This document shows, in pieces, positions 1-64,000 of a stretch of DNA of 64,000 bases (the first letter of the stretch is position 1; each line of letters opens with the position of its first letter). Source of the DNA: Halonotius pteroides (GTDB lineage Archaea > Halobacteriota > Halobacteria > Halobacteriales > Haloferacaceae). Under the pieces are notes generated by a model. It was not told the DNA's origin. It saw only the letters and a list, made by a program, of their open reading frames with translations, and did no database searches. The translations under genes and the position numbers were made by a program. The stretch lies in assembly GCF_003605635.1 (NCBI RefSeq), contig NZ_QMDW01000006.1, positions 62,001 through 126,000 on the forward strand, written 5' to 3'.

Positions 1-1
1 T

Positions 2-1417
2 CTCGGCGACGGGGCGCGGGAATTCCTCTCATTTCTCGACACCGCCGAACAAACCTACTGGCAGTTCTGCCCGCTGGGGCCAACCTCGGCGGCCCACGGC
101 AACTCGCCGTATCAGTCGTTTTCGGCGTTTGCGGGCAACCCGCTGTTGATCAGCCTTGACCGCCTCGTCGACGACGGCTGGCTGACCGACGACGACCTCG
201 AACCTGTCCCTGATTTCGATCCCCACGCCGTCGAGTACGAGCGGGTCGCCGAGTACAAACGTGACAAGCTCAGAGCCGCCTACGGGCGGTTCGACGAGAC
301 GGCGACCGAGGACGACCGCGCGGCCCTCGCCGAGTTCCGTGAATCCGAGCCGTGGGTCGAGGAGTACGCCCTGTTTCGGGCGCTCAAACAGAAACACGAC
401 GGCGTCGCGTGGATCGACTGGCCCGAACCGATCCGTACCCGCGATCCCGGCGCACTCGACGAGGCGCGCGAAGAACGCAGCGAGGAGATCGAGTACCGCG
501 TGCTCGTCCAATACTGGTTCGACAAACAGTGGAACGCGTTTAAAGCCGACGCCGAAGACGCCGGTATCAAACTCGTCGGCGACGTGCCGATCTACGTCGG
601 CCTCGACAGCGCGGACGTGTGGGCTAGCCCTGAAACGTTCCAACTCGACGACCAGAACCGGCCGACAGCGGTCGCCGGTGTTCCGCCGAACAGCGGCGAC
701 GACGGGCAAAAATGGGGGAACCCGCTGTACGACTGGGGAACGCTTGCCGACAACGACTACGACTGGTGGGCCCGCCGGCTTGAGCGGCTGTTCGGCCAGG
801 TCGATGTGACGCGACTGGATCACTTCCAGGGCTTTCTGGAGTACTGGGCGATCCCAACCCATGCCGACTCAGCAGCGGCGGGCGAGTGGCGCGACGGCCC
901 GGCCTACGACTTTTTCGAGACGATCCGGGATCGACTCGGCGAACTCCCATTTATCGCTGAGGATCTCGGCTTTCCGGACGCCGAACTCAACGCCCTGATG
1001 GATCAGTTCGGCTTCCCCGGCATGCGCGTCCCGCAGTACGCCGACTGGTGTCAGGACGGCAACGCCCACCAGCCGATGCATTACCCCAAAAATTCGGTCG
1101 GCTACACTGCAACGCACGACACCAACACGTTCCAGGGCTACTACAACGGGCTTGGCGACCGCCAGCGGGAGTGTCTGCACTACAATCTCGGCGTCGATGG
1201 CGAGGAGATCAACTGGTCGATAATCGAGGCGGTCTGGCGATCCGACGCCGTGTTGGCGTTTACAACGATGCAGGACTTGCTTGCCCTCGACAGCCACGCC
1301 CGGTTCAACACGCCCGGCACCGCCGAGGGCAACTGGGCCTGGCGTGTTACCAGCGATGGTCTTGACGAGGATGTTGCCACCAAGCTCGGCACGATGACGA
1401 TGATCGAGCTTCGATAA
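2..1417 (+). CDS. malQ: 4-alpha-glucanotransferase (amylomaltase, GH77), 5' partial
   Basis: Transfers 1,4-alpha-glucan segments between malto-oligosaccharides in cytoplasmic glycogen/maltodextrin metabolism. The frame is open from base 2, so the start lies upstream; 471 residues are visible and about 25-40 are missing against the usual ~500. The opening part reads WQFCPLGPT, SPYQSFSAFAGNPLL, typical of the GH77 N-terminus. The nucleophile motif is RLDHFQGF, the acid/base lies in AEDLG, and the third carboxylate is in ATHDTNTFQGY. Family and active site are clear. The next gene starts 56 bp downstream on the same strand and is functionally unrelated. Confidence 0.95.
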   Translation, partial: LGDGAREFLSFLDTAEQTYWQFCPLGPTSAAHGNSPYQSFSAFAGNPLLISLDRLVDDGWLTDDDLEPVPDFDPHAVEYERVAEYKRDKLRAAYGRFDETATEDDRAALAEFRESEPWVEEYALFRALKQKHDGVAWIDWPEPIRTRDPGALDEAREERSEEIEYRVLVQYWFDKQWNAFKADAEDAGIKLVGDVPIYVGLDSADVWASPETFQLDDQNRPTAVAGVPPNSGDDGQKWGNPLYDWGTLADNDYDWWARRLERLFGQVDVTRLDHFQGFLEYWAIPTHADSAAAGEWRDGPAYDFFETIRDRLGELPFIAEDLGFPDAELNALMDQFGFPGMRVPQYADWCQDGNAHQPMHYPKNSVGYTATHDTNTFQGYYNGLGDRQRECLHYNLGVDGEEINWSIIEAVWRSDAVLAFTTMQDLLALDSHARFNTPGTAEGNWAWRVTSDGLDEDVATKLGTMTMIELR

Positions 1418-1473
1418 CACGGCCAGCCGCGGAACCGAAACCCCGAAGCCCACCGTATCCTACCTACTGTGTA

Positions 1474-2388
1474 ATGGAGACAGGCGTTATTTCGATCGAT
1501 GACCTCGCCGGGCCGTTCGATCTGCAAGCGACGGTCGAAAGCGGTCAGAGTTACCTGTGGAGCCGCCTCGACGGAAAGATGTACACCACCGACGACGCCC
1601 ACGGCGGGCAGGCGTGGTACGAAACGGTCGTCCCGCCGCTCGACGGCGTCAGCGACGAGCAGGCTGTCGTTCGTATCCGGCAGGTCGATGACGGAATCGA
1701 GTGGGAGTCGACGACCGATGCCGTCCCGATTCTCACCCATCTCCTCCGGCTTGACGACGATCTCACCGAGATCACCGCCGGCGCGCCCGATGAGCCGCTG
1801 TTCAACCGCGCCTTCGAGCAGTATCGTGGGCTGCGCCTCGTCCGCGATCCACCGTTTGCCTGCCTCATTTCGTTCATCTGTTCGGCCCAGATGCGCGTCA
1901 GCCGAATACACGGGATGCAGCAGCGACTCGCCGCCGAGTACGGCAAGTCCGTTGAGTTCGACGGCCGCACGTATCAGGCGTTTCCAACGCCGGAGGCGTT
2001 GGCCGCCCGCACCGAAGCCGAGTTGCGCGACCTCAGCCTCGGCTACCGCGCGCCGTATGTCCAGCGAACCGCCGAGATGGTCGCCGACGGCGAGGCCGAT
2101 CCAACCGCTGCTGTCGGCCGCGAGTACGAGGCCGCCCGCGAGTATCTCACCCAGTTTGTCGGCGTCGGCGACAAGGTCGCCGACTGCGTGTTACTGTTCT
2201 CACTTGGCTATCTCGAAGCGATCCCCCTTGATACGTGGATTCGCACCGCTATCGAGGAGTACTACCCTGACTGCGAGCAGGGCAACTACACCGACACGTC
2301 GCGGGCGATCCGCGGGCGGTTCGGCGGCGAGTACGCCGGCTACGTCCAGACGTACGTGTTCAACTATCTCCGCAACGGCGGCGAGTAG
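1474..2388 (+). CDS. 8-oxoguanine / alkyl-base DNA glycosylase (OGG1/AlkA superfamily)
   Basis: Base-excision-repair glycosylase of the HhH-GPD superfamily, 304 aa. The N-terminal ~110 residues form an OGG-like N domain (SGQSYLW near residue 25). The helix-hairpin-helix is GVGDKVADC. Its Lys234 and the downstream Asp253 (PLDTW) are 19 residues apart, the same spacing as catalytic Lys249 and Asp268 of human OGG1. A bifunctional glycosylase/lyase acting on oxidised or alkylated purines is therefore likely; the exact substrate cannot be read from sequence. Haloarchaeal homologues are often named DNA-3-methyladenine glycosylase. Confidence 0.88.
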   Translation: METGVISIDDLAGPFDLQATVESGQSYLWSRLDGKMYTTDDAHGGQAWYETVVPPLDGVSDEQAVVRIRQVDDGIEWESTTDAVPILTHLLRLDDDLTEITAGAPDEPLFNRAFEQYRGLRLVRDPPFACLISFICSAQMRVSRIHGMQQRLAAEYGKSVEFDGRTYQAFPTPEALAARTEAELRDLSLGYRAPYVQRTAEMVADGEADPTAAVGREYEAAREYLTQFVGVGDKVADCVLLFSLGYLEAIPLDTWIRTAIEEYYPDCEQGNYTDTSRAIRGRFGGEYAGYVQTYVFNYLRNGGE

Positions 2389-2462
2389 GTCGGCAGCGAC
2401 AGTTCTGTGCAAGCTGTCGTTGCGGCCGAACTTTCATACTTGCTGCCCTGCTATCCAAACAC

Positions 2463-2831
2463 ATGGATTGCCGGGTCGTCGTCGAAGCTGCGGTATCGGT
2501 ATACGACGTAGAAACAGTCGATGAGGCCGTCCGTATTGCGATCTCGAAAACCGGCGAGCTGTTGAACCCGGATCTCAACTACGTTGAGATCGATATGTGC
2601 TCACCGACCGGCCCCGACGGCGAGGAGTTGCCGCCGGCGTACATCGTCGCCGACGAGGCCCTCGTTGCCCTTGAGTTGACAATGGACGTCTTCAACGTCG
2701 AACAGGAAGAACACGCAAAGCGGGTCGCCCGCACGGAGATCGGCCAGCGACTCACCGAGATCCCACTGGAGATCGCATCGGTCACCGAGATTGTCGACGA
2801 GGAAGCCGACACCGAATCCACCGACGAGTAG
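2463..2831 (+). CDS. DUF555 / UPF0212 family protein
   Basis: A 122-aa acidic soluble protein starting MDCRVVVEAAVSVYDVETVDEAV, which matches the archaeal UPF0212 (DUF555) family as I know it. It has no membrane segment and no catalytic motif I can name. The last ~15 residues are a low-complexity Asp/Glu/Thr tail. A TATA-like tract (cttTCATAC, around 2430-2437) lies about 29 bp before the ATG, fitting leaderless transcription. Function is unknown; the strict conservation of this family in archaea points to a housekeeping role. Confidence 0.85.
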   Translation: MDCRVVVEAAVSVYDVETVDEAVRIAISKTGELLNPDLNYVEIDMCSPTGPDGEELPPAYIVADEALVALELTMDVFNVEQEEHAKRVARTEIGQRLTEIPLEIASVTEIVDEEADTESTDE

Positions 2832-2880
2832 TCTCCGCCGAGCAGGAGTGTTTTTAGGGCCCTCCCCACCACCACCACGT

Positions 2881-3780
2881 ATGCAAACCCATATCGTCCC
2901 GGTCGGCTTTGATTACGACCGGCTCATCGCGCCACTGATCCGCGATCAGTTCGACGTTGATCGCGCGATCCTGCTTGAGGGCGCGGTCGGCAGCGAGGCC
3001 AACGTCGAATACTCCCGCAACCTCGCCTCCAAGCTCGAAACCGACTTCGAGAGCCTGCTCGGCGCGGAAACCGACCGAATCCGCCTCGAAGACGTCTACG
3101 ACTACGACACCGCCTTCGAGGGTGCCTTCGAGCTCATCAACGAACAGCTCGACGGCGGCGCGGAGGTCTGGGTCAACGTCTGCTCAATGCCCCGACCCGT
3201 CAGCTTCGCCTTCGCAACCGCGGCCCACTCGGTGATGGTCGAACGCCAGGAGGACAGAGACCGGATTCACACCTACTACACCGCCCCTGAGAAGTATCTC
3301 GAAACCGAGTTGGCCGAGGAGCTGCGGGCCGAGCGCGAACTGCTCGGTGATCTGCTTGCGGCCGACGATTTCGACCGCGATCGCATCGAAGAACGATTAG
3401 AGAGCACGGCCGACCTGCTGGCTGAGTTCGACGAACGCGGCAGCACCATCGGCGCAAAGGAGATCAACGGCAAACATATCGTCGAACTCCCGGTGGCCTC
3501 CTTTTCGAGTGTCAAACCCTTCGAGGAGCTCATTCTCTTTACGCTCGGCGAACACGGCGAGTTCGACTCCGTCAGCGAGCTTGCGGAGGCACTCGCCCGC
3601 GATCTCAACGAGGAGTACACCGACAGCTTCCGATCGAAGGTGATCTACAACGTCGACCGCCTCGGGCCCGGCGGCAAGGGCTACATCGAACAGGAGGAGG
3701 TCGGCAAATCCTACCGGACGACGCTCTCGCGGATCGGCGAGCTATGGGTTCGCTCACACGCCGATACGACCCGGCAGTGA
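2881..3780 (+). CDS. HFX_2341-family (DUF6293) transcriptional regulator
   Basis: A 299-aa protein with an N-terminal Rossmann-like domain (MQTHIVPVGFDYDRLIAPL, residues 1-~150) and a C-terminal winged-helix region (about 205-290, EELILFTLGEHGEFDSVSELAEAL). This matches the haloarchaeal HFX_2341 regulator family, whose N-terminal domain resembles ligand-sensing CARF-type folds; that resemblance is from memory. I chose the ATG at 2881 over an upstream in-frame GTG (2791) because a TATA tract, gTTTTTA at 2850-2856, lies 27 bp before it. The upstream start would also overlap DUF555. Target genes are unknown. Confidence 0.8.
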   Translation: MQTHIVPVGFDYDRLIAPLIRDQFDVDRAILLEGAVGSEANVEYSRNLASKLETDFESLLGAETDRIRLEDVYDYDTAFEGAFELINEQLDGGAEVWVNVCSMPRPVSFAFATAAHSVMVERQEDRDRIHTYYTAPEKYLETELAEELRAERELLGDLLAADDFDRDRIEERLESTADLLAEFDERGSTIGAKEINGKHIVELPVASFSSVKPFEELILFTLGEHGEFDSVSELAEALARDLNEEYTDSFRSKVIYNVDRLGPGGKGYIEQEEVGKSYRTTLSRIGELWVRSHADTTRQ

Positions 3781-3783
3781 GCC

Positions 3784-3912
3784 TTAGAGGACGACCGTGA
3801 TGAGTTGGTAGAGCAACCCGAGGGCAAACACCGCGACCAACAGCACCGTCGTCATAACGACCGCCGGCGAGAGCTCCGTTTCCTCGGTGGTGATGTACGA
3901 ATCCAGTTTCAT
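3784..3912 (-). CDS. 42-aa single-pass membrane protein
   Basis: Reading the minus strand from ATG 3912 gives a 42-residue protein: a short charged N-terminus (MKLDSYITTEETELSP) and one strongly hydrophobic helix (about residues 17-42) that ends at the stop. It lies tail to tail with the upstream regulator, only 3 bp away. A TATA-like AACATTAC tract near 3937-3944 sits ~28 bp upstream and a perfect 16-bp palindrome lies between it and the ATG. The promoter architecture supports a real gene. The N-terminal ~15 residues would face one side and almost nothing the other. Function unknown; possibly a small subunit of a membrane complex. Confidence 0.68.
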   Translation of the reverse strand: MKLDSYITTEETELSPAVVMTTVLLVAVFALGLLYQLITVVL

Positions 3913-3915
3913 ATC

Positions 3916-3931
3916 CGGAGTGATCACTCCG
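3916..3931. promoter_or_regulatory. Perfect 16-bp palindrome, putative operator
   Basis: CGGAGTGATCACTCCG is fully self-complementary. It lies 4 bp upstream of the ATG of the 42-aa membrane protein and downstream of its TATA-like tract, so it would cover the transcription start. This position suits repressor binding. A terminator role is unlikely because no T-tract follows on either strand. Confidence 0.5.
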
Positions 3932-4018
3932 AGGTGTAATGTTTTGGGACTTCAGGTAGCTGTATTTCAATGACGACGCCAGCACGCCAGAGCGGTCGCT
4001 CACGAGCTACCGACAGAG

Positions 4019-4089
4019 TGGGACTGCCGAGAGTCGAACTCAGGTCCTACGGACCCCATCCGCAGAGGATACCACTACCCCACAGTCCC
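4019..4089 (-). tRNA. tRNA-Pro(GGG)
   Basis: The minus strand folds into a 71-nt cloverleaf. The acceptor stem is GGGACTG paired with CAGTCCC, followed by discriminator A. The anticodon stem is TGCGG/CCGTA around the loop ATGGGGT, giving anticodon GGG after U33. The T arm is CTGAG-TTCGACT-CTCGG. CCA is not encoded and there is no intron. It lies downstream of cbf5 on the same strand, separated by ~98 bp. Confidence 0.93.
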
Positions 4090-4187
4090 GCATCCGGGAG
4101 AATGCGAGGCGGTCGTTTAACACCTTTGTTTCACTCGTCGCTGCCGACCCCGTCCGGCGGTTTGCGGTAAAACAACGCGGCCACCGA

Positions 4188-5138
4188 TCAGACCAACACG
4201 GCTTCGAGATCAACCACAACACCGCTGTCGGCGTCGGGGTCGCCGACGAGCCGGCCGAGACAGACCGCACTCCCATTGGGCGTATAGCAGGCCACAAGCG
4301 CGTCGTCGACGACGGTGTCTGGGCCCTCGATCACCCCCGGCGCGTACACCGGCGCGCCGGTGGCGACTTGTTCGGCCGCCGAGGGGGCGATAATGACGCT
4401 CGGCAGATGGTCGAGTGCGCGTTCAGCCGGCTGAACAACCTCCCGCAGCCACTTGGTGTCGCCCTCGCGGGCGACCGCCAGCGCGTCGGTGAACTCGTGA
4501 AGATCGATCAAGGAGGTGTCGTCGAAGGGATCGGTCGCGGTGCGGCGAAGGTGGCCCATGTGGGCTCCTGTCCCGAGTGCCAACCCGATATCGTGACACA
4601 GTTTGCGGACGTAGGTGCCGCTTTCACACGCGATCCGGAGCAACGCCTGACGGTCGGTGTAATCCAACAGCTCAAGAGCGTAGATCTCTCGAACACGAAG
4701 CTTGCGGCGCACCGCGCTTTTTTTCGGCGGCTTCTGGTAGAGTGGGGCCGCAAACCGATTCAACACCGACTCAAAATCCGCCGGCCGCGGGCCATGGAGC
4801 TCCAAAACGGCGATATACTCCTTGCGGCCTTCGAGAAAGACCTGGGCCGTTCGGGTGGCGTCGCCGAGCAGCATCGGGAGACAGCCCGTCACCTTTGGAT
4901 CCAGCGTCCCCGCATGCGCTGCGCGGTCGACAGTGGGTGATTCCGCAGCCGATGGCGATCCCTCGTTGTCCGCAACCGAGGCACCGAGGTCGTCAACGGC
5001 GTCGCCGGCCAGATCCCGCACCCAGCCGGCGACCTGGTGGGCCGAAGGGCCGGCGGGCTTATCCAGATTGACGACGCCGAAGGCCAACAGTTCGGCGGGC
5101 GTGCGGTCGTCAGGCGCGGAACGAAGTGGATCACTCAT
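4188..5138 (-). CDS. truB: tRNA/rRNA pseudouridine synthase Cbf5 (TruB family)
   Basis: Catalytic subunit of H/ACA RNA-guided pseudouridylation, also able to make tRNA Psi55 in archaea; 316 aa. The TruB core holds the catalytic aspartate in AGTLDPKVTG (Asp80), the YQKPPKKSAVRR segment and SGTYVRKLCHDIG. A PUA domain occupies about residues 235-316. A hydrophilic insertion of about 28 residues (44-72) separates NLDKPAGPSAHQV from the catalytic motif; it looks like a lineage-specific loop. The gene starts 12 bp after cmk, so the two are co-transcribed, the usual archaeal adk-DUF106-cmk-cbf5 order. Confidence 0.94.
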   Translation of the reverse strand: MSDPLRSAPDDRTPAELLAFGVVNLDKPAGPSAHQVAGWVRDLAGDAVDDLGASVADNEGSPSAAESPTVDRAAHAGTLDPKVTGCLPMLLGDATRTAQVFLEGRKEYIAVLELHGPRPADFESVLNRFAAPLYQKPPKKSAVRRKLRVREIYALELLDYTDRQALLRIACESGTYVRKLCHDIGLALGTGAHMGHLRRTATDPFDDTSLIDLHEFTDALAVAREGDTKWLREVVQPAERALDHLPSVIIAPSAAEQVATGAPVYAPGVIEGPDTVVDDALVACYTPNGSAVCLGRLVGDPDADSGVVVDLEAVLV

Positions 5139-5150
5139 TGGTAGCTGAGC

Positions 5151-5729
5151 TCAAAACTCGTAGGCGACGCCCTCGACCGGGGCTTTCCCCTCATCGATAG
5201 CCGGATCGTAGGCCCCGACGGCGGTGGCAAGCATCCGCTGGATAGCCTCAGGCCCCCAGCGGGCGGTGTTGTAGGTGATATCGTAGATCGAGAGATCCGC
5301 GATATCGATGTTGTAATACGCCTGATACCGCTTGCGCTCGCTGTGTTCGCGACGTTCGGTCTCCTCGCGGGCGACGCCGATCGATTTGTCCTCGCGGTCG
5401 GCGATACGCTCGGCGCGGACAGCCAGCGGCGCGTCGAGCCAGATTTTCACGTCCGCGTGGTCGCCGGCAAGCCAGCCGGCGAGCCGGGACTCCAAGACGA
5501 CATCGTCGTCGTCGACGGCGATCTCCCGCAGCCGGGCGTCGAGATCACGATCGATCTGGTCGTCTTCCTCGGCTAGCTCGTTGAACTCGACGGGCGAGAG
5601 GCCGCGTTCGGCGGCCAGCTCACGGAAGATATCCCCGCCGCTGACGTGGTCGAGATCGAAGGCGTCGGCGAGGGCGGCAGCGTTCGTCGACTTCCCGCTG
5701 CCGGGGGGGCCAGAGACGGTGAGTAACAT
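5151..5729 (-). CDS. cmk: Cytidylate kinase (archaeal type)
   Basis: Phosphorylates CMP/dCMP with ATP in pyrimidine nucleotide salvage; 192 aa. The P-loop GPPGSGKST occupies residues 7-15. It is followed by the NMP-binding region [15 protein letters not shown] and the lid-type ADREDKS. I chose ATG 5729 rather than the longer GTG at 5750: a TATA-like CCTAAAA/TTTTAGG box at 5750-5756 is ~24 bp before 5729 and would be destroyed as promoter by the earlier start. cbf5 follows after 12 bp. Confidence 0.92.
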
Positions 5730-5749
5730 ATCCACCCTGCGGTCGTCCA

Positions 5750-5756
5750 CCTAAAA
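5750..5756 (-). promoter_or_regulatory. TATA-like box of cmk-cbf5
   Basis: TTTTAGG on the minus strand is centred about 24 bp upstream of the cmk ATG at 5729, the spacing expected for a leaderless haloarchaeal transcript. It argues for a separate cmk-cbf5 promoter even though DUF106 lies upstream on the same strand. Confidence 0.55.
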
Positions 5757-5825
5757 GAGATTACCCTTCACCGCGCCCATGAGTCCCAATCGCACACCGA
5801 CGCCGGTAGCACCCGAGGCCCCGGT

Positions 5826-6710
5826 TCAGTTTGCGGACGGCGTCATGCTGATGTTGAGCCCCTTCTGGATGATCTGGTTGAACGCCATCGAACACAGGAA
5901 GTACCAGACGATCCAGATCTGCATCGGGCCGACGATCCCGGTCGTCCACTCGACCTCACCCGCAAACGGGATGACGATATTCTGGAAGGCGTAGTGTTCG
6001 ACCCCGCCACGGAAGCCAAGCGCCCAGTACATCCAGAGGAACGCCGGGATGGTGAGAAACATAATCCAGACCATCGGGCGGAACTGCTCTTTGAACATGC
6101 CGAGTTGATCGCCCATCGCCTCCATCTGCTCCTGTTGGATCTCTTCGAGAGCCTCATCATCGCCGCGCTCCTTGGCGGCCTCGCGTTTCTCCTTGATCTC
6201 ATCCATGCGGGCCTTGTACTCGCCCATCTTTTCGGTGTCCATCAGCGCGACCCGCAGCAGCGTCGAGTACAGCCCGGTCGCCAACGCGATGATCATCACG
6301 ACGACGTAGAACGGCACGACGTTCGTTAGCGGCCCGATGACAACGTCGATCGCCCCAGCAACGACATTGCGAGCGGGGGCCCACGCGTAGCCCGCAAAGA
6401 GGCCGACGGTCAGGCCGGCGGCGGCCTTATCCCATTTCGTCCAGGAGGTCGATTCGATCTCCTCGGCGTCGCTTTCCTCGGTCAGCCCCTCACGGACGGC
6501 CTCGGGCGATTCGATCCGGAACCCACCCTCGCCGTCAACGAGAATCCCCTTTTCGATCAGCCGGCCCCACTGGCCGCTGGTGATCTCATCCCGAACGTCG
6601 ACCCACTGCACCTCGTTGTCAGTGGCGTTATCGAGGACGGTCTCGATGGCGGGTTTCATCTCGGCGTCGGCGGTGACCAACGAGCGAACTTTGCGTTCGA
6701 TTCGGCTCAT
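5826..6710 (-). CDS. DUF106 membrane protein (archaeal EMC3/YidC/Oxa1-like insertase)
   Basis: A 294-aa membrane protein of the archaeal DUF106 family, related to Get1/EMC3/YidC insertases. Residues 1-~100 form a soluble, winged-helix-like haloarchaeal extension. A first hydrophobic segment follows near 115-130, a second near 145-165 (YVVVMIIALATGLYSTLL), then a long charged coiled coil (~170-215, KARMDEIKEKREAAKERG). Two further segments follow (about 222-240 and 260-285). The TM-coiled coil-TM layout is the family signature and suits membrane-protein insertion beside SecY. A CTTATTGA box at 6732-6739 marks its own promoter. Confidence 0.86.
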   Translation of the reverse strand: MSRIERKVRSLVTADAEMKPAIETVLDNATDNEVQWVDVRDEITSGQWGRLIEKGILVDGEGGFRIESPEAVREGLTEESDAEEIESTSWTKWDKAAAGLTVGLFAGYAWAPARNVVAGAIDVVIGPLTNVVPFYVVVMIIALATGLYSTLLRVALMDTEKMGEYKARMDEIKEKREAAKERGDDEALEEIQQEQMEAMGDQLGMFKEQFRPMVWIMFLTIPAFLWMYWALGFRGGVEHYAFQNIVIPFAGEVEWTTGIVGPMQIWIVWYFLCSMAFNQIIQKGLNISMTPSAN

Positions 6711-6805
6711 TGTGCTCTCGTTGGCAACGCGTCAATAAGAAGGTTGTACTCTGTCGGCGTCAGCGTCGATGGGTTGCCGGTCGGTCGACAGGCGCCGATC
6801 GCCGG

Positions 6806-7423
6806 TCAGTCGTCGAGACCGACGGCGTTGACGATGCGATCGAAGACACCGTCCGGGTCGGCTTCGCCGTCAACTTCGATCAGCTCGCCGGTCTCCCGGT
6901 AGTGTTCGACGACGGGCTCGGTGTTTTCCCGGTAGACCTCCAGTCGCTCGGTGGCGACCTCCTCGGTGTCGTCGTCGCGCTGTTCGAGTCGCTCGACGAT
7001 CTCGTCGTCGTCGGGCATGTTGAACTCGGTGTGATACACGTCGCCCGTTTCAGGGTCGACACGTCGGCCCGTTAGGCGGCGGAGCAGCTCGTCTTCGCCG
7101 ACATCGAGGAACACGACCGCATCAAGCTCGGTGATCGAGTCGAGATACTCGACCTGCGAAAGATTTCGCGGATAGCCATCGAGAATGAAGCCGTCGGCCT
7201 CGTCGATGGCGGCCTCGACGATCTCGTTGACTAGGCCGTCGGGGACGAGCTCGCCGGCATCCATATACTCCCGTGGGGTGCCGTACTCGGTTTCCATGTT
7301 CTTGTTTGCCCGGAGGGCGTCGCCGGTCGTGATGTGTTCGAGATCGAAGGTCTCGGCGAGTCGTGAGCTTTGGGTTCCTTTACCGGCACCGGGCGGACCA
7401 AGCAACAGCAGTCGGTTGCTCAT
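6806..7423 (-). CDS. adk: Adenylate kinase
   Basis: Interconverts 2 ADP and ATP plus AMP; 205 aa. The P-loop GPPGAGKGT is at residues 9-17, the AMP-binding TTGDALR at about 32-38, [13 protein letters not shown] carries the AMP/Mg region, and the LID segment starts [14 protein letters not shown]. No zinc Cys quartet is present in the LID, which is of intermediate length. A clear CCTATAAGG promoter box lies 25 bp upstream of the ATG. In many archaea adk follows secY; here secY is ~48 kb away. Confidence 0.96.
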
Positions 7424-7443
7424 ATCACATTCACTTCGGGCTG

Positions 7444-7452
7444 CCTTATAGG
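7444..7452 (-). promoter_or_regulatory. TATA box of adk
   Basis: CCTATAAGG on the minus strand, centred 25 bp before the adk ATG (7423). One of the best TATA matches in the window; it implies a leaderless adk mRNA. Confidence 0.72.
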
Positions 7453-7524
7453 TTTGAACAATTCCGTCTCTCGGCGTCGATTGCGCCGTCGAGATCGGCG
7501 CTGCTGTCGCCGACGACGACCATG

Positions 7525-8313
7525 CTACCCTTGTAGCTGCGTCGTTGTTTCGACCAGGGGGTGACGATCCTGTTCGATAACGGTTACATCCTCGATCGAG
7601 GATAGCCCCTGCTCGGCGGCGGTTTGGGCCATTCCCAGCTCCAGTGGTTCGGCGGGGACGATAACATAGGAATCCATCTCGTCGATGCCGAGGCGGTCGG
7701 CGGCGAGCACGCGGTGGTGACCATCGGCAAGATACATCTCCTCACCGCCGCCGGCATCGATCACGACCAGCGGCTCGGCAAGACCGCGTTCAAGTTCGTA
7801 CCGCCGACCGTCGAGTTCGTCGCCGTACACCTCCGCCTGTGTTGGCACAAGCTCGGCGAGTGACACCTGCCGGCGTTCCTGGGTAAGCTCAACGCCGTGG
7901 AGCTCGGTGAGCGTTCGGCTCAGCTTGGCGACCTTCTCGGGGGTCGCTCGCTCGATCTGGCTGCGGATCACGTCTGTGTTCGAGAGAATGCCGACGAGTT
8001 CGCCGTCATCGACGACCGGGAGCTTCTGAATGTCGGAGCGAACGATCACCCGCGCGGCGTCGGTGACCGCCATCTCGGGGTCGGCAACGATCGTCTCCTC
8101 GCTCATCACCGCCGCAACCGTTGTCTCGGGGTCGGCAGCAAGCAGATCCCGCCCGGTAACAAACCCCTCAACGTGGCCGTCACGGGTGACCGGAAACCCG
8201 TTGTGGCCGTCGTTGCCGCCGATCTGCTCGCGGACAGCCCCGACAGTATCGGTCGGATCGACCGTCGTGACCGATTGGGTCATGTACGCTGCAACCTGTG
8301 GCTCGCTGTCCAT
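7525..8313 (-). CDS. CBS-domain protein with C-terminal ParB/sulfiredoxin-like domain
   Basis: A 262-aa protein. Residues 1-~125 hold two CBS repeats ([41 protein letters not shown]), normally a binding pair for adenosyl nucleotides. Residues ~150-255 hold a ParB-like domain with [17 protein letters not shown], the DGHHR signature of ParB/Srx nucleotide-handling domains. No helix-turn-helix is seen, so DNA partitioning is unlikely; a nucleotide-regulated enzyme is a better guess. The start ATG 8313 is supported by a TTTTTTTACG tract ~31 bp upstream; a longer in-frame extension upstream overlaps the DHH gene and is rejected. Confidence 0.8.
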
Positions 8314-8353
8314 CAGCGGTTCTACACGAAGCCTCGTAAAAAAACCACGGTCG

Positions 8354-9808
8354 TTACTCCGGCGGAAACCGCACCAGCGGGTGGCCGTACTGGCCTGGTT
8401 CGGGTGCGGTATCGAGGGCTTCGAAGAACCGCCCGGCGATCGTGTCGTGGACAACAACCGACAGCGTCTCCCAGTCTTCGACGGCATCAAGGACGCCCAT
8501 CGGTACCTGCGCGCCGGCCATCGTCGCGTGGCCGCCCGCGCTGCCGACCTGGTCGAAGGCCTCACGTAACGTTTCACCAAGATCGACCGCCGAACCGCGG
8601 GTACGGCCGGAGACGTAGATGGTTTCGGCGTCGTAGCCGAAAACGATGATCGTCTCGACACCATCCATATCCAGCAGCTTGTCGGCAGCCTGCGGGAGTG
8701 CGTCCCGCTCGGCGAGCCGGCCGACACAGCTCGCCAGCGCGGAGCCACGAACCTCCCGTCCGTCGATGGCGGCCGCCAGCGTGTCAGCAACGCTGTGGCT
8801 CATCGTTGGCGATTCGATCTTTGTGAGCGCGCGCTCGTCGGCATGTGCTGAGAGGAAGGCAGCCGCCTCGAAGTCAGCGGGGGCGACCCCACGAGTGAAG
8901 CCATCGGTGTCGGTCTGAATCCCATACAGTAGCGCGGTCGCCAGCGATTCGTCGGGCGTCAGGCCGAGCTGTTGGAAATACTCGACCATGATCGTACTCG
9001 TCGATCCCAGTGCCGGGCGGATGTCCAGATAGCCGCCGCGCTCGTCGATCGGCTCACGCTGTGGATGATGGTCGACAACGAGCCGAACGATCGTCTCCGG
9101 CGGCAGCCCGTCGTTGACGCCGGGACGAGCATGGTCAACCAACGCGATCGCCCCCACGTCATCGACCGCAAATGACTCCGGGGTCGTCGCCGTCAGCGAC
9201 AGCGACAGGAGGTTTACCAGCGCGCGGTTCTCTTGATGGGTAATCTCCCCAAAGTAGTAGGCCTCACTGTCGACGCCAACATGGTCGGCGATCTCGGTGA
9301 GCGCGATCGCACTGGCGATAGCGTCAGGATCTGGGTTGTCGTGGGCGACAACCGCCAACGGCTCCGATAGCGGCCGGATCGCCGCCAGCAGCCGCGCCAT
9401 TCGGCCGCCGCGGTCGTCGCCGGCGATCGAGTGGAGTTCGGCCGCCACCGCGTCGGTCGATTCGACGAGGTCGTCGGCAACGCGCCGGAAGGTTGTGCGG
9501 TGGGCGTCGTCAACGGTCTTCGTACAGACCGCGATCAGCGTCGCGTCGGGAAAGGACATCCGCGCGCGCTCGGCGATCGCACAGCCACGAGCGTCGTCGC
9601 TGGCGGCAACAACGACCACGTCGGCGTTATCAGGATACTGTGCCGGATCGGTCGGATCACCCTCAGTCGCCCCGATCCCGGCCTCCCGAAGCGTGGTTGA
9701 CCAGCCATGGTCGTCGGTGACGACGTACAGCGTCCCGGGCTTGTCGGCGACGCTGGTCGCGACGGCGTTGCCGACGGCACGGTCACCGAGGACGAGCCGA
9801 CGCATCAT
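8354..9808 (-). CDS. RCK_N (TrkA-N) - DHH/DHHA1 phosphoesterase
   Basis: A 484-aa cytoplasmic protein. Residues 1-~120 resemble a nucleotide-binding RCK/TrkA-N Rossmann domain (RRLVLGDRAVGNAV). The DHH domain follows, with motif I AHDNPDPDAIASA (~155-167), ALVDHARPG, VVDHHPQ, and a DHHA1 domain ending GGHATMAGAQVP. Bacterial and archaeal DHH-DHHA1 proteins hydrolyse nano-RNA or cyclic dinucleotides such as c-di-AMP; the RCK fusion hints at coupling to potassium or nucleotide signalling, which is inference. Two adjacent ATGs (9808, 9805) are possible starts. Confidence 0.87.
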   Translation of the reverse strand: MMRRLVLGDRAVGNAVATSVADKPGTLYVVTDDHGWSTTLREAGIGATEGDPTDPAQYPDNADVVVVAASDDARGCAIAERARMSFPDATLIAVCTKTVDDAHRTTFRRVADDLVESTDAVAAELHSIAGDDRGGRMARLLAAIRPLSEPLAVVAHDNPDPDAIASAIALTEIADHVGVDSEAYYFGEITHQENRALVNLLSLSLTATTPESFAVDDVGAIALVDHARPGVNDGLPPETIVRLVVDHHPQREPIDERGGYLDIRPALGSTSTIMVEYFQQLGLTPDESLATALLYGIQTDTDGFTRGVAPADFEAAAFLSAHADERALTKIESPTMSHSVADTLAAAIDGREVRGSALASCVGRLAERDALPQAADKLLDMDGVETIIVFGYDAETIYVSGRTRGSAVDLGETLREAFDQVGSAGGHATMAGAQVPMGVLDAVEDWETLSVVVHDTIAGRFFEALDTAPEPGQYGHPLVRFPPE

Positions 9809-9862
9809 AGCTGTGGGTTGGTGGGAGTTTGGGAAAACCCTGCCGTGTCGACGACAGGCGTC

Positions 9863-11392
9863 TTAGGCGAACAGTGCGGCCGCGGCGGCCTCGGCGGTCT
9901 CGATGACCGGCCCGAAGCCTGGTAGCAGCAGGACGGTCACAACGCCGGCGACGATGACAGCGGCGTAGAGCCCGGTTGGCGCGTCGCCGATGGCGTCGAG
10001 ATCGGTTGTCGCCTCTTCAAGCCACAGGGCCTTGACGACTCGGCTGTAGTAGAACAGCGACAGTGTGCTGGTGACCGCCCCGACCGCCGCAAGCCACCAG
10101 AAGCCGGCGTTGATCGCCCCAAGGAAGAGAAAATACTTCGAGAAGAAGCCGCCAAACAGCGGGAGACCGGCAAGGCTGAACATAAAGACCGCCATCGCCA
10201 GGCTGGCCATCGGCGCGCGCTCGGCGAGGCCGGCGTAATCCTCGAAGGTGCGGCCGACGCCCCAGCGTTCGACCATCGCAATGAAGAGGAACGCGCCGGT
10301 GTTCATAAAGCCGTAGACGAACAGATGCGCCATCGCCGCGCCCATCACCGTTGCGTTGGTGGCACTCGCGCCGGCGGTGACCGCCGCCAGCCCGATCAGC
10401 GCGTAGCCGGCATGGCCGATCGAGGAGTACGCCAGCATACGTTTGACCTCGGTTTGGGTCGCCGCCGCGAAGTTGCCGAGCACCATCGTCACGACCGCGA
10501 GGATCCCGAACAACAGCCCCCAGTCGATGCCGATATCGATGGCGGGCTGGAAAGCGGTCGCGAACACGCGGAACCCAACGGCGAAGCCGGCGGCCTTCGA
10601 CGCAGAGGAGAGGAAGGCACTCACGGGGGCGGGCGCGCCCTCGTAGGCCTCCGGTGCCCAGAAGTGGAACGGCACCGACGCCGTTTTGAACGCGACGCCG
10701 CCGGCGATCATCACGATCCCGATCCCAAGCACGCCGTTGAGATCGCCGATCGAGCCGATCTGGGCGGCGATATCGGGTAGCAACAGCGATCCCGTCGCCG
10801 CATAGACGAGGCTGATCCCGAAGGCCAAGACGGCCGAGGAGACCGCACCGATCAGGAAGTATTTCAGGCCGGCCTCGACGCTGCCACGGTTGTCCTTGAG
10901 ATACGCAACGAGCGCGTAGGATGGCAGCGATGTCATCTCAAGGCTGACAAAGACGGTCACAAGCGAGTTCGAAACCGCCATCAGCCCCATCGCCGTCGTC
11001 GACAGCAACAACAGCGAGTAGAACGACGCCGGGTTGGCGTCGGTCTCGAAGTAGTCGTAGCTGGCGGCGATAACGAGCGTGGCGACGCTGGTGAAGATGG
11101 CGGTGAAGAACAATCCGAGCCCATCGACGACGATCGCCCCGCTGAAGAGGCTGATCGCACCGCCGTGAGTCGGCTGGCCGGTGCCGGCGAACAGATACCA
11201 GACGGTAACCGCCAGCGCCGACAGCGTGCCGGCGATCGAGGTCAGTGCCAACAGCTTGTTGTCACGACCGTCGGGCCGCAGGCTGTTGATGCCGAAGACG
11301 GCGAGGCCGGTGAGTGCCAGCAAAACGACCGGCAGCAGCGCGCGCACGCTGAACACCCAGTCGGTTGTGGTGCCTTGGAGAACGAGGCTCAT
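9863..11392 (-). CDS. nuoN: NADH-quinone oxidoreductase-type subunit N
   Basis: Antiporter-like proton-pumping membrane subunit of complex I, 509 aa with about 14 predicted helices. It carries the Mrp-type signature with a conserved TM5 Glu (VSLEMTSLPSYALVAYL) and TM7-8 Lys (GVAFKTASVPFHFWAPEAYEGAP). It is the last gene of the nuo operon: its ATG overlaps the nuoM stop by 4 bp (ATGA). No clear T-rich terminator follows; the convergent spacing to the DHH gene on the same strand is only ~54 bp. Confidence 0.95.
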   Translation of the reverse strand: MSLVLQGTTTDWVFSVRALLPVVLLALTGLAVFGINSLRPDGRDNKLLALTSIAGTLSALAVTVWYLFAGTGQPTHGGAISLFSGAIVVDGLGLFFTAIFTSVATLVIAASYDYFETDANPASFYSLLLLSTTAMGLMAVSNSLVTVFVSLEMTSLPSYALVAYLKDNRGSVEAGLKYFLIGAVSSAVLAFGISLVYAATGSLLLPDIAAQIGSIGDLNGVLGIGIVMIAGGVAFKTASVPFHFWAPEAYEGAPAPVSAFLSSASKAAGFAVGFRVFATAFQPAIDIGIDWGLLFGILAVVTMVLGNFAAATQTEVKRMLAYSSIGHAGYALIGLAAVTAGASATNATVMGAAMAHLFVYGFMNTGAFLFIAMVERWGVGRTFEDYAGLAERAPMASLAMAVFMFSLAGLPLFGGFFSKYFLFLGAINAGFWWLAAVGAVTSTLSLFYYSRVVKALWLEEATTDLDAIGDAPTGLYAAVIVAGVVTVLLLPGFGPVIETAEAAAAALFA

Positions 11393-12918
11393 GGGGCCCC
11401 ACCTCCCAGCAGCTCAACCAGCGGAACGGTTGCATCGCGGATCATATCGAAGAACAATGACGGAACAACGCCAAGCACGATGATCGCCGCCAGCAGCGCG
11501 ACCAGCGGGGCGACATCGTGGAGCGGCGCGCGGTCGAGGTCGTAGTCAGTTTCGAGGTTGAACGGGCCAAACAGCGTCCCCTGCATCGCACGCAGGAGGT
11601 AGCCCGCAACGATGACGATGCCAAACATCGCTACGGCGGTAAACACCGGCGCGTACGGCAGCACCGTCGAGCCGAAGGAGCCGACGAAGATGAAGAACTC
11701 CCCGGCGAAGCCGGCCATCAACGGCAGGCCCATGTAGGCGAACGCACCGGCAACGAGAATCCAGACGGCGATCGGCATCCGATCGGCCAGCCCGGACATG
11801 TCGCCGACCAACCGGGTGTGGGTCGCGTTGTAGATGACGCCGACGGCCATGAACATCAGCCCCGAGATCAGGCCGTGAGCAACCATCTGGAACGTTGCAC
11901 CGCCGAGGCCGAACTCGGTGAACGCGACTAACCCAAGGAGGACATACCCCATTGAGGACACAGAGGAGTAGGCAACGATCCGTTTGAGATCCTCCTGGGC
12001 GAGGGCCAACATCGCGCCGTAGATCACGGAAACGACGGCGATAATCGCGATCGGCACCGCGAAGTACTCCGCCTGTGTGGGCAACATCGTGTAGTTGTAC
12101 CGGAGAAGCGCGTAAGTACCCATCTTCAGCAGGACGCCCGCCAGCATCACCGACACCGGTGTCGGAGCCTCAACGTGGGCATCCGGCAGCCACGTATGAA
12201 CGGGCACGACCGGCACCTTCACCGCAAACCCGATGAACATGGCCGCGAAGGCGACCAAGGCGAGGGTGTCTGCGGGCAGCCAGAAGAAACTGCCAAGTTC
12301 GCCGGCGGCCAGCGACTGGCTGATCTCCGGCAGCCCAAAGCTGTTGACCGGCAGCCCGATCACCAACATCATAAACCCGATAAACATCACCAGCGAGGCG
12401 ATGTTGGTGTAGACAAAGAACTTGATAGCGGCGTACCTCCGGCGTGGGCCGCCCCAGATCCCGATCAGGAAGTACATCGGGACGAGGACAGCCTCCCAGA
12501 AGACGAACCAAAGGAAGAAATCCAGCGCGGTGAACACGCCGAGCAGGTTCGCCTCCATCAGCAACATCAGGCCGTAGAACTGACTCTTGCGGTCGTCGAT
12601 CGGTGTCCACGCGCTGACGATCGCCAGCGACGTGAGGAAGCTCGTGAGGATGACCAACGGCAAGCTGATACCGTCGAGGCCGACGTACCACTGCAGTTGG
12701 TAGCCAGCGACCTCCAGCCACGGCACGGCCGTGCTGAAGGCGATCTCGCCGCCGGTCAGCGCGTTGCCGCCGGCCTCAAAGGCCGACCACAGATAGAGGC
12801 TGCCGGCGATCGGCAGCAGGCTGAGGCCGAAGGCGAGTTTGGGTGCGTACTCGTCGGGGGCCGCAAAGACGAGCAGGGCCGCTGCGAACGTGACCGCCAG
12901 TAGTGCTCCGAGTATCAT
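11389..12918 (-). CDS. nuoM: NADH-quinone oxidoreductase-type subunit M
   Basis: Second antiporter-like subunit of complex I, 509 aa, polytopic. It carries the usual WEAVLVPMYFLIGIWG carboxylate helix, and FAVKVPVVPVHTWLPDAHVEAP holds the conserved pumping Lys and the HTWLPDAH signature. I chose ATG 12918, which overlaps the nuoL stop as TAATG, over a GTG 9 bp upstream inside nuoL. The overlap implies translational coupling. Confidence 0.95.
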   Translation of the reverse strand: MILGALLAVTFAAALLVFAAPDEYAPKLAFGLSLLPIAGSLYLWSAFEAGGNALTGGEIAFSTAVPWLEVAGYQLQWYVGLDGISLPLVILTSFLTSLAIVSAWTPIDDRKSQFYGLMLLMEANLLGVFTALDFFLWFVFWEAVLVPMYFLIGIWGGPRRRYAAIKFFVYTNIASLVMFIGFMMLVIGLPVNSFGLPEISQSLAAGELGSFFWLPADTLALVAFAAMFIGFAVKVPVVPVHTWLPDAHVEAPTPVSVMLAGVLLKMGTYALLRYNYTMLPTQAEYFAVPIAIIAVVSVIYGAMLALAQEDLKRIVAYSSVSSMGYVLLGLVAFTEFGLGGATFQMVAHGLISGLMFMAVGVIYNATHTRLVGDMSGLADRMPIAVWILVAGAFAYMGLPLMAGFAGEFFIFVGSFGSTVLPYAPVFTAVAMFGIVIVAGYLLRAMQGTLFGPFNLETDYDLDRAPLHDVAPLVALLAAIIVLGVVPSLFFDMIRDATVPLVELLGGGAP

Positions 12919-14948
12919 TAGAACCACCCTCCGAGGAGGCCAAAGACAACAAGCAGCGTCGTCAGCCCCAGGGTCAACAGCAGGGCGTAGTTGCTGACGA
13001 CGCCGCTTTGAATCCGTCTGATCCGCTCGCTGCTCAGCAGGCTCACCGAGGAAACACCGTTGACCACGCCGTCGATGACACCCTGATCGAAGATGTCGGC
13101 ACTTCCGGCGGCCGCGCGGGTGTTGTCGGCGACCCAGACCTGGAACTCATCCTGATAGTAGTTGTTGTACAGCAACTCCTTGATCCCGCCGAGTTTGTCG
13201 GTGTGCTCGTCGGGATCAGCCACATTGTACAGCACCCACGCCAGCGCGAGGCCACCGAGGGCGAGCCCAAGCGAGACAGCCGCACCGGCGAGGACGGTTG
13301 GCACCTCGCCACCGAAGAGGTACTGACTGCTGTAGGGGTTGAGCTCGGCGTAATGATGCGACGAGAGCCCCTCAATGCCGCCCCAGTGGTTGTCAAGCCA
13401 AAGATGCAGGTAGTCGATCCCCTTGATGCCGAGTACCTTTTTTACCGGCACAAGGTTGATGCCGCCGGTGACGACAGCCAACACGCCGAGTACCGACAGC
13501 GGCCCTTTGATGTTCCACCGAACCGGGTGTGGGTCGCGAGCGAGGCTGCTCCGTGGCTCGCCGTGGAAGGTGAGGAACACCATCCGGAACGTGTAGAACG
13601 CTGTGACGGGTACCGCAAGCAGGCCCATCACGTAGGCCCCGAGGATCAGCGGCTCGTCGAGGCCGTGGATCAGCGCCTCATACAGAATCTCGTCTTTCGA
13701 CCAAAAGCCGGCAAACGGGAAGATGCCGGCGAGTGCGAGCGAGCCAGCGAGAAACGTCCAGTAGGTGACCGGTAGCTTGTCTTTCAGCCCGCCCATCTCC
13801 CACATATCCTCGTTGTGGTGCATGGCGATGATGACCGAGCCAGCCCCGAGGAAGAGGAGTGCTTTGAAGAAGGCGTGGGTCGTCAGATGGAAGACCGCCG
13901 CAACGTAGCCACCCGAGCCGAGTGCGAGCATCATATAGCCGTACTGTGAGATCGTCGAGTACGCAAGCACCTGTTTGAGCTCGCGTTTGACGACGCCCAT
14001 CGTCGCCGCAAACAGGGCGGTAAAGCCACCAACGAAGGCGATAATCGCCATCGTCGTCGGCGACAACACGTAGAAGCCGTACATCCGGGCGACGAGATAG
14101 ACACCCGCCGCGACCATCGTTGCGGCGTGAATCAGCGCCGAAACCGGCGTCGGGCCTTCCATCGCGTCCGGCAGCCACGTATGCAGGGGGAACTGCGCGG
14201 ATTTCCCGATGACGCCACCCAAAACCAGCAGGCCGACGATCGTAAACCACGTTGACTCCGCGAGGCCGCCGGGCGTCCACACCGTCGCCTCACCGTTGAG
14301 CGCGGCCTCAGCGAGTGCCGGGAACGATTCCGCGCCCGCAAAGGCGGCGGTTCCAAAGGTCGTGAAAACGGCGACGACGCCGACAAGGAAGAAGTAGTCA
14401 CCGAACCGGGTGACGAGGAACGCCTTCTTCGCTGCCGACGGCGGGCCAGGCTCCCGGAAGTGGAAGCCGATCAGCAGGTAGGAACACAGCCCCACCAGCT
14501 CGAAGAACATGAACGCCATGAGCAAGTTGTCGGCGATGACAAAGCCGAGCATGCTGGCCGTAAAGAGGCCGAGCCCGGCGTAGTACCGCGGCAGATCACG
14601 CTCGTCCTCGTCGTTCATATAGCCGAGACTGAAGATATGGACGAGCATGGCGACCACGGAGACGATCACAAGCATGAGCGCCGACAACGGATCGATCAGC
14701 GCGCCGAATGTCAGCGTCCAATCTTGAGCACCGGCGCCAGTCGCCCACGTGTAGTAGGTCTCCTGGAACGCCGCGCCGTTGCGCACGGAGAGAAGTACCC
14801 ACAGCGAGAGCCCCAGCGACCCCGCGGTCGCGGCGATCCCGCCGAATGCCCCCCGTTTTGGGAGGTGCTCACGACCAAACAGTGCGATGATAAACGAGAC
14901 GAACGGCAGCAGGACGATTGCCGGAACGGATGCGGATGCTGATACCAT
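12918..14948 (-). CDS. nuoL: NADH-quinone oxidoreductase-type subunit L
   Basis: Largest antiporter-like subunit, 676 aa with roughly 16 helices. FFELVGLCSYLLIGF holds the TM5 Glu, and GKSAQFPLHTWLPDAMEGPTP the conserved Lys and HTWLPDA signature. The C-terminal ~100 residues are amphipathic and match the lateral helix HL plus final TM that clamp the membrane arm. It sits 3 bp after nuoK and overlaps nuoM by one base. Confidence 0.95.
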   Translation of the reverse strand: MVSASASVPAIVLLPFVSFIIALFGREHLPKRGAFGGIAATAGSLGLSLWVLLSVRNGAAFQETYYTWATGAGAQDWTLTFGALIDPLSALMLVIVSVVAMLVHIFSLGYMNDEDERDLPRYYAGLGLFTASMLGFVIADNLLMAFMFFELVGLCSYLLIGFHFREPGPPSAAKKAFLVTRFGDYFFLVGVVAVFTTFGTAAFAGAESFPALAEAALNGEATVWTPGGLAESTWFTIVGLLVLGGVIGKSAQFPLHTWLPDAMEGPTPVSALIHAATMVAAGVYLVARMYGFYVLSPTTMAIIAFVGGFTALFAATMGVVKRELKQVLAYSTISQYGYMMLALGSGGYVAAVFHLTTHAFFKALLFLGAGSVIIAMHHNEDMWEMGGLKDKLPVTYWTFLAGSLALAGIFPFAGFWSKDEILYEALIHGLDEPLILGAYVMGLLAVPVTAFYTFRMVFLTFHGEPRSSLARDPHPVRWNIKGPLSVLGVLAVVTGGINLVPVKKVLGIKGIDYLHLWLDNHWGGIEGLSSHHYAELNPYSSQYLFGGEVPTVLAGAAVSLGLALGGLALAWVLYNVADPDEHTDKLGGIKELLYNNYYQDEFQVWVADNTRAAAGSADIFDQGVIDGVVNGVSSVSLLSSERIRRIQSGVVSNYALLLTLGLTTLLVVFGLLGGWF

Positions 14949-14951
14949 GGA

Positions 14952-15254
14952 TTACCACCTCATCGAGTCGGCGCTCAGCACATCGATCTCACCGAAGTTA
15001 CGATACAGTACGAGGACGATCCCGATCCCGACGGCGACTTCGGCGGCGGCCAGCGCGATCACGAACAGCGCGAACGTCTGGCCGGTAAGGTTGCCCCACT
15101 GGAAGGAAAACGCGACGAGGTTGATGACCGCCGCGTTCAACATCAGCTCGGCGGACATCAGGAAATACAGCGCGTTCCGCCGGGTGAGAATGCCGAACAG
15201 GCCGATACAGAAAACGGCCGCCGACAACACCAGATAGTATTCCGGCGGCACCAT
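14952..15254 (-). CDS. nuoK: NADH-quinone oxidoreductase-type subunit K
   Basis: Small membrane subunit of 100 aa with three helices. It carries the two conserved glutamates of the E-channel: MSAELMLNAAVINLV (TM2) and ALAAAEVAVGIGIVLVLYRNF (TM3). The start codon is directly adjacent to the nuoJ2 stop, so translation is probably coupled. Confidence 0.94.
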   Translation of the reverse strand: MVPPEYYLVLSAAVFCIGLFGILTRRNALYFLMSAELMLNAAVINLVAFSFQWGNLTGQTFALFVIALAAAEVAVGIGIVLVLYRNFGEIDVLSADSMRW

Positions 15255-15632
15255 CTATCGGTCACCCCCCTTATCAGCGGGGTCGCGTTCAGCCACGTCG
15301 CCGGCGACGATCTCGCGGCCGCCGTCGGTCAGCGCCGAGACGATCGACCCCTCATCCTCGCGTTTGGCGAGGTAGATCGCGGCATCGAGGGCGACATCGA
15401 GGGCCAGCGCGATGATCAGGAACGCGGCGAGAAAGCCCTCCGCAGGGATCTCGCCGAGGCCGATATCGAACAGCGCGTAGCCGATGTTGTGGACGATCGA
15501 TGCGTCGGCCGGGAAGCCGGTTGGCGCAGGGAAGCTACCGGCAGCCCCGAATGCCATCGTTGCGATGACGGCAAACAACGCGGTCACAGCCAACGCCGCG
15601 GCTGCGCGGTCTGAGCCGTCGGTATCGGTCAT
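15255..15632 (-). CDS. nuoJ2: NADH-quinone oxidoreductase-type subunit J, C-terminal half
   Basis: A 125-aa membrane protein that corresponds to the second half of bacterial NuoJ (IVHNIGYALFDIGL, then AFLIIALALDVALDAAIYLAKRED). Haloarchaea encode NuoJ as two consecutive genes; this one overlaps the preceding half by 4 bp. It has about three hydrophobic segments and a charged C-terminal tail. The gene name follows archaeal usage rather than a strict ortholog assignment. Confidence 0.85.
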   Translation of the reverse strand: MTDTDGSDRAAAALAVTALFAVIATMAFGAAGSFPAPTGFPADASIVHNIGYALFDIGLGEIPAEGFLAAFLIIALALDVALDAAIYLAKREDEGSIVSALTDGGREIVAGDVAERDPADKGGDR

Positions 15633-15895
15633 ACGTTGGTCACCTCCGGGTCGGTCTCGCGTCGGGTCAGCATCACGGCAAACGTGATCAGGATGAGAAC
15701 CCCGCCGACGTAGACGAGGATCTGCATCGCCGCAAGGAACTCCGCTTGCAGCAGGACGTAATGCACCGCGACGCTCAGCAAGGAGCCGCCCAACAGCAGC
15801 GACGCGTGAAACACGTCGTCGACAAGGACAACACCCAAGCTGAAGCCCACCGTCAGGAGGGCGAACAGCGCGAACGCGATGGTCTCATAAACCAT
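15629..15895 (-). CDS. nuoJ1: NADH-quinone oxidoreductase-type subunit J, N-terminal half
   Basis: 88 aa with three helices; the VYVGGVLILITFAVML segment is the NuoJ TM3 pi-bulge motif (GGxxxL/I) important for quinone-coupled gating. I chose ATG 15895 (MVYETIAFALFALL) because the open frame upstream encodes a non-hydrophobic Ser/Cys-rich stretch in the 123-bp gap after nuoI. That gap is the longest within the nuo operon. Confidence 0.88.
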   Translation of the reverse strand: MVYETIAFALFALLTVGFSLGVVLVDDVFHASLLLGGSLLSVAVHYVLLQAEFLAAMQILVYVGGVLILITFAVMLTRRETDPEVTNV

Positions 15896-16018
15896 TACCT
15901 GTATGTCCCAATGGAATCCCTTTGAAGATTTCGAGACTGATCCGTAACCGATAGATCCGCTCAGACAGCTGCACAGCTCTGTATAGCAGGAAAACAGGGA
16001 CAATACGTGATGGGATAA

Positions 16019-16480
16019 CTACTGGTAGTCGACTTCGCCGTCGCCCTCGCCGATCCAGGCGTCCCGATCCGGGTTCCGTGAGTTCAGCGGGTCGATCCCT
16101 TTGTACCACGGCACGTTTTTGAGCTGTTCTTTGTTGTAGACGAACTCGTCTTTCGTGTCGGCGGTGAACTCGAAGTTCTGTGTCAGCAGGATCGCATCGA
16201 CGGGACAGACCTCCTCACAGAGCCGACAGTAGATACACTGCCCGATGTGGAGGTTGTACTGCTCGCCGTTGCGTTGGTCGTCCATCACGATCTGGATCGT
16301 GTCGTTCGGACAGACGTTTTCGCACTGTCGACACCAGATACAGCGTTCCTGGCTGAACTTGTGGACACCGCGGAACCGCGGGCTGACTTCCGGGGCTGTT
16401 TCGGGGTATTCGACCGTGAAGGTCTTGCCGTTCAATGCGTGTTTCATCGTCGTCGCCATCCCTTTGAGAAGTCCGATCAT
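16019..16480 (-). CDS. nuoI: NADH-quinone oxidoreductase-type subunit I (2x[4Fe-4S])
   Basis: Peripheral-arm ferredoxin-like subunit, 153 aa. Two full 4Fe-4S motifs are present, CIWCRQCENVCP and CIYCRLCEEVCP, ligating clusters N6a and N6b that feed electrons to N2 in NuoB. The acidic C-terminal tail is typical of halophilic versions. The ATG overlaps the nuoH stop by 4 bp. Confidence 0.95.
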   Translation of the reverse strand: MIGLLKGMATTMKHALNGKTFTVEYPETAPEVSPRFRGVHKFSQERCIWCRQCENVCPNDTIQIVMDDQRNGEQYNLHIGQCIYCRLCEEVCPVDAILLTQNFEFTADTKDEFVYNKEQLKNVPWYKGIDPLNSRNPDRDAWIGEGDGEVDYQ

Positions 16481-17550
16481 GCTATCACTCCCACGATAAT
16501 GGCCGTGAGCACCAGGTTAGCGAAGGAGAGCACAAGCATCCCCTTCCAACCGATCTCGATCAGTTGGTCGATACGAACGCGCGGCAGCGCCGAGCGACAC
16601 CACTGCGTGAACAGGAAGAACGCCCAGATCTTGATCACAAACCAGACGAAACCCGGCAGTACCGGCCCCGCCGGGCCGCCGAGGAAGATCGTCGCCATGA
16701 TCGCCCCGCCGAGGAAAACGTGGAGGAACTCCCCGAGATAAAACAGGACGAAGTACACCGACGAATACTCCGTCTGGTAGCCAGCAACGATCTCGGTCGG
16801 TGCCTCCGGGATATCGAAGGGGTTGCGGCCGATCTCCGCCATGTTTGCCACGAGGAACAACACGAACGCGAAGGGGTTGACGAAGGCAAACCACGCCGGA
16901 ATCGACACCCCAGCGATCGAGAACAGCGTTGTGCTCTGTTCGGCAACGATCGTACTCAGCTGCAACGAGCCGGTGAAAACGACAACCGACATCGCTGTCA
17001 CAACCAGCGGGATCTCATAGGCGATGTTTTGGGCGACCGCCCGCAGCCCGCCCATCAGCGAGTACTTGTTGTTCGAAGCGTAGCCGCCCATCACCAGCGA
17101 CACTGATGCGATCGACGCAAACGCAAAGACGAGCGCGAGGCCCGCCTCGGGGTCAGCAAGCTGGATGTTGAGCGGGCCAAGGCTGCCCATCGGGATCACC
17201 GCAAAGCCAAGCATCGCCGACGCCGGCAGGATCAGCGGCGCGAGATCGTAGGATGGGCGATCGGCCCCATCCGGGATGATCAGCTCCTTCGAGAGCAGTC
17301 GCACTGAGTCGGCGACGATAATGAACAGGCCGAACGGCCCGATCCGGTCGACGGCGATCCGGTCGGTGAAGGCGGCCGTGATCTTCCGTTTGGCCCACGG
17401 GCCGGCAACACCGGTAAACGCCAACATAACATTGCCGACGACGAACGCGCCGATGAGCGCGCCGACAGCCGCGCCAAGGGCACCCTCAAGCCCGAGCAGA
17501 TCGGCGATCTGTTCCGGCAACAAGACCTCGCCTTGGAGCACGCCAGCCAT
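16477..17550 (-). CDS. nuoH: NADH-quinone oxidoreductase-type subunit H
   Basis: Membrane heel subunit that forms much of the quinone cavity, 357 aa with eight to nine helices. It carries the family motifs AKRKITAAFTDRIAVDRIGPFG, EIGRNPFDIPEAPTEIVAGY (charged TM5-6 loop) and WCRSALPRVRIDQLIEIGWK. I chose ATG 17550, which overlaps the nuoCD stop as TGATG; the longer frame upstream is antisense-like sequence within nuoCD. Confidence 0.95.
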   Translation of the reverse strand: MAGVLQGEVLLPEQIADLLGLEGALGAAVGALIGAFVVGNVMLAFTGVAGPWAKRKITAAFTDRIAVDRIGPFGLFIIVADSVRLLSKELIIPDGADRPSYDLAPLILPASAMLGFAVIPMGSLGPLNIQLADPEAGLALVFAFASIASVSLVMGGYASNNKYSLMGGLRAVAQNIAYEIPLVVTAMSVVVFTGSLQLSTIVAEQSTTLFSIAGVSIPAWFAFVNPFAFVLFLVANMAEIGRNPFDIPEAPTEIVAGYQTEYSSVYFVLFYLGEFLHVFLGGAIMATIFLGGPAGPVLPGFVWFVIKIWAFFLFTQWCRSALPRVRIDQLIEIGWKGMLVLSFANLVLTAIIVGVIA

Positions 17551-19208
17551 CAGCGATCCACCTCGCCAAGCACGATATCGAGGCTCCCGAGTGAGGCGAT
17601 CGCATCGGGGACGTACTCGCCGTTGGACATCTCCGGCAGCGTCTGCAGATTCGAGAAACACGGGCTCCGGATCTTAAACCGGCCGGGCTCCTCGGTGCCG
17701 TCCGATCGGATGTAGATCCCAAGTTCGCCCTTCGCACCCTCGACGGCTTTGTAGATCTCTGTGTCGTCGTCGGGTTTGATCGTTCGCGGGACGTTTGACT
17801 GAATGTTGCGCTCATCTTCGGGCCAGTCCTCCAGCAGGTCGATACACTGCTCGACGATCTTGGCTGATTCCTCAACCTCGCGCATCCGGACGAGCAGGCG
17901 GCTGAAGTTGTCACAGCCATCCTCGGTGACGACATCCCAATCGAGGTTCTCGTAGTAGCCGTAGGGGTCGTCACGTCGCACGTCGTAATCGATGCCCGAG
18001 CCGCGGGCGACCGGGCCGGTCGCACCGTAGCTTTTGGCAACCTCCGGCGGCAACACGCCGGTGTCGACCGTCCGCACCTGCAGGATCTCGTTGGAGGTCA
18101 TCATGTCGTGGTATTCCTCCAGTGCGGTCGGTAGATCCTCAAGGAAGTCCCGGGTCATCTCGAAGAAGTCCTCGCGGGGCTCCGGCAGATCCCAGACGAC
18201 GCCGCCGAGCCGGAAGTAGTTGAACATCAGCCGCTGGCCGGTCAGCTCTTCGAGGATGTTCTGCACCTTCTCGCGATCCCGGATCGAGTACATGAACAAC
18301 GCGGTGAAGTCGCCGTAGATGTCGAGGGCGAACGTCCCCAACGCGAGGAAGTGCGCCGCCATCCGGCAGAGCTCCGCGCCCATGGTTCGGATGATCTGGG
18401 CGTATTCGGGCACCTCGATGTCAGCCAGCTCCTCGGCCGTCCGCGCGTAGGCCCACTCGTTGAGCAACCCCGCCGAGATGTAGTCCCAGCGGTCGGGGTA
18501 CGGCATAATCTGGTAGCGATACGTGCTGTTCTGACACATCTGCTCCTCACACCGATGGAGGTAGCCGATGTCGGGTTCGAGGTCGACGACCTGCTCACCG
18601 TCGAGGACGGTCTTGATGTGGAGGACGCCGTGGGTTGCCGGGTGATGCGGGCCGATGTTGAGGTACATCGTCTCGCTGTCGTTGTCGGCTGTCTGATCCT
18701 CCAACAGCGGGTTCTGGTGTTCCCGCAGCGGGACAACCTGTGGCTGATCTTGGTCGTAGGACTGCCCCAGCGGGTGGCCCTGCCACGTTTCAGGAAGGAG
18801 AATCCGGCGGAGATCGGGGTGGTCGTCGTACTCGATGCCGATGAGATCGTAGGCCTCCCGCTCGTGCCAATCAGCCGTCCGGAAGACCTCGTTGGCCGAT
18901 TGGCTGACGGGGTTTTCCTTGTCGGCGGGGACGACGATGCTGACCTCCTGGGTGCGGTCGTCGTAGCTCGTCAGGTGGTAGATCGACTCGTAGCGATCCT
19001 CGTACTCTTGGGCGGTGACACACGAAAGGTGATCGAAGCCGGCCTGATCGCGGAGCCGACGCAGGGCATCGACAACGGAATTAGGTTTGATGACGAATCC
19101 CGGCGCGTTCAGGTGTTCCTCACGGCCGATGACGAGGTCACCAAGGAGGTCGGCGACCTCCGCGGGGGTCTGTACCGCGTCGGCGTCGGCGGGGAGTTCC
19201 ACGCTCAT
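17550..19208 (-). CDS. nuoCD: Fused NADH-quinone oxidoreductase-type subunit C/D
   Basis: 552 aa. Residues ~15-165 match NuoC (30-kDa), including ADWHEREAYDLIGIEYDDHPDLRRIL. Residues ~178-552 match NuoD (49-kDa): MYLNIGPHHPATHGVLH contains the quinone-site His pair, and DIGYLHRCEE follows. The C-terminus DIVLGEVDR is complete. The fusion places the quinone-binding subunit and its assembly partner in one chain, as in E. coli and other haloarchaea. Overlaps nuoB by 4 bp. Confidence 0.95.
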   Translation of the reverse strand: MSVELPADADAVQTPAEVADLLGDLVIGREEHLNAPGFVIKPNSVVDALRRLRDQAGFDHLSCVTAQEYEDRYESIYHLTSYDDRTQEVSIVVPADKENPVSQSANEVFRTADWHEREAYDLIGIEYDDHPDLRRILLPETWQGHPLGQSYDQDQPQVVPLREHQNPLLEDQTADNDSETMYLNIGPHHPATHGVLHIKTVLDGEQVVDLEPDIGYLHRCEEQMCQNSTYRYQIMPYPDRWDYISAGLLNEWAYARTAEELADIEVPEYAQIIRTMGAELCRMAAHFLALGTFALDIYGDFTALFMYSIRDREKVQNILEELTGQRLMFNYFRLGGVVWDLPEPREDFFEMTRDFLEDLPTALEEYHDMMTSNEILQVRTVDTGVLPPEVAKSYGATGPVARGSGIDYDVRRDDPYGYYENLDWDVVTEDGCDNFSRLLVRMREVEESAKIVEQCIDLLEDWPEDERNIQSNVPRTIKPDDDTEIYKAVEGAKGELGIYIRSDGTEEPGRFKIRSPCFSNLQTLPEMSNGEYVPDAIASLGSLDIVLGEVDR

Positions 19209-19909
19209 GGTGAATCAGCCCAGTTGTACCGCATCACAAGATCCTCGACATCGATCTCCTCGGCGAGTTGGTCGATGATCTCATCGCGTTCGAGGTCGCC
19301 GAACTCCTCAAGCTCGTAGGGTTTGACCGTCACCGGCGAGGACTCGCCGTTGGCGATCCGCTCTTGGAGCTTGGCAACGCCGTAGACGAGCGCCTCCGGC
19401 CGCGGGGGACAGCCCGGGATGTGGATGTCGACCGGGATGACCTCCTCGGCTCCCTTGACGACGTTGTACCCCTCCTGGAATGGGCCGCCGGAGATGGTAC
19501 AGGAGCCCATGCCGATGACGAACTTCGGCTCGGGCATCTGGTCGTAGACGCGTTTCATCCGTGGGGCGAACTTCGAGACGATTGTGCCGGGGATGATGAT
19601 CACGTCGGCCTGCCGGGGCGACGCGCGGGGGACGCCAGCACCGAAGCGGTCGAGGTCGTGTTTGACCGCGTAGGTGTGCATCATCTCGATGCTACAGCAG
19701 GCGATGCCGAACTGCAACATAAACATCGAGGAGCCCCGCACCCAGTTCATGAACTTATCGAACTTGGTAAGGATAAACGGCGAGGAGCCAAACGCCTCCC
19801 GCAGCCGGGAGTTAAACCGGTTGTCTTGTCCCGAGAGCCGGGCCTCGCGGGTTGCTGTGCCTACCTTCGAACTGTCGGTAACGAACGGTTGTTGATTGTC
19901 GCTGCTCAT
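19205..19909 (-). CDS. nuoB: NADH-quinone oxidoreductase-type subunit B (cluster N2)
   Basis: 234 aa; carries the terminal N2 cluster that reduces quinone. The ligands are the tandem cysteines in GIACCSIEMM, the Cys in GMGSCTISGGPF, and the Cys in PGCPPRPEAL. I chose ATG 19909 (MSSDNQQPFVTD), which overlaps the nuoA stop as ATGA, over a much longer frame antisense-like to nuoA. The ~45-residue N-terminal extension before the core is hydrophilic. Confidence 0.96.
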   Translation of the reverse strand: MSSDNQQPFVTDSSKVGTATREARLSGQDNRFNSRLREAFGSSPFILTKFDKFMNWVRGSSMFMLQFGIACCSIEMMHTYAVKHDLDRFGAGVPRASPRQADVIIIPGTIVSKFAPRMKRVYDQMPEPKFVIGMGSCTISGGPFQEGYNVVKGAEEVIPVDIHIPGCPPRPEALVYGVAKLQERIANGESSPVTVKPYELEEFGDLERDEIIDQLAEEIDVEDLVMRYNWADSP

Positions 19910-20319
19910 GTGTTCTGTCGCTCCGTTTTCTGTGTGGCCGCACGAATACTCCGCGTCCACTGGACGGCACCGACGCGCCACGCCCAGATGAGGCCGACGA
20001 CGAGAATCCCGATGAAGGCCAAAAGCGGGAGTACCGCCTGCGAGAGGGGGACACCCGCCTCTAGCGCGGAGCGGTACATAACCGCCCACGGGAAGACCAT
20101 CACCGTCTCAATATCAAAGACGACGAACAGCAGCGCGACCATGTAGTACTGAATGTTCAGCTGGACGCGCCCCGAGCCGGTTGGGATCTCACCGCTCTCG
20201 TAGGTCGTTTTCTTACCGCTTTCTGGGACGGCTGGACGTAACAGCGCCGACACCACGATCATCGCAAGCGGGATCGCAATGCCGACCAACGCCAGTGCCC
20301 CGATAGCTAACCATGACAT
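19906..20319 (-). CDS. nuoA: NADH-quinone oxidoreductase-type subunit A
   Basis: First gene of the complex I operon; 137 aa with three membrane segments. The loop KKTTYESGEIPTGSGRVQLNIQYY is the conserved Q-site loop, and LLFVVFDIETVMVFPWAV is the acidic TM2 signature. It has a GGAG Shine-Dalgarno motif 8 nt before the ATG and a TATA-like tract ~44 bp upstream, so unlike most single genes here it is read from a leadered mRNA. Confidence 0.95.
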   Translation of the reverse strand: MSWLAIGALALVGIAIPLAMIVVSALLRPAVPESGKKTTYESGEIPTGSGRVQLNIQYYMVALLFVVFDIETVMVFPWAVMYRSALEAGVPLSQAVLPLLAFIGILVVGLIWAWRVGAVQWTRSIRAATQKTERQNT

Positions 20320-20327
20320 TCGATATA

Positions 20328-20367
20328 CTCCGTAACACCTCTTGGTTCGCGCTGGGCCCTCATAAGC
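20328..20367 (-). promoter_or_regulatory. nuo operon promoter and Shine-Dalgarno site
   Basis: On the minus strand, GCTTATGAGG (20358-20367) is TATA-like and lies ~44 bp before the nuoA ATG; GGAG (20328-20331) is 8 nt before it. Together they predict a leader of about 18 nt with a ribosome-binding site, for the whole nuoA-N operon. Confidence 0.55.
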
Positions 20368-20429
20368 ATTGATTTTCTACCGGCTAGGTGGGCATTCATG
20401 GGTCGACACACCGGTCGGCGAGCAGCACG

Positions 20430-21053
20430 CTACGCGTCGCGCTCGCGAAAGCCGTCGATTCCGCGGTCGTGAAGGGTTTTTGAAACCTCGCCGACGCCGC
20501 CCTGCAGCGAATCGTGGTACTCGATCAGTGCCTGCTCGATCTCGTCGTGTTCGCGCGCGATGATCTGACCCGCTGAGAGCCCAGCGTTGAACGATTTACC
20601 GGCATCAACTGCCGTGAGCGGCGCGCCGGTCGGCATCCCGATGACGCTATCGACGGATTTCTCCTGTACCGGGACACCGATCACTGGAATCGGGTAGGCG
20701 ATCGAGGCGGTCATATTCGGCAGATCGGCGGATTTCCCGCCCGCGCCGGCGATGATCACATCCAGCCCACGGTCGGCGGCGGTCTCGCCGTAGACAGTCA
20801 TCAGTTCCGGCGTCCGGTGGGCCGAAACGACGTAGCTCTCGAAGGTAAATCGACTTTCAGGCGGATTCTCAACATCCGTCTGTTCGGCGAAGCCGAGTTC
20901 TTCGAGGGCGTCGTACGCGCCGGCCATCACGTCGAGATCTGAGTCCGAGCCCATAATGATGCCAACGTCCGGCGTCGCCGCCGAACCACGCTGTTGGTCG
21001 GCTTCGGCTTCGAGTCGATCCATCAACGCTTGGACTTCAGGTGCGGTTGTCAT
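20430..21053 (-). CDS. purE: N5-carboxyaminoimidazole ribonucleotide mutase
   Basis: Converts N5-CAIR to CAIR in purine synthesis; 207 aa. The signature VGIIMGSDSDLDVM is followed by SYVVSAHRTPE (catalytic His) and IAGAGGKSADLPNMTAS. The first ~28 residues are a hydrophilic extension and the last ~40 form a helical tail. It pairs with purK upstream on the same strand, but a 396-bp gap with a long inverted repeat lies between them. Confidence 0.95.
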   Translation of the reverse strand: MTTAPEVQALMDRLEAEADQQRGSAATPDVGIIMGSDSDLDVMAGAYDALEELGFAEQTDVENPPESRFTFESYVVSAHRTPELMTVYGETAADRGLDVIIAGAGGKSADLPNMTASIAYPIPVIGVPVQEKSVDSVIGMPTGAPLTAVDAGKSFNAGLSAGQIIAREHDEIEQALIEYHDSLQGGVGEVSKTLHDRGIDGFRERDA

Positions 21054-21138
21054 TGGCCGTGAATGCTCCCAGCGGCGGCAAGTGCGTTGCGGTTGTGGCT
21101 ACTGGGCGTGTTCAGATACATCGGAAAAATTGGAACCT

Positions 21139-21412
21139 TCTCGAAAGCCCCGAGTCGCTCCGGTCGAGAGCCTCGCCGCGCGCCTCGTTCGCTCCGCTCA
21201 CTGTGGTGCTTGCGTCGGCCGTCTTCCCGGAGCGACTCGCCCCTTTCAGTCCCGCCCGACTGCGGCTGCTCGGCCTGCCAACGCGGGTGGGACTGAAAGG
21301 GGCCGGCGGCTCGGCGCGCCTGGACGACGCAAGCACCGCAGGAGTGAGCACCGCGAACGACAAGGAGCGCAGCGAGTCCCGGGAGCCGAGCCGTCGGGGG
21401 CTTTCGGGGTGG
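21139..21412. repeat. Long imperfect inverted repeat between purK and purE
   Basis: Two ~120-nt arms face each other around a 27-nt centre (21258-21284). The innermost part of the arms pairs almost perfectly: GCCCCTTTCAGTCCCGCCC (21239-21257) with GGGTGGGACTGAAAGGGGC (21285-21303). The outer ends are CGAAAGCCCC (21142-21151) and GGGGCTTTCG (21397-21406). Between them the arms share blocks such as ACGCAAGCACC, AGTGAGC and GCGAACGA. I recall GGGACTGAAAGGGGC-type units as dispersed in haloarchaeal genomes; this would be two units head to head. No ORF of note lies inside. Confidence 0.8.
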
Positions 21413-21449
21413 TCTCGATACAATCGCAGTGAGCTAAACAGTACCGTGG

Positions 21450-22613
21450 CTACTCGTCGACGAAGGTGACGCCGTCGCGGAGCGATTCCGCGCGATCAAG
21501 GAGTGCGTCATAGTCGTCGGCGTCGGCAGCGTCGGGATCGGTGACGGTGATATGGCCCATCTTCCGGAGCGGGCGGGCCTGTTTCTTGCCGTACCAGTGG
21601 AAGTGAGCATTCGACGATTCAAGCACGCTGTCGACGTTGTGCAGCGTTGCAGACTCCGGTTCGTCGACATCGCCGAGGAGGTTGACCGAGACCGTCGGCT
21701 CGGCGAGATCAGTCGATCCGAGCGGCCAGCCGAGGACGGCACGAACGTGGGTTTCGAACTGTGAGGTGTGCGCGCCTTCGATCGTCCAGTGGCCGGAGTT
21801 GTGTGGCCGCGGTGCGATCTCGTTGACGAGAATGTCGCCGTTCTCAGTTTCGAAGAGCTCGATCCCGTAGACGCCGTAGCCGTCGAGGAACTCCAGTACG
21901 TCAACGGCGACCTCGCGGGCGCGATCACGTACGCTGTCGTCGGTGCGCGCTGGCGAGACGCTGGCCCGAAGGATTTCGTCCTCGTGGATCGTCTCGGTGA
22001 CAGGATACGTAGCGACGCCGTCGGGCCCTTTGACGCCGATCACCGAGAGCTCACGCTCGAAGGGGACGAACGCCTCGGCCATCGTGTCGACGCCGAGTTC
22101 GTCGAGGGCGGCAGCCGCGTCGTCGGGCTCCTGTACTGGTGTGTTACCCCGGCCGTCGTAGCCGCCCTCCCGTGCTTTCAGCATTACACCGTCGAGTTCC
22201 TCAACTGCCAGTTTGAGATCTTTCTCGCCGCCGACCCCGATAAAATCCGGTACCGGAATCCCGGCGTCAGCGAGGGCCTCCTTCTGGACGAGTTTGTCCT
22301 GAATCGTCCGGAGGGTGCCGGGATCGGGATTGACCGGCACGTCATGCTCGTCGGCGACATCTGCAAGCAGGTCGGGATCGGCGAGTTCGATCTCGAAGGT
22401 GAGGGCGTCGCTTGCGGCGGCGAGTTCCCGTACTGCGTCGGGATCGTCGAACTCGCCGACGATCTGCTCGCGGGCGACAAGCGAGGCCGGACACTCGGGC
22501 GTCGGATCAAGCACGATTACCTCGACGCCAAGCGGCGCGGCGGCTTCGGCGAGCATACGACCGAGTTGACCACCGCCGACGACGCCGAGCGTCGGGCCGG
22601 GAAGCGTTGTCAT
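21450..22613 (-). CDS. purK: N5-carboxyaminoimidazole ribonucleotide synthase
   Basis: ATP-dependent carboxylation of AIR to N5-CAIR, the step before PurE; 387 aa, ATP-grasp fold. The N-terminus GVVGGGQLGRMLAEAA binds nucleotide; LKAREGGYDGRGN is the ATP-grasp glycine loop, and GIELFETENGDILVNEIAPRPHNSGHWTIEG carries the metal ligands Glu and Asn. The ATG 22613 is supported by CTTATTTTC at 22635-22643, 26 bp upstream; the open frame continues far upstream without homology. Confidence 0.95.
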   Translation of the reverse strand: MTTLPGPTLGVVGGGQLGRMLAEAAAPLGVEVIVLDPTPECPASLVAREQIVGEFDDPDAVRELAAASDALTFEIELADPDLLADVADEHDVPVNPDPGTLRTIQDKLVQKEALADAGIPVPDFIGVGGEKDLKLAVEELDGVMLKAREGGYDGRGNTPVQEPDDAAAALDELGVDTMAEAFVPFERELSVIGVKGPDGVATYPVTETIHEDEILRASVSPARTDDSVRDRAREVAVDVLEFLDGYGVYGIELFETENGDILVNEIAPRPHNSGHWTIEGAHTSQFETHVRAVLGWPLGSTDLAEPTVSVNLLGDVDEPESATLHNVDSVLESSNAHFHWYGKKQARPLRKMGHITVTDPDAADADDYDALLDRAESLRDGVTFVDE

Positions 22614-22634
22614 ACGCGAGAGATTCCGGCGGGC

Positions 22635-22643
22635 GAAAATAAG
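22635..22643 (-). promoter_or_regulatory. TATA box of purK
   Basis: CTTATTTTC on the minus strand, centred 26 bp before the purK ATG. It lies ~40 bp from the oppositely facing TATA box of the phospholipase D-like gene, so the two share a compact divergent promoter region. Confidence 0.6.
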
Positions 22644-22680
22644 GGTTCTCACCTGGGATGTCGTCGGTGCTGACCGGACG

Positions 22681-22689
22681 TTTTTATCC
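22681..22689 (+). promoter_or_regulatory. TATA box of the phospholipase D-like gene
   Basis: TTTTTATCC centred 25 bp before the GTG at 22710, which supports a leaderless transcript starting at that GTG. Confidence 0.6.
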
Positions 22690-22709
22690 AAAGCCGCAGC
22701 AGACCCAGC

Positions 22710-24362
22710 GTGACCTGTCACCGCTGGCTCCGGCCGGTTGGTTGGCTTCTCGTCTGTGGCTGCCTCCTCCTCGCCGCGCCAACTGTGGGTGTAGCGGACG
22801 CGACAACAGCGGTAGCAACGACAGCAGCGACAGGAGAGATTACCGAACTCTATCCGAATCCAACGACCGACGAAAACCGCGGTGAGTACGCGGCCGTTAA
22901 GATCGCCGAACCGGGCAACTGGACGCTCACCGACGGGGAAGGCGTCGTCGACTTGCCGGATGGTCAGACGGGACGATTCGTCGCGACACGGCACCCCGAC
23001 AAAACCGCGGCCTACACGAACGCAGCCCCGGTCGTCGCCAGCGGCAGCTTCCAACTCGCTGTCAGCGGCGAAACACTGCGGCTCCGCCGTGGGAACAGCG
23101 TTGTCGACACCGTTAATTACGAGGATGCGCCTGAAAGCCAGCAGTGGCGCGCCGGCCGCGAACCACGCTGGCAGCCCGCGGGCTTCGAGCCGCGGGCACC
23201 CACCACCGTTAGCGACGCGTCAGTCGAGGCCTTCGTGCTCCCTGACAATCCGGCCGCGCCGGTCGAGGCGATCGACAACGCCGACAACCGACTGTATCTC
23301 GCGGCCTACACGCTGACCGATCAACGGGTCGTCGACGAGTTGATCGCCGCCCGCGACCGCGGGGTCGACGTGGCCGTCCTCGTTGAGGGTGGCCCAGTCG
23401 GCGGTATGACCGAACAGCAGGCGACCGTCCTCGATGAGCTCGCCGCCGCCGGCGTCGACGTGCGCGTGATGACCGGTGACGCTGCCCGGTTTCGGTACCA
23501 CCACCCGAAGTACGCCGTCGCCGACGACACCGCCGTCGTGCTCACCGAAAACTGGAAGCCGGCCGGCACCGGTGGAGCCGACAGCCGCGGCTGGGGGCTA
23601 ACAGCCGAGTCGGAGGGGGTCGCCAACGAACTGGCCGGGATTTTCGAACACGATACAACGTGGAAGGATACCCCAGAATGGGAGACTGTCCGCGAGGAGA
23701 TCGAAACCGTCGAAGCCGAGGCGGCGACCGGCTCGTATCCACAGCACCATCCGCCGGTGTCGACGACAGCTGAGGAGCTCACCGTGCTCGCTGCCCCCGA
23801 TAACGCCGAATCGGCACTGGTCGAACGCATCAACAACACCGACGACGAGTTGCTTGTGATCCAGCCGTCGATCGGCGACCGCGACTACCGACTGCTTCGG
23901 GCGGCGATCCGCGCGGCCGACCGCGGCGTTGAGGTGCGGATCCTACTAAGCGGAACCTGGTACGCCGAAGAGGAAAACACAGCACTGGCGGAGCAACTCC
24001 GCGAGCGAGTGGCCGATGACAACGTTCCGCTCAATGTCCGCGTCGCCGAGGAGAACAACCGGTTTGGGAAAATCCACGCAAAGGGGATCGTCGCCGACGA
24101 CACCGCTGTCATCGGCAGTCTCAACTGGAACGACAACTCCGCCGAAAACAACCGCGAGGTGGCGGTCGCCGTCACCGACGACGTCGTCGCCGACTACTAC
24201 CGGGAGGTCTTCACCGGCGACTGGCAGGCCGGCGGCGACGGTGGTGGATTCAGTCTTCTCCCGAGTGGTGAGCTTCCGACCGGGCTCGTGGTTGTCGCTG
24301 TCGCTGTGATCAGTGCCACCGCGCTGCTCGCAAAGCGGTGGCTGGTCTTCGCTGAAAGGTAA
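22710..24362 (+). CDS. Secreted, membrane-anchored phospholipase D-like protein
   Basis: 550 aa starting at GTG. An N-terminal signal peptide (WLLVCGCLLLAAPTVGVADA, about residues 12-31) is followed by a lamin-tail-like beta domain (~40-160). Two PLD domains follow with HxK motifs: YHHPKYAVADD and GKIHAKGIVADD, the second ending GSLNWNDNSAENNRE. A C-terminal helix (GLVVVAVAVISATALLAKR) anchors it in the membrane with a short basic tail. The PLD family includes lipases, nucleases and transferases; an extracellular nuclease or phospholipase role is likely but not decided by sequence. Confidence 0.88.
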   Translation: MTCHRWLRPVGWLLVCGCLLLAAPTVGVADATTAVATTAATGEITELYPNPTTDENRGEYAAVKIAEPGNWTLTDGEGVVDLPDGQTGRFVATRHPDKTAAYTNAAPVVASGSFQLAVSGETLRLRRGNSVVDTVNYEDAPESQQWRAGREPRWQPAGFEPRAPTTVSDASVEAFVLPDNPAAPVEAIDNADNRLYLAAYTLTDQRVVDELIAARDRGVDVAVLVEGGPVGGMTEQQATVLDELAAAGVDVRVMTGDAARFRYHHPKYAVADDTAVVLTENWKPAGTGGADSRGWGLTAESEGVANELAGIFEHDTTWKDTPEWETVREEIETVEAEAATGSYPQHHPPVSTTAEELTVLAAPDNAESALVERINNTDDELLVIQPSIGDRDYRLLRAAIRAADRGVEVRILLSGTWYAEEENTALAEQLRERVADDNVPLNVRVAEENNRFGKIHAKGIVADDTAVIGSLNWNDNSAENNREVAVAVTDDVVADYYREVFTGDWQAGGDGGGFSLLPSGELPTGLVVVAVAVISATALLAKRWLVFAER

Positions 24363-24389
24363 TGTGAAAACAGCGGTGACGGAGCCGTG

Positions 24390-26288
24390 TTATTCCAGCG
24401 GAGCGGTACTCGACAGCGACTCATCGAGGTCGGCGTCAGCCATCTTCTCGACCAGCAGATCGATCACAGACTCGCGGCGACCCTTGACGAACTTGATCGA
24501 GCCGACAACGAGGTGGCCGCCGCCGGAGACGCCGGCACCCGGCAGTTCCTCGTTGAGTTCGGTGACCATCCGCGGGATGTCGAGGCGGACGCCATCCGAA
24601 CGGAGCACGGCGAAATCCGGACCGTAGCCGATCGTGATCACGGGTTCGCCGGTCTCGGTAACCTTCCGGTCGTGGAGGTTGCCGGTCGTCTTCCCGGGTG
24701 CGGGGTAGGTAAACCGGTGGGCGAAGTTATCGAGGTCGATGCGGTAGAGATGCGCCTCGGAGTCGAGTCGTTCGTGTTCGACGTGTGGCTCAAGAGCGTC
24801 AAGTTGGCGTTCCACGTCGCGTTCGGCGCGCTCGGCGAGGAACTCGATGAGGCGTTCGTGGCGCTCGGAGTCGTCACAACCCACGTCGAGCACGTCGTTG
24901 ACGAGTGTTTTGCCCTCGTTGTAGCGCAGCCAGTGGGCGGCGTAATCAAGCGCTTCGCCGATGGCTTCGAGATCGTCGCGGTCGTAGCCGGCCTCCTTGG
25001 CGCGGAAGACAAACCGCGGCATCACGTCAGCCTTCGAGCGATCCGAGAGGCCAGCGACCGCCGGCACGTGTTCGACATCGTCGCTGATCGAGGGGTCGAT
25101 CAGCCGGGCGAGTTCGACCGACATCATCCCGGTCGTGATCCGGTAATCCTCGCCGTAGAGATAGGGATTGATATGGGCATCCAACAGCGGGTCAACCGCC
25201 TCCGGATCGGGGTGGTGGTGATCAAGGACGGCGATCGGGATATCGTAGTGGGCGAGGTTTCGGTAGGCCGGCACATCCTCCTCGGTCGAGCCGTTATCCA
25301 GCATGACCAACAGTGGGAGCTTCTGGCCGTGGCGATCCTGGCCCTCTAAGGCGAAGTTGAGATCCCGCGTTACGTCCTCCATCTCGTAGTAGGGGGCCTT
25401 ACTCGGCAGCCGTTTACAGAGGTGTTCGGGCGCGTCAGGGTCGGCGTGTACCTCGGCGATGAAGTTCTCCAAGGCGAGTTGTAGCGGCGTCGCCCCACAC
25501 ATCCCGTCGCCGTCGGCGTGATGCCGGATGCGGATCGGACGGCCCTCAAGAACGGTCTGTCGCAGGCGTTCAGCGAGGGCAGCGAGGTCGTCGAAGATCG
25601 GCTCAAAGGCGGGCCACTCGACCAGCGGCTCAATGTCGGCCGGTGTCGCCCGCTCCGAGAGCGTCTCATCGATCGTCTCGCGTGCTGCCGCGGCGGTCTC
25701 GTCGGCGAGCACCGTCAGCGACTCGATTTCCAACTGTCGCACATCGTCGTGGAGCTCGACATCGCCGGTGATCCGGACGGCATCGTCGACGGCGGCGTCG
25801 GGATACGCTCGAACGCCGGCCTCCTCAAAGGCCGCACCGCTGACGATCCCGGTGCCGTCGGTGGCCTCGAAGATGGTCGGGCCGCCGGTCTGTTTGATCT
25901 GGACGAGTCGCCCCTCGACGGTCACGGTTTCGCCGGTTTCAAGCTCATTGATCGGCGTGATATCCGGTTCATGTTCCCGAAGCTCTGTCCGGTAGTCGTC
26001 GAAGGCGGGGATAGCAAAGGCGATATCACCGTTTTCCTTCTGAGAATCGAGGGTAACGACGAGGCGGTCGCCCACGTCGTAGGAACGATCGAGATTTGAC
26101 TCGTGAATCAACCCCGAGACGGTATCGGAGATATCGACGAAGACGCCGTAGTCGACGACACCGTTGACGACAGCGTGGTAGTGGTCGTCCGGTGAAACAT
26201 CGGTGATCGTACAGTCAGGGGCGAGATCGTACACGACGGGACGCGAATCATCCCGAACGCCGGAATCCCCGGCGGACTTATCGCTCAT
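24390..26288 (-). CDS. RecJ-like DHH nuclease with S1 and OB domains
   Basis: 632 aa. Domain order: an S1 RNA-binding-like domain (~20-95, VVDYGVFVDISDTVSGLIHESNL), an OB-fold (~105-200), then the DHH domain with IRHHADGDGMCG (motif I), LVMLDNGS, and VLDHHHPDPEAVD, ending in a DHHA1-type GVSGGGHLVVGSIKF. This is the usual haloarchaeal RecJ/GAN-like layout; relatives are exonucleases acting with the replisome or in repair. A TTAACACG box at 26311-26320 lies ~28 bp upstream. It is divergent from the JAMM gene. Confidence 0.88.
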   Translation of the reverse strand: MSDKSAGDSGVRDDSRPVVYDLAPDCTITDVSPDDHYHAVVNGVVDYGVFVDISDTVSGLIHESNLDRSYDVGDRLVVTLDSQKENGDIAFAIPAFDDYRTELREHEPDITPINELETGETVTVEGRLVQIKQTGGPTIFEATDGTGIVSGAAFEEAGVRAYPDAAVDDAVRITGDVELHDDVRQLEIESLTVLADETAAAARETIDETLSERATPADIEPLVEWPAFEPIFDDLAALAERLRQTVLEGRPIRIRHHADGDGMCGATPLQLALENFIAEVHADPDAPEHLCKRLPSKAPYYEMEDVTRDLNFALEGQDRHGQKLPLLVMLDNGSTEEDVPAYRNLAHYDIPIAVLDHHHPDPEAVDPLLDAHINPYLYGEDYRITTGMMSVELARLIDPSISDDVEHVPAVAGLSDRSKADVMPRFVFRAKEAGYDRDDLEAIGEALDYAAHWLRYNEGKTLVNDVLDVGCDDSERHERLIEFLAERAERDVERQLDALEPHVEHERLDSEAHLYRIDLDNFAHRFTYPAPGKTTGNLHDRKVTETGEPVITIGYGPDFAVLRSDGVRLDIPRMVTELNEELPGAGVSGGGHLVVGSIKFVKGRRESVIDLLVEKMADADLDESLSSTAPLE

Positions 26289-26385
26289 ATATCCTCGGTA
26301 GGAGTGACCAACGTGTTAACCTTGTTATCTCCGCTCGGCGGGGCTTTCGGAACGCTTAGATGGCCGCCCGGCCGAGATGGTGGCA

Positions 26386-26904
26386 ATGCGGCTGTTCCGT
26401 TCGAGTGAGATCCTCGGCATCGCCCGTGAGACCTTGGAGTTCGCACTCGAAGCCAGCGAGGCGACACACCCCAACGAGTATATGGGCCTGCTTCGGGGTG
26501 AGGACGCCCGCAAGTTCGATCTTGAACGGCGCGGCCAGGTCATCACCGACGTGTTGGTGATCCCCGGCACCGAATCCGACCCACAGAGTGCGACGGTCAA
26601 ATCAAATATGATCCCCAACGACCGCAAAGCAGTCGGCTCGGTACACTCCCACCCAAACGGCGTGTTGCGACCGAGCGACGCGGATCTGAAAACCTTCCAC
26701 AAGGGTAACGTCCACATCATCATCGGCGCACCCTATGGCTGGCGCGACTGGAAGGCCTTCGACAGCAGCGGCGACCCACGATCACTCGATGTGCTCGATG
26801 TCGACCTCCCCGAGGAGCAGTTTTTCGACTTCACGCAGGCTGATATCGACGCCGAACTGCGGGCTGAGGGCCGTGATCCCGGCAACGAGGAGCCAGAGCG
26901 ATGA
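26386..26904 (+). CDS. JAMM/MPN+ metalloprotease (desampylase-like)
   Basis: 172 aa zinc isopeptidase of the HvJAMM1 type, which removes SAMP ubiquitin-like modifiers. The full JAMM signature is present: Glu31 in HPNEYMGLL, then HSHP at 87-90 with Ser97 and Asp100 (the HxH-x7-S-x2-D pattern). I chose ATG 26386 (MRLFRSSEI) over ATG 26377 because a CTTAGA box at 26355-26361 is 28 bp upstream of the former. The C-terminal ~20 residues are acidic. It overlaps ribL by 4 bp. Confidence 0.9.
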
Positions 26905-27338
26905 CCGAGCCGACACGCGCGGTCGCCCAAGGCACCTTCGACCTGCTGCATCCGGGCCATATTCACTATCTGGAGGCGGCGGCGACCTACGCCGATGAAC
27001 TGCATGTGATCGTCGCTCGACGGGCCAACGTCACCCACAAGCAGCCGCCGATCCTCTCGGATCGCCAACGCCGGGAGACGGTTGGGGCCCTCGACGTCGT
27101 CGACGAGGCCCACCGCGGGCATCCTGAGGACATCTTCGTGCCGATCGAACAGATCGACCCCGATGTGATCGTCCTCGGCCACGACCAACACCACGACGCC
27201 ACGGCGATCAACGAGACACTGGCCGACCGTGGGGTTGACTGTGAGATCGAGCGAGCAGGCACCCGCGAGCCGAGCCACGACGCGGAGCTGCTGTCCTCGC
27301 GGGCGATCATCGATCGGATCATAGAGCAACGCGGCTGA
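26901..27338 (+). CDS. ribL: FAD synthase, archaeal RibL
   Basis: Adenylyl/cytidylyltransferase that makes FAD from FMN and ATP; 145 aa. The nucleotidyltransferase signature [15 protein letters not shown] has the HxGH motif, and [11 protein letters not shown] gives the second nucleotide-contact region. The ATG overlaps the JAMM stop (ATGA), so the two are co-translated. There is no obvious biochemical link between FAD synthesis and desampylation. Confidence 0.93.
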
Positions 27339-27412
27339 GAGCCGGGTCGGTGCCGACAAGGCGACATAGCGACATCGGTCGGTTTTTGTGGGCGACAGAT
27401 GGTTCGATCAGT

Positions 27413-27592
27413 ATGGGATTTGGAAGCTACGATGAATCCGAACAACAGGATCAGGACGTCGAAACAGATGACAGCGACAGCGTCGCGGTGCACGAAACCG
27501 ACCACGACGGCGAGATGTCGTTTGAGTCCGATACCGATACCGACGATCTCATCGACCGGCTCGCAGAGATGAAAGACGACGAAGACGCGTAG
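27413..27592 (+). CDS. DUF5786 family protein
   Basis: A 59-aa, extremely acidic protein (MGFGSYDESEQQDQDVETDD...DDLIDRLAEMKDDEDA). The MGFGSYDESEQ start and a C-terminal amphipathic helix are the features I associate with the haloarchaeal DUF5786 family. GGTTTTTGTG at 27381-27390 is 28 bp before the ATG. Function unknown. Confidence 0.86.
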   Translation: MGFGSYDESEQQDQDVETDDSDSVAVHETDHDGEMSFESDTDTDDLIDRLAEMKDDEDA

Positions 27593-27675
27593 GCGACGCC
27601 GATAGCAGTCCGGCACAGATGAGCGACCACCTCAGTTGACGGAACGATTATGCGCACCGGCGGCAAAGCCGGGCT

Positions 27676-28095
27676 GTGACCGACGGCGACCCGGCAGCCG
27701 GTGGAGCGTCCGACGGCGGTGAGACGGCCCAGCGGCGGGCGAGAAAGCGTGAGCTCGCACTCACGCTTATCGAACACCTCGAAGCCGATGAGCTGTCGCT
27801 GTCTGCGGTGATCGATCGGATCGAGACGGTGACCACGAGTCCATCGCTCACCCGAGAGATCCTCGATACCGCCGAAAAACGGGGGCTCATTGAGCGTGAG
27901 GACGGCAGAATTCAGGTACGGCGCGGCGGAAGCTTCGTCCGCTTCGACCAGCAGATCGTCGCCCGCGACGGCGAGTTTACCTGTCAGCGATGTGGTGCGG
28001 GGCTCTCAACGGGCCATTTCATCGTCTTTGAGACCGGCGAACTCGGGCCGTTTGGCTCGGCGTGTATTCGAAAGGTTGTCGGCCGCGACGATTAG
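27676..28095 (+). CDS. DUF5830 family protein (winged helix plus zinc-finger-like)
   Basis: 139 aa starting at GTG. Residues ~25-90 form a helical, winged-helix-like domain (LTLIEHLEADELSLSAVIDRIETVT). The C-terminus holds CQRCGAGLSTGHFI...GPFGSACIRKV, whose CxxC and later Cys may bind zinc. It matches the haloarchaeal DUF5830 family. The variable Ala/Gly/Asp-rich first ~20 residues leave the start uncertain. DNA binding is inferred only. Confidence 0.8.
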   Translation: MTDGDPAAGGASDGGETAQRRARKRELALTLIEHLEADELSLSAVIDRIETVTTSPSLTREILDTAEKRGLIEREDGRIQVRRGGSFVRFDQQIVARDGEFTCQRCGAGLSTGHFIVFETGELGPFGSACIRKVVGRDD

Positions 28096-28115
28096 ACTAA
28101 CAAAAATGAGGGCTG

Positions 28116-29306
28116 TTATCGGCCACGGCGAAGCTCTTCGATCAGCGTCTCGATCAACTCGTTTTGACGGGCCAACTGCTCCTCTTGGCGGTCGATCCGC
28201 TCGGCGAGGGTGGCAACTGTCTCGGCCAGATCACCCTCGTCGACCGGGCCAGCGGACTCAAAGCCGGAGTTTGTAAAGCCACTCGACTGTGTCGTTTCGG
28301 GCGTCGTGGCGTCGGCGGTCGTCGCCGAATCAGCTGTGGATCCGGCGGTAGTCGTCGGCTGGCTCTCAGGTTCGGTGTCAGTGGGTGCCGGCGGTGTGTC
28401 CCCACCGGTGGTCGCTGTCCCGCTGTCAGCGGTCGTCGCGGGCTGACCCTCGGCAGCGGTCGATGATTGGTCGCTGCCACCGTCGTCGAGCGACGCCGCA
28501 AGAGCTTCATCGCCGACGGTGTCTGTCGATTCCGTACCCGAATCCAGGGCTTCGTCGGCATCGACCGCTGGTGGATCAGCTCCGAGCGGGTCGATCCCTT
28601 CGCCGAAGTCGAGCTGATCAGCCGAGGCCTCCGCGTCGGCTGGCGTGTCCGGCTCGTCGGCGGCCGCCTCGGCGACCTGCGCGCGCAACGCGTCGATGCT
28701 ATCGACATCGTGGAACGCACAGACCGCATCAACGACAGCCTCTCGGACGGCACGAGCGTCATCGCTGGGGATCTTAAACCGATCCTGCCGGCCGTCGTGG
28801 GTGAGGACGACCGTGGTGGCGACGCTGCCCTCCTCGAAGGTCACGTCGGTGATCGACGCGTACTCAAAGCTCTCGAAGTCCTCGGTCCAGACCGGCGTCC
28901 CGATATGTTTGACGACCTGCCGGCTGGTGATAATCAGCGTGATCTCACTAAATCGGAATGTCTTCAACACGCTTTCGCCGGGGTCGGTGACGCCGGCGGC
29001 GTTGATGACGCCGGCAAGGATCGGGAACAGCGCGTCGTCGATCCGGGATGACGGCAGCGACAGCGTCTCCGTGCCATCGAGGCCGTACTCCATGGTCAGC
29101 TTGGCCTTCCGACGGCCCTCCGACAGCGTGAGGCGTTCGGCGTCGTGAGGGTACTCCTCGACGGCCTCATCGGAGAGGAGCCCCTCAGCACGGTAGACAA
29201 GCGTCCGCGTCGGCGTGACCGCAAGGATGTCGTCGCCGCCCAGCGAGACCTCCGCGACGGCAGGTTCCTCGCCCAGTGCGGACGTGAGTGCGTCGGGCAG
29301 ACTCAT
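28116..29306 (-). CDS. Haloarchaeal protein with tandem PH-like domains and C-terminal coiled coil
   Basis: 396 aa. Residues 1-~105 (ILAVTPTRTLVYRAEGLL) and ~112-205 (VLKTFRFSEITLIITSRQVV, then ITDVTFEEGSVATTVVL) look like two PH-type beta domains. Residues ~210-350 are a low-complexity acidic and Thr/Ser/Pro-rich linker. The last ~40 residues are a coiled coil (VATLAERIDRQEEQLARQNELIETLIEEL). This resembles the DUF7115 group as I recall it. No signal peptide or membrane segment is present. Likely a scaffold; function unknown. Confidence 0.75.
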   Translation of the reverse strand: MSLPDALTSALGEEPAVAEVSLGGDDILAVTPTRTLVYRAEGLLSDEAVEEYPHDAERLTLSEGRRKAKLTMEYGLDGTETLSLPSSRIDDALFPILAGVINAAGVTDPGESVLKTFRFSEITLIITSRQVVKHIGTPVWTEDFESFEYASITDVTFEEGSVATTVVLTHDGRQDRFKIPSDDARAVREAVVDAVCAFHDVDSIDALRAQVAEAAADEPDTPADAEASADQLDFGEGIDPLGADPPAVDADEALDSGTESTDTVGDEALAASLDDGGSDQSSTAAEGQPATTADSGTATTGGDTPPAPTDTEPESQPTTTAGSTADSATTADATTPETTQSSGFTNSGFESAGPVDEGDLAETVATLAERIDRQEEQLARQNELIETLIEELRRGR

Positions 29307-29479
29307 TGCCGTATGATGCCGGTGGTGGGTGATAAATCCGGCTGTCTCATTGGGTATAAAAGGGCCGTCGACAGCGAAATCGACGGGACACCGGCAGTTC
29401 GGATAGCCGATAAATCGCCTGCCGAGAGACCGTCGCAGATGAGAAGGTTAAAGAACCGGATCGGGGTATATTGGGGTGC

Positions 29480-29630
29480 GGCCGGGTGGCTTAGCTGGAC
29501 ATAGCGCCGCACTCATAGGGTTACTGAGATTCGGTGCGGTACCGCCTTGGAAGCGTCCGCTCCCATGAGGCCTGCCGAGCCTCGTACCTGGGATATGCGG
29601 AGATCGTGGGTTCGGAGCCCACCCCGGCCA
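29480..29630 (+). tRNA. Elongator tRNA-Met(CAU) with 77-nt intron
   Basis: Exons are 29480-29517 and 29595-29630, giving a 74-nt tRNA. Acceptor GGCCGGG pairs with CCCGGCC (one mismatch-free stem) plus A73; the anticodon stem is CCGCA/TGCGG; the T arm is GTGGG-TTCGGAG-CCCAC. The loop is CT-CAT-A|A with the intron after position 37. A canonical bulge-helix-bulge is visible: CTCA pairs with TGGG as the central 4-bp helix, flanked by the bulges TA^G and AT^A. The anticodon stem lacks the three G-C pairs of initiators, so this is the elongator. Haloferax volcanii elongator tRNA-Met also has an intron of about this size. Confidence 0.93.
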
Positions 29631-29701
29631 TGATTCGACTGGCAGCCTCGTGTGACACCGAGTAACCACGCTTTGAGCAGTTGCAAACGAAACGTGAGCC
29701 G

Positions 29702-29884
29702 TTAGACCGGTCGTTCGGTACCGCTGGTGCCAAAGAGATAGGTGCCGGTCGTCAACAACACAGCAGCGACAAGAAGAATACTGTACGTTAGCAGTCCCCC
29801 CTGCCACAGCAGACTGGGGATGAAGAGCAACGCCCCGACAACGAACAGTGCGATCCCGATACCGGACTGATTCGGTATATCCAT
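29702..29884 (-). CDS. Small two-helix membrane protein (hypothetical)
   Basis: 60 aa; two hydrophobic helices (IGIALFVVGALLFIPSLLW and LTYSILLVAAVLLTTGTYLFG) joined by a short loop, with a polar C-terminus. I do not recognise the family. No strong TATA box is evident upstream, and the 200 bp between it and the next gene holds nothing else I can identify. The clean hydrophobic pattern is the main support. Confidence 0.6.
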   Translation of the reverse strand: MDIPNQSGIGIALFVVGALLFIPSLLWQGGLLTYSILLVAAVLLTTGTYLFGTSGTERPV

Positions 29885-30085
29885 ACTGCCCGACAGTCCG
29901 GACGCAACTGTCTTGAGCGTTCTGCTCTCCCGGCTTCAGGTGGTAGCAGTCACTCACAGTCACACCAACGGTGGCAGAAACGCTGGGATCGGAGGCAGAG
30001 TGCCACGCAAACGAAAGCAATGTGATTCGGGCATATGGCAGAACAGACCGACCGCAACAGAGGACGCCGGCAACGAACCGGTCAG

Positions 30086-30988
30086 CTATCCGTCAGCGGG
30101 TTTGATGACTGTCGTTGCGCTGTCGGCAGCCGCGGGAATGAACACGTCGGTGTCAACCGTCTTTTTTTGTCCGGACGCGATAGTGCCAACCGGACAACTC
30201 CGACTCGATAGCAGTGTCTCGCCGTCATAGAACTCGACAACGAGGTCGATATCGATGGCTTCGCCGTCGTTGTCGATCGTGACCTCGGCGCGCCCAAGTT
30301 CATCGTTGATATCGGCTACAGCCTGTTTGGTATTCGTACTGTTGTAGAAGGTCGGGTCGGTGGCTGTAAAGTGCTCTGCTGTGTCGCCGATATACCGGAA
30401 CAACCCTTCGCTGATCCGCTCGTAGTGGTTGTACGCCTGGCTATCCTCGTCGAGAATCGTCCCGATCGGGTTGAGATCGGCCCGGAGGTCACTGGCGATA
30501 GTCGATCGGTTGCTGGGGTTCGTTTTGAGCCGCTTGTACTCCGTAATAAACGGATCAAACTGTTCAGGGAGATCACCGTCGTACTGCTCGCTCAGTGCCT
30601 GGAGCTCCTGATCAAAGTTGAGCATCGGCGGCAACGACGCAGACACCGGCTCGGCTGGAACCCACGGTCGCTTTGTGTCGGTCGGACGGGAGGTCTCGGC
30701 GCTCTGCTCCGGCACCGTCGCATCGAAATACCCCAGCGAGTCAAGGAGTGCGGCAAACCCGGCACTGACCACGGTGATGATGAGCACACCAGCGGTCAAC
30801 AGGTGTGAGACCGGCGGTTCAACCGGGCCGAGCTGAAACAGCGCGATAAACACGCAGGTAACGCCACCGATCGTCAACAGGAACGAGCCGAGGTTGGGAT
30901 CCTCGCCGGTCAGAAACTCGATGCCAGAAAGGAACCCTGCCTCGGCGGTCGATGTCGTACTGTCAGATGAGGATTCTGGCGAGCTCAT
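30086..30988 (-). CDS. Uncharacterised membrane protein with large soluble C-terminal domain
   Basis: 300 aa. Two membrane helices (about residues 33-52 and 62-83) are followed by a ~215-residue soluble part. It has an alpha-helical section (~120-220) and a beta-rich end (DDGEAIDIDLVVEFYDGETLL...) resembling a CARDB/FxLYD-like beta-sandwich. I do not recognise the family. It overlaps the upstream 78-aa gene by one base (TAATG), so the pair form an operon. Base composition appears more AT-rich than in the neighbours by eye. Confidence 0.72.
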   Translation of the reverse strand: MSSPESSSDSTTSTAEAGFLSGIEFLTGEDPNLGSFLLTIGGVTCVFIALFQLGPVEPPVSHLLTAGVLIITVVSAGFAALLDSLGYFDATVPEQSAETSRPTDTKRPWVPAEPVSASLPPMLNFDQELQALSEQYDGDLPEQFDPFITEYKRLKTNPSNRSTIASDLRADLNPIGTILDEDSQAYNHYERISEGLFRYIGDTAEHFTATDPTFYNSTNTKQAVADINDELGRAEVTIDNDGEAIDIDLVVEFYDGETLLSSRSCPVGTIASGQKKTVDTDVFIPAAADSATTVIKPADG

Positions 30989-31224
30989 TAGTCGGCCTGT
31001 AGCTGGCTGGTGGCGTTGTTGGCATCGATGGCCCGCCGAAGCACCTGCACGAGGTGTGACACCCAGATGCCGGCGGTAAACCCAAACAGGGTGCCAACGG
31101 TTGTCATTCGGAGCGTGTATTCAAACGGCGAAAACGCGGCAAGAATACAGAGCCCACCGAAGATGACCATCAACACATACTGAACGCGGGTGTCGCTGTT
31201 TGCACGGCGTATCTCACTAAGCAT
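30988..31224 (-). CDS. Small membrane protein, operon partner of the 300-aa protein
   Basis: 78 aa with two helices (VQYVLMVIFGGLCILAAF and TVGTLFGFTAGIWVSHLV). I chose ATG 31224 (MLSEIRRAN): a TTTAACAC box at 31250-31258 lies ~30 bp upstream, inside the longer alternative frame. The family is unknown. The TAATG overlap with the next gene suggests the two proteins act together at the membrane. Confidence 0.66.
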   Translation of the reverse strand: MLSEIRRANSDTRVQYVLMVIFGGLCILAAFSPFEYTLRMTTVGTLFGFTAGIWVSHLVQVLRRAIDANNATSQLQAD

Positions 31225-31416
31225 CTTTACGCAGTGGAGGGGGTACAGTGTGTTAAATCCATTGCGTAGCACAGGCTCACAAGTTGCGGCGGTGTCGGCA
31301 GGATACGTCAGGAGAACAGCGATCCGCTATCGTCGTCGGTGATCGCTTACGCTGACTGCTGGCAGCAGTTGAGATGCAATGGTCGAGAGCGGGCAGTCGG
31401 TATATGCAACCGGTGG

Positions 31417-32007
31417 CTACTCGACGATTTCCTCGGGTGGCTTCCGCTCGCCGGCCGGCACAACGACATCAAGCCAGTTTTCCTCCGGCGGGAGTGGACA
31501 GGCGAACGTCTCGCTGTAGGCACAGAAGGGGTTGTACGCGAGATTGAAATCTAGTGTGACGGTGTCGCCGTTAGTCAGTTCCTCATCGGGCTCAGTCTCC
31601 ATATACCGCCCGCGGTCGTAGGTTTGTTGCCCCGTCGTTTTGTCGCGGAACGGGATGAAGATCGTCTCCGTATCCTCGTTTTCCTGCTGATAGCCGGCGA
31701 GCTGTTGGCGTTCATCGCGGAGTTCAAACTCGAAGATGTAGGCACGAAGATAGCGGATCGGTTGGCCCGCCGTTACGTCAAGTTCGACCGGCTCAGGGTT
31801 CCCGTAGACACGGACGCGCGTCGGCACACGGAATTCTGGCTTGGGGTCGAAATACGACAGCCCCTGGAACGCATCCCGCACCTCTGGTTGGATCGGCGAC
31901 TGTGGGTGTTCGGTCAAAAACTCGTCTTTATCGGCTCGCATCTGTTTGATCTCGCTGACCCAGCGTTCGTACTCTGCTTCGGCGTCAGTCGCGTCGGGAT
32001 CGGTCAT
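31417..32007 (-). CDS. DUF1684 domain protein
   Basis: 196 aa cytoplasmic protein. It has the family marks IFIPFRDKTTGQQTYDRGRYMETE and LDFNLAYNPFCAYSETFACPLPPEENWLDVVVPAGER near the C-terminus. DUF1684 proteins occur widely in bacteria and haloarchaea; their function is not established to my knowledge. No signal peptide is present. It is transcribed away from the convergent 96-aa gene downstream region, with ~118 bp between their starts. Confidence 0.88.
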   Translation of the reverse strand: MTDPDATDAEAEYERWVSEIKQMRADKDEFLTEHPQSPIQPEVRDAFQGLSYFDPKPEFRVPTRVRVYGNPEPVELDVTAGQPIRYLRAYIFEFELRDERQQLAGYQQENEDTETIFIPFRDKTTGQQTYDRGRYMETEPDEELTNGDTVTLDFNLAYNPFCAYSETFACPLPPEENWLDVVVPAGERKPPEEIVE

Positions 32008-32125
32008 ACCCCGAATGTGAGACGAAGCTACCTAACGGCGTTGCACCGTGGCGCGCCTCGTTGTCTGTGGTCGGCGGACGACCCGCAATCGAAGGGTCGT
32101 TACTGCCAGGGGTCGAACGCCGGGT

Positions 32126-32416
32126 ATGGCCGATCTCAACCCGATCGCAAAGCGGATTCACAACGTGACACCAGACCCGGTTCAGCTAACACTAGCTGAT
32201 GGCACCGAGGCCGTCTTCGAATTCGAGTGGACGGAGTTCTTCCAACAGGAGTTTCAGGCGGAGGGTAGCCGCGTTGACGACGATGCCAGCTATCGGCTCG
32301 TCTCCAGTGACGACAACGAGGACATACTTATCGGCCGGCAACCCGCCGGCGACGATGGCTGGGAGATGCTCGGCGCGATCGACGCCGCTGAGGCCGCCGA
32401 CGGCGACGCGTCCTGA
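32126..32416 (+). CDS. Conserved haloarchaeal small protein (hypothetical)
   Basis: 96 aa, acidic and soluble, beginning MADLNPIAKRIHNVTPDPVQLTLADG. The predicted content is mostly beta-strand with an amphipathic helix (FFQQEFQAEGSRVDD). I chose ATG 32126 over the upstream GTG (32048) because the extra 26 residues are basic and unlike a haloarchaeal protein. It ends 6 bp before the convergent maeB stop. Function unknown. Confidence 0.72.
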   Translation: MADLNPIAKRIHNVTPDPVQLTLADGTEAVFEFEWTEFFQQEFQAEGSRVDDDASYRLVSSDDNEDILIGRQPAGDDGWEMLGAIDAAEAADGDAS

Positions 32417-32422
32417 CGGCTG

Positions 32423-34675
32423 TTAGTCGGAATCCTGGGCGTCGACGACGGCGACGCCGGCGAGATTAACGATATCTTTGACCTCGTCGCCGCGCTGGAG
32501 GACGTGTACGGGTTTGTCCATCCCGACGAGCATCGGGCCGATCGCCGCCGCGCCGCCGAGCCGCTGGAGTAGCTTATAGCCGATGTTACCCGACTCCAGG
32601 TTTGGGAAGATGAGCACGTTTGCGGGTGCGTCGAGTTGGCTAAACTCGTAGGTGTCGCTGAGGATATCCTCGACGACAGCGGTGTCGGCCTGCATCTCGC
32701 CGTCGATCGGGAAGTCAACCGCGCTGTCGCCGTGGAGCCGTGAGACAGCCTCCCGGATGGTGGCCGTCGCCTCGTTGCGAACGCTGCCGAAATTCGAGTA
32801 CGACAGCATGGCTGCTCGCGGCTCAACGTTGAAGCTGCGGGCCAGCTCGGCGGTGTGTTTGGTGACCTCCGCCAACACGTCGGCGTCGGGGTGCTGATTG
32901 ACCGTCGTATCGGCACAGAAGACAACGCGGTTTTTAAATGCAAGCAGGTAGACCCCGGCGGCGTAGTTGGCGTCGTCAGCGGTGCCGATTACCTGCAGCG
33001 GGGCGCGCAACGCCGAGGGGTAGTGGTGGGTAAGCCCGGTCAACATCGCGTCGGCGTCGCCGGTTTCGACCATCACACTGCCGAGGTAGTTGGTGTCGCC
33101 TTCGATGAGCTCCGCCGCCTCGCTGCGGGTGACCCCTTTGCGACGCCGCAGCGCATACAGCTGGTCGGCGTAGGCATCGAGTTCGCGGCCGCTTGGGTCG
33201 ACGACCTCCGGCTCGAAGGCCAACCCAAGGCGGTCTGCTGTCCGGCGGATTTCGGCTTCATCGCCCAGAAGAACGGGGTCGGCGATCCCCTCCTCGGTGA
33301 GCTGGTAGGCCGCCCGGATCATCTTTTCATCCGTGCCCTCGGAGAGGGCGACACGTTTGGGATCACTTTTCGCCTTGTTGAGGACGATCCGCATCATCTC
33401 GCGGGATTTACCGAGTCGCGCTTCAAGCTGTTCGGCGTAGGTGTCGAGATCGTCGATCTCAGTGCGGGCACAGCCGCTGTCCATCGCCGCCTCGGCAACT
33501 GCGGGGGCGACCTCAAACAGGACGCGTGGATCAAGCGGTTTCGGGATCACGTAGTCGGGGCCGAATTGGAGTGGTTGGTCGCCGTAGGCTTTGACGACCT
33601 CATCGGGGACATCCTTGCGGGCCAGTTCCGCCAGCGCCTCGGCGGCGGCGCGTTTCATGTCCTCGTTGATGTCGGTCGCCCGCACATCGAGCGCGCCACG
33701 GAAGATAAACGGGAAGCCGAGGACGTTGTTGACCATGTTTGGATAGTCGGAGCGACCGGTGGCGACGATCACGTCGTCCTCGCGGGCAGCCTTGGCCGAC
33801 TCGTAGTCGATCTCCGGATCAGGGTTGGCCATCGCAAAGATGATCGGGTTGTCGGCCATCGACCGCACCATCGACTGGGAGACGATGCCGCCAACCGAGA
33901 GGCCGACAAACACATCGGCACCCTCCATCGCGTCGGCGAGATCGCCGTCGGGCACGTCGCTGGCGAACCGCTGTTTGTACTTGTTGAGGTCATCCCGGTC
34001 GGTCGTGATGATCCCCGAGGAGTCACACATCGTGATACTGTCGTGGTCGACGCCGAGTGAGACATAGAACTCGGCTGTCGCAATCGCCGAGGCCCCAGCC
34101 CCAGAGAAGACGATATCCAACTCATCGAGGGGCTTGCCGGTGATATCGGCGGCGTTCAGCAGGGCTGCACCCGAAATAATGGCTGTGCCGTGTTGGTCGT
34201 CGTGGAAGACGGGGATATCCATCCGCTCGCCGAGTCGATTCTCGATCTCGAAGCATTCCGGCGCTTTGATATCCTCTAAGTTGATGCCACCGAAGGTTGG
34301 CTCCATGGCGGCAACCGACTCGACAAAGGCGTCGGGATCGCCGAGATCGAGTTCGATATCGAAGACATCGATGTCGGCGAACCGCTTGAAAAGCACACCT
34401 TTGCCCTCCATGACGGGTTTAGATGCCTGCGCGCCGATGTCGCCGAGGCCGAGGACGGCCGAGCCGTTGGAGACGACACCGACGAGGTTGCCCTTTGCGG
34501 TGTACTCGAAGGCGGCCGTCGGATCGTCGTCGATATCGCGACAGGGGGCGGCGACACCCGGCGAGTACGCGAGACTGAGGTCGCGTTGGGTGTTGGTCGG
34601 CTTTGTCGTCTCAATGGCGATCTTGCCTGCTGGGGGCTCCCGGTGGTACTCGCGTGCATCGTCATCTAATCCCAT
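32423..34675 (-). CDS. maeB: NADP-dependent malic enzyme fused to a phosphotransacetylase-like domain
   Basis: 750 aa, the MaeB layout. Residues 1-~430 are the malic enzyme (decarboxylates malate to pyruvate): [50 protein letters not shown], and the nucleotide loop [10 protein letters not shown]. Residues ~435-750 match phosphotransacetylase ([37 protein letters not shown]). In bacterial MaeB this C-terminal domain is usually regulatory, binding acetyl-CoA, rather than catalytic. GTTTTTGTAAC at 34695-34705 is 25 bp upstream. Confidence 0.95.
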
Positions 34676-34694
34676 AGGCGATGATTACAGGGCA

Positions 34695-34705
34695 GTTACA
34701 AAAAC
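34695..34705 (-). promoter_or_regulatory. TATA box of maeB
   Basis: GTTTTTGTAAC on the minus strand, 25 bp before the maeB ATG. The rest of the ~200-bp gap up to the next gene (34706-34877) shows no gene or strong hairpin. Confidence 0.55.
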
Positions 34706-34877
34706 GATTGGTCGATTGACGGCGACACCCAGGCGTTGTCGGCGAGTCAGTAGATCACCCCTCCTCGTCGACAGCGGGGAGACGCAGACCGGCTGCACCG
34801 TCACAGGTGTCCTGTCGCGGTGGAATCATACCGTGACGACCGCTGGCGACGGGTACAGACGGCGAAGTCAACTGTAG

Positions 34878-36008
34878 TTAGTCGATTACGGGGGATTCGC
34901 CATCGTCGGCACTAGTCGTCGTCGCCGGTCGCAGCCGTAGTTCCTCGTCGCAGGCTGCCAGCATCGCCACCTCGTAGTTTGTGACGTAGGTCAACACCGC
35001 GATCTGCACCGGCAACAGCACCACCCAGCCGATCAACAGCGTCACCAAAGCGAGCAGCCCCAACACCACGAGGGCGGCTGTCGACGAGGCGGCCGCGCTG
35101 AGCCCACCAAACAGCCCGAAGACGATGACAAGGCCGATCACGCCGCCGATGGTAAGAACGATCCCGTAGACGATGATCGAAAGGATTGCTCGGGCGATGC
35201 CGACAGCCAACAACAGCAGGAGGTGGACAACGAGGTAGACGCCGAACTGTGACAGCTGCCCGCGGAAAACGGGCCAGAACCGCCGCCACCCATCGAGAAC
35301 GCCGCTGTCGGTGACGACCATCGTTGGGACAACAAACTCATCCGTAATGCGGCTCACAATTGTCGAGAGGAGCATGACGCCGATGATAAAGAGGCCGGCT
35401 GCCGCAAATACCAGCAAGCCAACCGGAATGTCGGCAACAGCGAAAAACACCACAAGTCCAGCGAGCGGCCCGACAGTCAGCAGCCCGAGCCCAAGCTTAA
35501 ACGCATACAGCCGGAGTGCCTGCCCGAATCGACGTTTGGCCGGCTCAATGAGCCGCACCGTGTCGGTCTGGAGGTCGTCGTAGAAGACGAACCGCAGCGT
35601 CTCCGTGAGGAGGCCGATCACCAGCACGATAGCGAATGCCAGGAGCCCGATCGCAACAAGCAGCCCAAGCTCGGCACCGGCCATCTCAAGCAGTTCACTC
35701 GGTGGCGGCACCTCGCCGGTCGGCGGCGCGCCGGCAGTTACGTTGCCACCGGGGGCAAATTCGCCGCCGGATGGGGGTGTGATGTTCCCATCGGTTGTCA
35801 CGTTGCCGCTGCCGGCACTCATGTTACCGGGAGAGTCGTCGCCAGGAATCGAGGAGGGGAGATTCAGCAGGCTGAGGCCGGAGCCGCCCGTCCCAACAAA
35901 GATCGAGATGAGGGCGAGTTTCAGCCATCGACCGACGGCAAACGGGGACAGAAACGACCGGGTTTCCTCGATCGCTTCGTCGACACTATCGATCGCGTGC
36001 CATGACAT
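34878..36008 (-). CDS. Polytopic membrane protein (DUF7544-like)
   Basis: 376 aa. A cytoplasmic start (MSWHAIDSVDEAIEETRSFLSPFAVGRWLKLALISIFVG) leads into a first helix, then a Gly/Pro/Asn-rich loop (~48-105) that looks extracytoplasmic. Five or six further helices follow between ~112 and 345, and a charged C-terminal tail. The opening motif and layout match a haloarchaeal family that I associate with DUF7544. No transport signature is visible. Function unknown. Confidence 0.78.
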   Translation of the reverse strand: MSWHAIDSVDEAIEETRSFLSPFAVGRWLKLALISIFVGTGGSGLSLLNLPSSIPGDDSPGNMSAGSGNVTTDGNITPPSGGEFAPGGNVTAGAPPTGEVPPPSELLEMAGAELGLLVAIGLLAFAIVLVIGLLTETLRFVFYDDLQTDTVRLIEPAKRRFGQALRLYAFKLGLGLLTVGPLAGLVVFFAVADIPVGLLVFAAAGLFIIGVMLLSTIVSRITDEFVVPTMVVTDSGVLDGWRRFWPVFRGQLSQFGVYLVVHLLLLLAVGIARAILSIIVYGIVLTIGGVIGLVIVFGLFGGLSAAASSTAALVVLGLLALVTLLIGWVVLLPVQIAVLTYVTNYEVAMLAACDEELRLRPATTTSADDGESPVID

Positions 36009-36060
36009 ACCCGTGACCAGTCTTGACGAGCTAAAAGGGGTTTCGAAGGCTCAAATCCCG

Positions 36061-37182
36061 CTAAGGATTCCGATGTAGCACCGCCGGCCGAGCGAGTGTG
36101 GCGTCGCCGACGGTATCATCAACGGCGTCGACATCGATCGTCGGCCACGCGTCGGACAGCGTTAGTGGCTCGATGGCGTCGTCGGTGACCACCACGGTGC
36201 CCTCGCTTTTCGCGCCCTGCACGGTCGGATTCCACGCGTAAGCCATCGGCGTGAAGATGCTGGCCGCGTGGTCGGGCATGGCGATCCACTCCCGGCCGGC
36301 GAAGCCGGCGGCCCCACCCTGATGGTGGTGTGTCCACTCGTCGGGCCAGTCGACAGCGGCGTAGGCCTGCTGGATGGCGTCAAACACGTCGCCGGCGGTG
36401 CCATCTGTGGCTGCAACCTGCTGGGTCGCCGCCAGCGCGCTTGTCTCGACGACCGCAGCGGTGCGGTGGCGGTCGACGAGCCAGTCCGGCGCGTCGAAGG
36501 CAACCGTTCGGGTCGCACTCGCATGGAGGCCGCCGCGGTGGGTGGTCACCGACAGCAACGCGTAGTCGCCAACTGCCGTCTCGGTCGGCGTGTAGTGCCG
36601 ATACTGTTGAGCGCGCTCGTCGCCACCGACGAGAACGACCGGCGCGACGAGCCCGCGGGCTTCGAGTGCCGCCCGGAGCTCGGTGGCGACCTCGCGTTCG
36701 GTATCCGTGGGGGCGATCGATCGCCCGGCAGCCTCGATGGCCGCGGCCACATCCGCGCCGACAGCCCGATAGCGGTCGATATCAGCGTCGGCTAGCGGTT
36801 GCCGGAGTGTTGTTGGGTCGACCGTCGCAAAGCCCGGCACATCGAAGTCGGCAGCGGCCGGCGTCGGCGACCGCTCGGCGACAGCCTCGGCCAGCGAGTC
36901 GGCATACCAGTCGACGGCGGCGACCGTGAACTCGGATGGAAGCTCTTCGTCGCGAAGTCGCGGGGCTTCGATGGTGTCGGTGACGACGCGGAAGCCGGCC
37001 TCGCGGTCGTAGCCGGCGGCGGCGACGCCGACCGACCCCTCACGGTCGACGACATTGCTGCCGCCGGTCAGCCACGCGAAGCTGTTTGGGCGGGCAAACC
37101 AGACGGCCGCGAGATCGGTCGCATCGAGATAGCGTTCAACTCGTGGCTGACGGTCGGCTACCGGCGGTGCTGCGGGTGGCAT
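36061..37182 (-). CDS. M24-like (Xaa-Pro aminopeptidase fold) protein lacking metal ligands
   Basis: 373 aa. A creatinase-like N-terminal domain (~10-140) precedes a pita-bread domain (~145-370). The HHHQGGAAGF segment corresponds to the conserved His region. The usual two metal-binding Asp are absent: where active enzymes have a GD...D-G-Y-x-x-D pattern, this reads GDYALLSVTTHRGGLHASATRT. The C-terminal Glu pair also looks replaced (QGAKSEGTVVVTDDAIEPL). A non-hydrolytic or binding role is more likely than peptidase. TTCAAGTA at 37204-37212 supports ATG 37182. Confidence 0.8.
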   Translation of the reverse strand: MPPAAPPVADRQPRVERYLDATDLAAVWFARPNSFAWLTGGSNVVDREGSVGVAAAGYDREAGFRVVTDTIEAPRLRDEELPSEFTVAAVDWYADSLAEAVAERSPTPAAADFDVPGFATVDPTTLRQPLADADIDRYRAVGADVAAAIEAAGRSIAPTDTEREVATELRAALEARGLVAPVVLVGGDERAQQYRHYTPTETAVGDYALLSVTTHRGGLHASATRTVAFDAPDWLVDRHRTAAVVETSALAATQQVAATDGTAGDVFDAIQQAYAAVDWPDEWTHHHQGGAAGFAGREWIAMPDHAASIFTPMAYAWNPTVQGAKSEGTVVVTDDAIEPLTLSDAWPTIDVDAVDDTVGDATLARPAVLHRNP

Positions 37183-37256
37183 ATCACGCTCTTCGGTTGC
37201 AGCTACTTGAAGCCGGAGCACCCATACAGATGACAGCGAGCGCGCGTGTGAACAGG

Positions 37257-37264
37257 TCTAAATA
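37257..37264 (+). promoter_or_regulatory. TATA box of ctaA
   Basis: TCTAAATA centred 27 bp before the ctaA ATG. The divergent M24-like promoter (TTCAAGTA, 37204-37212) lies ~45 bp away, so both starts share a 105-bp intergenic region. Confidence 0.6.
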
Positions 37265-37287
37265 GCCGGCGGCCTGACCTGCGACCA

Positions 37288-38157
37288 ATGCTTGAACGCC
37301 CAAACTGGTTCACGTTTCGACGGTTTGCGGCGGTCACAACAGCCCTGACGGTGTCGCTGATCACCCTCGGCGTCTACACCTCAGCGACCGGCTCCGGGCT
37401 GGCCTGTCAGGCCCAGTGGCCGCTGTGTTCCGACCAGTTGATTCCGACGCTAACGATCAACCCGGATTTCATCGAGTGGTTCCATCGTTTCGTTGCGATG
37501 ATCACCGGCTTTCTCATTCTCGGCACGGCCGGCTGGGCGTGGCGACGCGGTGATCGGCGGACGACACGCACCGCTGTTGGAGCGGTTGTGCTGCTCCCGC
37601 TACAGATCTCGATCGGCGCGATCACCGTGACGATCAACGGGCTCGTGCCGTGGGGGTATGCGGTGCCGACACATGCGGCACACCTCGTTGCCGCGCTGTC
37701 GATTTTCACGCTGTTGTCGCTGACAACGATCTACGCCTACCGCGAGCACCACAGTCGCCCGCCGCGGGCACGGGGCCGACGCGCGCTTGGTGTCACCCTC
37801 GTCGCGCTGCTGGTTAGTGGCCTGTTCAGCCGTGGCGTCCCGCTGTTGCAGTATTCGCCGGGCGCACAGGCGTGGTATTATGCTGTGTCGCTGATCGCGG
37901 TCATCGGGCTGTTGGCGACGGTGTACTGGCTGACCGGCGTCGACCGGCTTGGTCGGCAGTTGGCCGGTCTCGCTCTCGCGATCATTGTCGGCACCATGCT
38001 GATCGGTCGGGATCTTGTCGCTTACACACCGACCGTCCAACTCCTCAATTTCGGGCTGTATGTGGCCGCGGTGGTGCTCGTCGCCGGCGGGCTCTGGCGG
38101 CTGTTTGGGCGGGTACAGTCGCCGTCAACGCCGTTTGGAACCGAGCACTCAGAGTAA
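37288..38157 (+). CDS. ctaA: Heme A synthase (COX15/CtaA family)
   Basis: Hydroxylates the C8 methyl of heme O to form heme A for terminal oxidases; 289 aa with about eight helices. Conserved features are TGSGLACQAQWPLCSDQLIP (external Cys pair region), EWFHRFVAMITGF (first heme His with preceding Glu) and THAAHLVAALS (second His pair). The second four-helix half is shorter and lacks an equally clear EH pair. TCTAAATA at 37257-37264 is 27 bp upstream. Divergent from the M24-like gene. Confidence 0.88.
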   Translation: MLERPNWFTFRRFAAVTTALTVSLITLGVYTSATGSGLACQAQWPLCSDQLIPTLTINPDFIEWFHRFVAMITGFLILGTAGWAWRRGDRRTTRTAVGAVVLLPLQISIGAITVTINGLVPWGYAVPTHAAHLVAALSIFTLLSLTTIYAYREHHSRPPRARGRRALGVTLVALLVSGLFSRGVPLLQYSPGAQAWYYAVSLIAVIGLLATVYWLTGVDRLGRQLAGLALAIIVGTMLIGRDLVAYTPTVQLLNFGLYVAAVVLVAGGLWRLFGRVQSPSTPFGTEHSE

Positions 38158-38196
38158 GACGCAACGACGACAGATCCTCACGAGTGTGCCCGCCAC

Positions 38197-39693
38197 CTAC
38201 ACGAAGTCGTTGAGCCCGGCCTGATTCTCATCGTCGTCGTCGGTCTTGGCTGGATCGTCGCCGTCAGTGTCGGCATCGCTATCGGAGCGACGTGTCTCGC
38301 TGTCGTCACCCCGGTCGGAGACAGCAGAATCGCTGTCCGCCGTTGTAGCGTTGTCGTCGCCGTCTCCTGTGCCCCCGGCAAACGCGCCGCTGGAGTGGGC
38401 TTTGATCGCCTCCGCGCGTAGTTCCTCGGCGTCGGCGACGATCGACTCAACCTTGTTCGTTGACTCGCCGCTGCCGGTAATGAAAGACACCGCCGCTTCG
38501 TCGAGGTCGTAGGCCGCCGTCATCGTCACAGTCAATTCCCTTGGTTTGCAGTGGTGTGTCATCGCCGACAGGAACGGCAACACCTCACGGCGGGCGGTGT
38601 CAATGCTGAGGCCGCTCCGCTCGGCGATCCGTTGGCAGACCTCGTCTGCGGTCTCATCTGATCCGGGCCAAAACTGCGGGCGGCTGTAACGCGTCCAGCC
38701 GCCGTTGGTGCCGTCGCGGGCGGCGGCGACGCCGGCAGCCGCGTTGTCGGTCGCATACCGCCAGTAGCTGTAGTTTTGGGTGGCACGCACGCGGCCCAGC
38801 CACCGGTCGGCGTTGGCTAAGACATCGTAGGCGCGGGCGGCCTCGGTTGGCTCATAGACCGCCAACAGATTGTTTTCGAGCCATTTTGTCAGATCATCGG
38901 GCGTCTCATCGACGCGGTAGGCCGACTGCAGGGCCTCCTCGGCGGACTCCTCTTTGAGAACAACATCAAGGAACGGAAAGAGACCCATCGCCCGATCCCG
39001 CCCGCTGGTGACGACATCCTCGGCGGTGATCGCATCGCGGCCCTCTGTGGCGGCTTGCAGATCCTTGATCGCCCCACGGAGGTCACCGTCGTTGGTGTCG
39101 GCGATCACGTCGAGGGCGTCCTGTTCGTACTCGATGTCCTCCCGGCGACAGATATCCCGCAGGACAGGAACGATCGAGCGTGCGGATACGTCGCGAAACT
39201 CGATGTCCTCACAGGCGTTGCGCAGTCCGCGAGACATCTCGTAGAACTCGTTGGCGATCAGCACGATCGGTTGGCTGGCGTCTTTGACCAGCTTCGTGAT
39301 CGCCGACGCGCCGCCGCGGTCGTATGTGCCGTGGATGTTGTCGGCCTCATCAAGGATGACGAGTTGGCGGCTCTCGGTGTCGCCGCCGCGGGCGCCGCCA
39401 CCGCCCGCACTGCCGGCCAAGGTGGCGTTGTTTGCCGCCCGCCCGGCAAACCGCTCGATCACGTCAGCGGTTCGCTGGTCGGAGGCGTTGAGTTCGACTG
39501 TCTTCCAGCCCATATCCGCGGCCAGCGCGTGGGCCGCGGAGGTCTTGCCGACCCCCGGCGAGCCATAGAGGATCACCGCCTGCCCGTGGTCGTCCCACGT
39601 TGTGGCCCACTCGTGGAACGCATCGCGGGCTTTGTCGTTGCCGCGAACCTCCGAGAGGGTCGTCGGGCGGTAGCGTTCGGTCCAATCAGCCAT
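38197..39693 (-). CDS. rfcL: Replication factor C large subunit
   Basis: Clamp-loader ATPase that opens PCNA; 498 aa. The Walker A is GSPGVGKTS (~44-52), Walker B VILDEADNIHG, and the AAA+ lid and collar follow. The last ~90 residues are very acidic (DSDADTDGDDPAKTDDDDEN) and end in QAGLNDFV, a PIP-box-like PCNA contact at the extreme C-terminus. I chose ATG 39693 (MADWTERYRP) because CTTAGTGG-type minus-strand sequence at 39718-39725 lies 28 bp upstream and the RFC-L family starts here. Confidence 0.94.
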   Translation of the reverse strand: MADWTERYRPTTLSEVRGNDKARDAFHEWATTWDDHGQAVILYGSPGVGKTSAAHALAADMGWKTVELNASDQRTADVIERFAGRAANNATLAGSAGGGGARGGDTESRQLVILDEADNIHGTYDRGGASAITKLVKDASQPIVLIANEFYEMSRGLRNACEDIEFRDVSARSIVPVLRDICRREDIEYEQDALDVIADTNDGDLRGAIKDLQAATEGRDAITAEDVVTSGRDRAMGLFPFLDVVLKEESAEEALQSAYRVDETPDDLTKWLENNLLAVYEPTEAARAYDVLANADRWLGRVRATQNYSYWRYATDNAAAGVAAARDGTNGGWTRYSRPQFWPGSDETADEVCQRIAERSGLSIDTARREVLPFLSAMTHHCKPRELTVTMTAAYDLDEAAVSFITGSGESTNKVESIVADAEELRAEAIKAHSSGAFAGGTGDGDDNATTADSDSAVSDRGDDSETRRSDSDADTDGDDPAKTDDDDENQAGLNDFV

Positions 39694-39805
39694 TATTGTG
39701 ATGTGGCTCGTCGCTTGCTTAGTGGTTGCGACCGCGGGTGCCCCGACAGTCGGGCGGACTCGTTCCGCCGGTAGATTCATGCAGACTGTCCTGAAAGAGT
39801 GTGGT

Positions 39806-40243
39806 ATGACAGAGCATCAATCACACGCGATGGACGACAACGAGATCGGTGCCTTGCTCGGTTCCGGCGGCACCGGCGTGATCGCCTTCGCCGACGAGGA
39901 CGAGCCATACGCCATCCCGATCTCCTACGGCTACGATGACGACACCGAGGCGTTCTATATCCGGTGTGGGTTTGCTCCCGACAGCGAGAAACGCCGGTTT
40001 GTCGACGACGGCGTCACGGCGTCGTTGGTCATTACCGATGACACCGGCACCTGGCGGAGCGTCATCGCCCGTGGGTCGCTCACCGAGATCTCCGAACCCG
40101 CGATCGAGGGCGGGGCCGCCCAAAGCATCCGCCGGATGAACATCCCCTACGTGACGATTCACGAGACGCCAGCGACAGCGATGGAGTTTGAGCTTTACCG
40201 ACTCACCCCTGAGTCGGTGACCGGTCGCAAGGAACAACCCTGA
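39806..40243 (+). CDS. Pyridoxamine 5'-phosphate oxidase-like FMN-binding protein
   Basis: 145 aa split-barrel flavoprotein. Recognisable pieces are the N-terminal helix, then GTGVIAFADEDEPYAIPISYGYD and the strand SLVITDDTGTWRSVIARGSL, a common pattern in the haloarchaeal PPOX-type family. I chose ATG 39806 over upstream ATG 39698 because the extra residues overlap the rfcL promoter. The substrate is unknown; relatives bind FMN, F420 or heme. Confidence 0.85.
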   Translation: MTEHQSHAMDDNEIGALLGSGGTGVIAFADEDEPYAIPISYGYDDDTEAFYIRCGFAPDSEKRRFVDDGVTASLVITDDTGTWRSVIARGSLTEISEPAIEGGAAQSIRRMNIPYVTIHETPATAMEFELYRLTPESVTGRKEQP

Positions 40244-40372
40244 CCGGCCGGGCGATATGGCACCACCAGCGGCCAATCAAGCATATACGACAGTTGTCTA
40301 GCCCATGGTTCGACAGATTTTTTCCCAGACCGTCGGTAGCAATGATATGGGACAACTGGCGGTAGGGCGGCG

Positions 40373-41080
40373 ATGACAGCGACCGTACGCGAGGATCTCG
40401 CCCACCGGATCGCCGGCGAGGTCACGCTGAGTGACGACCCCGGCGCGACGCTGAAGAAGTGGCGCACCGATTTCAACATCTCCCAAACCGAGTTGGCCGC
40501 CCAGATTGATGTCTCCTCGTCGGTGATCTCGGATTACGAGAGCGGTCGCCGGGAGAGCCCCGGCATCGGCATCGTCCACCGGCTGGTCACCGCCCTGCTC
40601 GATGTCGATGAGGCCCGTGGCGGCAGTCACATCCGACAGTACGGCCGTGTGCTGTCGGCCGGCTTCGAGAGCGACATCGTCCACGACCTACGAGAGTATC
40701 CAGCCGCGCTCCCGCTGGATGATTTTTATGACGCACTCGACGCCACCGAGGTCAGCGAGGGCAAATGGGACTACGTCAACGGTCACACCGTCATCAACAG
40801 CATTCAAACGATCACCCGGCTGAGCAACGAGGAGTTTTATCGACTGTACGGGCAAAGCACCGACCGCGGACTCGTGTTTACGAACGTCAGCCGCGGCGAG
40901 GGGCCACTGGTCGCCATGCGCGTCGTCACACCGACGCCGAACGCGGTCGTCCTCCATGGGATCGAGGCCGATGACCTCTGGGAACACGCCCCCGCACTTG
41001 CCGAGATCGACGGCTTCTCGCTGGCGACCTCGACCCGGGATCTTGATGACGCGCTGGCGGAGCTGCGGGAGTTGGCCTGA
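40373..41080 (+). CDS. Archaeal XRE-type transcriptional regulator (COG1709-like)
   Basis: 235 aa. A helix-turn-helix of the XRE/lambda-repressor type spans about residues 26-75 (LKKWRTDFNISQTELAAQIDVSSSVISDYESGRRESPG). The C-terminal ~135 residues form a separate domain (NEEFYRLYGQSTDRGLVFTNVSRGEGPLVAMRVVTPTPNAVVLHG) conserved in archaeal COG1709 proteins, likely a ligand or dimer domain. The upstream region has GATATGG at 40342-40348, ~27 bp from the ATG, and a T-run (40314-40321) further up. Confidence 0.86.
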   Translation: MTATVREDLAHRIAGEVTLSDDPGATLKKWRTDFNISQTELAAQIDVSSSVISDYESGRRESPGIGIVHRLVTALLDVDEARGGSHIRQYGRVLSAGFESDIVHDLREYPAALPLDDFYDALDATEVSEGKWDYVNGHTVINSIQTITRLSNEEFYRLYGQSTDRGLVFTNVSRGEGPLVAMRVVTPTPNAVVLHGIEADDLWEHAPALAEIDGFSLATSTRDLDDALAELRELA

Positions 41081-41157
41081 TTGACGGCATCGACACCGCT
41101 CGGTAGTCGCGCTGGTTGTTGATGCCGACGACTGCGACTATCGGAATCTCAAAACCG

Positions 41158-41532
41158 CTATCTGGCTGTCGGCGTAATGCCGTCGCCAACGGCGTCCATC
41201 ACTTGGAGGACGGCACTGGCAGCCAGCCCTTGGGCAACCTCGCGTTGGGTCTCGTCGTCGAGGCCGGCTTCCAAATCATCAACGTCGGGCGTGTAGCCCG
41301 CGGTCACGGGGTGGCCGGCTGGGGGGTCGACCGCAACGGTGGCGGTCGGGCCGCCGTCTTGGAGTTCTGAGCCGACATGGTAGCCATCCGGGAGATACGA
41401 CTCCGTCTCAGAAACGATAGCTGCGACAGCATGTCGAAGCGCGCGCTTCTGGCCGCCGGAGAGTTCGACATCAGCGGTCGGCTGGTCGTCGATGCCCATC
41501 CCGGCACCTGCCCCCGGATAGTTTCCGTTCAT
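41158..41532 (-). CDS. DUF5811 family protein
   Basis: 124 aa soluble protein; MNGNYPGAGAG start, a central helical region (GGQKRALRHAVAAIVSETESYLPDGYHVGSEL), and an end EVAQGLAASAVLQVMDAVGDGITPTA. This is the pattern I associate with haloarchaeal DUF5811. A CTTTTTATTACGG tract at about 41560-41572 provides the promoter. Function unknown. Confidence 0.83.
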   Translation of the reverse strand: MNGNYPGAGAGMGIDDQPTADVELSGGQKRALRHAVAAIVSETESYLPDGYHVGSELQDGGPTATVAVDPPAGHPVTAGYTPDVDDLEAGLDDETQREVAQGLAASAVLQVMDAVGDGITPTAR

Positions 41533-41608
41533 TGAAAGTCAAACGGAATAGGTGCGGCCGTAATAAAAAGGCGTCGGCGATCCGCCGGGGCGCGTTGGAT
41601 CGATGGCG

Positions 41609-42088
41609 TCAACAGATCGGCTCGCTGTCGCCGTAGGCTGCGAGTACGACCGCGGCGGTGTGGCTACTACCGTCAGCATCAACGGTGGAGACAAGCGCGT
41701 CGCGATCAGTGAACTCCCACTCGCGGAGTTCACAGCCGGCATCGAGGCCGCGGCCGGCGGCAGCCTCGATGGCGTCAGGATCGGTGCCGGAGGCCTCATA
41801 AAACAGCCCTGGCCCTGGCCCGGTCGCCCACGCGATGGCGGTTGCCGCCGTCTCGGCCGCCGCATCGGGGCCGACGACAGACCGCCCCTCAACGACAGTC
41901 AGTTGATTGCCGGCCGCCCCGAGATCCGGCGCGCGGTCGACAACCTCGATCGTTGCGTCGGCCGGGATCACCGAGGAGACGGCCACAAGATTGTAGTTGT
42001 GGAGGTTCGCGTCGGCGAGGGCGGCGTCGTAGGCAGCCATCGCTGTGGGGGCGCGACCGATCCCGCCGGCGACGTGGATCGTCGTCAT
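41609..42088 (-). CDS. pdaD: Pyruvoyl-dependent arginine decarboxylase
   Basis: Decarboxylates arginine to agmatine, the first step to archaeal polyamines and agmatidine; 159 aa. The proenzyme cleaves itself at NLVAVSSVIPAD, between Ser38 and Ser39 by my numbering, to make the pyruvoyl group. GAAGNQLTVVEGR and LFYEASGTDPDAI follow as in the family. I chose ATG 42088 over ATG 42094 because a GATTAG box at 42113-42118 lies 28 bp upstream of it. It lies downstream of panA on the same strand, after 104 bp. Confidence 0.93.
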   Translation of the reverse strand: MTTIHVAGGIGRAPTAMAAYDAALADANLHNYNLVAVSSVIPADATIEVVDRAPDLGAAGNQLTVVEGRSVVGPDAAAETAATAIAWATGPGPGLFYEASGTDPDAIEAAAGRGLDAGCELREWEFTDRDALVSTVDADGSSHTAAVVLAAYGDSEPIC

Positions 42089-42198
42089 TACCATACCGCG
42101 GTGGCCTGACGGCTAATCGGTTACGACTCAGCAGAAGAAACGAGACGGGTCACGCAGCCGCTTGCGGATGCCACCGCCGTCAGTTGGCAGCAGCAGCG

Positions 42199-43422
42199 TT
42201 AGTGGCGGTACCGAACAACGCCGTCGTCTGTCTCGTTGGCGTCGAGTTTCTCGCGGGCGTCGTCGATATCCGCTCGGGAGACCGTCGTCCGGTCGTCACG
42301 GATGGCAAACATCCCGGCCTCGGTGATGAGGCTCTCGATGTCCGCGCCGCTGTAGTCGTCAAGCTCGGCTGCGAGATCCGCAAAGTCGACGTCGGTGTCA
42401 ACGCTGATCTGCTGGCTGTGGATCTCAAGGATACGCTCGCGACCCTCGGCGTTGGGTTTCGGCACCTCGATGAGACGGTCGAAGCGGCCCGGGCGCAGGA
42501 TGGCCTCATCCAGCATATCAAAGCGGTTCGTGGCGGCCATCAGCTGAATCTCGCCGCGCTCATCGAACCCATCCATCTCCGAGAGCAGTTGCATCATCGT
42601 TCGCTGCACCTCGGCGTCGCCGGAGGTTTTCGAGTCGGTTCGGCGGGAGGCGACAGCGTCGATCTCGTCGATGAAGACGACGGCTGGTTCGCGCTCGGCC
42701 GCCAACGAGAACAGATCGCGGACGAGCCGCGCGCCCTCGCCGATAAACTTCTGGACGAGCTCGGAGCCCGTCATCTTGATGAACGTGGCGTCGCTCTCGT
42801 TGGCGACAGCCTTCGCAAGCATCGTCTTTCCGGTTCCGGGTGGCCCATGCATCAGCACACCCGACGGTGGGTCGATGCCGACAGCGTCGAACTGCTCGGG
42901 GTTTTCGATGGCGTCCTCGACGGCTTCTCGCACCTCCGTCACCTGGTCGTCGATTCCGCCGATGTCGTCGTAGGTGACGTTGGGGGATGCGGTGACCTCC
43001 ATCGCCTGCGCTCGGGCATCGGTTTCGTCATCAAGCAGCTGCTGGATGCCGAACGATTCGTTGATCGCAACACGGTCGCCGGATTCGAGTTTGTCCTCCA
43101 ACTCCGGCGTTACCTCGGTAAGCACCTCTTGATTGTTGCCGTGCTGTTTGATGACGACATTGCCGTCGTCGGTCAACTCCTCGACGCTGGCAATATAAAG
43201 GGCGGCCGTCTTCAACGCCTCGTTGCGATCTTTGAGGCGGCTGACCTCATCATGGAGGTCGGTGCGCTGTTCGGTGGCTTCCGAGAGCCGTGTTTCGAGC
43301 TCCTCGTTGACAGCCATAAGCCGCTTAAAGTGTTTCTTGAGTGCTGACAGCCGCTCGGCTGGTGACATCTCAGGATCCAGATCCAGCCGCGGCCGATCGG
43401 GAATCGACGGGCTACGTGACAT
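42199..43422 (-). CDS. panA: Proteasome-activating nucleotidase (PAN)
   Basis: Hexameric AAA ATPase that unfolds substrates for the 20S proteasome; 407 aa. An N-terminal coiled coil (~22-72) precedes an OB domain (~75-140). Walker A is GPPGTGKT (193-200), Walker B FIDEIDA (250-256), followed by the sensor and SRH with ATNRFDML and RPGRFDR. The C-terminus is VVRYRH: the usual HbYX gate-opening tail would need Tyr as penultimate residue, here it is third from last, so the tail is shifted by one. GGTAAATG at 43445-43452 lies 26 bp upstream. Confidence 0.95.
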   Translation of the reverse strand: MSRSPSIPDRPRLDLDPEMSPAERLSALKKHFKRLMAVNEELETRLSEATEQRTDLHDEVSRLKDRNEALKTAALYIASVEELTDDGNVVIKQHGNNQEVLTEVTPELEDKLESGDRVAINESFGIQQLLDDETDARAQAMEVTASPNVTYDDIGGIDDQVTEVREAVEDAIENPEQFDAVGIDPPSGVLMHGPPGTGKTMLAKAVANESDATFIKMTGSELVQKFIGEGARLVRDLFSLAAEREPAVVFIDEIDAVASRRTDSKTSGDAEVQRTMMQLLSEMDGFDERGEIQLMAATNRFDMLDEAILRPGRFDRLIEVPKPNAEGRERILEIHSQQISVDTDVDFADLAAELDDYSGADIESLITEAGMFAIRDDRTTVSRADIDDAREKLDANETDDGVVRYRH

Positions 43423-43524
43423 TCGTTATGTGGTTCGGTCTGGCGGTAAATGTGCCTTTGGGTCGCGGGGAATGTGCCGTGATACCACGGTTGATATGCG
43501 TGCTGAACACCGCCGGAGGCTCGT

Positions 43525-45339
43525 TCAGCGCAGCTCGTCGATCCGGTCGAGATAGGTGTCGTAGACGCCGAGAGCGGACTCGATGGGGTCAGCACTGGTC
43601 ATGTCGATACCGGCGAGTTCGAGGGCCTCGATCGGGTAGACGCTGCCGCCGGCGGCCAGCATCTCGCGGTAGTCAGCGGCTGCGGCGTCGTTGACCGCGT
43701 TGTCACTGCTGTCGCCGTCGCCGAGAATCCGATCGACGATGGCAACGGCGGCGGAGATGCCGGTCGCATACTGATAGACATAAAAGTTGTAGTAGAAGTG
43801 TGGAATCCGCTGCCACTCGCGGTGAATCCGGTCGTCGATGACGGCTGGCTCGTAGTAGTCTGTTTTGAGGCCACCGTAGAGTTCGTCGAAGACATCCGGC
43901 GTCAGCGGCGCATCATTCTCGGCGCGTTCGTGGATCTGGTGTTCGAACTCCGCAAACATCGTCTGGCGGTAGAGCGTCGACCGGAACCGTTCGAGATACT
44001 CGTCGAGAACGTACAGCCGGAGTTCGTCGTCGTCGACGGTCTCAAGCAGGTGCTGTGTGAGCAGGGTCTCGTTGACCGTCGAGGCGACCTCGGCGACAAA
44101 GATCTCATAGCTTGCGTCGTGCCACGGCTGGGCCGCTTGTGCCAGCTCCGAGTGCATCGAGTGGCCCAACTCGTGGGCCAGCGTAAACATCGAGGAGATA
44201 TCGTCCTGGTAGTTCAGTAGGATGAACGGCTGGGTGTCGTAGGTGCCCGATGAGAACGCGCCGGAACGCTTGCCGCGATTCTCATACACGTCGACCCAGC
44301 GGCTGTCCAGCCCCTCGGCGAGTCGATCACGGTAGGCCTCACCAAGCGGTGCGACCGCCTCGATGATCCACTCCTTCGCTTGTGTGTATTCGACATCCGG
44401 CCCCTCCTCACCGGTGATTGAGGTGTAAAGATCCCACATCCGAAGATCGTCGACACCGAGAGCATCGCGTTTGAGCTCGGCATGCCGGTGGAGGGAATCG
44501 AGGTTGTCGTGAACCGTCTCAACAAGTGTGTCGTAGACCTCGACGGGGACGTTTGGGCCGTCGAGAGCGGCTTGGCGGGCTGTCTCGTAGTTTCGGGCGC
44601 GAGCGACTTTCACATCCTTCCGCACCTGTTTTTTCAGCGATGTGCCGACGGTGTTGCGAACCGTCTCCCATTCGTCGTAGTAGGCCTCATACACTCGTTG
44701 GCGGAAGGCACGGGTTTTGTGTTTCTGGAGCGTCGTGAAGTTGGCCTGGCTGATCTCGATCTCTTCGCCGTCGGGGGCTTCGACGGTCGGGAACTCCATA
44801 TCCGCATTCGACAGCATTGAGTAGATCTCACTCGGCGATGAGGTGACCTCGCCCAGCTCAGCCAGCAGCTCCTCGACTTCCTTCGATCGGGTGTGGGGCT
44901 TGCCCCGAAGCACGTCATCAAAGAAGTGCTCGTAGGCGGCGAGGGCCGGCTCTTCGTCGATGAATGCCTCGATGTCGTCGTCTGTCAGCGCCTGAAGCTC
45001 GGGTTCGATGTAGGAGGTCGCACTAGAGGCCTCCGAGGAGAGCGCTTCAGCCTTTCCCGAAAGCGCCTGATACTCCTGATTTCGCGTATCCTCACTGGAG
45101 CGAAGGTTCGCATAAACCGACAGTTGGGCGACCTCGCGCATGAGCTCCTCACGGAGCTCCAGCAGTTCCAACAGGGTTTCAGGGCTCTCGGTGACCCGTC
45201 CCTCGTAGGCGTCGAACGCCTCGATTCGCCCGGAGAGATGCTCAAACTGCTCGGCCCATGCGTCATCAGACTCGAATATCGATCCGAGTGCCCACTTGTG
45301 TTCCTCGGCGATCTCGGATCGCTCGGGTACCGTGCTCAT
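43525..45339 (-). CDS. pepF: Oligoendopeptidase F (M3B)
   Basis: Cytoplasmic zinc endopeptidase degrading short peptides; 604 aa, the family's usual length. The zinc motif is HELGH at residues 389-393 (within FTLAHELGHSMHSELAQ), with the third ligand Glu ~24 residues on (IFVAEVASTVNE). The N-terminal half is the helical M3 domain. It begins 25 bp after truA and may share its transcript; products of PAN-proteasome cleavage are plausible substrates. Confidence 0.95.
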   Translation of the reverse strand: MSTVPERSEIAEEHKWALGSIFESDDAWAEQFEHLSGRIEAFDAYEGRVTESPETLLELLELREELMREVAQLSVYANLRSSEDTRNQEYQALSGKAEALSSEASSATSYIEPELQALTDDDIEAFIDEEPALAAYEHFFDDVLRGKPHTRSKEVEELLAELGEVTSSPSEIYSMLSNADMEFPTVEAPDGEEIEISQANFTTLQKHKTRAFRQRVYEAYYDEWETVRNTVGTSLKKQVRKDVKVARARNYETARQAALDGPNVPVEVYDTLVETVHDNLDSLHRHAELKRDALGVDDLRMWDLYTSITGEEGPDVEYTQAKEWIIEAVAPLGEAYRDRLAEGLDSRWVDVYENRGKRSGAFSSGTYDTQPFILLNYQDDISSMFTLAHELGHSMHSELAQAAQPWHDASYEIFVAEVASTVNETLLTQHLLETVDDDELRLYVLDEYLERFRSTLYRQTMFAEFEHQIHERAENDAPLTPDVFDELYGGLKTDYYEPAVIDDRIHREWQRIPHFYYNFYVYQYATGISAAVAIVDRILGDGDSSDNAVNDAAAADYREMLAAGGSVYPIEALELAGIDMTSADPIESALGVYDTYLDRIDELR

Positions 45340-45363
45340 ACAGAAAGATGGCCGACAGCGCGC

Positions 45364-46221
45364 CTAAAGGTTGTCCTCCGCACCGTCGAGGTGAGCAGCC
45401 AACCTCGTGGTAACGCGATGGCCAACGAACGCATCGACTGCGCGCTCACCGAAGGCCGCAGCCCCACTGGCCGTGGCGTGGGGGTCGCGCTCGAAGTCGA
45501 TTCCGGGATACTCGACGGCCGACAACACCAGCGGTTCGGGCGACGCCGTCTGTGGCCGCGGGTCGACCGGCGTCTCGCCGAGTAGCGAATCAATCCACGA
45601 GACGGGTTTGTTGCCGCTGCCGACGGCCTGCACGACCGCGATGAACCGACGGACGAAATGGCGCGGGAATCCGCCGGCAGCGATCGTGAATACCAACATA
45701 TCGCCGTCACGGTCAAGGGTGGCGGTAAGGTCGCGCTCGGTACCGGTATCGTCGGGCGTCAAGTTGTGAAAATCGTGGAAGCCGGTGAGCGCGTCAACCG
45801 CGTCGGCCACGCGGTCGTCGTCGATGGTAGGTCGGCCGTCGAGCGTTCGGCCGTCGTCGCCGACTTCTTGGGGCGCGTAGAGCTGATAGACGTATTCGCG
45901 TCGGGTCGGGTCGTGAGTCGCATGAAAGTCGTCGGCAACGTCGGCACTCGCCCACGCCCGAATCGTCGCCGGCAACTCGCTGTTGAGCGCGCGCGGCGAC
46001 AGCCAGTCGGGACACTCAAACGCAACTGTCTGGGCGACCGCCGACACGCCAGCGTCGGTGCGACCGGCGGCGGCGTAGCCGGTCGGCTTGTCGGCTTCGG
46101 GTGAGAGGATCGACAGCTCCCGGAGGGCGTCGAATAGCGCGCCCTCAACGGTCGGCACCGACGGCTGTCGCTGAAAGCCGTAGAACGGGCGGCCATCGTA
46201 GGCAAGACGGAACGCTCGCAT
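45364..46221 (-). CDS. truA: tRNA pseudouridine(38-40) synthase
   Basis: Forms pseudouridine at tRNA positions 38-40; 285 aa. The catalytic aspartate is Asp56 in AAGRTDAGVSA; RREYVYQLYAP and GGFPRHFVRRFIAVVQAVGSG are typical conserved segments. It lies 58 bp after rnpB on the same strand, so tRNA 5'-processing RNA and a tRNA modification gene are adjacent. Confidence 0.94.
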   Translation of the reverse strand: MRAFRLAYDGRPFYGFQRQPSVPTVEGALFDALRELSILSPEADKPTGYAAAGRTDAGVSAVAQTVAFECPDWLSPRALNSELPATIRAWASADVADDFHATHDPTRREYVYQLYAPQEVGDDGRTLDGRPTIDDDRVADAVDALTGFHDFHNLTPDDTGTERDLTATLDRDGDMLVFTIAAGGFPRHFVRRFIAVVQAVGSGNKPVSWIDSLLGETPVDPRPQTASPEPLVLSAVEYPGIDFERDPHATASGAAAFGERAVDAFVGHRVTTRLAAHLDGAEDNL

Positions 46222-46279
46222 CGGCTGTTCGTTCCACCGCGGCGGCGAAAAGGGTTCACCTGTCGCTCAGCGACGAACC

Positions 46280-46732
46280 GGGTTGAGAGGAGTAAGCCCC
46301 CTTCTGTTTTGACCCGACATTCGGCTGAGCAGTCGCGTCGTGTTCGGACTACCTCGGCGACCGTCGACCACTCCGCATGGCCGATCGACCGCCTGACGCG
46401 ACCTTGCACCGGTGAGGATTCACCGTTCCATCCGTTCCTGCCCGTCTGGTAGGCAATGCCTACGACGGTTCGATGGCGATGCCATCGTAGCCCTCGCGGC
46501 TTCACCGCTCGGGGTAACGTGGCGCGTGGCACCACGCCCTCGACGGGTTAGCTCCATTCCCTTACGGGTCAGTTCACACGTCTCATCGGTCAGGGCAGGG
46601 GGTCTCGTTGCTGTTTCAGCGCCAGCCGTCTCCGACTCCGGACTTGCGCCCGGTCACCTGTCCGAACGGTGGGGGGACTTTCCTCATAGCCGTCACCGAG
46701 TGACAGCCACGGGGGTCGGGCTCTCTCTACCC
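46280..46732 (-). ncRNA. rnpB: RNase P RNA (archaeal type A)
   Basis: Ribozyme that trims tRNA 5' ends. On the minus strand the universally conserved GAGGAAAGTCC (CR-I, about 46675-46685) and ACAGAAGGGGGCTTACT (CR-V, 46291-46307) are both present, with GGGCGCAAGTCCGG-type CR-II between. The termini pair as P1: GGGTAGAGAG (46723-46732) with CTCTCAACCC (46280-46289), one mismatch. Total 453 nt, within the haloarchaeal range. A TATA box lies 26 bp upstream. The central part has GC-rich hairpins typical of long P12. Confidence 0.96.
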
Positions 46733-46754
46733 AGCTGATATGGGCGCAGCCGTC

Positions 46755-46762
46755 GCATAAAC
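46755..46762 (-). promoter_or_regulatory. TATA box of rnpB
   Basis: GTTTATGC on the minus strand, ~26 bp before the predicted 5' end of RNase P RNA (46732). The adjoining sequence to 46848 is the divergent leader region of the AMMECR1 gene. Confidence 0.7.
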
Positions 46763-46848
46763 GGTTCGGTGATGCGGATGGTCGGCGATCCCGGTTCCTG
46801 CACAACGAATGGGAAGAATTGAAGTCGGCAGCCCTCATGCATACCTCT

Positions 46849-47451
46849 ATGTCCGAGGCACAGACCGTTCAGCTGAGCTATGATGACGGTGCACGAGCGG
46901 TCGAGCTTGCGCGGGAAGCAGTCGAATCGTACGTCCGCCACGGTCAACGTGAACACCCGGGAAGCATGCGAGATGCCTTCTATGCCCGAACGGGTGCGTT
47001 CGTCCGTATCCGATCAACACGCGGACGGGGACAACTCCGCGGCTGTGCTGGCGCGTATCGCACCGACGACCAGCTCGGCCACGCCATCGTCGACGCCGCG
47101 ATTCAAGCCGCCTCTGGCGATTCGGCGGGCTCGGAGATCGGCGGAAAAGAGCTCTCCGATCTCTCGATTTCGGTCTGTGTCGTCAGCAACACGCTGCTGA
47201 CAAACGATCCGACCGAGGATATCGAACTTGGCACCCACGGCGTTGCCCTCGACACCGGCAACGACCACGCGTGGCTGTATCCGACACTCCCCATCGAGCA
47301 AAACTGGAGTAAGGAAAAGTATCTCTCCTTGGTGTGTAAAAAGGCGAATGTCTCCCCGGTTGCCTGGCAGGATGATGATACGATGCTCACCCTTTTCGAA
47401 GGTCAAGTCTTCCGCGAGCGCCCGGATGGCGGTAGTGTCGAATCGCTCTGA
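46849..47451 (+). CDS. AMMECR1 domain protein (TIGR00296)
   Basis: 200 aa. The AMMECR1 signature LRGCAGAYRTDDQLGHAIVDAAIQAA is followed by ELSDLSISVCVVS and ALDTGNDHAWLYPTLPIEQNWSKEKYLSLVCKKANV. I chose ATG 46849 (MSEAQTVQL) among three in-frame ATGs because the AATT-containing AGAATTGA (46814-46821) lies ~30 bp upstream. The family is in nearly all archaea; a redox or RNA-modification role has been suggested but is not established. Confidence 0.9.
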   Translation: MSEAQTVQLSYDDGARAVELAREAVESYVRHGQREHPGSMRDAFYARTGAFVRIRSTRGRGQLRGCAGAYRTDDQLGHAIVDAAIQAASGDSAGSEIGGKELSDLSISVCVVSNTLLTNDPTEDIELGTHGVALDTGNDHAWLYPTLPIEQNWSKEKYLSLVCKKANVSPVAWQDDDTMLTLFEGQVFRERPDGGSVESL

Positions 47452-47468
47452 CTGACCGATCAAGCGTG

Positions 47469-48641
47469 TTACACCCGGTCTGTCCCACCGAATCCGACCA
47501 GCGACGCGTCGCGCGCCGCCCGCTTGGTAGCCCCTGACAACGACAGATCGAACTCGTCGACAACGTCGCCATCGCGGATAAGCGGCTCTAACAGCGGCTC
47601 GCCGTCGGCCGGTGGCTCGCTGTCACGGTGGCCAACGTGGTGGCCGCCAGCAGCCGTTCGATAGACCGATTTCACACCGGAGAGTTTCCCACGTTTGGAA
47701 ACCGCCTCACCGTCGATAGCGACGATATCAAGCGCGAAATCCACCGGGTTGGCGTTCGATATCGCACTCCCAACCCCAAACCCGTCGGCAACGTCGCGTA
47801 GCTCCCGTAGGTCGTGAACGCCGAGGCCGCCGCTGACGAAGACATCCACGTCCTCGTGGCCGGCGGCGTCGAGCTCCCACCGTACCTCGCGGATGATGTG
47901 CCGGAAGTCGCCGCGCCGTGAGCCGGTCGTATCAAGCCGTACCCCATCGAGCGCGTCGCCGAGGGCGTCAGCCGCCCGGAGCGATTCGTCAACCTCGTCG
48001 CTGAATGTATCACAGAGGGCGATCCGTTGGGTGTCATCGCCAACGGCCGCATCGAAGGCCTGCCACGCGGCCTCCTGCTCGCCGCGACCGAAACACAGCA
48101 GGAGGGCGTGTGGCATCGTCCCGCTGGCCGCGCGGTCGATCTGGTCGCCGGCGGCGACGTGGGAGAACCCATCAAGCCCGGCCACCAGCGCGGATCGCTC
48201 GACGACCGCCGCGATCGAGGGGTGGACGTGTCGCGCGCCGAACGACAACACCGGCGAGTCGGGAGCGGCCTCCCGGACGCGCCGGGCAGCGGTTGCGATC
48301 CCCGAGGCATGCGACAGAAGGCCGAGCAGCGCGGTCTCCAGCCGGGCAAAGTCACGATACGGCCCCGAAATCCGCATGACAGGCCCACCATCGAAACAAC
48401 GGCCGGGGGGGATCGCGTCGACATCGACCGCGTGATCGGCCAGCAGTGCGGCGGCGTCTTTCACACCCGCAAGCAGTTCGAACTCACCGGTCGGGAACTG
48501 GTCGGCGGTCACCTCAGCAACGACCTGAGGGGTGCGATCGGCGTGGGCAAGCGTGGCGTCGGTGCGCTCGAAATAGGCGTCGGTCGCCCGGCCGCTATGG
48601 ATGGTTTCAGGCGAGATAATGTCGAGCTCGAGGTCGCGCAT
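47469..48641 (-). CDS. pncB: Nicotinate phosphoribosyltransferase
   Basis: Makes nicotinate mononucleotide from nicotinate and PRPP in NAD salvage; 390 aa. The type-II PRTase barrel is visible in FGARHVHPSIAAVVERSALVAGLDGFSHV, ALCDTFSDEVDESLRAADALGDALDGVRLDTTGSRRGD, and the phosphate-binding VSGGLGVHDLRELRD. GFGVGSAIS follows. I chose ATG 48641 (MRDLELDI) as the family start. The C-terminal ~70 residues form the haloarchaeal barrel-sandwich end. Convergent with the AMMECR1 gene. Confidence 0.9.
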   Translation of the reverse strand: MRDLELDIISPETIHSGRATDAYFERTDATLAHADRTPQVVAEVTADQFPTGEFELLAGVKDAAALLADHAVDVDAIPPGRCFDGGPVMRISGPYRDFARLETALLGLLSHASGIATAARRVREAAPDSPVLSFGARHVHPSIAAVVERSALVAGLDGFSHVAAGDQIDRAASGTMPHALLLCFGRGEQEAAWQAFDAAVGDDTQRIALCDTFSDEVDESLRAADALGDALDGVRLDTTGSRRGDFRHIIREVRWELDAAGHEDVDVFVSGGLGVHDLRELRDVADGFGVGSAISNANPVDFALDIVAIDGEAVSKRGKLSGVKSVYRTAAGGHHVGHRDSEPPADGEPLLEPLIRDGDVVDEFDLSLSGATKRAARDASLVGFGGTDRV

Positions 48642-48695
48642 AGCCCGGCTTCGGTGGCGGCCATAAAAAGCCCGGTGGCCCACGGGTCGCTGTGG

Positions 48696-50243
48696 TCAGT
48701 CTCGCAGCGTTGTGGTCGACCACACGAGAGCCCATCCGGCAGCAAGCAACGCGAGAAGCGCGCCAGCGACACCAAAGCCGGGGCTCTGATCGGTCGTCGC
48801 CGACGGTGTGAGCCCGGGTGTGAGTTCTCGGAGCCCATCGGTCGTCAGCGCGTGGACGATCCGTACCCGGGTGTCGTCGCGTTCGATCCCGTATGCCCCG
48901 CCGAAGGCGTCGTTGTCGAGCTCGTAGACCCCAGGGTCGGTTTCGGTAGCGTTGCGTGCCGTGAGAATCGCCGTATACGCACGGTGGAACTCGGCGGCGT
49001 CATCGGTTGTCTGCCACTCGGTCGTCCAGACGTAGCCATCGTCGTTGCCGCGGCGGTAGGGGACGAGCGCGTCGCCAGCCCAGCCCGCAGCGGGTCGGGC
49101 GCTGTAGGTTCGGCTGTCGTAGTCGCCCTCTGACTCATACAGCGTGCCCGGATCGACCGTGTCGCCCCCGGCGGTCGTCGCCTGATACCAAAACATGACA
49201 AAGGTCGATGCCTCGCCGGCGACCTCCGTTCCGTTGCGGCCCGGCTCGGTGTATCGCTGCCAGCCGGCGGTCGCCGTCGACGGCGGGTCGACCGGGTGGG
49301 GATCGATCGGTTCGCGGTGGATGATCTCGCTGGTCGTCGTCGGGGGATCGGCCATTCGCTCGTCAACACCCGCCCACCCCTCTGTGGTGACGATCTCGTG
49401 GACGTAGCCCGGGCCGTCGGCGTACGGCTGGAGGACAACGGTGAGAACCCCGCGGTTGATCGCCCCGCTATCGCCGCTGGTTGGAGAGGCTCGCTGACAT
49501 CGCCAACGGTCGTCGCCACACCGCTGTCTGTAGCGGGCCTCGATGTAGCCAGCCTCACCCTCATAGAGGCCGGTTACCGCCAGATCGGCATCCTGTGTCT
49601 CGCCGCTGAACCGCGGGCTGGTGAGATTGTGGCGTTGATCCTGCAGCGCGTGAGTTAGCTCGTGGATCAGTGTCGCCTCGCTGATCCGTGGGGACGCAGG
49701 ATCGTCGGCGACGATGACGATCTCGTCGCGTGTCGGGCTGTAGAGCCCGTTGACCGAGCCGGTCAGCGTTTCGGTGATCGCCGTTCGCGTGCTGGTGTTG
49801 TCGCCGACGATGAACAGCGCCTTCCAGACCTGATCGTTCCAGCGCGTAAATCGCCGATCGGAGCCGTTGGCCGCCAACTCCTCGCGGCTGAAGGTCTCGC
49901 TGTCGACAACACGGATCGGCACCGACTCGGTGAACGGTTCGCCGCGGAGGTACTCGACGCGGGCCATCGAGCGGGCCAGCAGTCGGTCGCGTTCGGCAGC
50001 GTCCAGCCCGTCGACCTGCGTGACGTTGATCGGATCGTCATGGCAGATCCCATCGACACAGCCAAGGCTCGTGTTTGCGGGGTGGCTGGTCGGAGATATC
50101 GGAGGCGACGGTGTCGCCCCTGCTGCCGTCGTTGCCGTCTGCGTCGCAGGTGTCGTTGTCGTTGCTGCCGCTGCCGGAACCACAGTGCTGACGGCAAGAA
50201 CAAGGGTGGCGACGACAAGCAGCGATCGACCGCGGCGATCCAT
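48696..50243 (-). CDS. Hvo_1808-family surface protein, HExxH metalloprotease-like, PGF-CTERM
   Basis: 515 aa exported protein. The signal peptide is about residues 7-26 (SLLVVATLVLAVSTVVPAAA). A Thr/Ala/Pro-rich stretch (27-58) follows, likely O-glycosylated. The zinc motif HELTH at 194-198 sits in LIHELTHALQDQRHN, with an EGEAGYIEARY helix downstream as a possible third ligand. The end is SPGFGVAGALLALLAAGWALVW plus a basic tail: a PGF-CTERM signal for archaeosortase-type cell-surface anchoring. The protease assignment rests on HExxH only. Confidence 0.88.
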   Translation of the reverse strand: MDRRGRSLLVVATLVLAVSTVVPAAAATTTTPATQTATTAAGATPSPPISPTSHPANTSLGCVDGICHDDPINVTQVDGLDAAERDRLLARSMARVEYLRGEPFTESVPIRVVDSETFSREELAANGSDRRFTRWNDQVWKALFIVGDNTSTRTAITETLTGSVNGLYSPTRDEIVIVADDPASPRISEATLIHELTHALQDQRHNLTSPRFSGETQDADLAVTGLYEGEAGYIEARYRQRCGDDRWRCQRASPTSGDSGAINRGVLTVVLQPYADGPGYVHEIVTTEGWAGVDERMADPPTTTSEIIHREPIDPHPVDPPSTATAGWQRYTEPGRNGTEVAGEASTFVMFWYQATTAGGDTVDPGTLYESEGDYDSRTYSARPAAGWAGDALVPYRRGNDDGYVWTTEWQTTDDAAEFHRAYTAILTARNATETDPGVYELDNDAFGGAYGIERDDTRVRIVHALTTDGLRELTPGLTPSATTDQSPGFGVAGALLALLAAGWALVWSTTTLRD

Positions 50244-50274
50244 ACTGATCACACGTGGATGGGTCGGAAGAACG

Positions 50275-50844
50275 TTACTCGGCGTCAAAATCCCGGCGCA
50301 TGGCGATCTTGAACCACGGACAGAGCCGCAGTTGGCGATACCATTCTGGGTGGTCGTGAAGATGATCGTAGTCGACCCACAGCAGGCCGCCGATCTCAGC
50401 TTCGTCGGGATCAAGCGTCGTGTCGTCAAGGGTGACCTGCAGGACAGCACAGACCTCCCACTCGACGCCGGCGTTCTCGTAGTAGCGTTTGTACTCAAAC
50501 CGGTCGGTGAGTTCGACCTCGTCGTACTGGTCTGGGGTGACGCCAAGCTCCTCTTTAAGTCGCTGGATCGTGGCGTCGACCTGGCTTTGACCCTCGACGG
50601 GGTGTGAGGCGACGGTGCCGTCCCAGTGAGTATCCCAGAGGCGTTTGTCGGGGCTGCGCTGGGCAAGCAGGAGTCGCCCCTCGCCGTCGAAAACGAGACA
50701 GGTAAACGCCCGATGGCGGATGCCGTCGCCGGTATGGGCGTCGAGACGGTTGACAAGCTCCTGTTCGGTGTCGTCGGCGTCGACGGCGATCACGTCCTGA
50801 CCGGCGTTTGCGTGGCGGTCGTCGCCGGCGTCGTCAGCACTCAT
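50275..50844 (-). CDS. Type I isopentenyl-diphosphate isomerase-like Nudix protein
   Basis: 189 aa. It has the Nudix-type Idi body: HRAFTCLVFDGEGRLLLAQRSPDKRLW, then WDGTVASHPVEGQ and RLKEELGV. In active type I Idi the residue before GHP/SHP is the catalytic Cys (Cys67 in E. coli); here TVASHP has Ala79 at that position, while His81 and the second catalytic Glu (Glu130 in VEWEVCAV) remain. It may be a divergent isomerase or another Nudix diphosphatase. I chose ATG 50844 (MSADDAGDD). The first ~20 residues are acidic. Confidence 0.82.
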   Translation of the reverse strand: MSADDAGDDRHANAGQDVIAVDADDTEQELVNRLDAHTGDGIRHRAFTCLVFDGEGRLLLAQRSPDKRLWDTHWDGTVASHPVEGQSQVDATIQRLKEELGVTPDQYDEVELTDRFEYKRYYENAGVEWEVCAVLQVTLDDTTLDPDEAEIGGLLWVDYDHLHDHPEWYRQLRLCPWFKIAMRRDFDAE

Positions 50845-50921
50845 AGGTTGGTATGCACACAGCGGGGTCAATAAGGGTTCGATACCGCGTCGGAACCCAT
50901 CGCTGCCGGCTCAAAACAGAC

Positions 50922-50999
50922 TTAGCATCTCAACGACCCCATCGACAGTCGTTCGTACCACGACCGCGAGTCGCGCTTGCTGCTCTCGTCGTCGTCCAT
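50922..50999 (-). CDS. Possible 25-aa small protein downstream of lrpA1
   Basis: Reads MDDDESSKRDSRSWYERLSM plus GSLRC from ATG 50999. A AAAATTTGTC tract at 51021-51030 sits 27 bp upstream, and the charged N-terminus plus WYERLS helix look protein-like. It is in the 193-bp gap between lrpA1 and the Idi-like gene. I do not recognise the family. Too short to be certain. Confidence 0.35.
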   Translation of the reverse strand: MDDDESSKRDSRSWYERLSMGSLRC

Positions 51000-51037
51000 A
51001 CCACAACGAGTTCGGAGTCTGACAAATTTTCCTGTCG

Positions 51038-51451
51038 TTACCCGAGCCGTTCGTCCAGAATCAGCCGCGTTGTCGTCCCCTTGACCTCATCCAGTTCGCG
51101 GGCTTGAGTGATGAGGTCGTTGACCGCCTGCGTGTCGACGCAGTCGACAACGAGAACGATATCATCCTCGCCGGAGACCTGCCAAACGAAGTCGACTTCC
51201 TCCCAGTCGGCCATCCGCCCGGAGACCGCGCTGGTGGTGACGTTCATATCGACCGAGACTTCGATCATCGCCTTCACGTTCCCGGTGCGCGTGGTAACGG
51301 TGAACCGCTCGATGATCCCCTCGCTCGTAAGGCGATCGACGCGGTTGCGCACGGTACCCTCCGAGGTGCCGATCTCGTCGGCGATCTCGGTGTAGGGCGT
51401 CCGGGCGTCCCGCCGCAGGATCGAAAGGATCTGTCGGTCGAGATCGTCCAT
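51038..51451 (-). CDS. lrpA1: Lrp/AsnC family regulator (LrpA1-like)
   Basis: 137 aa. The winged helix-turn-helix occupies residues 1-~50 (DDLDRQILSILRRDARTPYTEIADEIGTSEGTVRNRVDRL) and the RAM/AsnC ligand domain 60-137 (VWQVSGEDDIVLVVDCVDTQAVNDLI). It is divergent from carA; a TACGA-N3-TCGTA palindrome lies 33 bp before its start and a second beside the carA ATG, so autoregulation and control of carA are likely. Amino-acid ligand unknown. Confidence 0.92.
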   Translation of the reverse strand: MDDLDRQILSILRRDARTPYTEIADEIGTSEGTVRNRVDRLTSEGIIERFTVTTRTGNVKAMIEVSVDMNVTTSAVSGRMADWEEVDFVWQVSGEDDIVLVVDCVDTQAVNDLITQARELDEVKGTTTRLILDERLG

Positions 51452-51483
51452 GCAAAATGATAGGCGAGCAGGCCCTTACCGAT

Positions 51484-51496
51484 TACGAATTTCGTA
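51484..51496. promoter_or_regulatory. Lrp-type operator 1 (TACGA-N3-TCGTA)
   Basis: TACGAATTTCGTA, extended by TT...AA to a perfect 15-bp inverted repeat (51483-51497). It sits between divergent lrpA1 and carA, beside the expected lrpA1 promoter at -27 to -35. AT-rich, 7-bp arms around one central base. Confidence 0.72.
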
Positions 51497-51516
51497 ACTA
51501 ACCTTCGAACGACGCA

Positions 51517-51523
51517 CTTATTA
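51517..51523 (+). promoter_or_regulatory. TATA box of carA
   Basis: CTTATTA centred ~27 bp before the carA ATG, between the two Lrp-type operators. Implies a leaderless carA mRNA. Confidence 0.62.
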
Positions 51524-51534
51524 GCGATCACCGA

Positions 51535-51547
51535 TACGTATCTCGTA
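51535..51547. promoter_or_regulatory. Lrp-type operator 2 next to carA start
   Basis: TACGTATCTCGTA matches the first site's TACGA-N3-TCGTA pattern with one mismatch, and lies directly before the carA ATG (51548), over the expected transcription start. Its centre is 51 bp from that of site 1, close to five helical turns, which would place both on one DNA face. Confidence 0.62.
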
Positions 51548-52609
51548 ATGTCAGATGCCTACATCGCCTTGGCCGACGGTCGCGTACTGGAAGCGCGCTG
51601 CCGCGCGCCGGGGCGCACTCGCGGCGAACTCGTGTTCACAACCGCCTACACCGGGTATGAAGAAAGCCTCACCGATCCCTCCTACGAGGAACAGGTGCTC
51701 ACCTTCTCGTATCCGCTGATCGGTAACTATGGGGTGCGAGCCGACCGCTTTGAGTCCAGCCGCATCCACCCGCGTGCCGCCGTCGCTCGTGAGTTCACGG
51801 ACGAGATGGCGACCTGGTTCGAATCTGAGGGGGTTCCCGCGATCGACCACATCGAGACACGTGATCTCGTGACCTCCATCCGTGAGGATGGCGCGATGAA
51901 ATGCGGGATCGTCGCCGGCGAGGATGTCACCCCGGAAGACGCCAAAGCCGAGCTCGAACAGTGCAAGGAGATGAGCGACCACACCGAGATCGGCCAGCAG
52001 GTGACGACACCCGATCCGACCGTCCACCGCGGCGGCGGCGAAGCCGACGTGGCACTCATCGACTGTGGTGCGAAAGGCTCGATAACCGATTCCCTTACCG
52101 AGCGCGGCGCGGACGTCCACGTGTTGTCGTGTCAGGTCACCGCCGAGGAGATCCGCGAACTCGATCCCGATGTGCTGTTCATCTCAAACGGGCCAGGCGA
52201 TCCCGCAAACTTCCAACACACCCAGTCGTTGGTTGAGGAGTTCGCCGGCGAGATCCCGATCGCCGGCATCTGTCTCGGCCAGCAGATCGTCGCCCGCGCC
52301 TTTGGCGGCGACACCGAGAAGATGGCCTTCGGCCACCGCGGCGTCAACCAACCCGTCCGCGATCTTGAGACCGACCAGGTCGTGATGACGACCCAAAATC
52401 ACGGCTACACCGTTTCTGATCCGGGCGACCTTGCGGTCACCCAGCGCAACGTCAACGACGACACCGCCGAGGGGCTGGCCGACGACGATCGTGGGATCAT
52501 TACCCGCCAGTACCACCCCGAGGCCAACCCTGGCCCGCATGACTCGCTTGGCTTCTTCGACGACGTGTTGGCGATGGTTGACACGCAGTCGGCTGTCACC
52601 GCCGACTGA
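51548..52609 (+). CDS. carA: Carbamoyl-phosphate synthase small subunit
   Basis: Glutaminase subunit that supplies ammonia to CarB for arginine and pyrimidine synthesis; 353 aa. The N-terminal CPSase domain begins AYIALADGRVLEARC. The class I amidotransferase triad is Cys242 in GICLGQQ, His323 and Glu325 in YHPEANPGP. carB is not in this window. Expression is probably controlled by the adjacent Lrp-type sites. Confidence 0.95.
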   Translation: MSDAYIALADGRVLEARCRAPGRTRGELVFTTAYTGYEESLTDPSYEEQVLTFSYPLIGNYGVRADRFESSRIHPRAAVAREFTDEMATWFESEGVPAIDHIETRDLVTSIREDGAMKCGIVAGEDVTPEDAKAELEQCKEMSDHTEIGQQVTTPDPTVHRGGGEADVALIDCGAKGSITDSLTERGADVHVLSCQVTAEEIRELDPDVLFISNGPGDPANFQHTQSLVEEFAGEIPIAGICLGQQIVARAFGGDTEKMAFGHRGVNQPVRDLETDQVVMTTQNHGYTVSDPGDLAVTQRNVNDDTAEGLADDDRGIITRQYHPEANPGPHDSLGFFDDVLAMVDTQSAVTAD

Positions 52610-52712
52610 GATACGACATCGAGGCGACCACAGAAGGCGATCGGTTCGAACCGTCCACCACGGGCCGGAAATCGGTGGTCGTTTACTCCTTGCTCACCGA
52701 GTTGTTAGTATC

Positions 52713-53105
52713 ATGGCTGACGTGCTCGATCAGGATCTCTATGAGCGAACCAAGGCACTACTGGAACCCGGCGACATCGAGCTGGTTGGTGTAATCGTCC
52801 ACACTGACCTCTCGGGCGAGGAAGACCTCGAAATGCAGGAGCTCACCGTCGACCTCAACGACGTGATCGCCACCTACACAGACAAGGGAGAAAGCTACAT
52901 CTACGCCGGCAACGACGACCCCGAGTTCGCCTCCAACCAGTTTCATGGGCGCACCCTAGAGGACGACGAATTCGTCTGGGAGTGTCAACAGCTGCTGCGA
53001 GACGGCCGGTTTCATCTTGTCTTTTATTACGAGGCGACCGCCGACCACGCGGCGATCATCGAGGCGATCGAGGATCGTGACCTGTCGGTGACGCCGGTGC
53101 CGTAG
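52713..53105 (+). CDS. DUF5778 family protein
   Basis: 130 aa acidic soluble protein starting MADVLDQDLYERTKALLEPG. Predicted mixed alpha/beta (IELVGVIVHTDLSGEEDLEMQELTVDLNDVIATYT; GRFHLVFYYEATADHAAII). It matches the haloarchaeal DUF5778 family as I know it. A TTTACTCC tract at 52682-52689 is ~28 bp upstream. In the gap after carA, CGGTTCGAACCG (52642-52653) is a 12-bp palindrome of unknown use. Function unknown. Confidence 0.82.
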   Translation: MADVLDQDLYERTKALLEPGDIELVGVIVHTDLSGEEDLEMQELTVDLNDVIATYTDKGESYIYAGNDDPEFASNQFHGRTLEDDEFVWECQQLLRDGRFHLVFYYEATADHAAIIEAIEDRDLSVTPVP

Positions 53106-53175
53106 TCGACCGCTGACAGCAGGCAGTGGCGACGATAACCGAGAGGTTGAGTAGGCTGGCGATCCAACTGCCGGT

Positions 53176-53397
53176 ATGGCAGAGACGACGTTGCGAGAGT
53201 TTCTCAGCACGGATGCCCTGCTGTTGGCGGCGGTCTTGCTCGTCGGCGTCGCCGGCTCCGGGGTCGCTCGGTGGAGCCTCGGCCAACTCGGATTCACGAC
53301 ACTGGGTGAACTGGTCTACATCGCCGGTTACGGTGGGATGGTTGTCGTCGTCTGGTATGGCTGGATTCGGCCGCTTGATATCACCGGGCCGGAGTGA
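53176..53397 (+). CDS. Small conserved membrane protein (hypothetical)
   Basis: 73 aa with two helices (ALLLAAVLLVGVAGSGVARW and LGELVYIAGYGGMVVVVWYGW) and a short acidic end. GAGTAGG-type sequence upstream gives no certain promoter. It is followed after 97 bp by another small membrane gene on the same strand. Function unknown. Confidence 0.7.
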   Translation: MAETTLREFLSTDALLLAAVLLVGVAGSGVARWSLGQLGFTTLGELVYIAGYGGMVVVVWYGWIRPLDITGPE

Positions 53398-53494
53398 CGG
53401 TACTCACATCGCAGGTGAGAAGCCGACACACCGGCGGTGACGGCGACAGAGAACGGAACTTTAATGCGCGTTTCAACGACACCTCCTACTAGGC

Positions 53495-53743
53495 ATGCTG
53501 CCGTTATTCATCGACGCGATCCTGGTCGACTACAACATCGGGCAGTTCCTGCTGCTCGGGTTTGTCCTCACGACCCTCGGTGCACTCCCACTGAAATCAC
53601 AACAGGTGATCGGCATCAACACGATGCTGTTCGGCGTGATCTTCGTGTTGACGCCGGCGTCGCTGCTGCCGAACGTCTACCTCTTTTTAGGATTGACGCT
53701 GCTGGTCATCGGGCCGATGGTCTACGTCACCGCCCGTGGATGA
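53495..53743 (+). CDS. Small conserved membrane protein (hypothetical)
   Basis: 82 aa with two to three helices (FLLLGFVLTTLGALPL, VIGINTMLFGVIFVLTPASLL, VYLFLGLTLLVIGPMVYV). TTTAATGCG at 53460-53468 lies ~31 bp upstream as a possible TATA box. The protein looks like a compact membrane domain; family not recognised. Function unknown. Confidence 0.72.
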   Translation: MLPLFIDAILVDYNIGQFLLLGFVLTTLGALPLKSQQVIGINTMLFGVIFVLTPASLLPNVYLFLGLTLLVIGPMVYVTARG

Positions 53744-53833
53744 CGGTCGTAGGCCGATACACACGACGGCAGCCACCGGCCGGCGGCGGCCGGCTTCGCT
53801 ACCTTTTTTGGGCGACTGCGATAACCCCAACGC

Positions 53834-54709
53834 ATGATTACGGTTCGGGCCCCGGCGACGAGCGCGAACCTCGGCAGCGGCTTCGATGTCTTCGGCGTCG
53901 CCTTCGACCGGCCGGCCGACATCATCCGCGTCGAACGCGCCGAGCAGACGACCATCGACATCACCGGGGTCGGCAGCCAGTATATCCCAACTGATCCCGA
54001 TGCCAACACCGTCGGTGCGGTCGTTGAGGCCTTAGACGCGCCAGCGCACATCGAGATCGACAAAGGCGTCCGGCCAGCTTCGGGGCTCGGCTCCTCAGCG
54101 GCCTCAGCAGCCGGCGCGGCCGTCGCGCTCAACGAACTCTACGATCGCGGGCTCAGCCGATCGGAGCTTGTCCCAATCGCTGCCGAGGGCGAGGCGGTCG
54201 TCTCCGGGACGGCCCACGCCGACAACGTCGCCCCCTCGATCCTCGGCGGCTTCACGATCGCCACCGCCAGCGGTGTTGAATCCGTCAGCACCGATATCTC
54301 GCTTGTCGCCTGTCTGCCGGAGATCGCCGTCTCGACACGGGATGCCCGCCGGGTCGTCCCCGAAACCGCACAGATGGCGGCGGTCGTCGAGACCGTCGGC
54401 AACGCGGCGACGCTGGCCGTTGGGATGTGCCGCGGCGACCCGGGTCTCGTCGGCCGTGGGATGGATGACCCGCTGGTGACGCCCGCCCGTGCGGAGTTGA
54501 TCACCGGCTACGGCGCGGTGCGGGAGGCCGCAATCAACGCCGGCGCGACCGGTGTCACTGTCAGCGGGGCCGGCCCGTCGGTGCTGGCGGTCTGTCGTGC
54601 ACGCGATCAGCGAGCGGTTGGGAACGCAATGTTGACGACCTTCGATAACCACGAGGTCGACGCCCGCGTCTATCAGACGCAGGTCAGCGACGGCGCGACG
54701 ATTCTGTAA
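53834..54709 (+). CDS. thrB: Homoserine kinase
   Basis: Phosphorylates homoserine for threonine synthesis; 291 aa, GHMP kinase fold. The N-terminus MITVRAPATSANLGSGFD is a thrB signature, the ATP loop is RPASGLGSSAASAAGAA, and the third motif is TGVTVSGAGPSVLAV. ACCTTTTTTGG at 53801-53811 lies 27 bp before the ATG. It is convergent with pdxS; the 102-bp gap between them shows no gene. Confidence 0.95.
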   Translation: MITVRAPATSANLGSGFDVFGVAFDRPADIIRVERAEQTTIDITGVGSQYIPTDPDANTVGAVVEALDAPAHIEIDKGVRPASGLGSSAASAAGAAVALNELYDRGLSRSELVPIAAEGEAVVSGTAHADNVAPSILGGFTIATASGVESVSTDISLVACLPEIAVSTRDARRVVPETAQMAAVVETVGNAATLAVGMCRGDPGLVGRGMDDPLVTPARAELITGYGAVREAAINAGATGVTVSGAGPSVLAVCRARDQRAVGNAMLTTFDNHEVDARVYQTQVSDGATIL

Positions 54710-54811
54710 CGCGCGGGCTCGTTGTTACTGAAACATACGTGACAGAAGCGAAAAACAGTGCGAACAGCACAGCCAGAAACAGCGCGTCAACAGTGTTGCT
54801 GTTGTACCGAG

Positions 54812-55720
54812 TTAGACACCGCGGCCCTGCAGCTTTTCGTCCTCGTCAAGATCAACGTTTGCCTGCCCGCGCATGCCCTTGCCGGGATCCTTGGCGATCT
54901 CTTTCAGGGCCTCGGGATCGTCGTAGTTGTTGACCGCAGCGACAACCGAGGTGCCCATCGCTTCTGGGTTCTCCGCGCCGAAGATACCTGAGCCGACGAA
55001 GATGCCGTCACAGCCGAGTTGCATCATCAACGCGGCGTCAGCGGGTGTGGCGATCCCGCCGGCAGCAAAGTTGACGACCGGCAGCCGGCCCATCTCCGCG
55101 GTCTCGTGGACGAGCTCTCGCGGCGCGCCGTGTTCACGAGCCCACTCGTCGCGTTCCTCGTAGGCCATCTCGGCGAGCTTCCCGATCGCTCGCTGGATAT
55201 TTCGCTGGTGGGTGACTGCTTGGTTCACGTCGCCGGTGCCGGCCTCACCCTTGGTGCGGATCATCGCCGCGCCCTCGTTGATCCGGCGAAGGGCCTCTGG
55301 GAGGTTTCGGGCGCCACAGACGAACGGCGCGGTGAACTCAGTTTTGTTGATATGATACCGGTCGTCGGCCTGCGTGAGCACCTCGCTTTCGTCGATCATG
55401 TCCGCGCCCGTGGCTTCAAGAATCTGCGCCTCGGCGGTATGGCCGATCCGGGATTTCCCCATCACCGGGATCGAGACCTCCTCGGCGACCGCCTCCAGCG
55501 CGCCGGGGTCGGCCATACGGGCAACACCACCGCGTTTACGGATATCCGCCGGGACGGATTCGAGATGCATCACCGCGACCGCGCCGGCATCCTCGGCGAT
55601 CCGGGCCTGTTCACGGTTGACGACATCCATGATAACACCGCCTTTCTGCATCTGTGCAAAGCCGCGTTTGACCAACGAGGTACCACGCCGCAGCGTTTCT
55701 AAATCGGTTGCCTCCGACAT
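54812..55720 (-). CDS. pdxS: Pyridoxal 5'-phosphate synthase lyase subunit
   Basis: Condenses ribose 5-phosphate, glyceraldehyde 3-phosphate and ammonia to PLP with the PdxT glutaminase; 302 aa. The barrel motifs [37 protein letters not shown] (catalytic Lys) and [13 protein letters not shown] are intact, as is the C-terminal [10 protein letters not shown] chose ATG 55720 (MSEATDLET): CCGTTAAGTG at 55742-55751 lies 26 bp upstream. pdxT is not adjacent. Confidence 0.96.
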
Positions 55721-55840
55721 ACATACAGTAGGGGACGAACACACTTAACGGGTGCTTTTCTCGGGATTATGACGGGAGAGACGGCTAGGTGACACTGAGT
55801 AGCGCAATCGCTCAGATCAGGGCGTCTCCGAGGTAGCAGC

Positions 55841-55846
55841 AAAAAA
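55841..55846 (-). terminator. T-run terminator after secY
   Basis: Reading the minus strand, TCATTTTTTGC occurs ~25 bp after the secY stop; an archaeal T-tract terminator for the long ribosomal operon. pdxS, ~125 bp on, has its own TATA box, supporting a transcript boundary here. Confidence 0.55.
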
Positions 55847-55870
55847 TGAGACGACAAATCGGCGTTGCGG

Positions 55871-57349
55871 CTACTCGTTGCCGAACATCTGGCGCATCAT
55901 CGGATGCATCTCCATCAGCTGCTCCTCGGCGATCTCCTCGTATAGCTTGTACGTAATGGAGACCGTTAGCAGCAGCCCGGTTCCGGAGACGTTCCCGATC
56001 GTGCCGAGCATGTTCGCCATCACCGCAAGCAGGCCGACCAGCGCGCCGCCGATAACGGTCACCTGTGGGATGTACCGTTCCATGACCTTCTCGACGACCT
56101 GCGGGTTCCGGCGGAAGCCGGGGATCTGCATCCCCGAGTCTTGGATCTGCTCGGCGGTCGCCTCCGGGCCCATCCCGGTGGTTTCGACCCAGAAGATCGC
56201 AAAGATCGCCCCGCCGACGATCATGAAGATCAGGTCGATCCCGACCCGAAGACCGATCTGCCAGGGGTCGATCCCGCCGGGCGTCAGCCCGAGGAACCAC
56301 ATCCAATCCTGCCGCGACTGGATCGGCGCGAGGTAGTAAAACAGCCCGCCGATCGGCTGGCCGTCGCTGTACTGGCCGAGGATCGCCGGCAGCCCACTGC
56401 CAAGCTGGCTGTAGAGGATCTGGCCGACGAACTGGATATTTGCCTGCAGCGCCCGCACGAGGATCATCGGCAGAACACTCGCGTAGATCAGCTTCACCGG
56501 AAACCGGCCACGAGCGCCGCGGACACGGGTGTGGCTCAGCGGGATCTCGACCCGGACGGATTCGGCATACACGACGATCACGAAGATCAACAGCGTCGTG
56601 AACAGCGCCAGAATGCTGCCCGGATCAAACAGGATGCTCTGGAACCACTGGCCGGTAAACGTCGGGCCAAGCGAGAGGTCACCAAAGAGAATCCCATACC
56701 AGCTCGCAAGGATCCCGGTTGTCGTGCCGAGACCCTGCCAGCTGAGGATCCCACCGATGAGCTGTTGGCTCACGCCGGCGATAATGAAGAGACCGACACC
56801 GGAGCCGACCCCCCATTTGCTGACGATCTCATCCAAAAACAGGATCAGAATACCGCCAACGAACACCTGCGCGAAGATGATCAGCTGCACCCCAAAGGTG
56901 CCAACCCCAAGCGATTGGCCAAGGGCTTGATTCGCCGGGAGGAAGCCGCCGCTGAACACCATCGGCGCGGCGGTCAGTGCCGTCATGACGACGACGAGGA
57001 ACTTCTGGAGCCCCTGATAGAGGATCTGATCGCGTGGATCATTGTCCGTATCAAGACCAAGGAGGTTCGCACCACCGAGCAGCTGCAGGACGATCGAGGC
57101 GGTGACGATCGGGCCGATCCCGACCTGCAGGATCGAGCCCTGCCCGCCAGCGATAATCGAGCGGAACTGTCCGAAGATGTCGCTGCCTTGGCCACCCAAG
57201 CCGAACAGCTGGATGTTCGTCAGGAAGAAATACACCATGAGGACACTCGCGGTCCACAGGAGCTTCCGTTTGAACGGGACGTGGCCCTCCGGCCGTGCCA
57301 CTGTCGGCATGCGGGTGAGAACCGGTTCGGCGGCCTCCTTCCAACCCAT
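55871..57349 (-). CDS. secY: Protein translocase subunit SecY
   Basis: Channel subunit of the Sec translocon; 492 aa with ten helices, longer than bacterial SecY through loop regions. The N-terminus KEAAEPVLTRMPTVARPEGHVPF precedes TM1, the plug region follows, and DGQPIGGLFYYLAPI lies in an extended external loop. Conserved SLSLGPTF and SHTRVRGARGRFPVKLIYAS correspond to the C4-C5 ribosome-contact side. It starts 3 bp after uL15 and ends the operon. SecE and SecG are not in the window. Confidence 0.95.
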   Translation of the reverse strand: MGWKEAAEPVLTRMPTVARPEGHVPFKRKLLWTASVLMVYFFLTNIQLFGLGGQGSDIFGQFRSIIAGGQGSILQVGIGPIVTASIVLQLLGGANLLGLDTDNDPRDQILYQGLQKFLVVVMTALTAAPMVFSGGFLPANQALGQSLGVGTFGVQLIIFAQVFVGGILILFLDEIVSKWGVGSGVGLFIIAGVSQQLIGGILSWQGLGTTTGILASWYGILFGDLSLGPTFTGQWFQSILFDPGSILALFTTLLIFVIVVYAESVRVEIPLSHTRVRGARGRFPVKLIYASVLPMILVRALQANIQFVGQILYSQLGSGLPAILGQYSDGQPIGGLFYYLAPIQSRQDWMWFLGLTPGGIDPWQIGLRVGIDLIFMIVGGAIFAIFWVETTGMGPEATAEQIQDSGMQIPGFRRNPQVVEKVMERYIPQVTVIGGALVGLLAVMANMLGTIGNVSGTGLLLTVSITYKLYEEIAEEQLMEMHPMMRQMFGNE

Positions 57350-57352
57350 GTA

Positions 57353-57835
57353 TTAGTCCTCGTCAGAGTCGTCGTTTACATCTTCCGCTTTCTGGCCTGC
57401 CTCGGTGAGTTCCGCCGCGCCGCCGGCGTCTTCGAGCAGCGCGACAGCATCAGCACTGAAGGCGTCGGCGGTGACGACCAGCTCGTTGCGAACCTGGCCG
57501 TCGCCGAGTACCTTCACCACGTCGACATCGTGGCCGGCGTCGGCAACGTCGCGGGCGTCGATGACGTAGGCGTCATCGTCGGTTTCCGCAACGCCGTCGG
57601 CTGCCAGCAGTGCCGCGTCCTCATCGAGCTTCTGGACGCTGATCTCCGCAACCGAATCCTGCAGCGAGTCCGGTCGGGTGAAACCGTGTTTGCCGATCGG
57701 CTTGTAGTTGTGGAACTCGTGTTTGTCACGACCCGCGCGGCCGCGGCCGCCACGGTGGCCGGCACCGCGGCCGTTCTTGTGGGAGCCGCCGCTGTGGGTA
57801 CGGGAGCCGCGTTGTCTGCGTTTTTTCGATCCCAT
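57353..57835 (-). CDS. rpl15: 50S ribosomal protein uL15
   Basis: 160 aa. The basic N-terminus KKRRQRGSRTHSGGSHKNGRG...GRGRAGRDKHE contacts 23S rRNA; the acidic C-terminal tail (EDVNDDSDED) is a haloarchaeal feature. Its ATG overlaps the uL30 stop by one base. Confidence 0.95.
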   Translation of the reverse strand: MGSKKRRQRGSRTHSGGSHKNGRGAGHRGGRGRAGRDKHEFHNYKPIGKHGFTRPDSLQDSVAEISVQKLDEDAALLAADGVAETDDDAYVIDARDVADAGHDVDVVKVLGDGQVRNELVVTADAFSADAVALLEDAGGAAELTEAGQKAEDVNDDSDED

Positions 57836-58299
57836 TATCGCATCGCCTCCAGCAGCGCGTCGATAGCCTCGGTCTCATGACGGCCCAGCTGGCCGCCCTC
57901 AATGACCGGGTGTTTGATGCCGTCGTGACCGCCACGTGGCGGGTGCAGTCGGACGACCGGGGCGAGACCTTCGTCTCGAAGCGTCGTCTCCTCGTCGACG
58001 AGCGCTGTCGCAAGCGCGTCGACATCGGCGTACTCGGTGTTGTCGGCGACCCACGCGTCGTCGATGTCGCCGTTACCTGTCTCGGGCTCGCCACGGCGAC
58101 GAATAAGCGTGGCCACCGTCGCAACGCTCGGTTCGCCGAAGGCAACGTAGTCGTTGACCTTCGTGATCATGCCGCGGTAGGGGTCGGTCTCAGGCACAAA
58201 CGTGACGTGGTTGCTGCTGTGGAGATTCAACATTTCCAGGGTGTCACGCACGTCCTGTGACATGTTGACCTCACCGCGGAGTTGGACGATCGCTTGCAT
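57835..58299 (-). CDS. rpl30: 50S ribosomal protein uL30
   Basis: 154 aa, the long archaeal/eukaryotic form: [36 protein letters not shown], then YRGMITKVNDYVAFGEPS, and a C-terminal PPRGGHDGIKHPVIEGGQLGRH. TAATG overlap with uS5. Confidence 0.95.
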   Translation of the reverse strand: MQAIVQLRGEVNMSQDVRDTLEMLNLHSSNHVTFVPETDPYRGMITKVNDYVAFGEPSVATVATLIRRRGEPETGNGDIDDAWVADNTEYADVDALATALVDEETTLRDEGLAPVVRLHPPRGGHDGIKHPVIEGGQLGRHETEAIDALLEAMR

Positions 58300-58946
58300 T
58301 ATTGGTTGGCCTCCTGTTGGACGGCTTGTGCGCGCTGTGGTGTCCGCGCCTCGCCGGCGTTCTCCAAGGCGTTGTAGGTTGCCTTGGCGAGATTGAGCGT
58401 CGTCCGGGTGTTGCCGTGCGACTGTGTCCAGGCGTCCTGAACACCAGCCAACTCAAGGATGTACCGGACGGTTTCGGCCGCGGCCAGCCCGAGCCCCTGT
58501 GGGGCGGGCTTGACCTGCACGGTCACCGAGCCGGCTTTCCCCGCAGCTTTCCGGGTCAGGGAGTTGACGCCACCGGCGGAATCCTCCCAAGAACCCGAGC
58601 CACGGTCAACCTTGATAATGTTCATCTTAGCGACATCGATGGCTTTCTCGATGGCACCGCCGACCTGCTCGTCGCGGGCCTGGGCGTAGCCGAGATAGCC
58701 GTCACGGTTGCCGATGACACAGACACAGCGGAATTTGACCCGGCGACCCGAGTCGGTCATCCGCTGCACCATGTTGATGTCAAGCACCTCATCTTCCAGT
58801 CCCGGCAAGAGTTGGTCGACGAGTTCCGGCTCCTTCAGCGGGAGGCCGGACTCCATGGCCTGATCCATCGTCGTGATATCGCCATCCTGTACCTTGCGGC
58901 CGAGCCGCGTGCGCGGCTCCCAGCCGTTGTTGTTACTTTGGCTCAT
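58299..58946 (-). CDS. rps5: 30S ribosomal protein uS5
   Basis: 215 aa. The S5 double-stranded RNA-binding domain ([34 protein letters not shown]) and the S5 C-terminal domain ([31 protein letters not shown]) are complete. Decoding fidelity and mRNA entry helicase function by family. ATGA overlap with uL18. Confidence 0.96.
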
Positions 58947-59497
58947 GCGTCCTCCTGCAGTGTCTCGAGCACATCGTCGAAGTGCTCAGGTAGTTCCGTG
59001 GCGTCGAATGCCCCGCTGTAGAGCGGCTCGTCCAACTGCTCGGCGTAGTCGGCGATATGCTCGCCGCGATTACGCGACCAGTCGGCCAAGACGTCGTCGC
59101 TGTGGGGGATTTCGAGGCCCGCGTCGATCGCTCCTTCCTGTACCGAAAACACCTTGTTACCCGGCGTTGCCGTATGCAGCCCGATGTCGAGGACGGCCTC
59201 GCTGTGGCCGGCTTCGACCGCGCGGCTGCCCAAGAGGTAGCCGGTCAGATACGCGCTGGGAACGTTGCCCGTTGGGGCCTCCCAGCCGTAGTCGTCGAGC
59301 TCCTCGCTTGTGGCGGCAACGTGGGTGATATCGCCGTTAGGGCCGGTGGTGATCAGCTGCGCCCTGACATGGCTGTTGCTCGTCCGAGCGACCAGACGGG
59401 GATCACCGGATTTCAACAGGCGCAACCGCTGGTGGTAATCAGTGCGACCCTCACGGCGGCGGCGCATCGGCACGCTGTATCGTGGTCCAGTTGCCAT
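58943..59497 (-). CDS. rpl18: 50S ribosomal protein uL18
   Basis: 184 aa; 5S rRNA-binding protein. Start [31 protein letters not shown], with [17 protein letters not shown] and [16 protein letters not shown] typical of archaeal L18. The C-terminus is acidic. One-base overlap with eL19. Confidence 0.95.
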
Positions 59498-59955
59498 TAT
59501 GCGTTCACCTCAATGCCGTAGTTCGTTCGCACGTACGCTTCCAGCCGGTCAACACTGTCAAACTCGCCACCGCTGGCTTTGTTGTACAGCTCGCGGTACT
59601 GTGTTCGGTCGATCGTTCCCTCCTCGCGAAGCTCCTTGAGGCGGGCGCGCTGGGCGCGAATGCGGGCGACCCAGTCGTCCTTCCGTGCCTCACGGGCCCC
59701 GGATTTCCCTTTGCGGGAGCCGGCACCGGTCTGGTGGCCGTAAGCACGCTTTTCGGCGCGTTCTCGCGCGCGGCCACGGGAGTTCGTCTTCGCATCCTTC
59801 GCGCGAATGATCCCCTCGTCGACAAGTTCGCGGATGTCGTCGCGGGTGATCGCTTCGGCGATTGCTTCTTGTTCGCCGGGATCGAGCCAGACGCGGTTTT
59901 CGCCGACATCGAGGATGTCAGCGGCCAGCCGCTTCTGGGAACCAAGATCAGTCAT
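59497..59955 (-). CDS. rpl19e: 50S ribosomal protein eL19
   Basis: 152 aa archaeal/eukaryotic L19e: [38 protein letters not shown], the basic [25 protein letters not shown] segment, then a helical C-terminus. It overlaps eL32 by 8 bp. Confidence 0.95.
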
Positions 59956-60667
59956 CGGATTCGACCTCCACTTCGATGTAGGTTGGGTTCAGCACGCGGA
60001 TCTCTTCGTCTTCACAGATCTCCTCGATCCGTTCGCGCTTCCGCTCGCCGACCTTGCTGGCGATCCGCACCGCTTGGGTGTCGCCATCAACATCGTCGAG
60101 GTCGTCGGTGTTGTGGACACGAACCTCCTCGAAGCCGCTGGGGTGGAGCCCGCGGGCGGCTTTCGGCGATCGGAAGCCGGGGGCGACCTTCGGGCCGCGG
60201 CTCTTCATGCCGCGTCGCTGTTTCGAGAGGGTGCCACGCGGCGCGCGCCAGGATTCCGGCGTGCGCTTTTTCATGTGGTAGTCGTCTCGCTTGAAGGCGG
60301 GTTTGCCCTCACGTCGCTTCTGTTGGAGTGCCGATTCGGTCTCCTCATCAAGATCGGGCGTCTTGTCAGCGTGACCGCGAGCCCGAAGCTCGGTTTCGAC
60401 ATCCTCGTCGGAGTCGGCCTCGGCGGCCGCTTCCTCGGTGTCGTCTTCGACCTCGGCCTCGGTTTCCTCGCTGACCTCAAGATCGCCGACGCCGGCTTTG
60501 ATTCGCGCGGCAAGCGCGTTGCCAACGCCGTCGACCTCACCCAGTTCGCCCTGGCTGGCGGCTTGGATGTCCTCAACGGACTCGTAGCCGGCCGCCCGCA
60601 GCGCGTCAGCCTTCGAGGGGCCGACACCGCTGATATCTTCAAGGGATTCGGGGGCGTCGTCAGCCAT
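59948..60667 (-). CDS. rpl32e: 50S ribosomal protein eL32 with N-terminal HhH extension
   Basis: 239 aa. The eL32 core is the C-terminal ~125 residues ([47 protein letters not shown]). The first ~60 residues form a helix-hairpin-helix domain ([36 protein letters not shown]), and ~60-115 a Glu/Asp linker. The extension is known in haloarchaea; its role is unknown. I chose ATG 60667 (MADDAPESL) as first Met of the extension. Confidence 0.93.
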
Positions 60668-60668
60668 C

Positions 60669-61208
60669 TCAGGCACCTCCAGCCGTTGCCGGCTTCTCGA
60701 CGATGTAGACCCCGTCCTGGAAGACACGGTTGTCCTTGTCGGTGACCTTCGTCAGCTGTTCGATATCGGCGGCAGTCTGCCCGACAGCCTCCTTATCGGA
60801 GCCCGTCAGGGTGATCTCTTCGCCGTCGATCTGTACCTCGGTGTCGCCGCGGATCGGCGTCCGTCGTGCCGCCTTCTCCCCGAGGAAGTTTTCGATGACA
60901 ACCTCGCTGTCCTCGACGTCGACCTGCATCGGGAAGTGCGCGTAGTGGACTTCCATCTTGTACTCCCAGCCGTCGGTAACGCCGTGAACCATGTTGCGAA
61001 CGTGGCTCTCGAAGGTGCCGACCGTCGCGGTGGTCTTGGCGTCCTCGACGTCGGTCGCAATGACGACTTCGTCGCCCTCGACACTGACGTCGATATCGGG
61101 GTACCAGAGGCGGCGTGAGACGCTGCCGTCCGGCCCCTCAACGGTGAGGTCGAGATGATCGACCGTCGCGGAGACATCGTCCGGAAGTTCGATTGTTGTA
61201 CTGGTCAT
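60669..61208 (-). CDS. rpl6: 50S ribosomal protein uL6
   Basis: 179 aa with the two L6 beta-alpha repeats ([63 protein letters not shown]). I chose ATG 61208 (MTSTTIELP), 2 bp after uS8; the longer frame runs antisense-like across uS8. Confidence 0.95.
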
Positions 61209-61210
61209 TG

Positions 61211-61603
61211 TTAGTAGACGTATGCGATCACTTGGCCACCGATGCCCTGCTGGCGGGCCTCGTAGTGGCTCATAACGCCGTGGCTCGTTGTGACGATGAG
61301 AGAGCCGTAATCGCGGGCCGGGAGGAACCGCTTCTCCCATTTCTCGTAGCCGTCAGCACCCACGGAGTAGCGGGGTTTGACGATGCCACACTCGTTGATC
61401 GCGCCTTTCAGTTCGACCTCGAACTCGCCGGCTTTGCCGTTGTCGACGAACTCGAAGCCGTCGATGTATCCTCGGTCGTAGAAGACCTCAAGAATGGAGC
61501 CGATGGTGTTCGAGGCGGGCTGTACGGTGATACCAAGATGGCCGACGCTTTCGGCGTTATCGATGCCGGACAGCGCGCTGGCCAGTGGATCGTTGCCTGC
61601 CAT
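61211..61603 (-). CDS. rps8: 30S ribosomal protein uS8
   Basis: 130 aa; binds 16S rRNA helix 21 in the platform. Start [21 protein letters not shown], with the C-terminal signature [27 protein letters not shown] intact. Confidence 0.96.
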
Positions 61604-61605
61604 AG

Positions 61606-61797
61606 TTAGCTGTACTTCCTGAATCCCATATCGCGGGCGACCTCACGGAAACACTGCCGACAGAGGTTGATGTCGTACTTCCCGACAAGCCCCTGTTTGC
61701 GCTCACACCGGCGGCACTCGCGCTGCTGGCCGGTCTCGGTGTCGGCAACCTCCGTGGTCTCCTCGCTGTCGTCGCTTGTCTGTTCGCTCTGGCTCAT
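61606..61797 (-). CDS. rps14: 30S ribosomal protein uS14, zinc type
   Basis: 63 aa. A CxxC...CxxC zinc ribbon ([28 protein letters not shown]) is followed by GFRKYS. The first ~25 residues are an acidic extension ([15 protein letters not shown]). ATGA overlap with uL5. Confidence 0.95.
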
Positions 61798-62318
61798 TCG
61801 TCGACCTCCACGCTGTATTCGGATTCGAGGTACGCCGTTGCGTCCTCAGGGGTCATCCGGTGTTTGGACGGGATCGACCGCGTCTCCCGATCACGTTTCG
61901 AGACCCGGTAGCCCGGCCGGACGAGCGTGACGGTCACGTCAAGCCCGTAGATGCCGATCTGTGGGTCGTACTCCTGGCTCGGGAACTCGGTGTGTTCGGC
62001 GATCCCGAAGCTGATGTTCCCGGTGTCATCAAACTGACTGCGGGCAAGATCAGCAAGCGGCAACGCCGTTTCCAAGAAGGCCTCGGCGGCCTCGTCGCGG
62101 AGCGTCGTCTTCGCGCCGATCGGATCGCCCTCGCGGATCTCGTAGGCCTGAACAGTCTGTTCGGCGAGCGTCCGAACGCTCTCTTGGCCGGTGATCTCTT
62201 CGAGGATCTCCTGGGCGTTCTGCAGTTCACGCCCGCCTTCGCCGACGCCCATGTGGACGACGACCTTCTCGATTCGCGGCTGCCGCATCGGGTGGAAGTC
62301 GGCGGCTGACTCGCTCAT
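61794..62318 (-). CDS. rpl5: 50S ribosomal protein uL5
   Basis: 174 aa; 5S rRNA contact in the central protuberance. Segments [22 protein letters not shown] and [37 protein letters not shown] are diagnostic. ATGA overlap with eS4. Confidence 0.95.
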
Positions 62319-63151
62319 TCGGCATCAGCCTCCTTGTCGGCGTCTGCGTCGGCAGCCTTGTCGTCAGCGTCGTCCGCACCAGCAGCATCGCTGCCGGCGG
62401 CGAACTCGCTGTCGGCGTCGACGAAGTTCTCGTCGATGACGACGACGTACTCTTCGACCGTCTCGAAGCCGCCGCTCTCGTTGTTCGCGTACACCGTGTT
62501 GGAGCCGCTGCCCTGCGTGACAACGATCTCGTCGATCTCGCCGATATCGCCGGCGTGTTGGCCGTCGACAGCGGTGACAAGCGCGCCCGCCTCGTAGGTG
62601 AAGTGGGCGACGATCGATTTGTCATCGGTGTCGATAACGAGCGAGTCGTTTGTCGCGTACTCGCTGGCGTCGACGGCTTCGCCGTCTGCCCGAGACTCCG
62701 AAGGAGTCTCGCTGTTCTCGATACGAATGTTGGTGCCATCGTGGAGCGTCAGCTGGAAGTCGCCACCGCTGACCTGCTCTTTGCGAATGATCTTGCCGAG
62801 GCGGCTGCCGGCGGCGTCGCCATCGATCGGCGTCAGCGCAAGCCGGCCACCCTCGTCAGGGAAGACCCGGTAGTACTCCTCGCGTTCGGTGAAGGCGATG
62901 ATGTCGAACATGCCGATCGGCCGGCGTTCGTCGCTGATCGCATCACCGTTAACCAGCACCGAATCCTGGTTGAGCGCGTAGCGCGCCTCCTTCTTGGAGT
63001 CGACGTAGCCCAGCACATCTCGCAGCAACACGAGCAGCGGCACCCCGTCTTCGCCGTGGGGGCCAGCCCCTGCTTTGACCGTGTACGTCTCGGTCTTCCG
63101 CTCGACCGGCCACGAGTTCGGCACTGAGAGTCGTTTCTGGTGGTTGCTCAT
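62315..63151 (-). CDS. rps4e: 30S ribosomal protein eS4 with in-frame insertion
   Basis: 278 aa, about 40 longer than I expect for haloarchaeal eS4 (~235). The S4 domain, then [14 protein letters not shown] near the end, are normal. Two features add length: a segment near residues 146-162 ([19 protein letters not shown]) between HDGTNIRI and [10 protein letters not shown], coded by two consecutive perfect hairpins (62674-62688 and 62693-62713), and an acidic tail of ~35 residues after ENFVDAD rich in Ala/Asp. Reading frame is intact. ATGA overlap with uL24. Confidence 0.92.
62674..62713. repeat. Two consecutive perfect hairpins inside eS4
   Basis: Hairpin 1: arms GACGGC and GCCGTC around TTC (62674-62688). 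Hairpin 2: arms CGAGACTCC (62693-62701) and GGAGTCTCG (62705-62713) around GAA. They encode the extra residues between two conserved eS4 strands. Two perfect palindromes 4 bp apart in a coding region suggest a small inserted element that keeps frame. Confidence 0.6.
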
Positions 63152-63510
63152 GCGTTATCCTCCTCGCCGCGGAGTCGGGCCTCGCGCCGCTCGTCCTCAA
63201 GGGTCAACTCGGTCACGGTGACGTTGCTGGCATCGAGTGGGCGGGGAACCTCCTCCCCGTCGGCTTTCTCGATGGTCACGTCTTCGACGTGAATGACGGC
63301 GTCCGAGAGATCGACAGTGAGGACTTCGGCCTCGGTGCCGGCGAAATCGCCGCGTTGGACCTCGACGGTGTCGCCCGCGTTGACGCGGACGCTGCGGCGC
63401 TCGTACTCCTCGCGGAGGTCGCTCGACAACGGGGCCATGACCTGCTTGTGTCGCTCGTGGAGCGACGCGGTCGCGTCGGCCTGTCGTTGTTTGTGTGGTT
63501 GTGTCGTCAT
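63148..63510 (-). CDS. rpl24: 50S ribosomal protein uL24
   Basis: 120 aa; assembly initiator near the exit tunnel. The KOW motif [24 protein letters not shown] is clear. I chose ATG 63510 ([10 protein letters not shown]), which overlaps the uL14 stop by 4 bp; the longer frame is antisense-like over uL14. Confidence 0.95.
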
Positions 63511-63905
63511 ACGATCATACTCGCCGTGGATGCAATGCTCCCGAAGCGTTCGGCGACTTCGCGTGCGATGGGCCCCTTGATGTCGGTGCCGCGGGGCTCC
63601 TCGTTTTCGTCGATGAGGACGGCCGCGTTGTCCTCGAACTTCATGCGAATGCCGTCGGGTCTGCGGATCGGCTTGCGCTGGCGGACGACGACCGCCTCCA
63701 GCACCTGCCGCCGCATTTCGGGCGTGCCCTTGGTGACCGAGACGGTCACCTTGTCGGCAAGCCCGGCTTTGGGGTGTCGATTCTTCGTCCCGGAGTAGCC
63801 AGCCACGCTGATAACGCGCAGTTCGCGCGCCCCACTGTTGTCGGCACACGTGATCAGCGAGCCCTTTTCGAGGCCCTGTGTCACGTCAGCTTTGAGCGCC
63901 TCCAT
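63507..63905 (-). CDS. rpl14: 50S ribosomal protein uL14
   Basis: 132 aa; intersubunit-bridge protein. [25 protein letters not shown] and [37 protein letters not shown] are diagnostic. TGATG overlap with uS17 upstream. Confidence 0.96.
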
Positions 63906-64000
63906 CAGGCATCGCCTCCGCTTGCGACGACAACATGGGATTTCGTCTTCGACAGCGGGCGGGTCTCCGCGATCCGTACTTCGTCACCAACATCGAGTCC
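63905..64000 (-). CDS. rps17: 30S ribosomal protein uS17, C-terminal part only
   Basis: The last 31 residues ([21 protein letters not shown]...SGGDA) before the TGA at 63905-63907 match the uS17 C-terminal signature [17 protein letters not shown]. The start lies beyond the window edge. This places the ribosomal cluster as the spc-type archaeal order. Confidence 0.92.

Follow-up and report, generated by a model that had tools for sequence, protein, structure and literature searches.

The window, a stretch of 64,000 nucleotides from Halonotius pteroides, contains the genes purK and purE, both on the minus strand, with purK located upstream of purE. Pfam agreed with the identities given to these genes in a preliminary description of this DNA (PF02222 and PF17769 for purK, PF00731 for purE). 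Downstream of purE, on the same strand, lies a gene for chain 3 of NADH dehydrogenase (PF00507; 19906-20319). A repeat search of the window recovered, where it had been reported, a long inverted repeat between purK and purE (21139-21412), which exceeds chance. Its inner arms (21201-21258 and 21284-21341) are 76% complementary at a spacing of 25 nt, and two more inverted pairs are present, one within each arm of the whole repeat. These arms are two complete units separated by 37 nt, each of which forms its own hairpin. The genome contains the core motif GGACTGAAAGGG 15 times and a backward control sequence not once. RNA folding, proposed earlier as a check, gave -174.3 kcal/mol for the 274-nt RNA (z = -7.5, equalled by 0 of 200 shuffles), and the opposite strand is stable as well (z = -6.3 relative to shuffles); a strong fold would span the purK-purE gap on both strands.

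The element reaches beyond the inverted repeat. When same-genus copies were aligned, conservation continued past the units, with both sides finishing in GG...TGTTCAGATA, and this alignment and the flanking duplication placed the full span at 21104-21445. The features of the locus are as follows.

20430-21053, minus strand: purE (PF00731, E = 2.1e-37), with its ATG 50 nt past the element end
21095-21103, plus strand: target-site duplication GTGGCTACT, purE side, identical to 21446-21454
21104-21445, no strand assigned: whole MITE in its two-unit (double) form, 342 bp
21104-21119, plus strand: terminal inverted repeat (TIR) GGGCGTGTTCAGATAC, purE side, matching the TIR GGYRGTGTTCAGATAAG of full-length IS6-type ISs in congeners
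21143-21252, minus strand: module A, GGACTGAAAGGGGC...GGGGCTTTC (covariance model match of 122 bits), 3' end facing purE
21253-21289, no strand assigned: 37-nt centre separating modules A and B, similar to the centre of other double copies
21290-21405, plus strand: module B, the same module as A (covariance model match of 110 bits), 3' end facing purK
21430-21445, minus strand: TIR GGTACTGTTTAGCTCA, purK side
21446-21454, plus strand: target-site duplication GTGGCTACT, purK side, including the purK stop codon (21450-21452, TAG on the minus strand)
21450-22604, minus strand: purK (PF02222 and PF17769), coordinates given for the 3' end, start approximate

A search for flanking duplications, which had also been proposed, found the identical 9-mer GTGGCTACT on both sides of the element; this perfect 9-bp duplication consists of the 8 expected bases and one chance match. 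As the purK-side copy contains the stop codon, the insertion left the PurK protein intact. No transposase is encoded inside the 342 bp: the longest overlapping ORFs, of 103-158 aa, span the fold, and IS6-type transposases here measure ~213-219 aa.

The preliminary description had offered a dispersed haloarchaeal repeat and a MITE as possible origins, and both proposals were borne out: the element has IS6-type ends and a duplicated target, the site is unoccupied in one congener, and many copies exist. With a covariance model, 12 copies were counted in the species' own genome and 5, 93, 15, and 42 in the other same-genus genomes, the range being 12 to 93 among those at least 90% complete; a zero-mismatch pattern for IS6-type TIRs was overly strict for finding copies. 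Among the 21 elements treated as double, 13 carry a duplication of at least 7 of 8 bases, where 0.34 would be expected from random pairing of flanks. The single-unit elements are ~218 bp long, with a recognisable duplication in only 5 of 20 (0.17 expected). Full-length ISs of the congeners measure ~697 bp and have a PF13610 transposase, TIRs like GGYRGTGTTCAGATAAG and exact 8-bp duplications. Such transposases are present in three congeners (G002, G003, and G004), and the TIRs of the window element match ISs in two of them (G003 and G004). The window element thus has the related TIRs and the 8-bp duplication that define MITEs of the IS6 family, and lacks an internal transposase as these do. 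The autonomous relative in the same genome that also belongs to this definition was not found, as no PF13610 transposase was detected in the species' own assembly (115 contigs), where an assembly gap may explain the absence. By comparison of genomes, the empty site in G003 and the dispersed copies point to mobility. The module gave no match in phage records and 22 matches in plasmid records, all of them haloarchaeal by name.

The purK-purE site itself varies within the genus. In G003 the two genes lie ~44 nt apart and the site is empty, and G002 and G004 carry a homologous single-unit element at the same place, with different ends and flanks. Some form of the element is present in the gap in 3 of the 4 same-genus genomes with a purE match, the window included. 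In three genomes of other genera (G025, G019, and G020), the spacer is at most ~75 nt, as measured from the ends of protein matches. Judging by the G003 gap, the different ends and flanks in G002 and G004 and the short spacers elsewhere, the window element seems to have been inserted separately, at a site that was struck in sister species too; alternatively, one element form may have been converted into the other. At another, orthologous promoter (L072, compared with L022 and L308), G002 has a double element with a right end of the single type, and the window species and G004 bear single-unit elements; from their sequences, switching or recombination between element forms seems to occur where a site is shared. 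Part of the genus carries inserted DNA within the purK-purE pair, and the purine genes may be uncoupled thereby.

Full-length ISs of this type lie at a fixed distance upstream of core promoters. We collected 37 IS6-type ISs, each bearing an exact 8-bp duplication, from several families of haloarchaea and examined them with a custom-made TATA scorer and custom-made gene calls. At least one end was found 16-21 nt from a TATA-like hexamer (score of at least 3) in 34 of the 37 ISs; counted per side, this was the case for 39 of 74, versus 4.7% of random positions within these loci (p = 5e-32). Five of these ISs, all matches, had been inspected before the threshold was set, and the remaining 32 gave 29 matches; copies within one genome are related elements representing separate insertions. 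Among the 34 positive ISs, A-rich positions 15-16 and an AT-rich position 38, which were unused in the selection, fit a BRE and a -10 element, and ATG-opened frames are enriched 44-54 nt from the ends (0.20 versus 0.04 per side). As a control, we took from these genomes 15 DDE_Tnp_1 ISs that have TIRs and duplications of 8-9 bp, none of which showed the spacing (0/15; Fisher p = 2e-10). No such promoter targeting is described in the accessible portions of PMC7986276, PMC6807381, and other papers; earlier reports may exist, as the search covered few subscription papers.

The MITEs follow the same rule. At 59 single-unit loci of G002 and G004, with the right end taken as the unit plus 42 nt, this end lies 40-60 nt from the start codon in 33 of the 45 cases facing one. 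The downstream genes, 27 of them selected because unit and start are 76-102 nt apart, have the pattern typical of leaderless haloarchaeal genes, with a TATA at -29 to -26, an A-rich BRE at -34 to -32, and an A at -10. Nine of 16 double elements end 48-52 nt from a start codon. Among 15 double-element sides selected for facing a start codon, 14 have a TATA-like hexamer, which in 13 of them is 17-20 nt from the element end. The idea that the module generally points toward genes was rejected for copies outside the genus; the promoter rule belongs to the IS6-type vehicle. The window element, at 50 nt from the purE ATG, has the usual spacing of the family. No convincing TATA for purE was found at the predicted place, the best hexamer scoring 2.0 and being located elsewhere. 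In the sequence upstream of purE (21053-21095), AA is present at the place of the BRE, and only CACTT where the TATA is expected. It is possible that this region is a weak promoter predicted by the insertion rule.

Each arm of the repeat is one copy of a ~115-nt module found across many genera of haloarchaea. Exact matching of GGGTGGGACTGAAAGGGGC gave genome records of many haloarchaeal genera among the matches listed, and the covariance model found the module in 27 of 197 genomes drawn from the phylum, all within the window's own order; with strict filters and at most 18 candidates scored per genome, these counts are lower bounds. The alignment of 71 diverse units has 28 pairs, arranged in four helices and 92.5% paired, and both-sided changes occur at 23 of the 28. 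The covariation score for these units is 0.532, versus 0.159 when shuffled and at most 0.105 when slid, the slid control being somewhat favourable since the alignment and the fold were derived from the same sequences. Conserved parts are the sequences GAAAG/CTTTC and GAA/GA, a GGG/GGG loop, a variable stem of 13 bp and two mismatches, C.C and A.A. Mispairs on the named strand of 220 distinct stems are G.U in 112 cases versus A.C in 19 (p = 3e-17), a bias that shows which strand of the module folds, and in 55 of the 71 units the named strand has a better fold than the complementary one. C to T mutation alone as the source of this bias was unsupported, as two conserved unit motifs had 42 G>A and 33 C>T changes. 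Between orthologous sites the stem differs through compensated changes, one example being GGTTCTCTCG/CGAGAGAACC versus GGCACTCTCG/CGAGAGTGCC upstream of a putative hisG (L008 and L275); gene conversion from other copies could also be the source of such changes.

Covariation on a consensus fold together with a single-strand bias is what marks a structured RNA. Taken with the strand folding and the compensated changes, the covariation and the wobble asymmetry thus argue that the module is under selection to fold as one strand, and the folded strand is probably RNA. An Rfam 15 scan of the copies gave no match to the module, the only hits being to an eL15 leader, which lies in one flank, and to a miRNA, by chance, and its sequence motifs had only chance matches in two unrelated papers when searched in literature text. 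We regard the module as a haloarchaea-wide candidate RNA that is absent from Rfam. Our guess is that the fold insulates the neighbouring gene from read-through.

Given its termini and duplication, a congener with an empty site, the many copies of the family, the matching ends of congener ISs and the stereotyped spacing, the window repeat is very probably a non-autonomous IS6-type transposon, a 342-bp MITE of a promoter-spaced family that inserted between the purK stop codon and purE and duplicated 9 bp there. In the mechanism we envisage, an IS6-type transposase would act in trans on the MITE ends. The target would be set by the promoter complex, TBP/TFB on TATA/BRE, and targeting by this complex would keep the core promoter intact. 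In this family the insertion spacing puts an element end ~18 nt upstream of a TATA-like hexamer and ~46-52 nt upstream of a start codon. The two internal modules are copies of a haloarchaea-wide hairpin selected for single-strand folding, likeliest as RNA, and any effect the element may have on purE transcription and PurE level would be incidental. Tentatively, and at slightly short of an even chance, we extend this to archaeal IS6-type transposases in general, which may target via promoter-bound TBP/TFB and cut just upstream of the BRE, with their MITEs carrying an undescribed, haloarchaea-wide structured RNA module.

The preliminary description had also suggested a cis-regulatory processing or attenuation structure that sets the PurE level apart from that of PurK. 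Such a structure would account for the position in the purK-purE gap, for the very stable fold on both strands and for the presence of some element form in most same-genus genomes, but the site is empty in G003, the spacer is short in other genera, and the target duplication marks the element as an insertion. Because spacers are short (at most ~75 nt, and ~44 nt in the element-free congener) and the dispersed module adjoins many unrelated genes, this found no support as an evolved function, and we consider it highly improbable. A regulator specific to purE is ruled out because G003 has an empty site and relatives have short spacers.

The promoter spacing, in turn, could reflect survival rather than targeting, if nearer insertions are lethal and farther ones harmless and retained. 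Consistent with this, element ends may abut stop codons and rarely lie less than ~40 nt from a start codon, and in other genera the module stays away from start codons but shows no sharp peak. A survival effect, however, would set a minimum distance and not a peak at a single one, and the 15 control DDE_Tnp_1 ISs, which come from the same genomes, lack such a peak, so we think it unlikely that survival explains the spacing. Less easily set aside, though still on the unlikely side, is that DNA rather than RNA is the form in which the module is kept, as a single-stranded hairpin that might serve, for instance, as a signal for a recombinase or for replication. The strand-specific fold with its conserved mismatches, the tolerance of DNA for G.T pairs and the travel of the module in mobile elements all agree with this, whereas DDE transposition through double-stranded DNA is implied by the IS6-type ends and the duplicated targets, and the conserved GAA/GA internal loop resembles RNA.

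Prokaryotic insertion sequences are mostly thought to be loose in their target choice. Ty1/Ty3 and Tf1 of yeast are retrotransposons that insert at a fixed distance from promoters, which is thought to spare genes; the IS6-type family resembles them in keeping a fixed distance of its own from promoters. The finding of 34 of 37 ISs at one TATA distance suggests that the transcription machinery is the landing signal. If insertion is promoter-guided, insertions could mark core promoters, and guidance by TBP/TFB, if true, would be an archaeal counterpart of the transcription-factor-guided integration of yeast.

REP/BIME elements are dispersed palindromic intergenic units, often paired head-to-head, features that they have in common with the window family. 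REPs are shorter and tied to Y1 transposases, whereas the present family has IS6-type ends and a ~115-nt module. The REP/BIME elements of bacteria are listed in PMC2817692. SMR-A of Haloquadratum walsbyi is likewise a non-coding haloarchaeal element of ~110 bp with inverted repeats, but it makes no target duplication and enters IS605/PATE palindromes (PMC3119063), while the window family duplicates its target on the promoter side of host genes. Identity with SMR-A is ruled out by the 9-bp duplication and the host target of the window element. PATE, which is IS605-derived and has neither terminal inverted repeats nor a duplication, is ruled out as well, as the window element has both.

MITEs of the IS6 family were known before: MITEHarch3 and MITEBth2 (ISfinder; PMC6807381) share the IS6-type ends, the 8-bp class of duplication and the lack of a transposase with the present family, as far as the accessible portions of PMC6807381 and PMC7986276 describe them. 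MITEHarch3 was compared with the window family by description. Two IS6-family MITEs of 227 and 336 bp, mentioned in the available part of PMC7986276, are similar in size to the ~218 and 342 bp found here. The authors of PMC6807381 argue for taking the archaeal branch out of IS6/IS26. The covarying module and the fixed promoter spacing do not appear in the descriptions of IS6-family MITEs in these portions of the 2 papers; both are absent from Rfam and from the papers that could be searched.

The module also occurs in other settings. In other haloarchaeal genera (L045, L047, L052, L054, L057, L118, L126, and L325), another conserved stretch rich in hairpins, GCGAGGGAYGAGCGA...GAATCGGYTGGGGAGG...GTGG, lies ahead of it. 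None of the 23 copies with this stretch has an IS6-type right end within 2 mismatches, and by sequence they appear to be a different composite element. Some modules (L012, L018, L021, L004, L119, and L121) contain extra short hairpins, such as TTCACGAGAGCAAGCTCTCGTGA and AACCAGAAATCTCTGATTTCTGGT, nested within the fold at constant positions; it looks as though its loops had taken up small palindromes.
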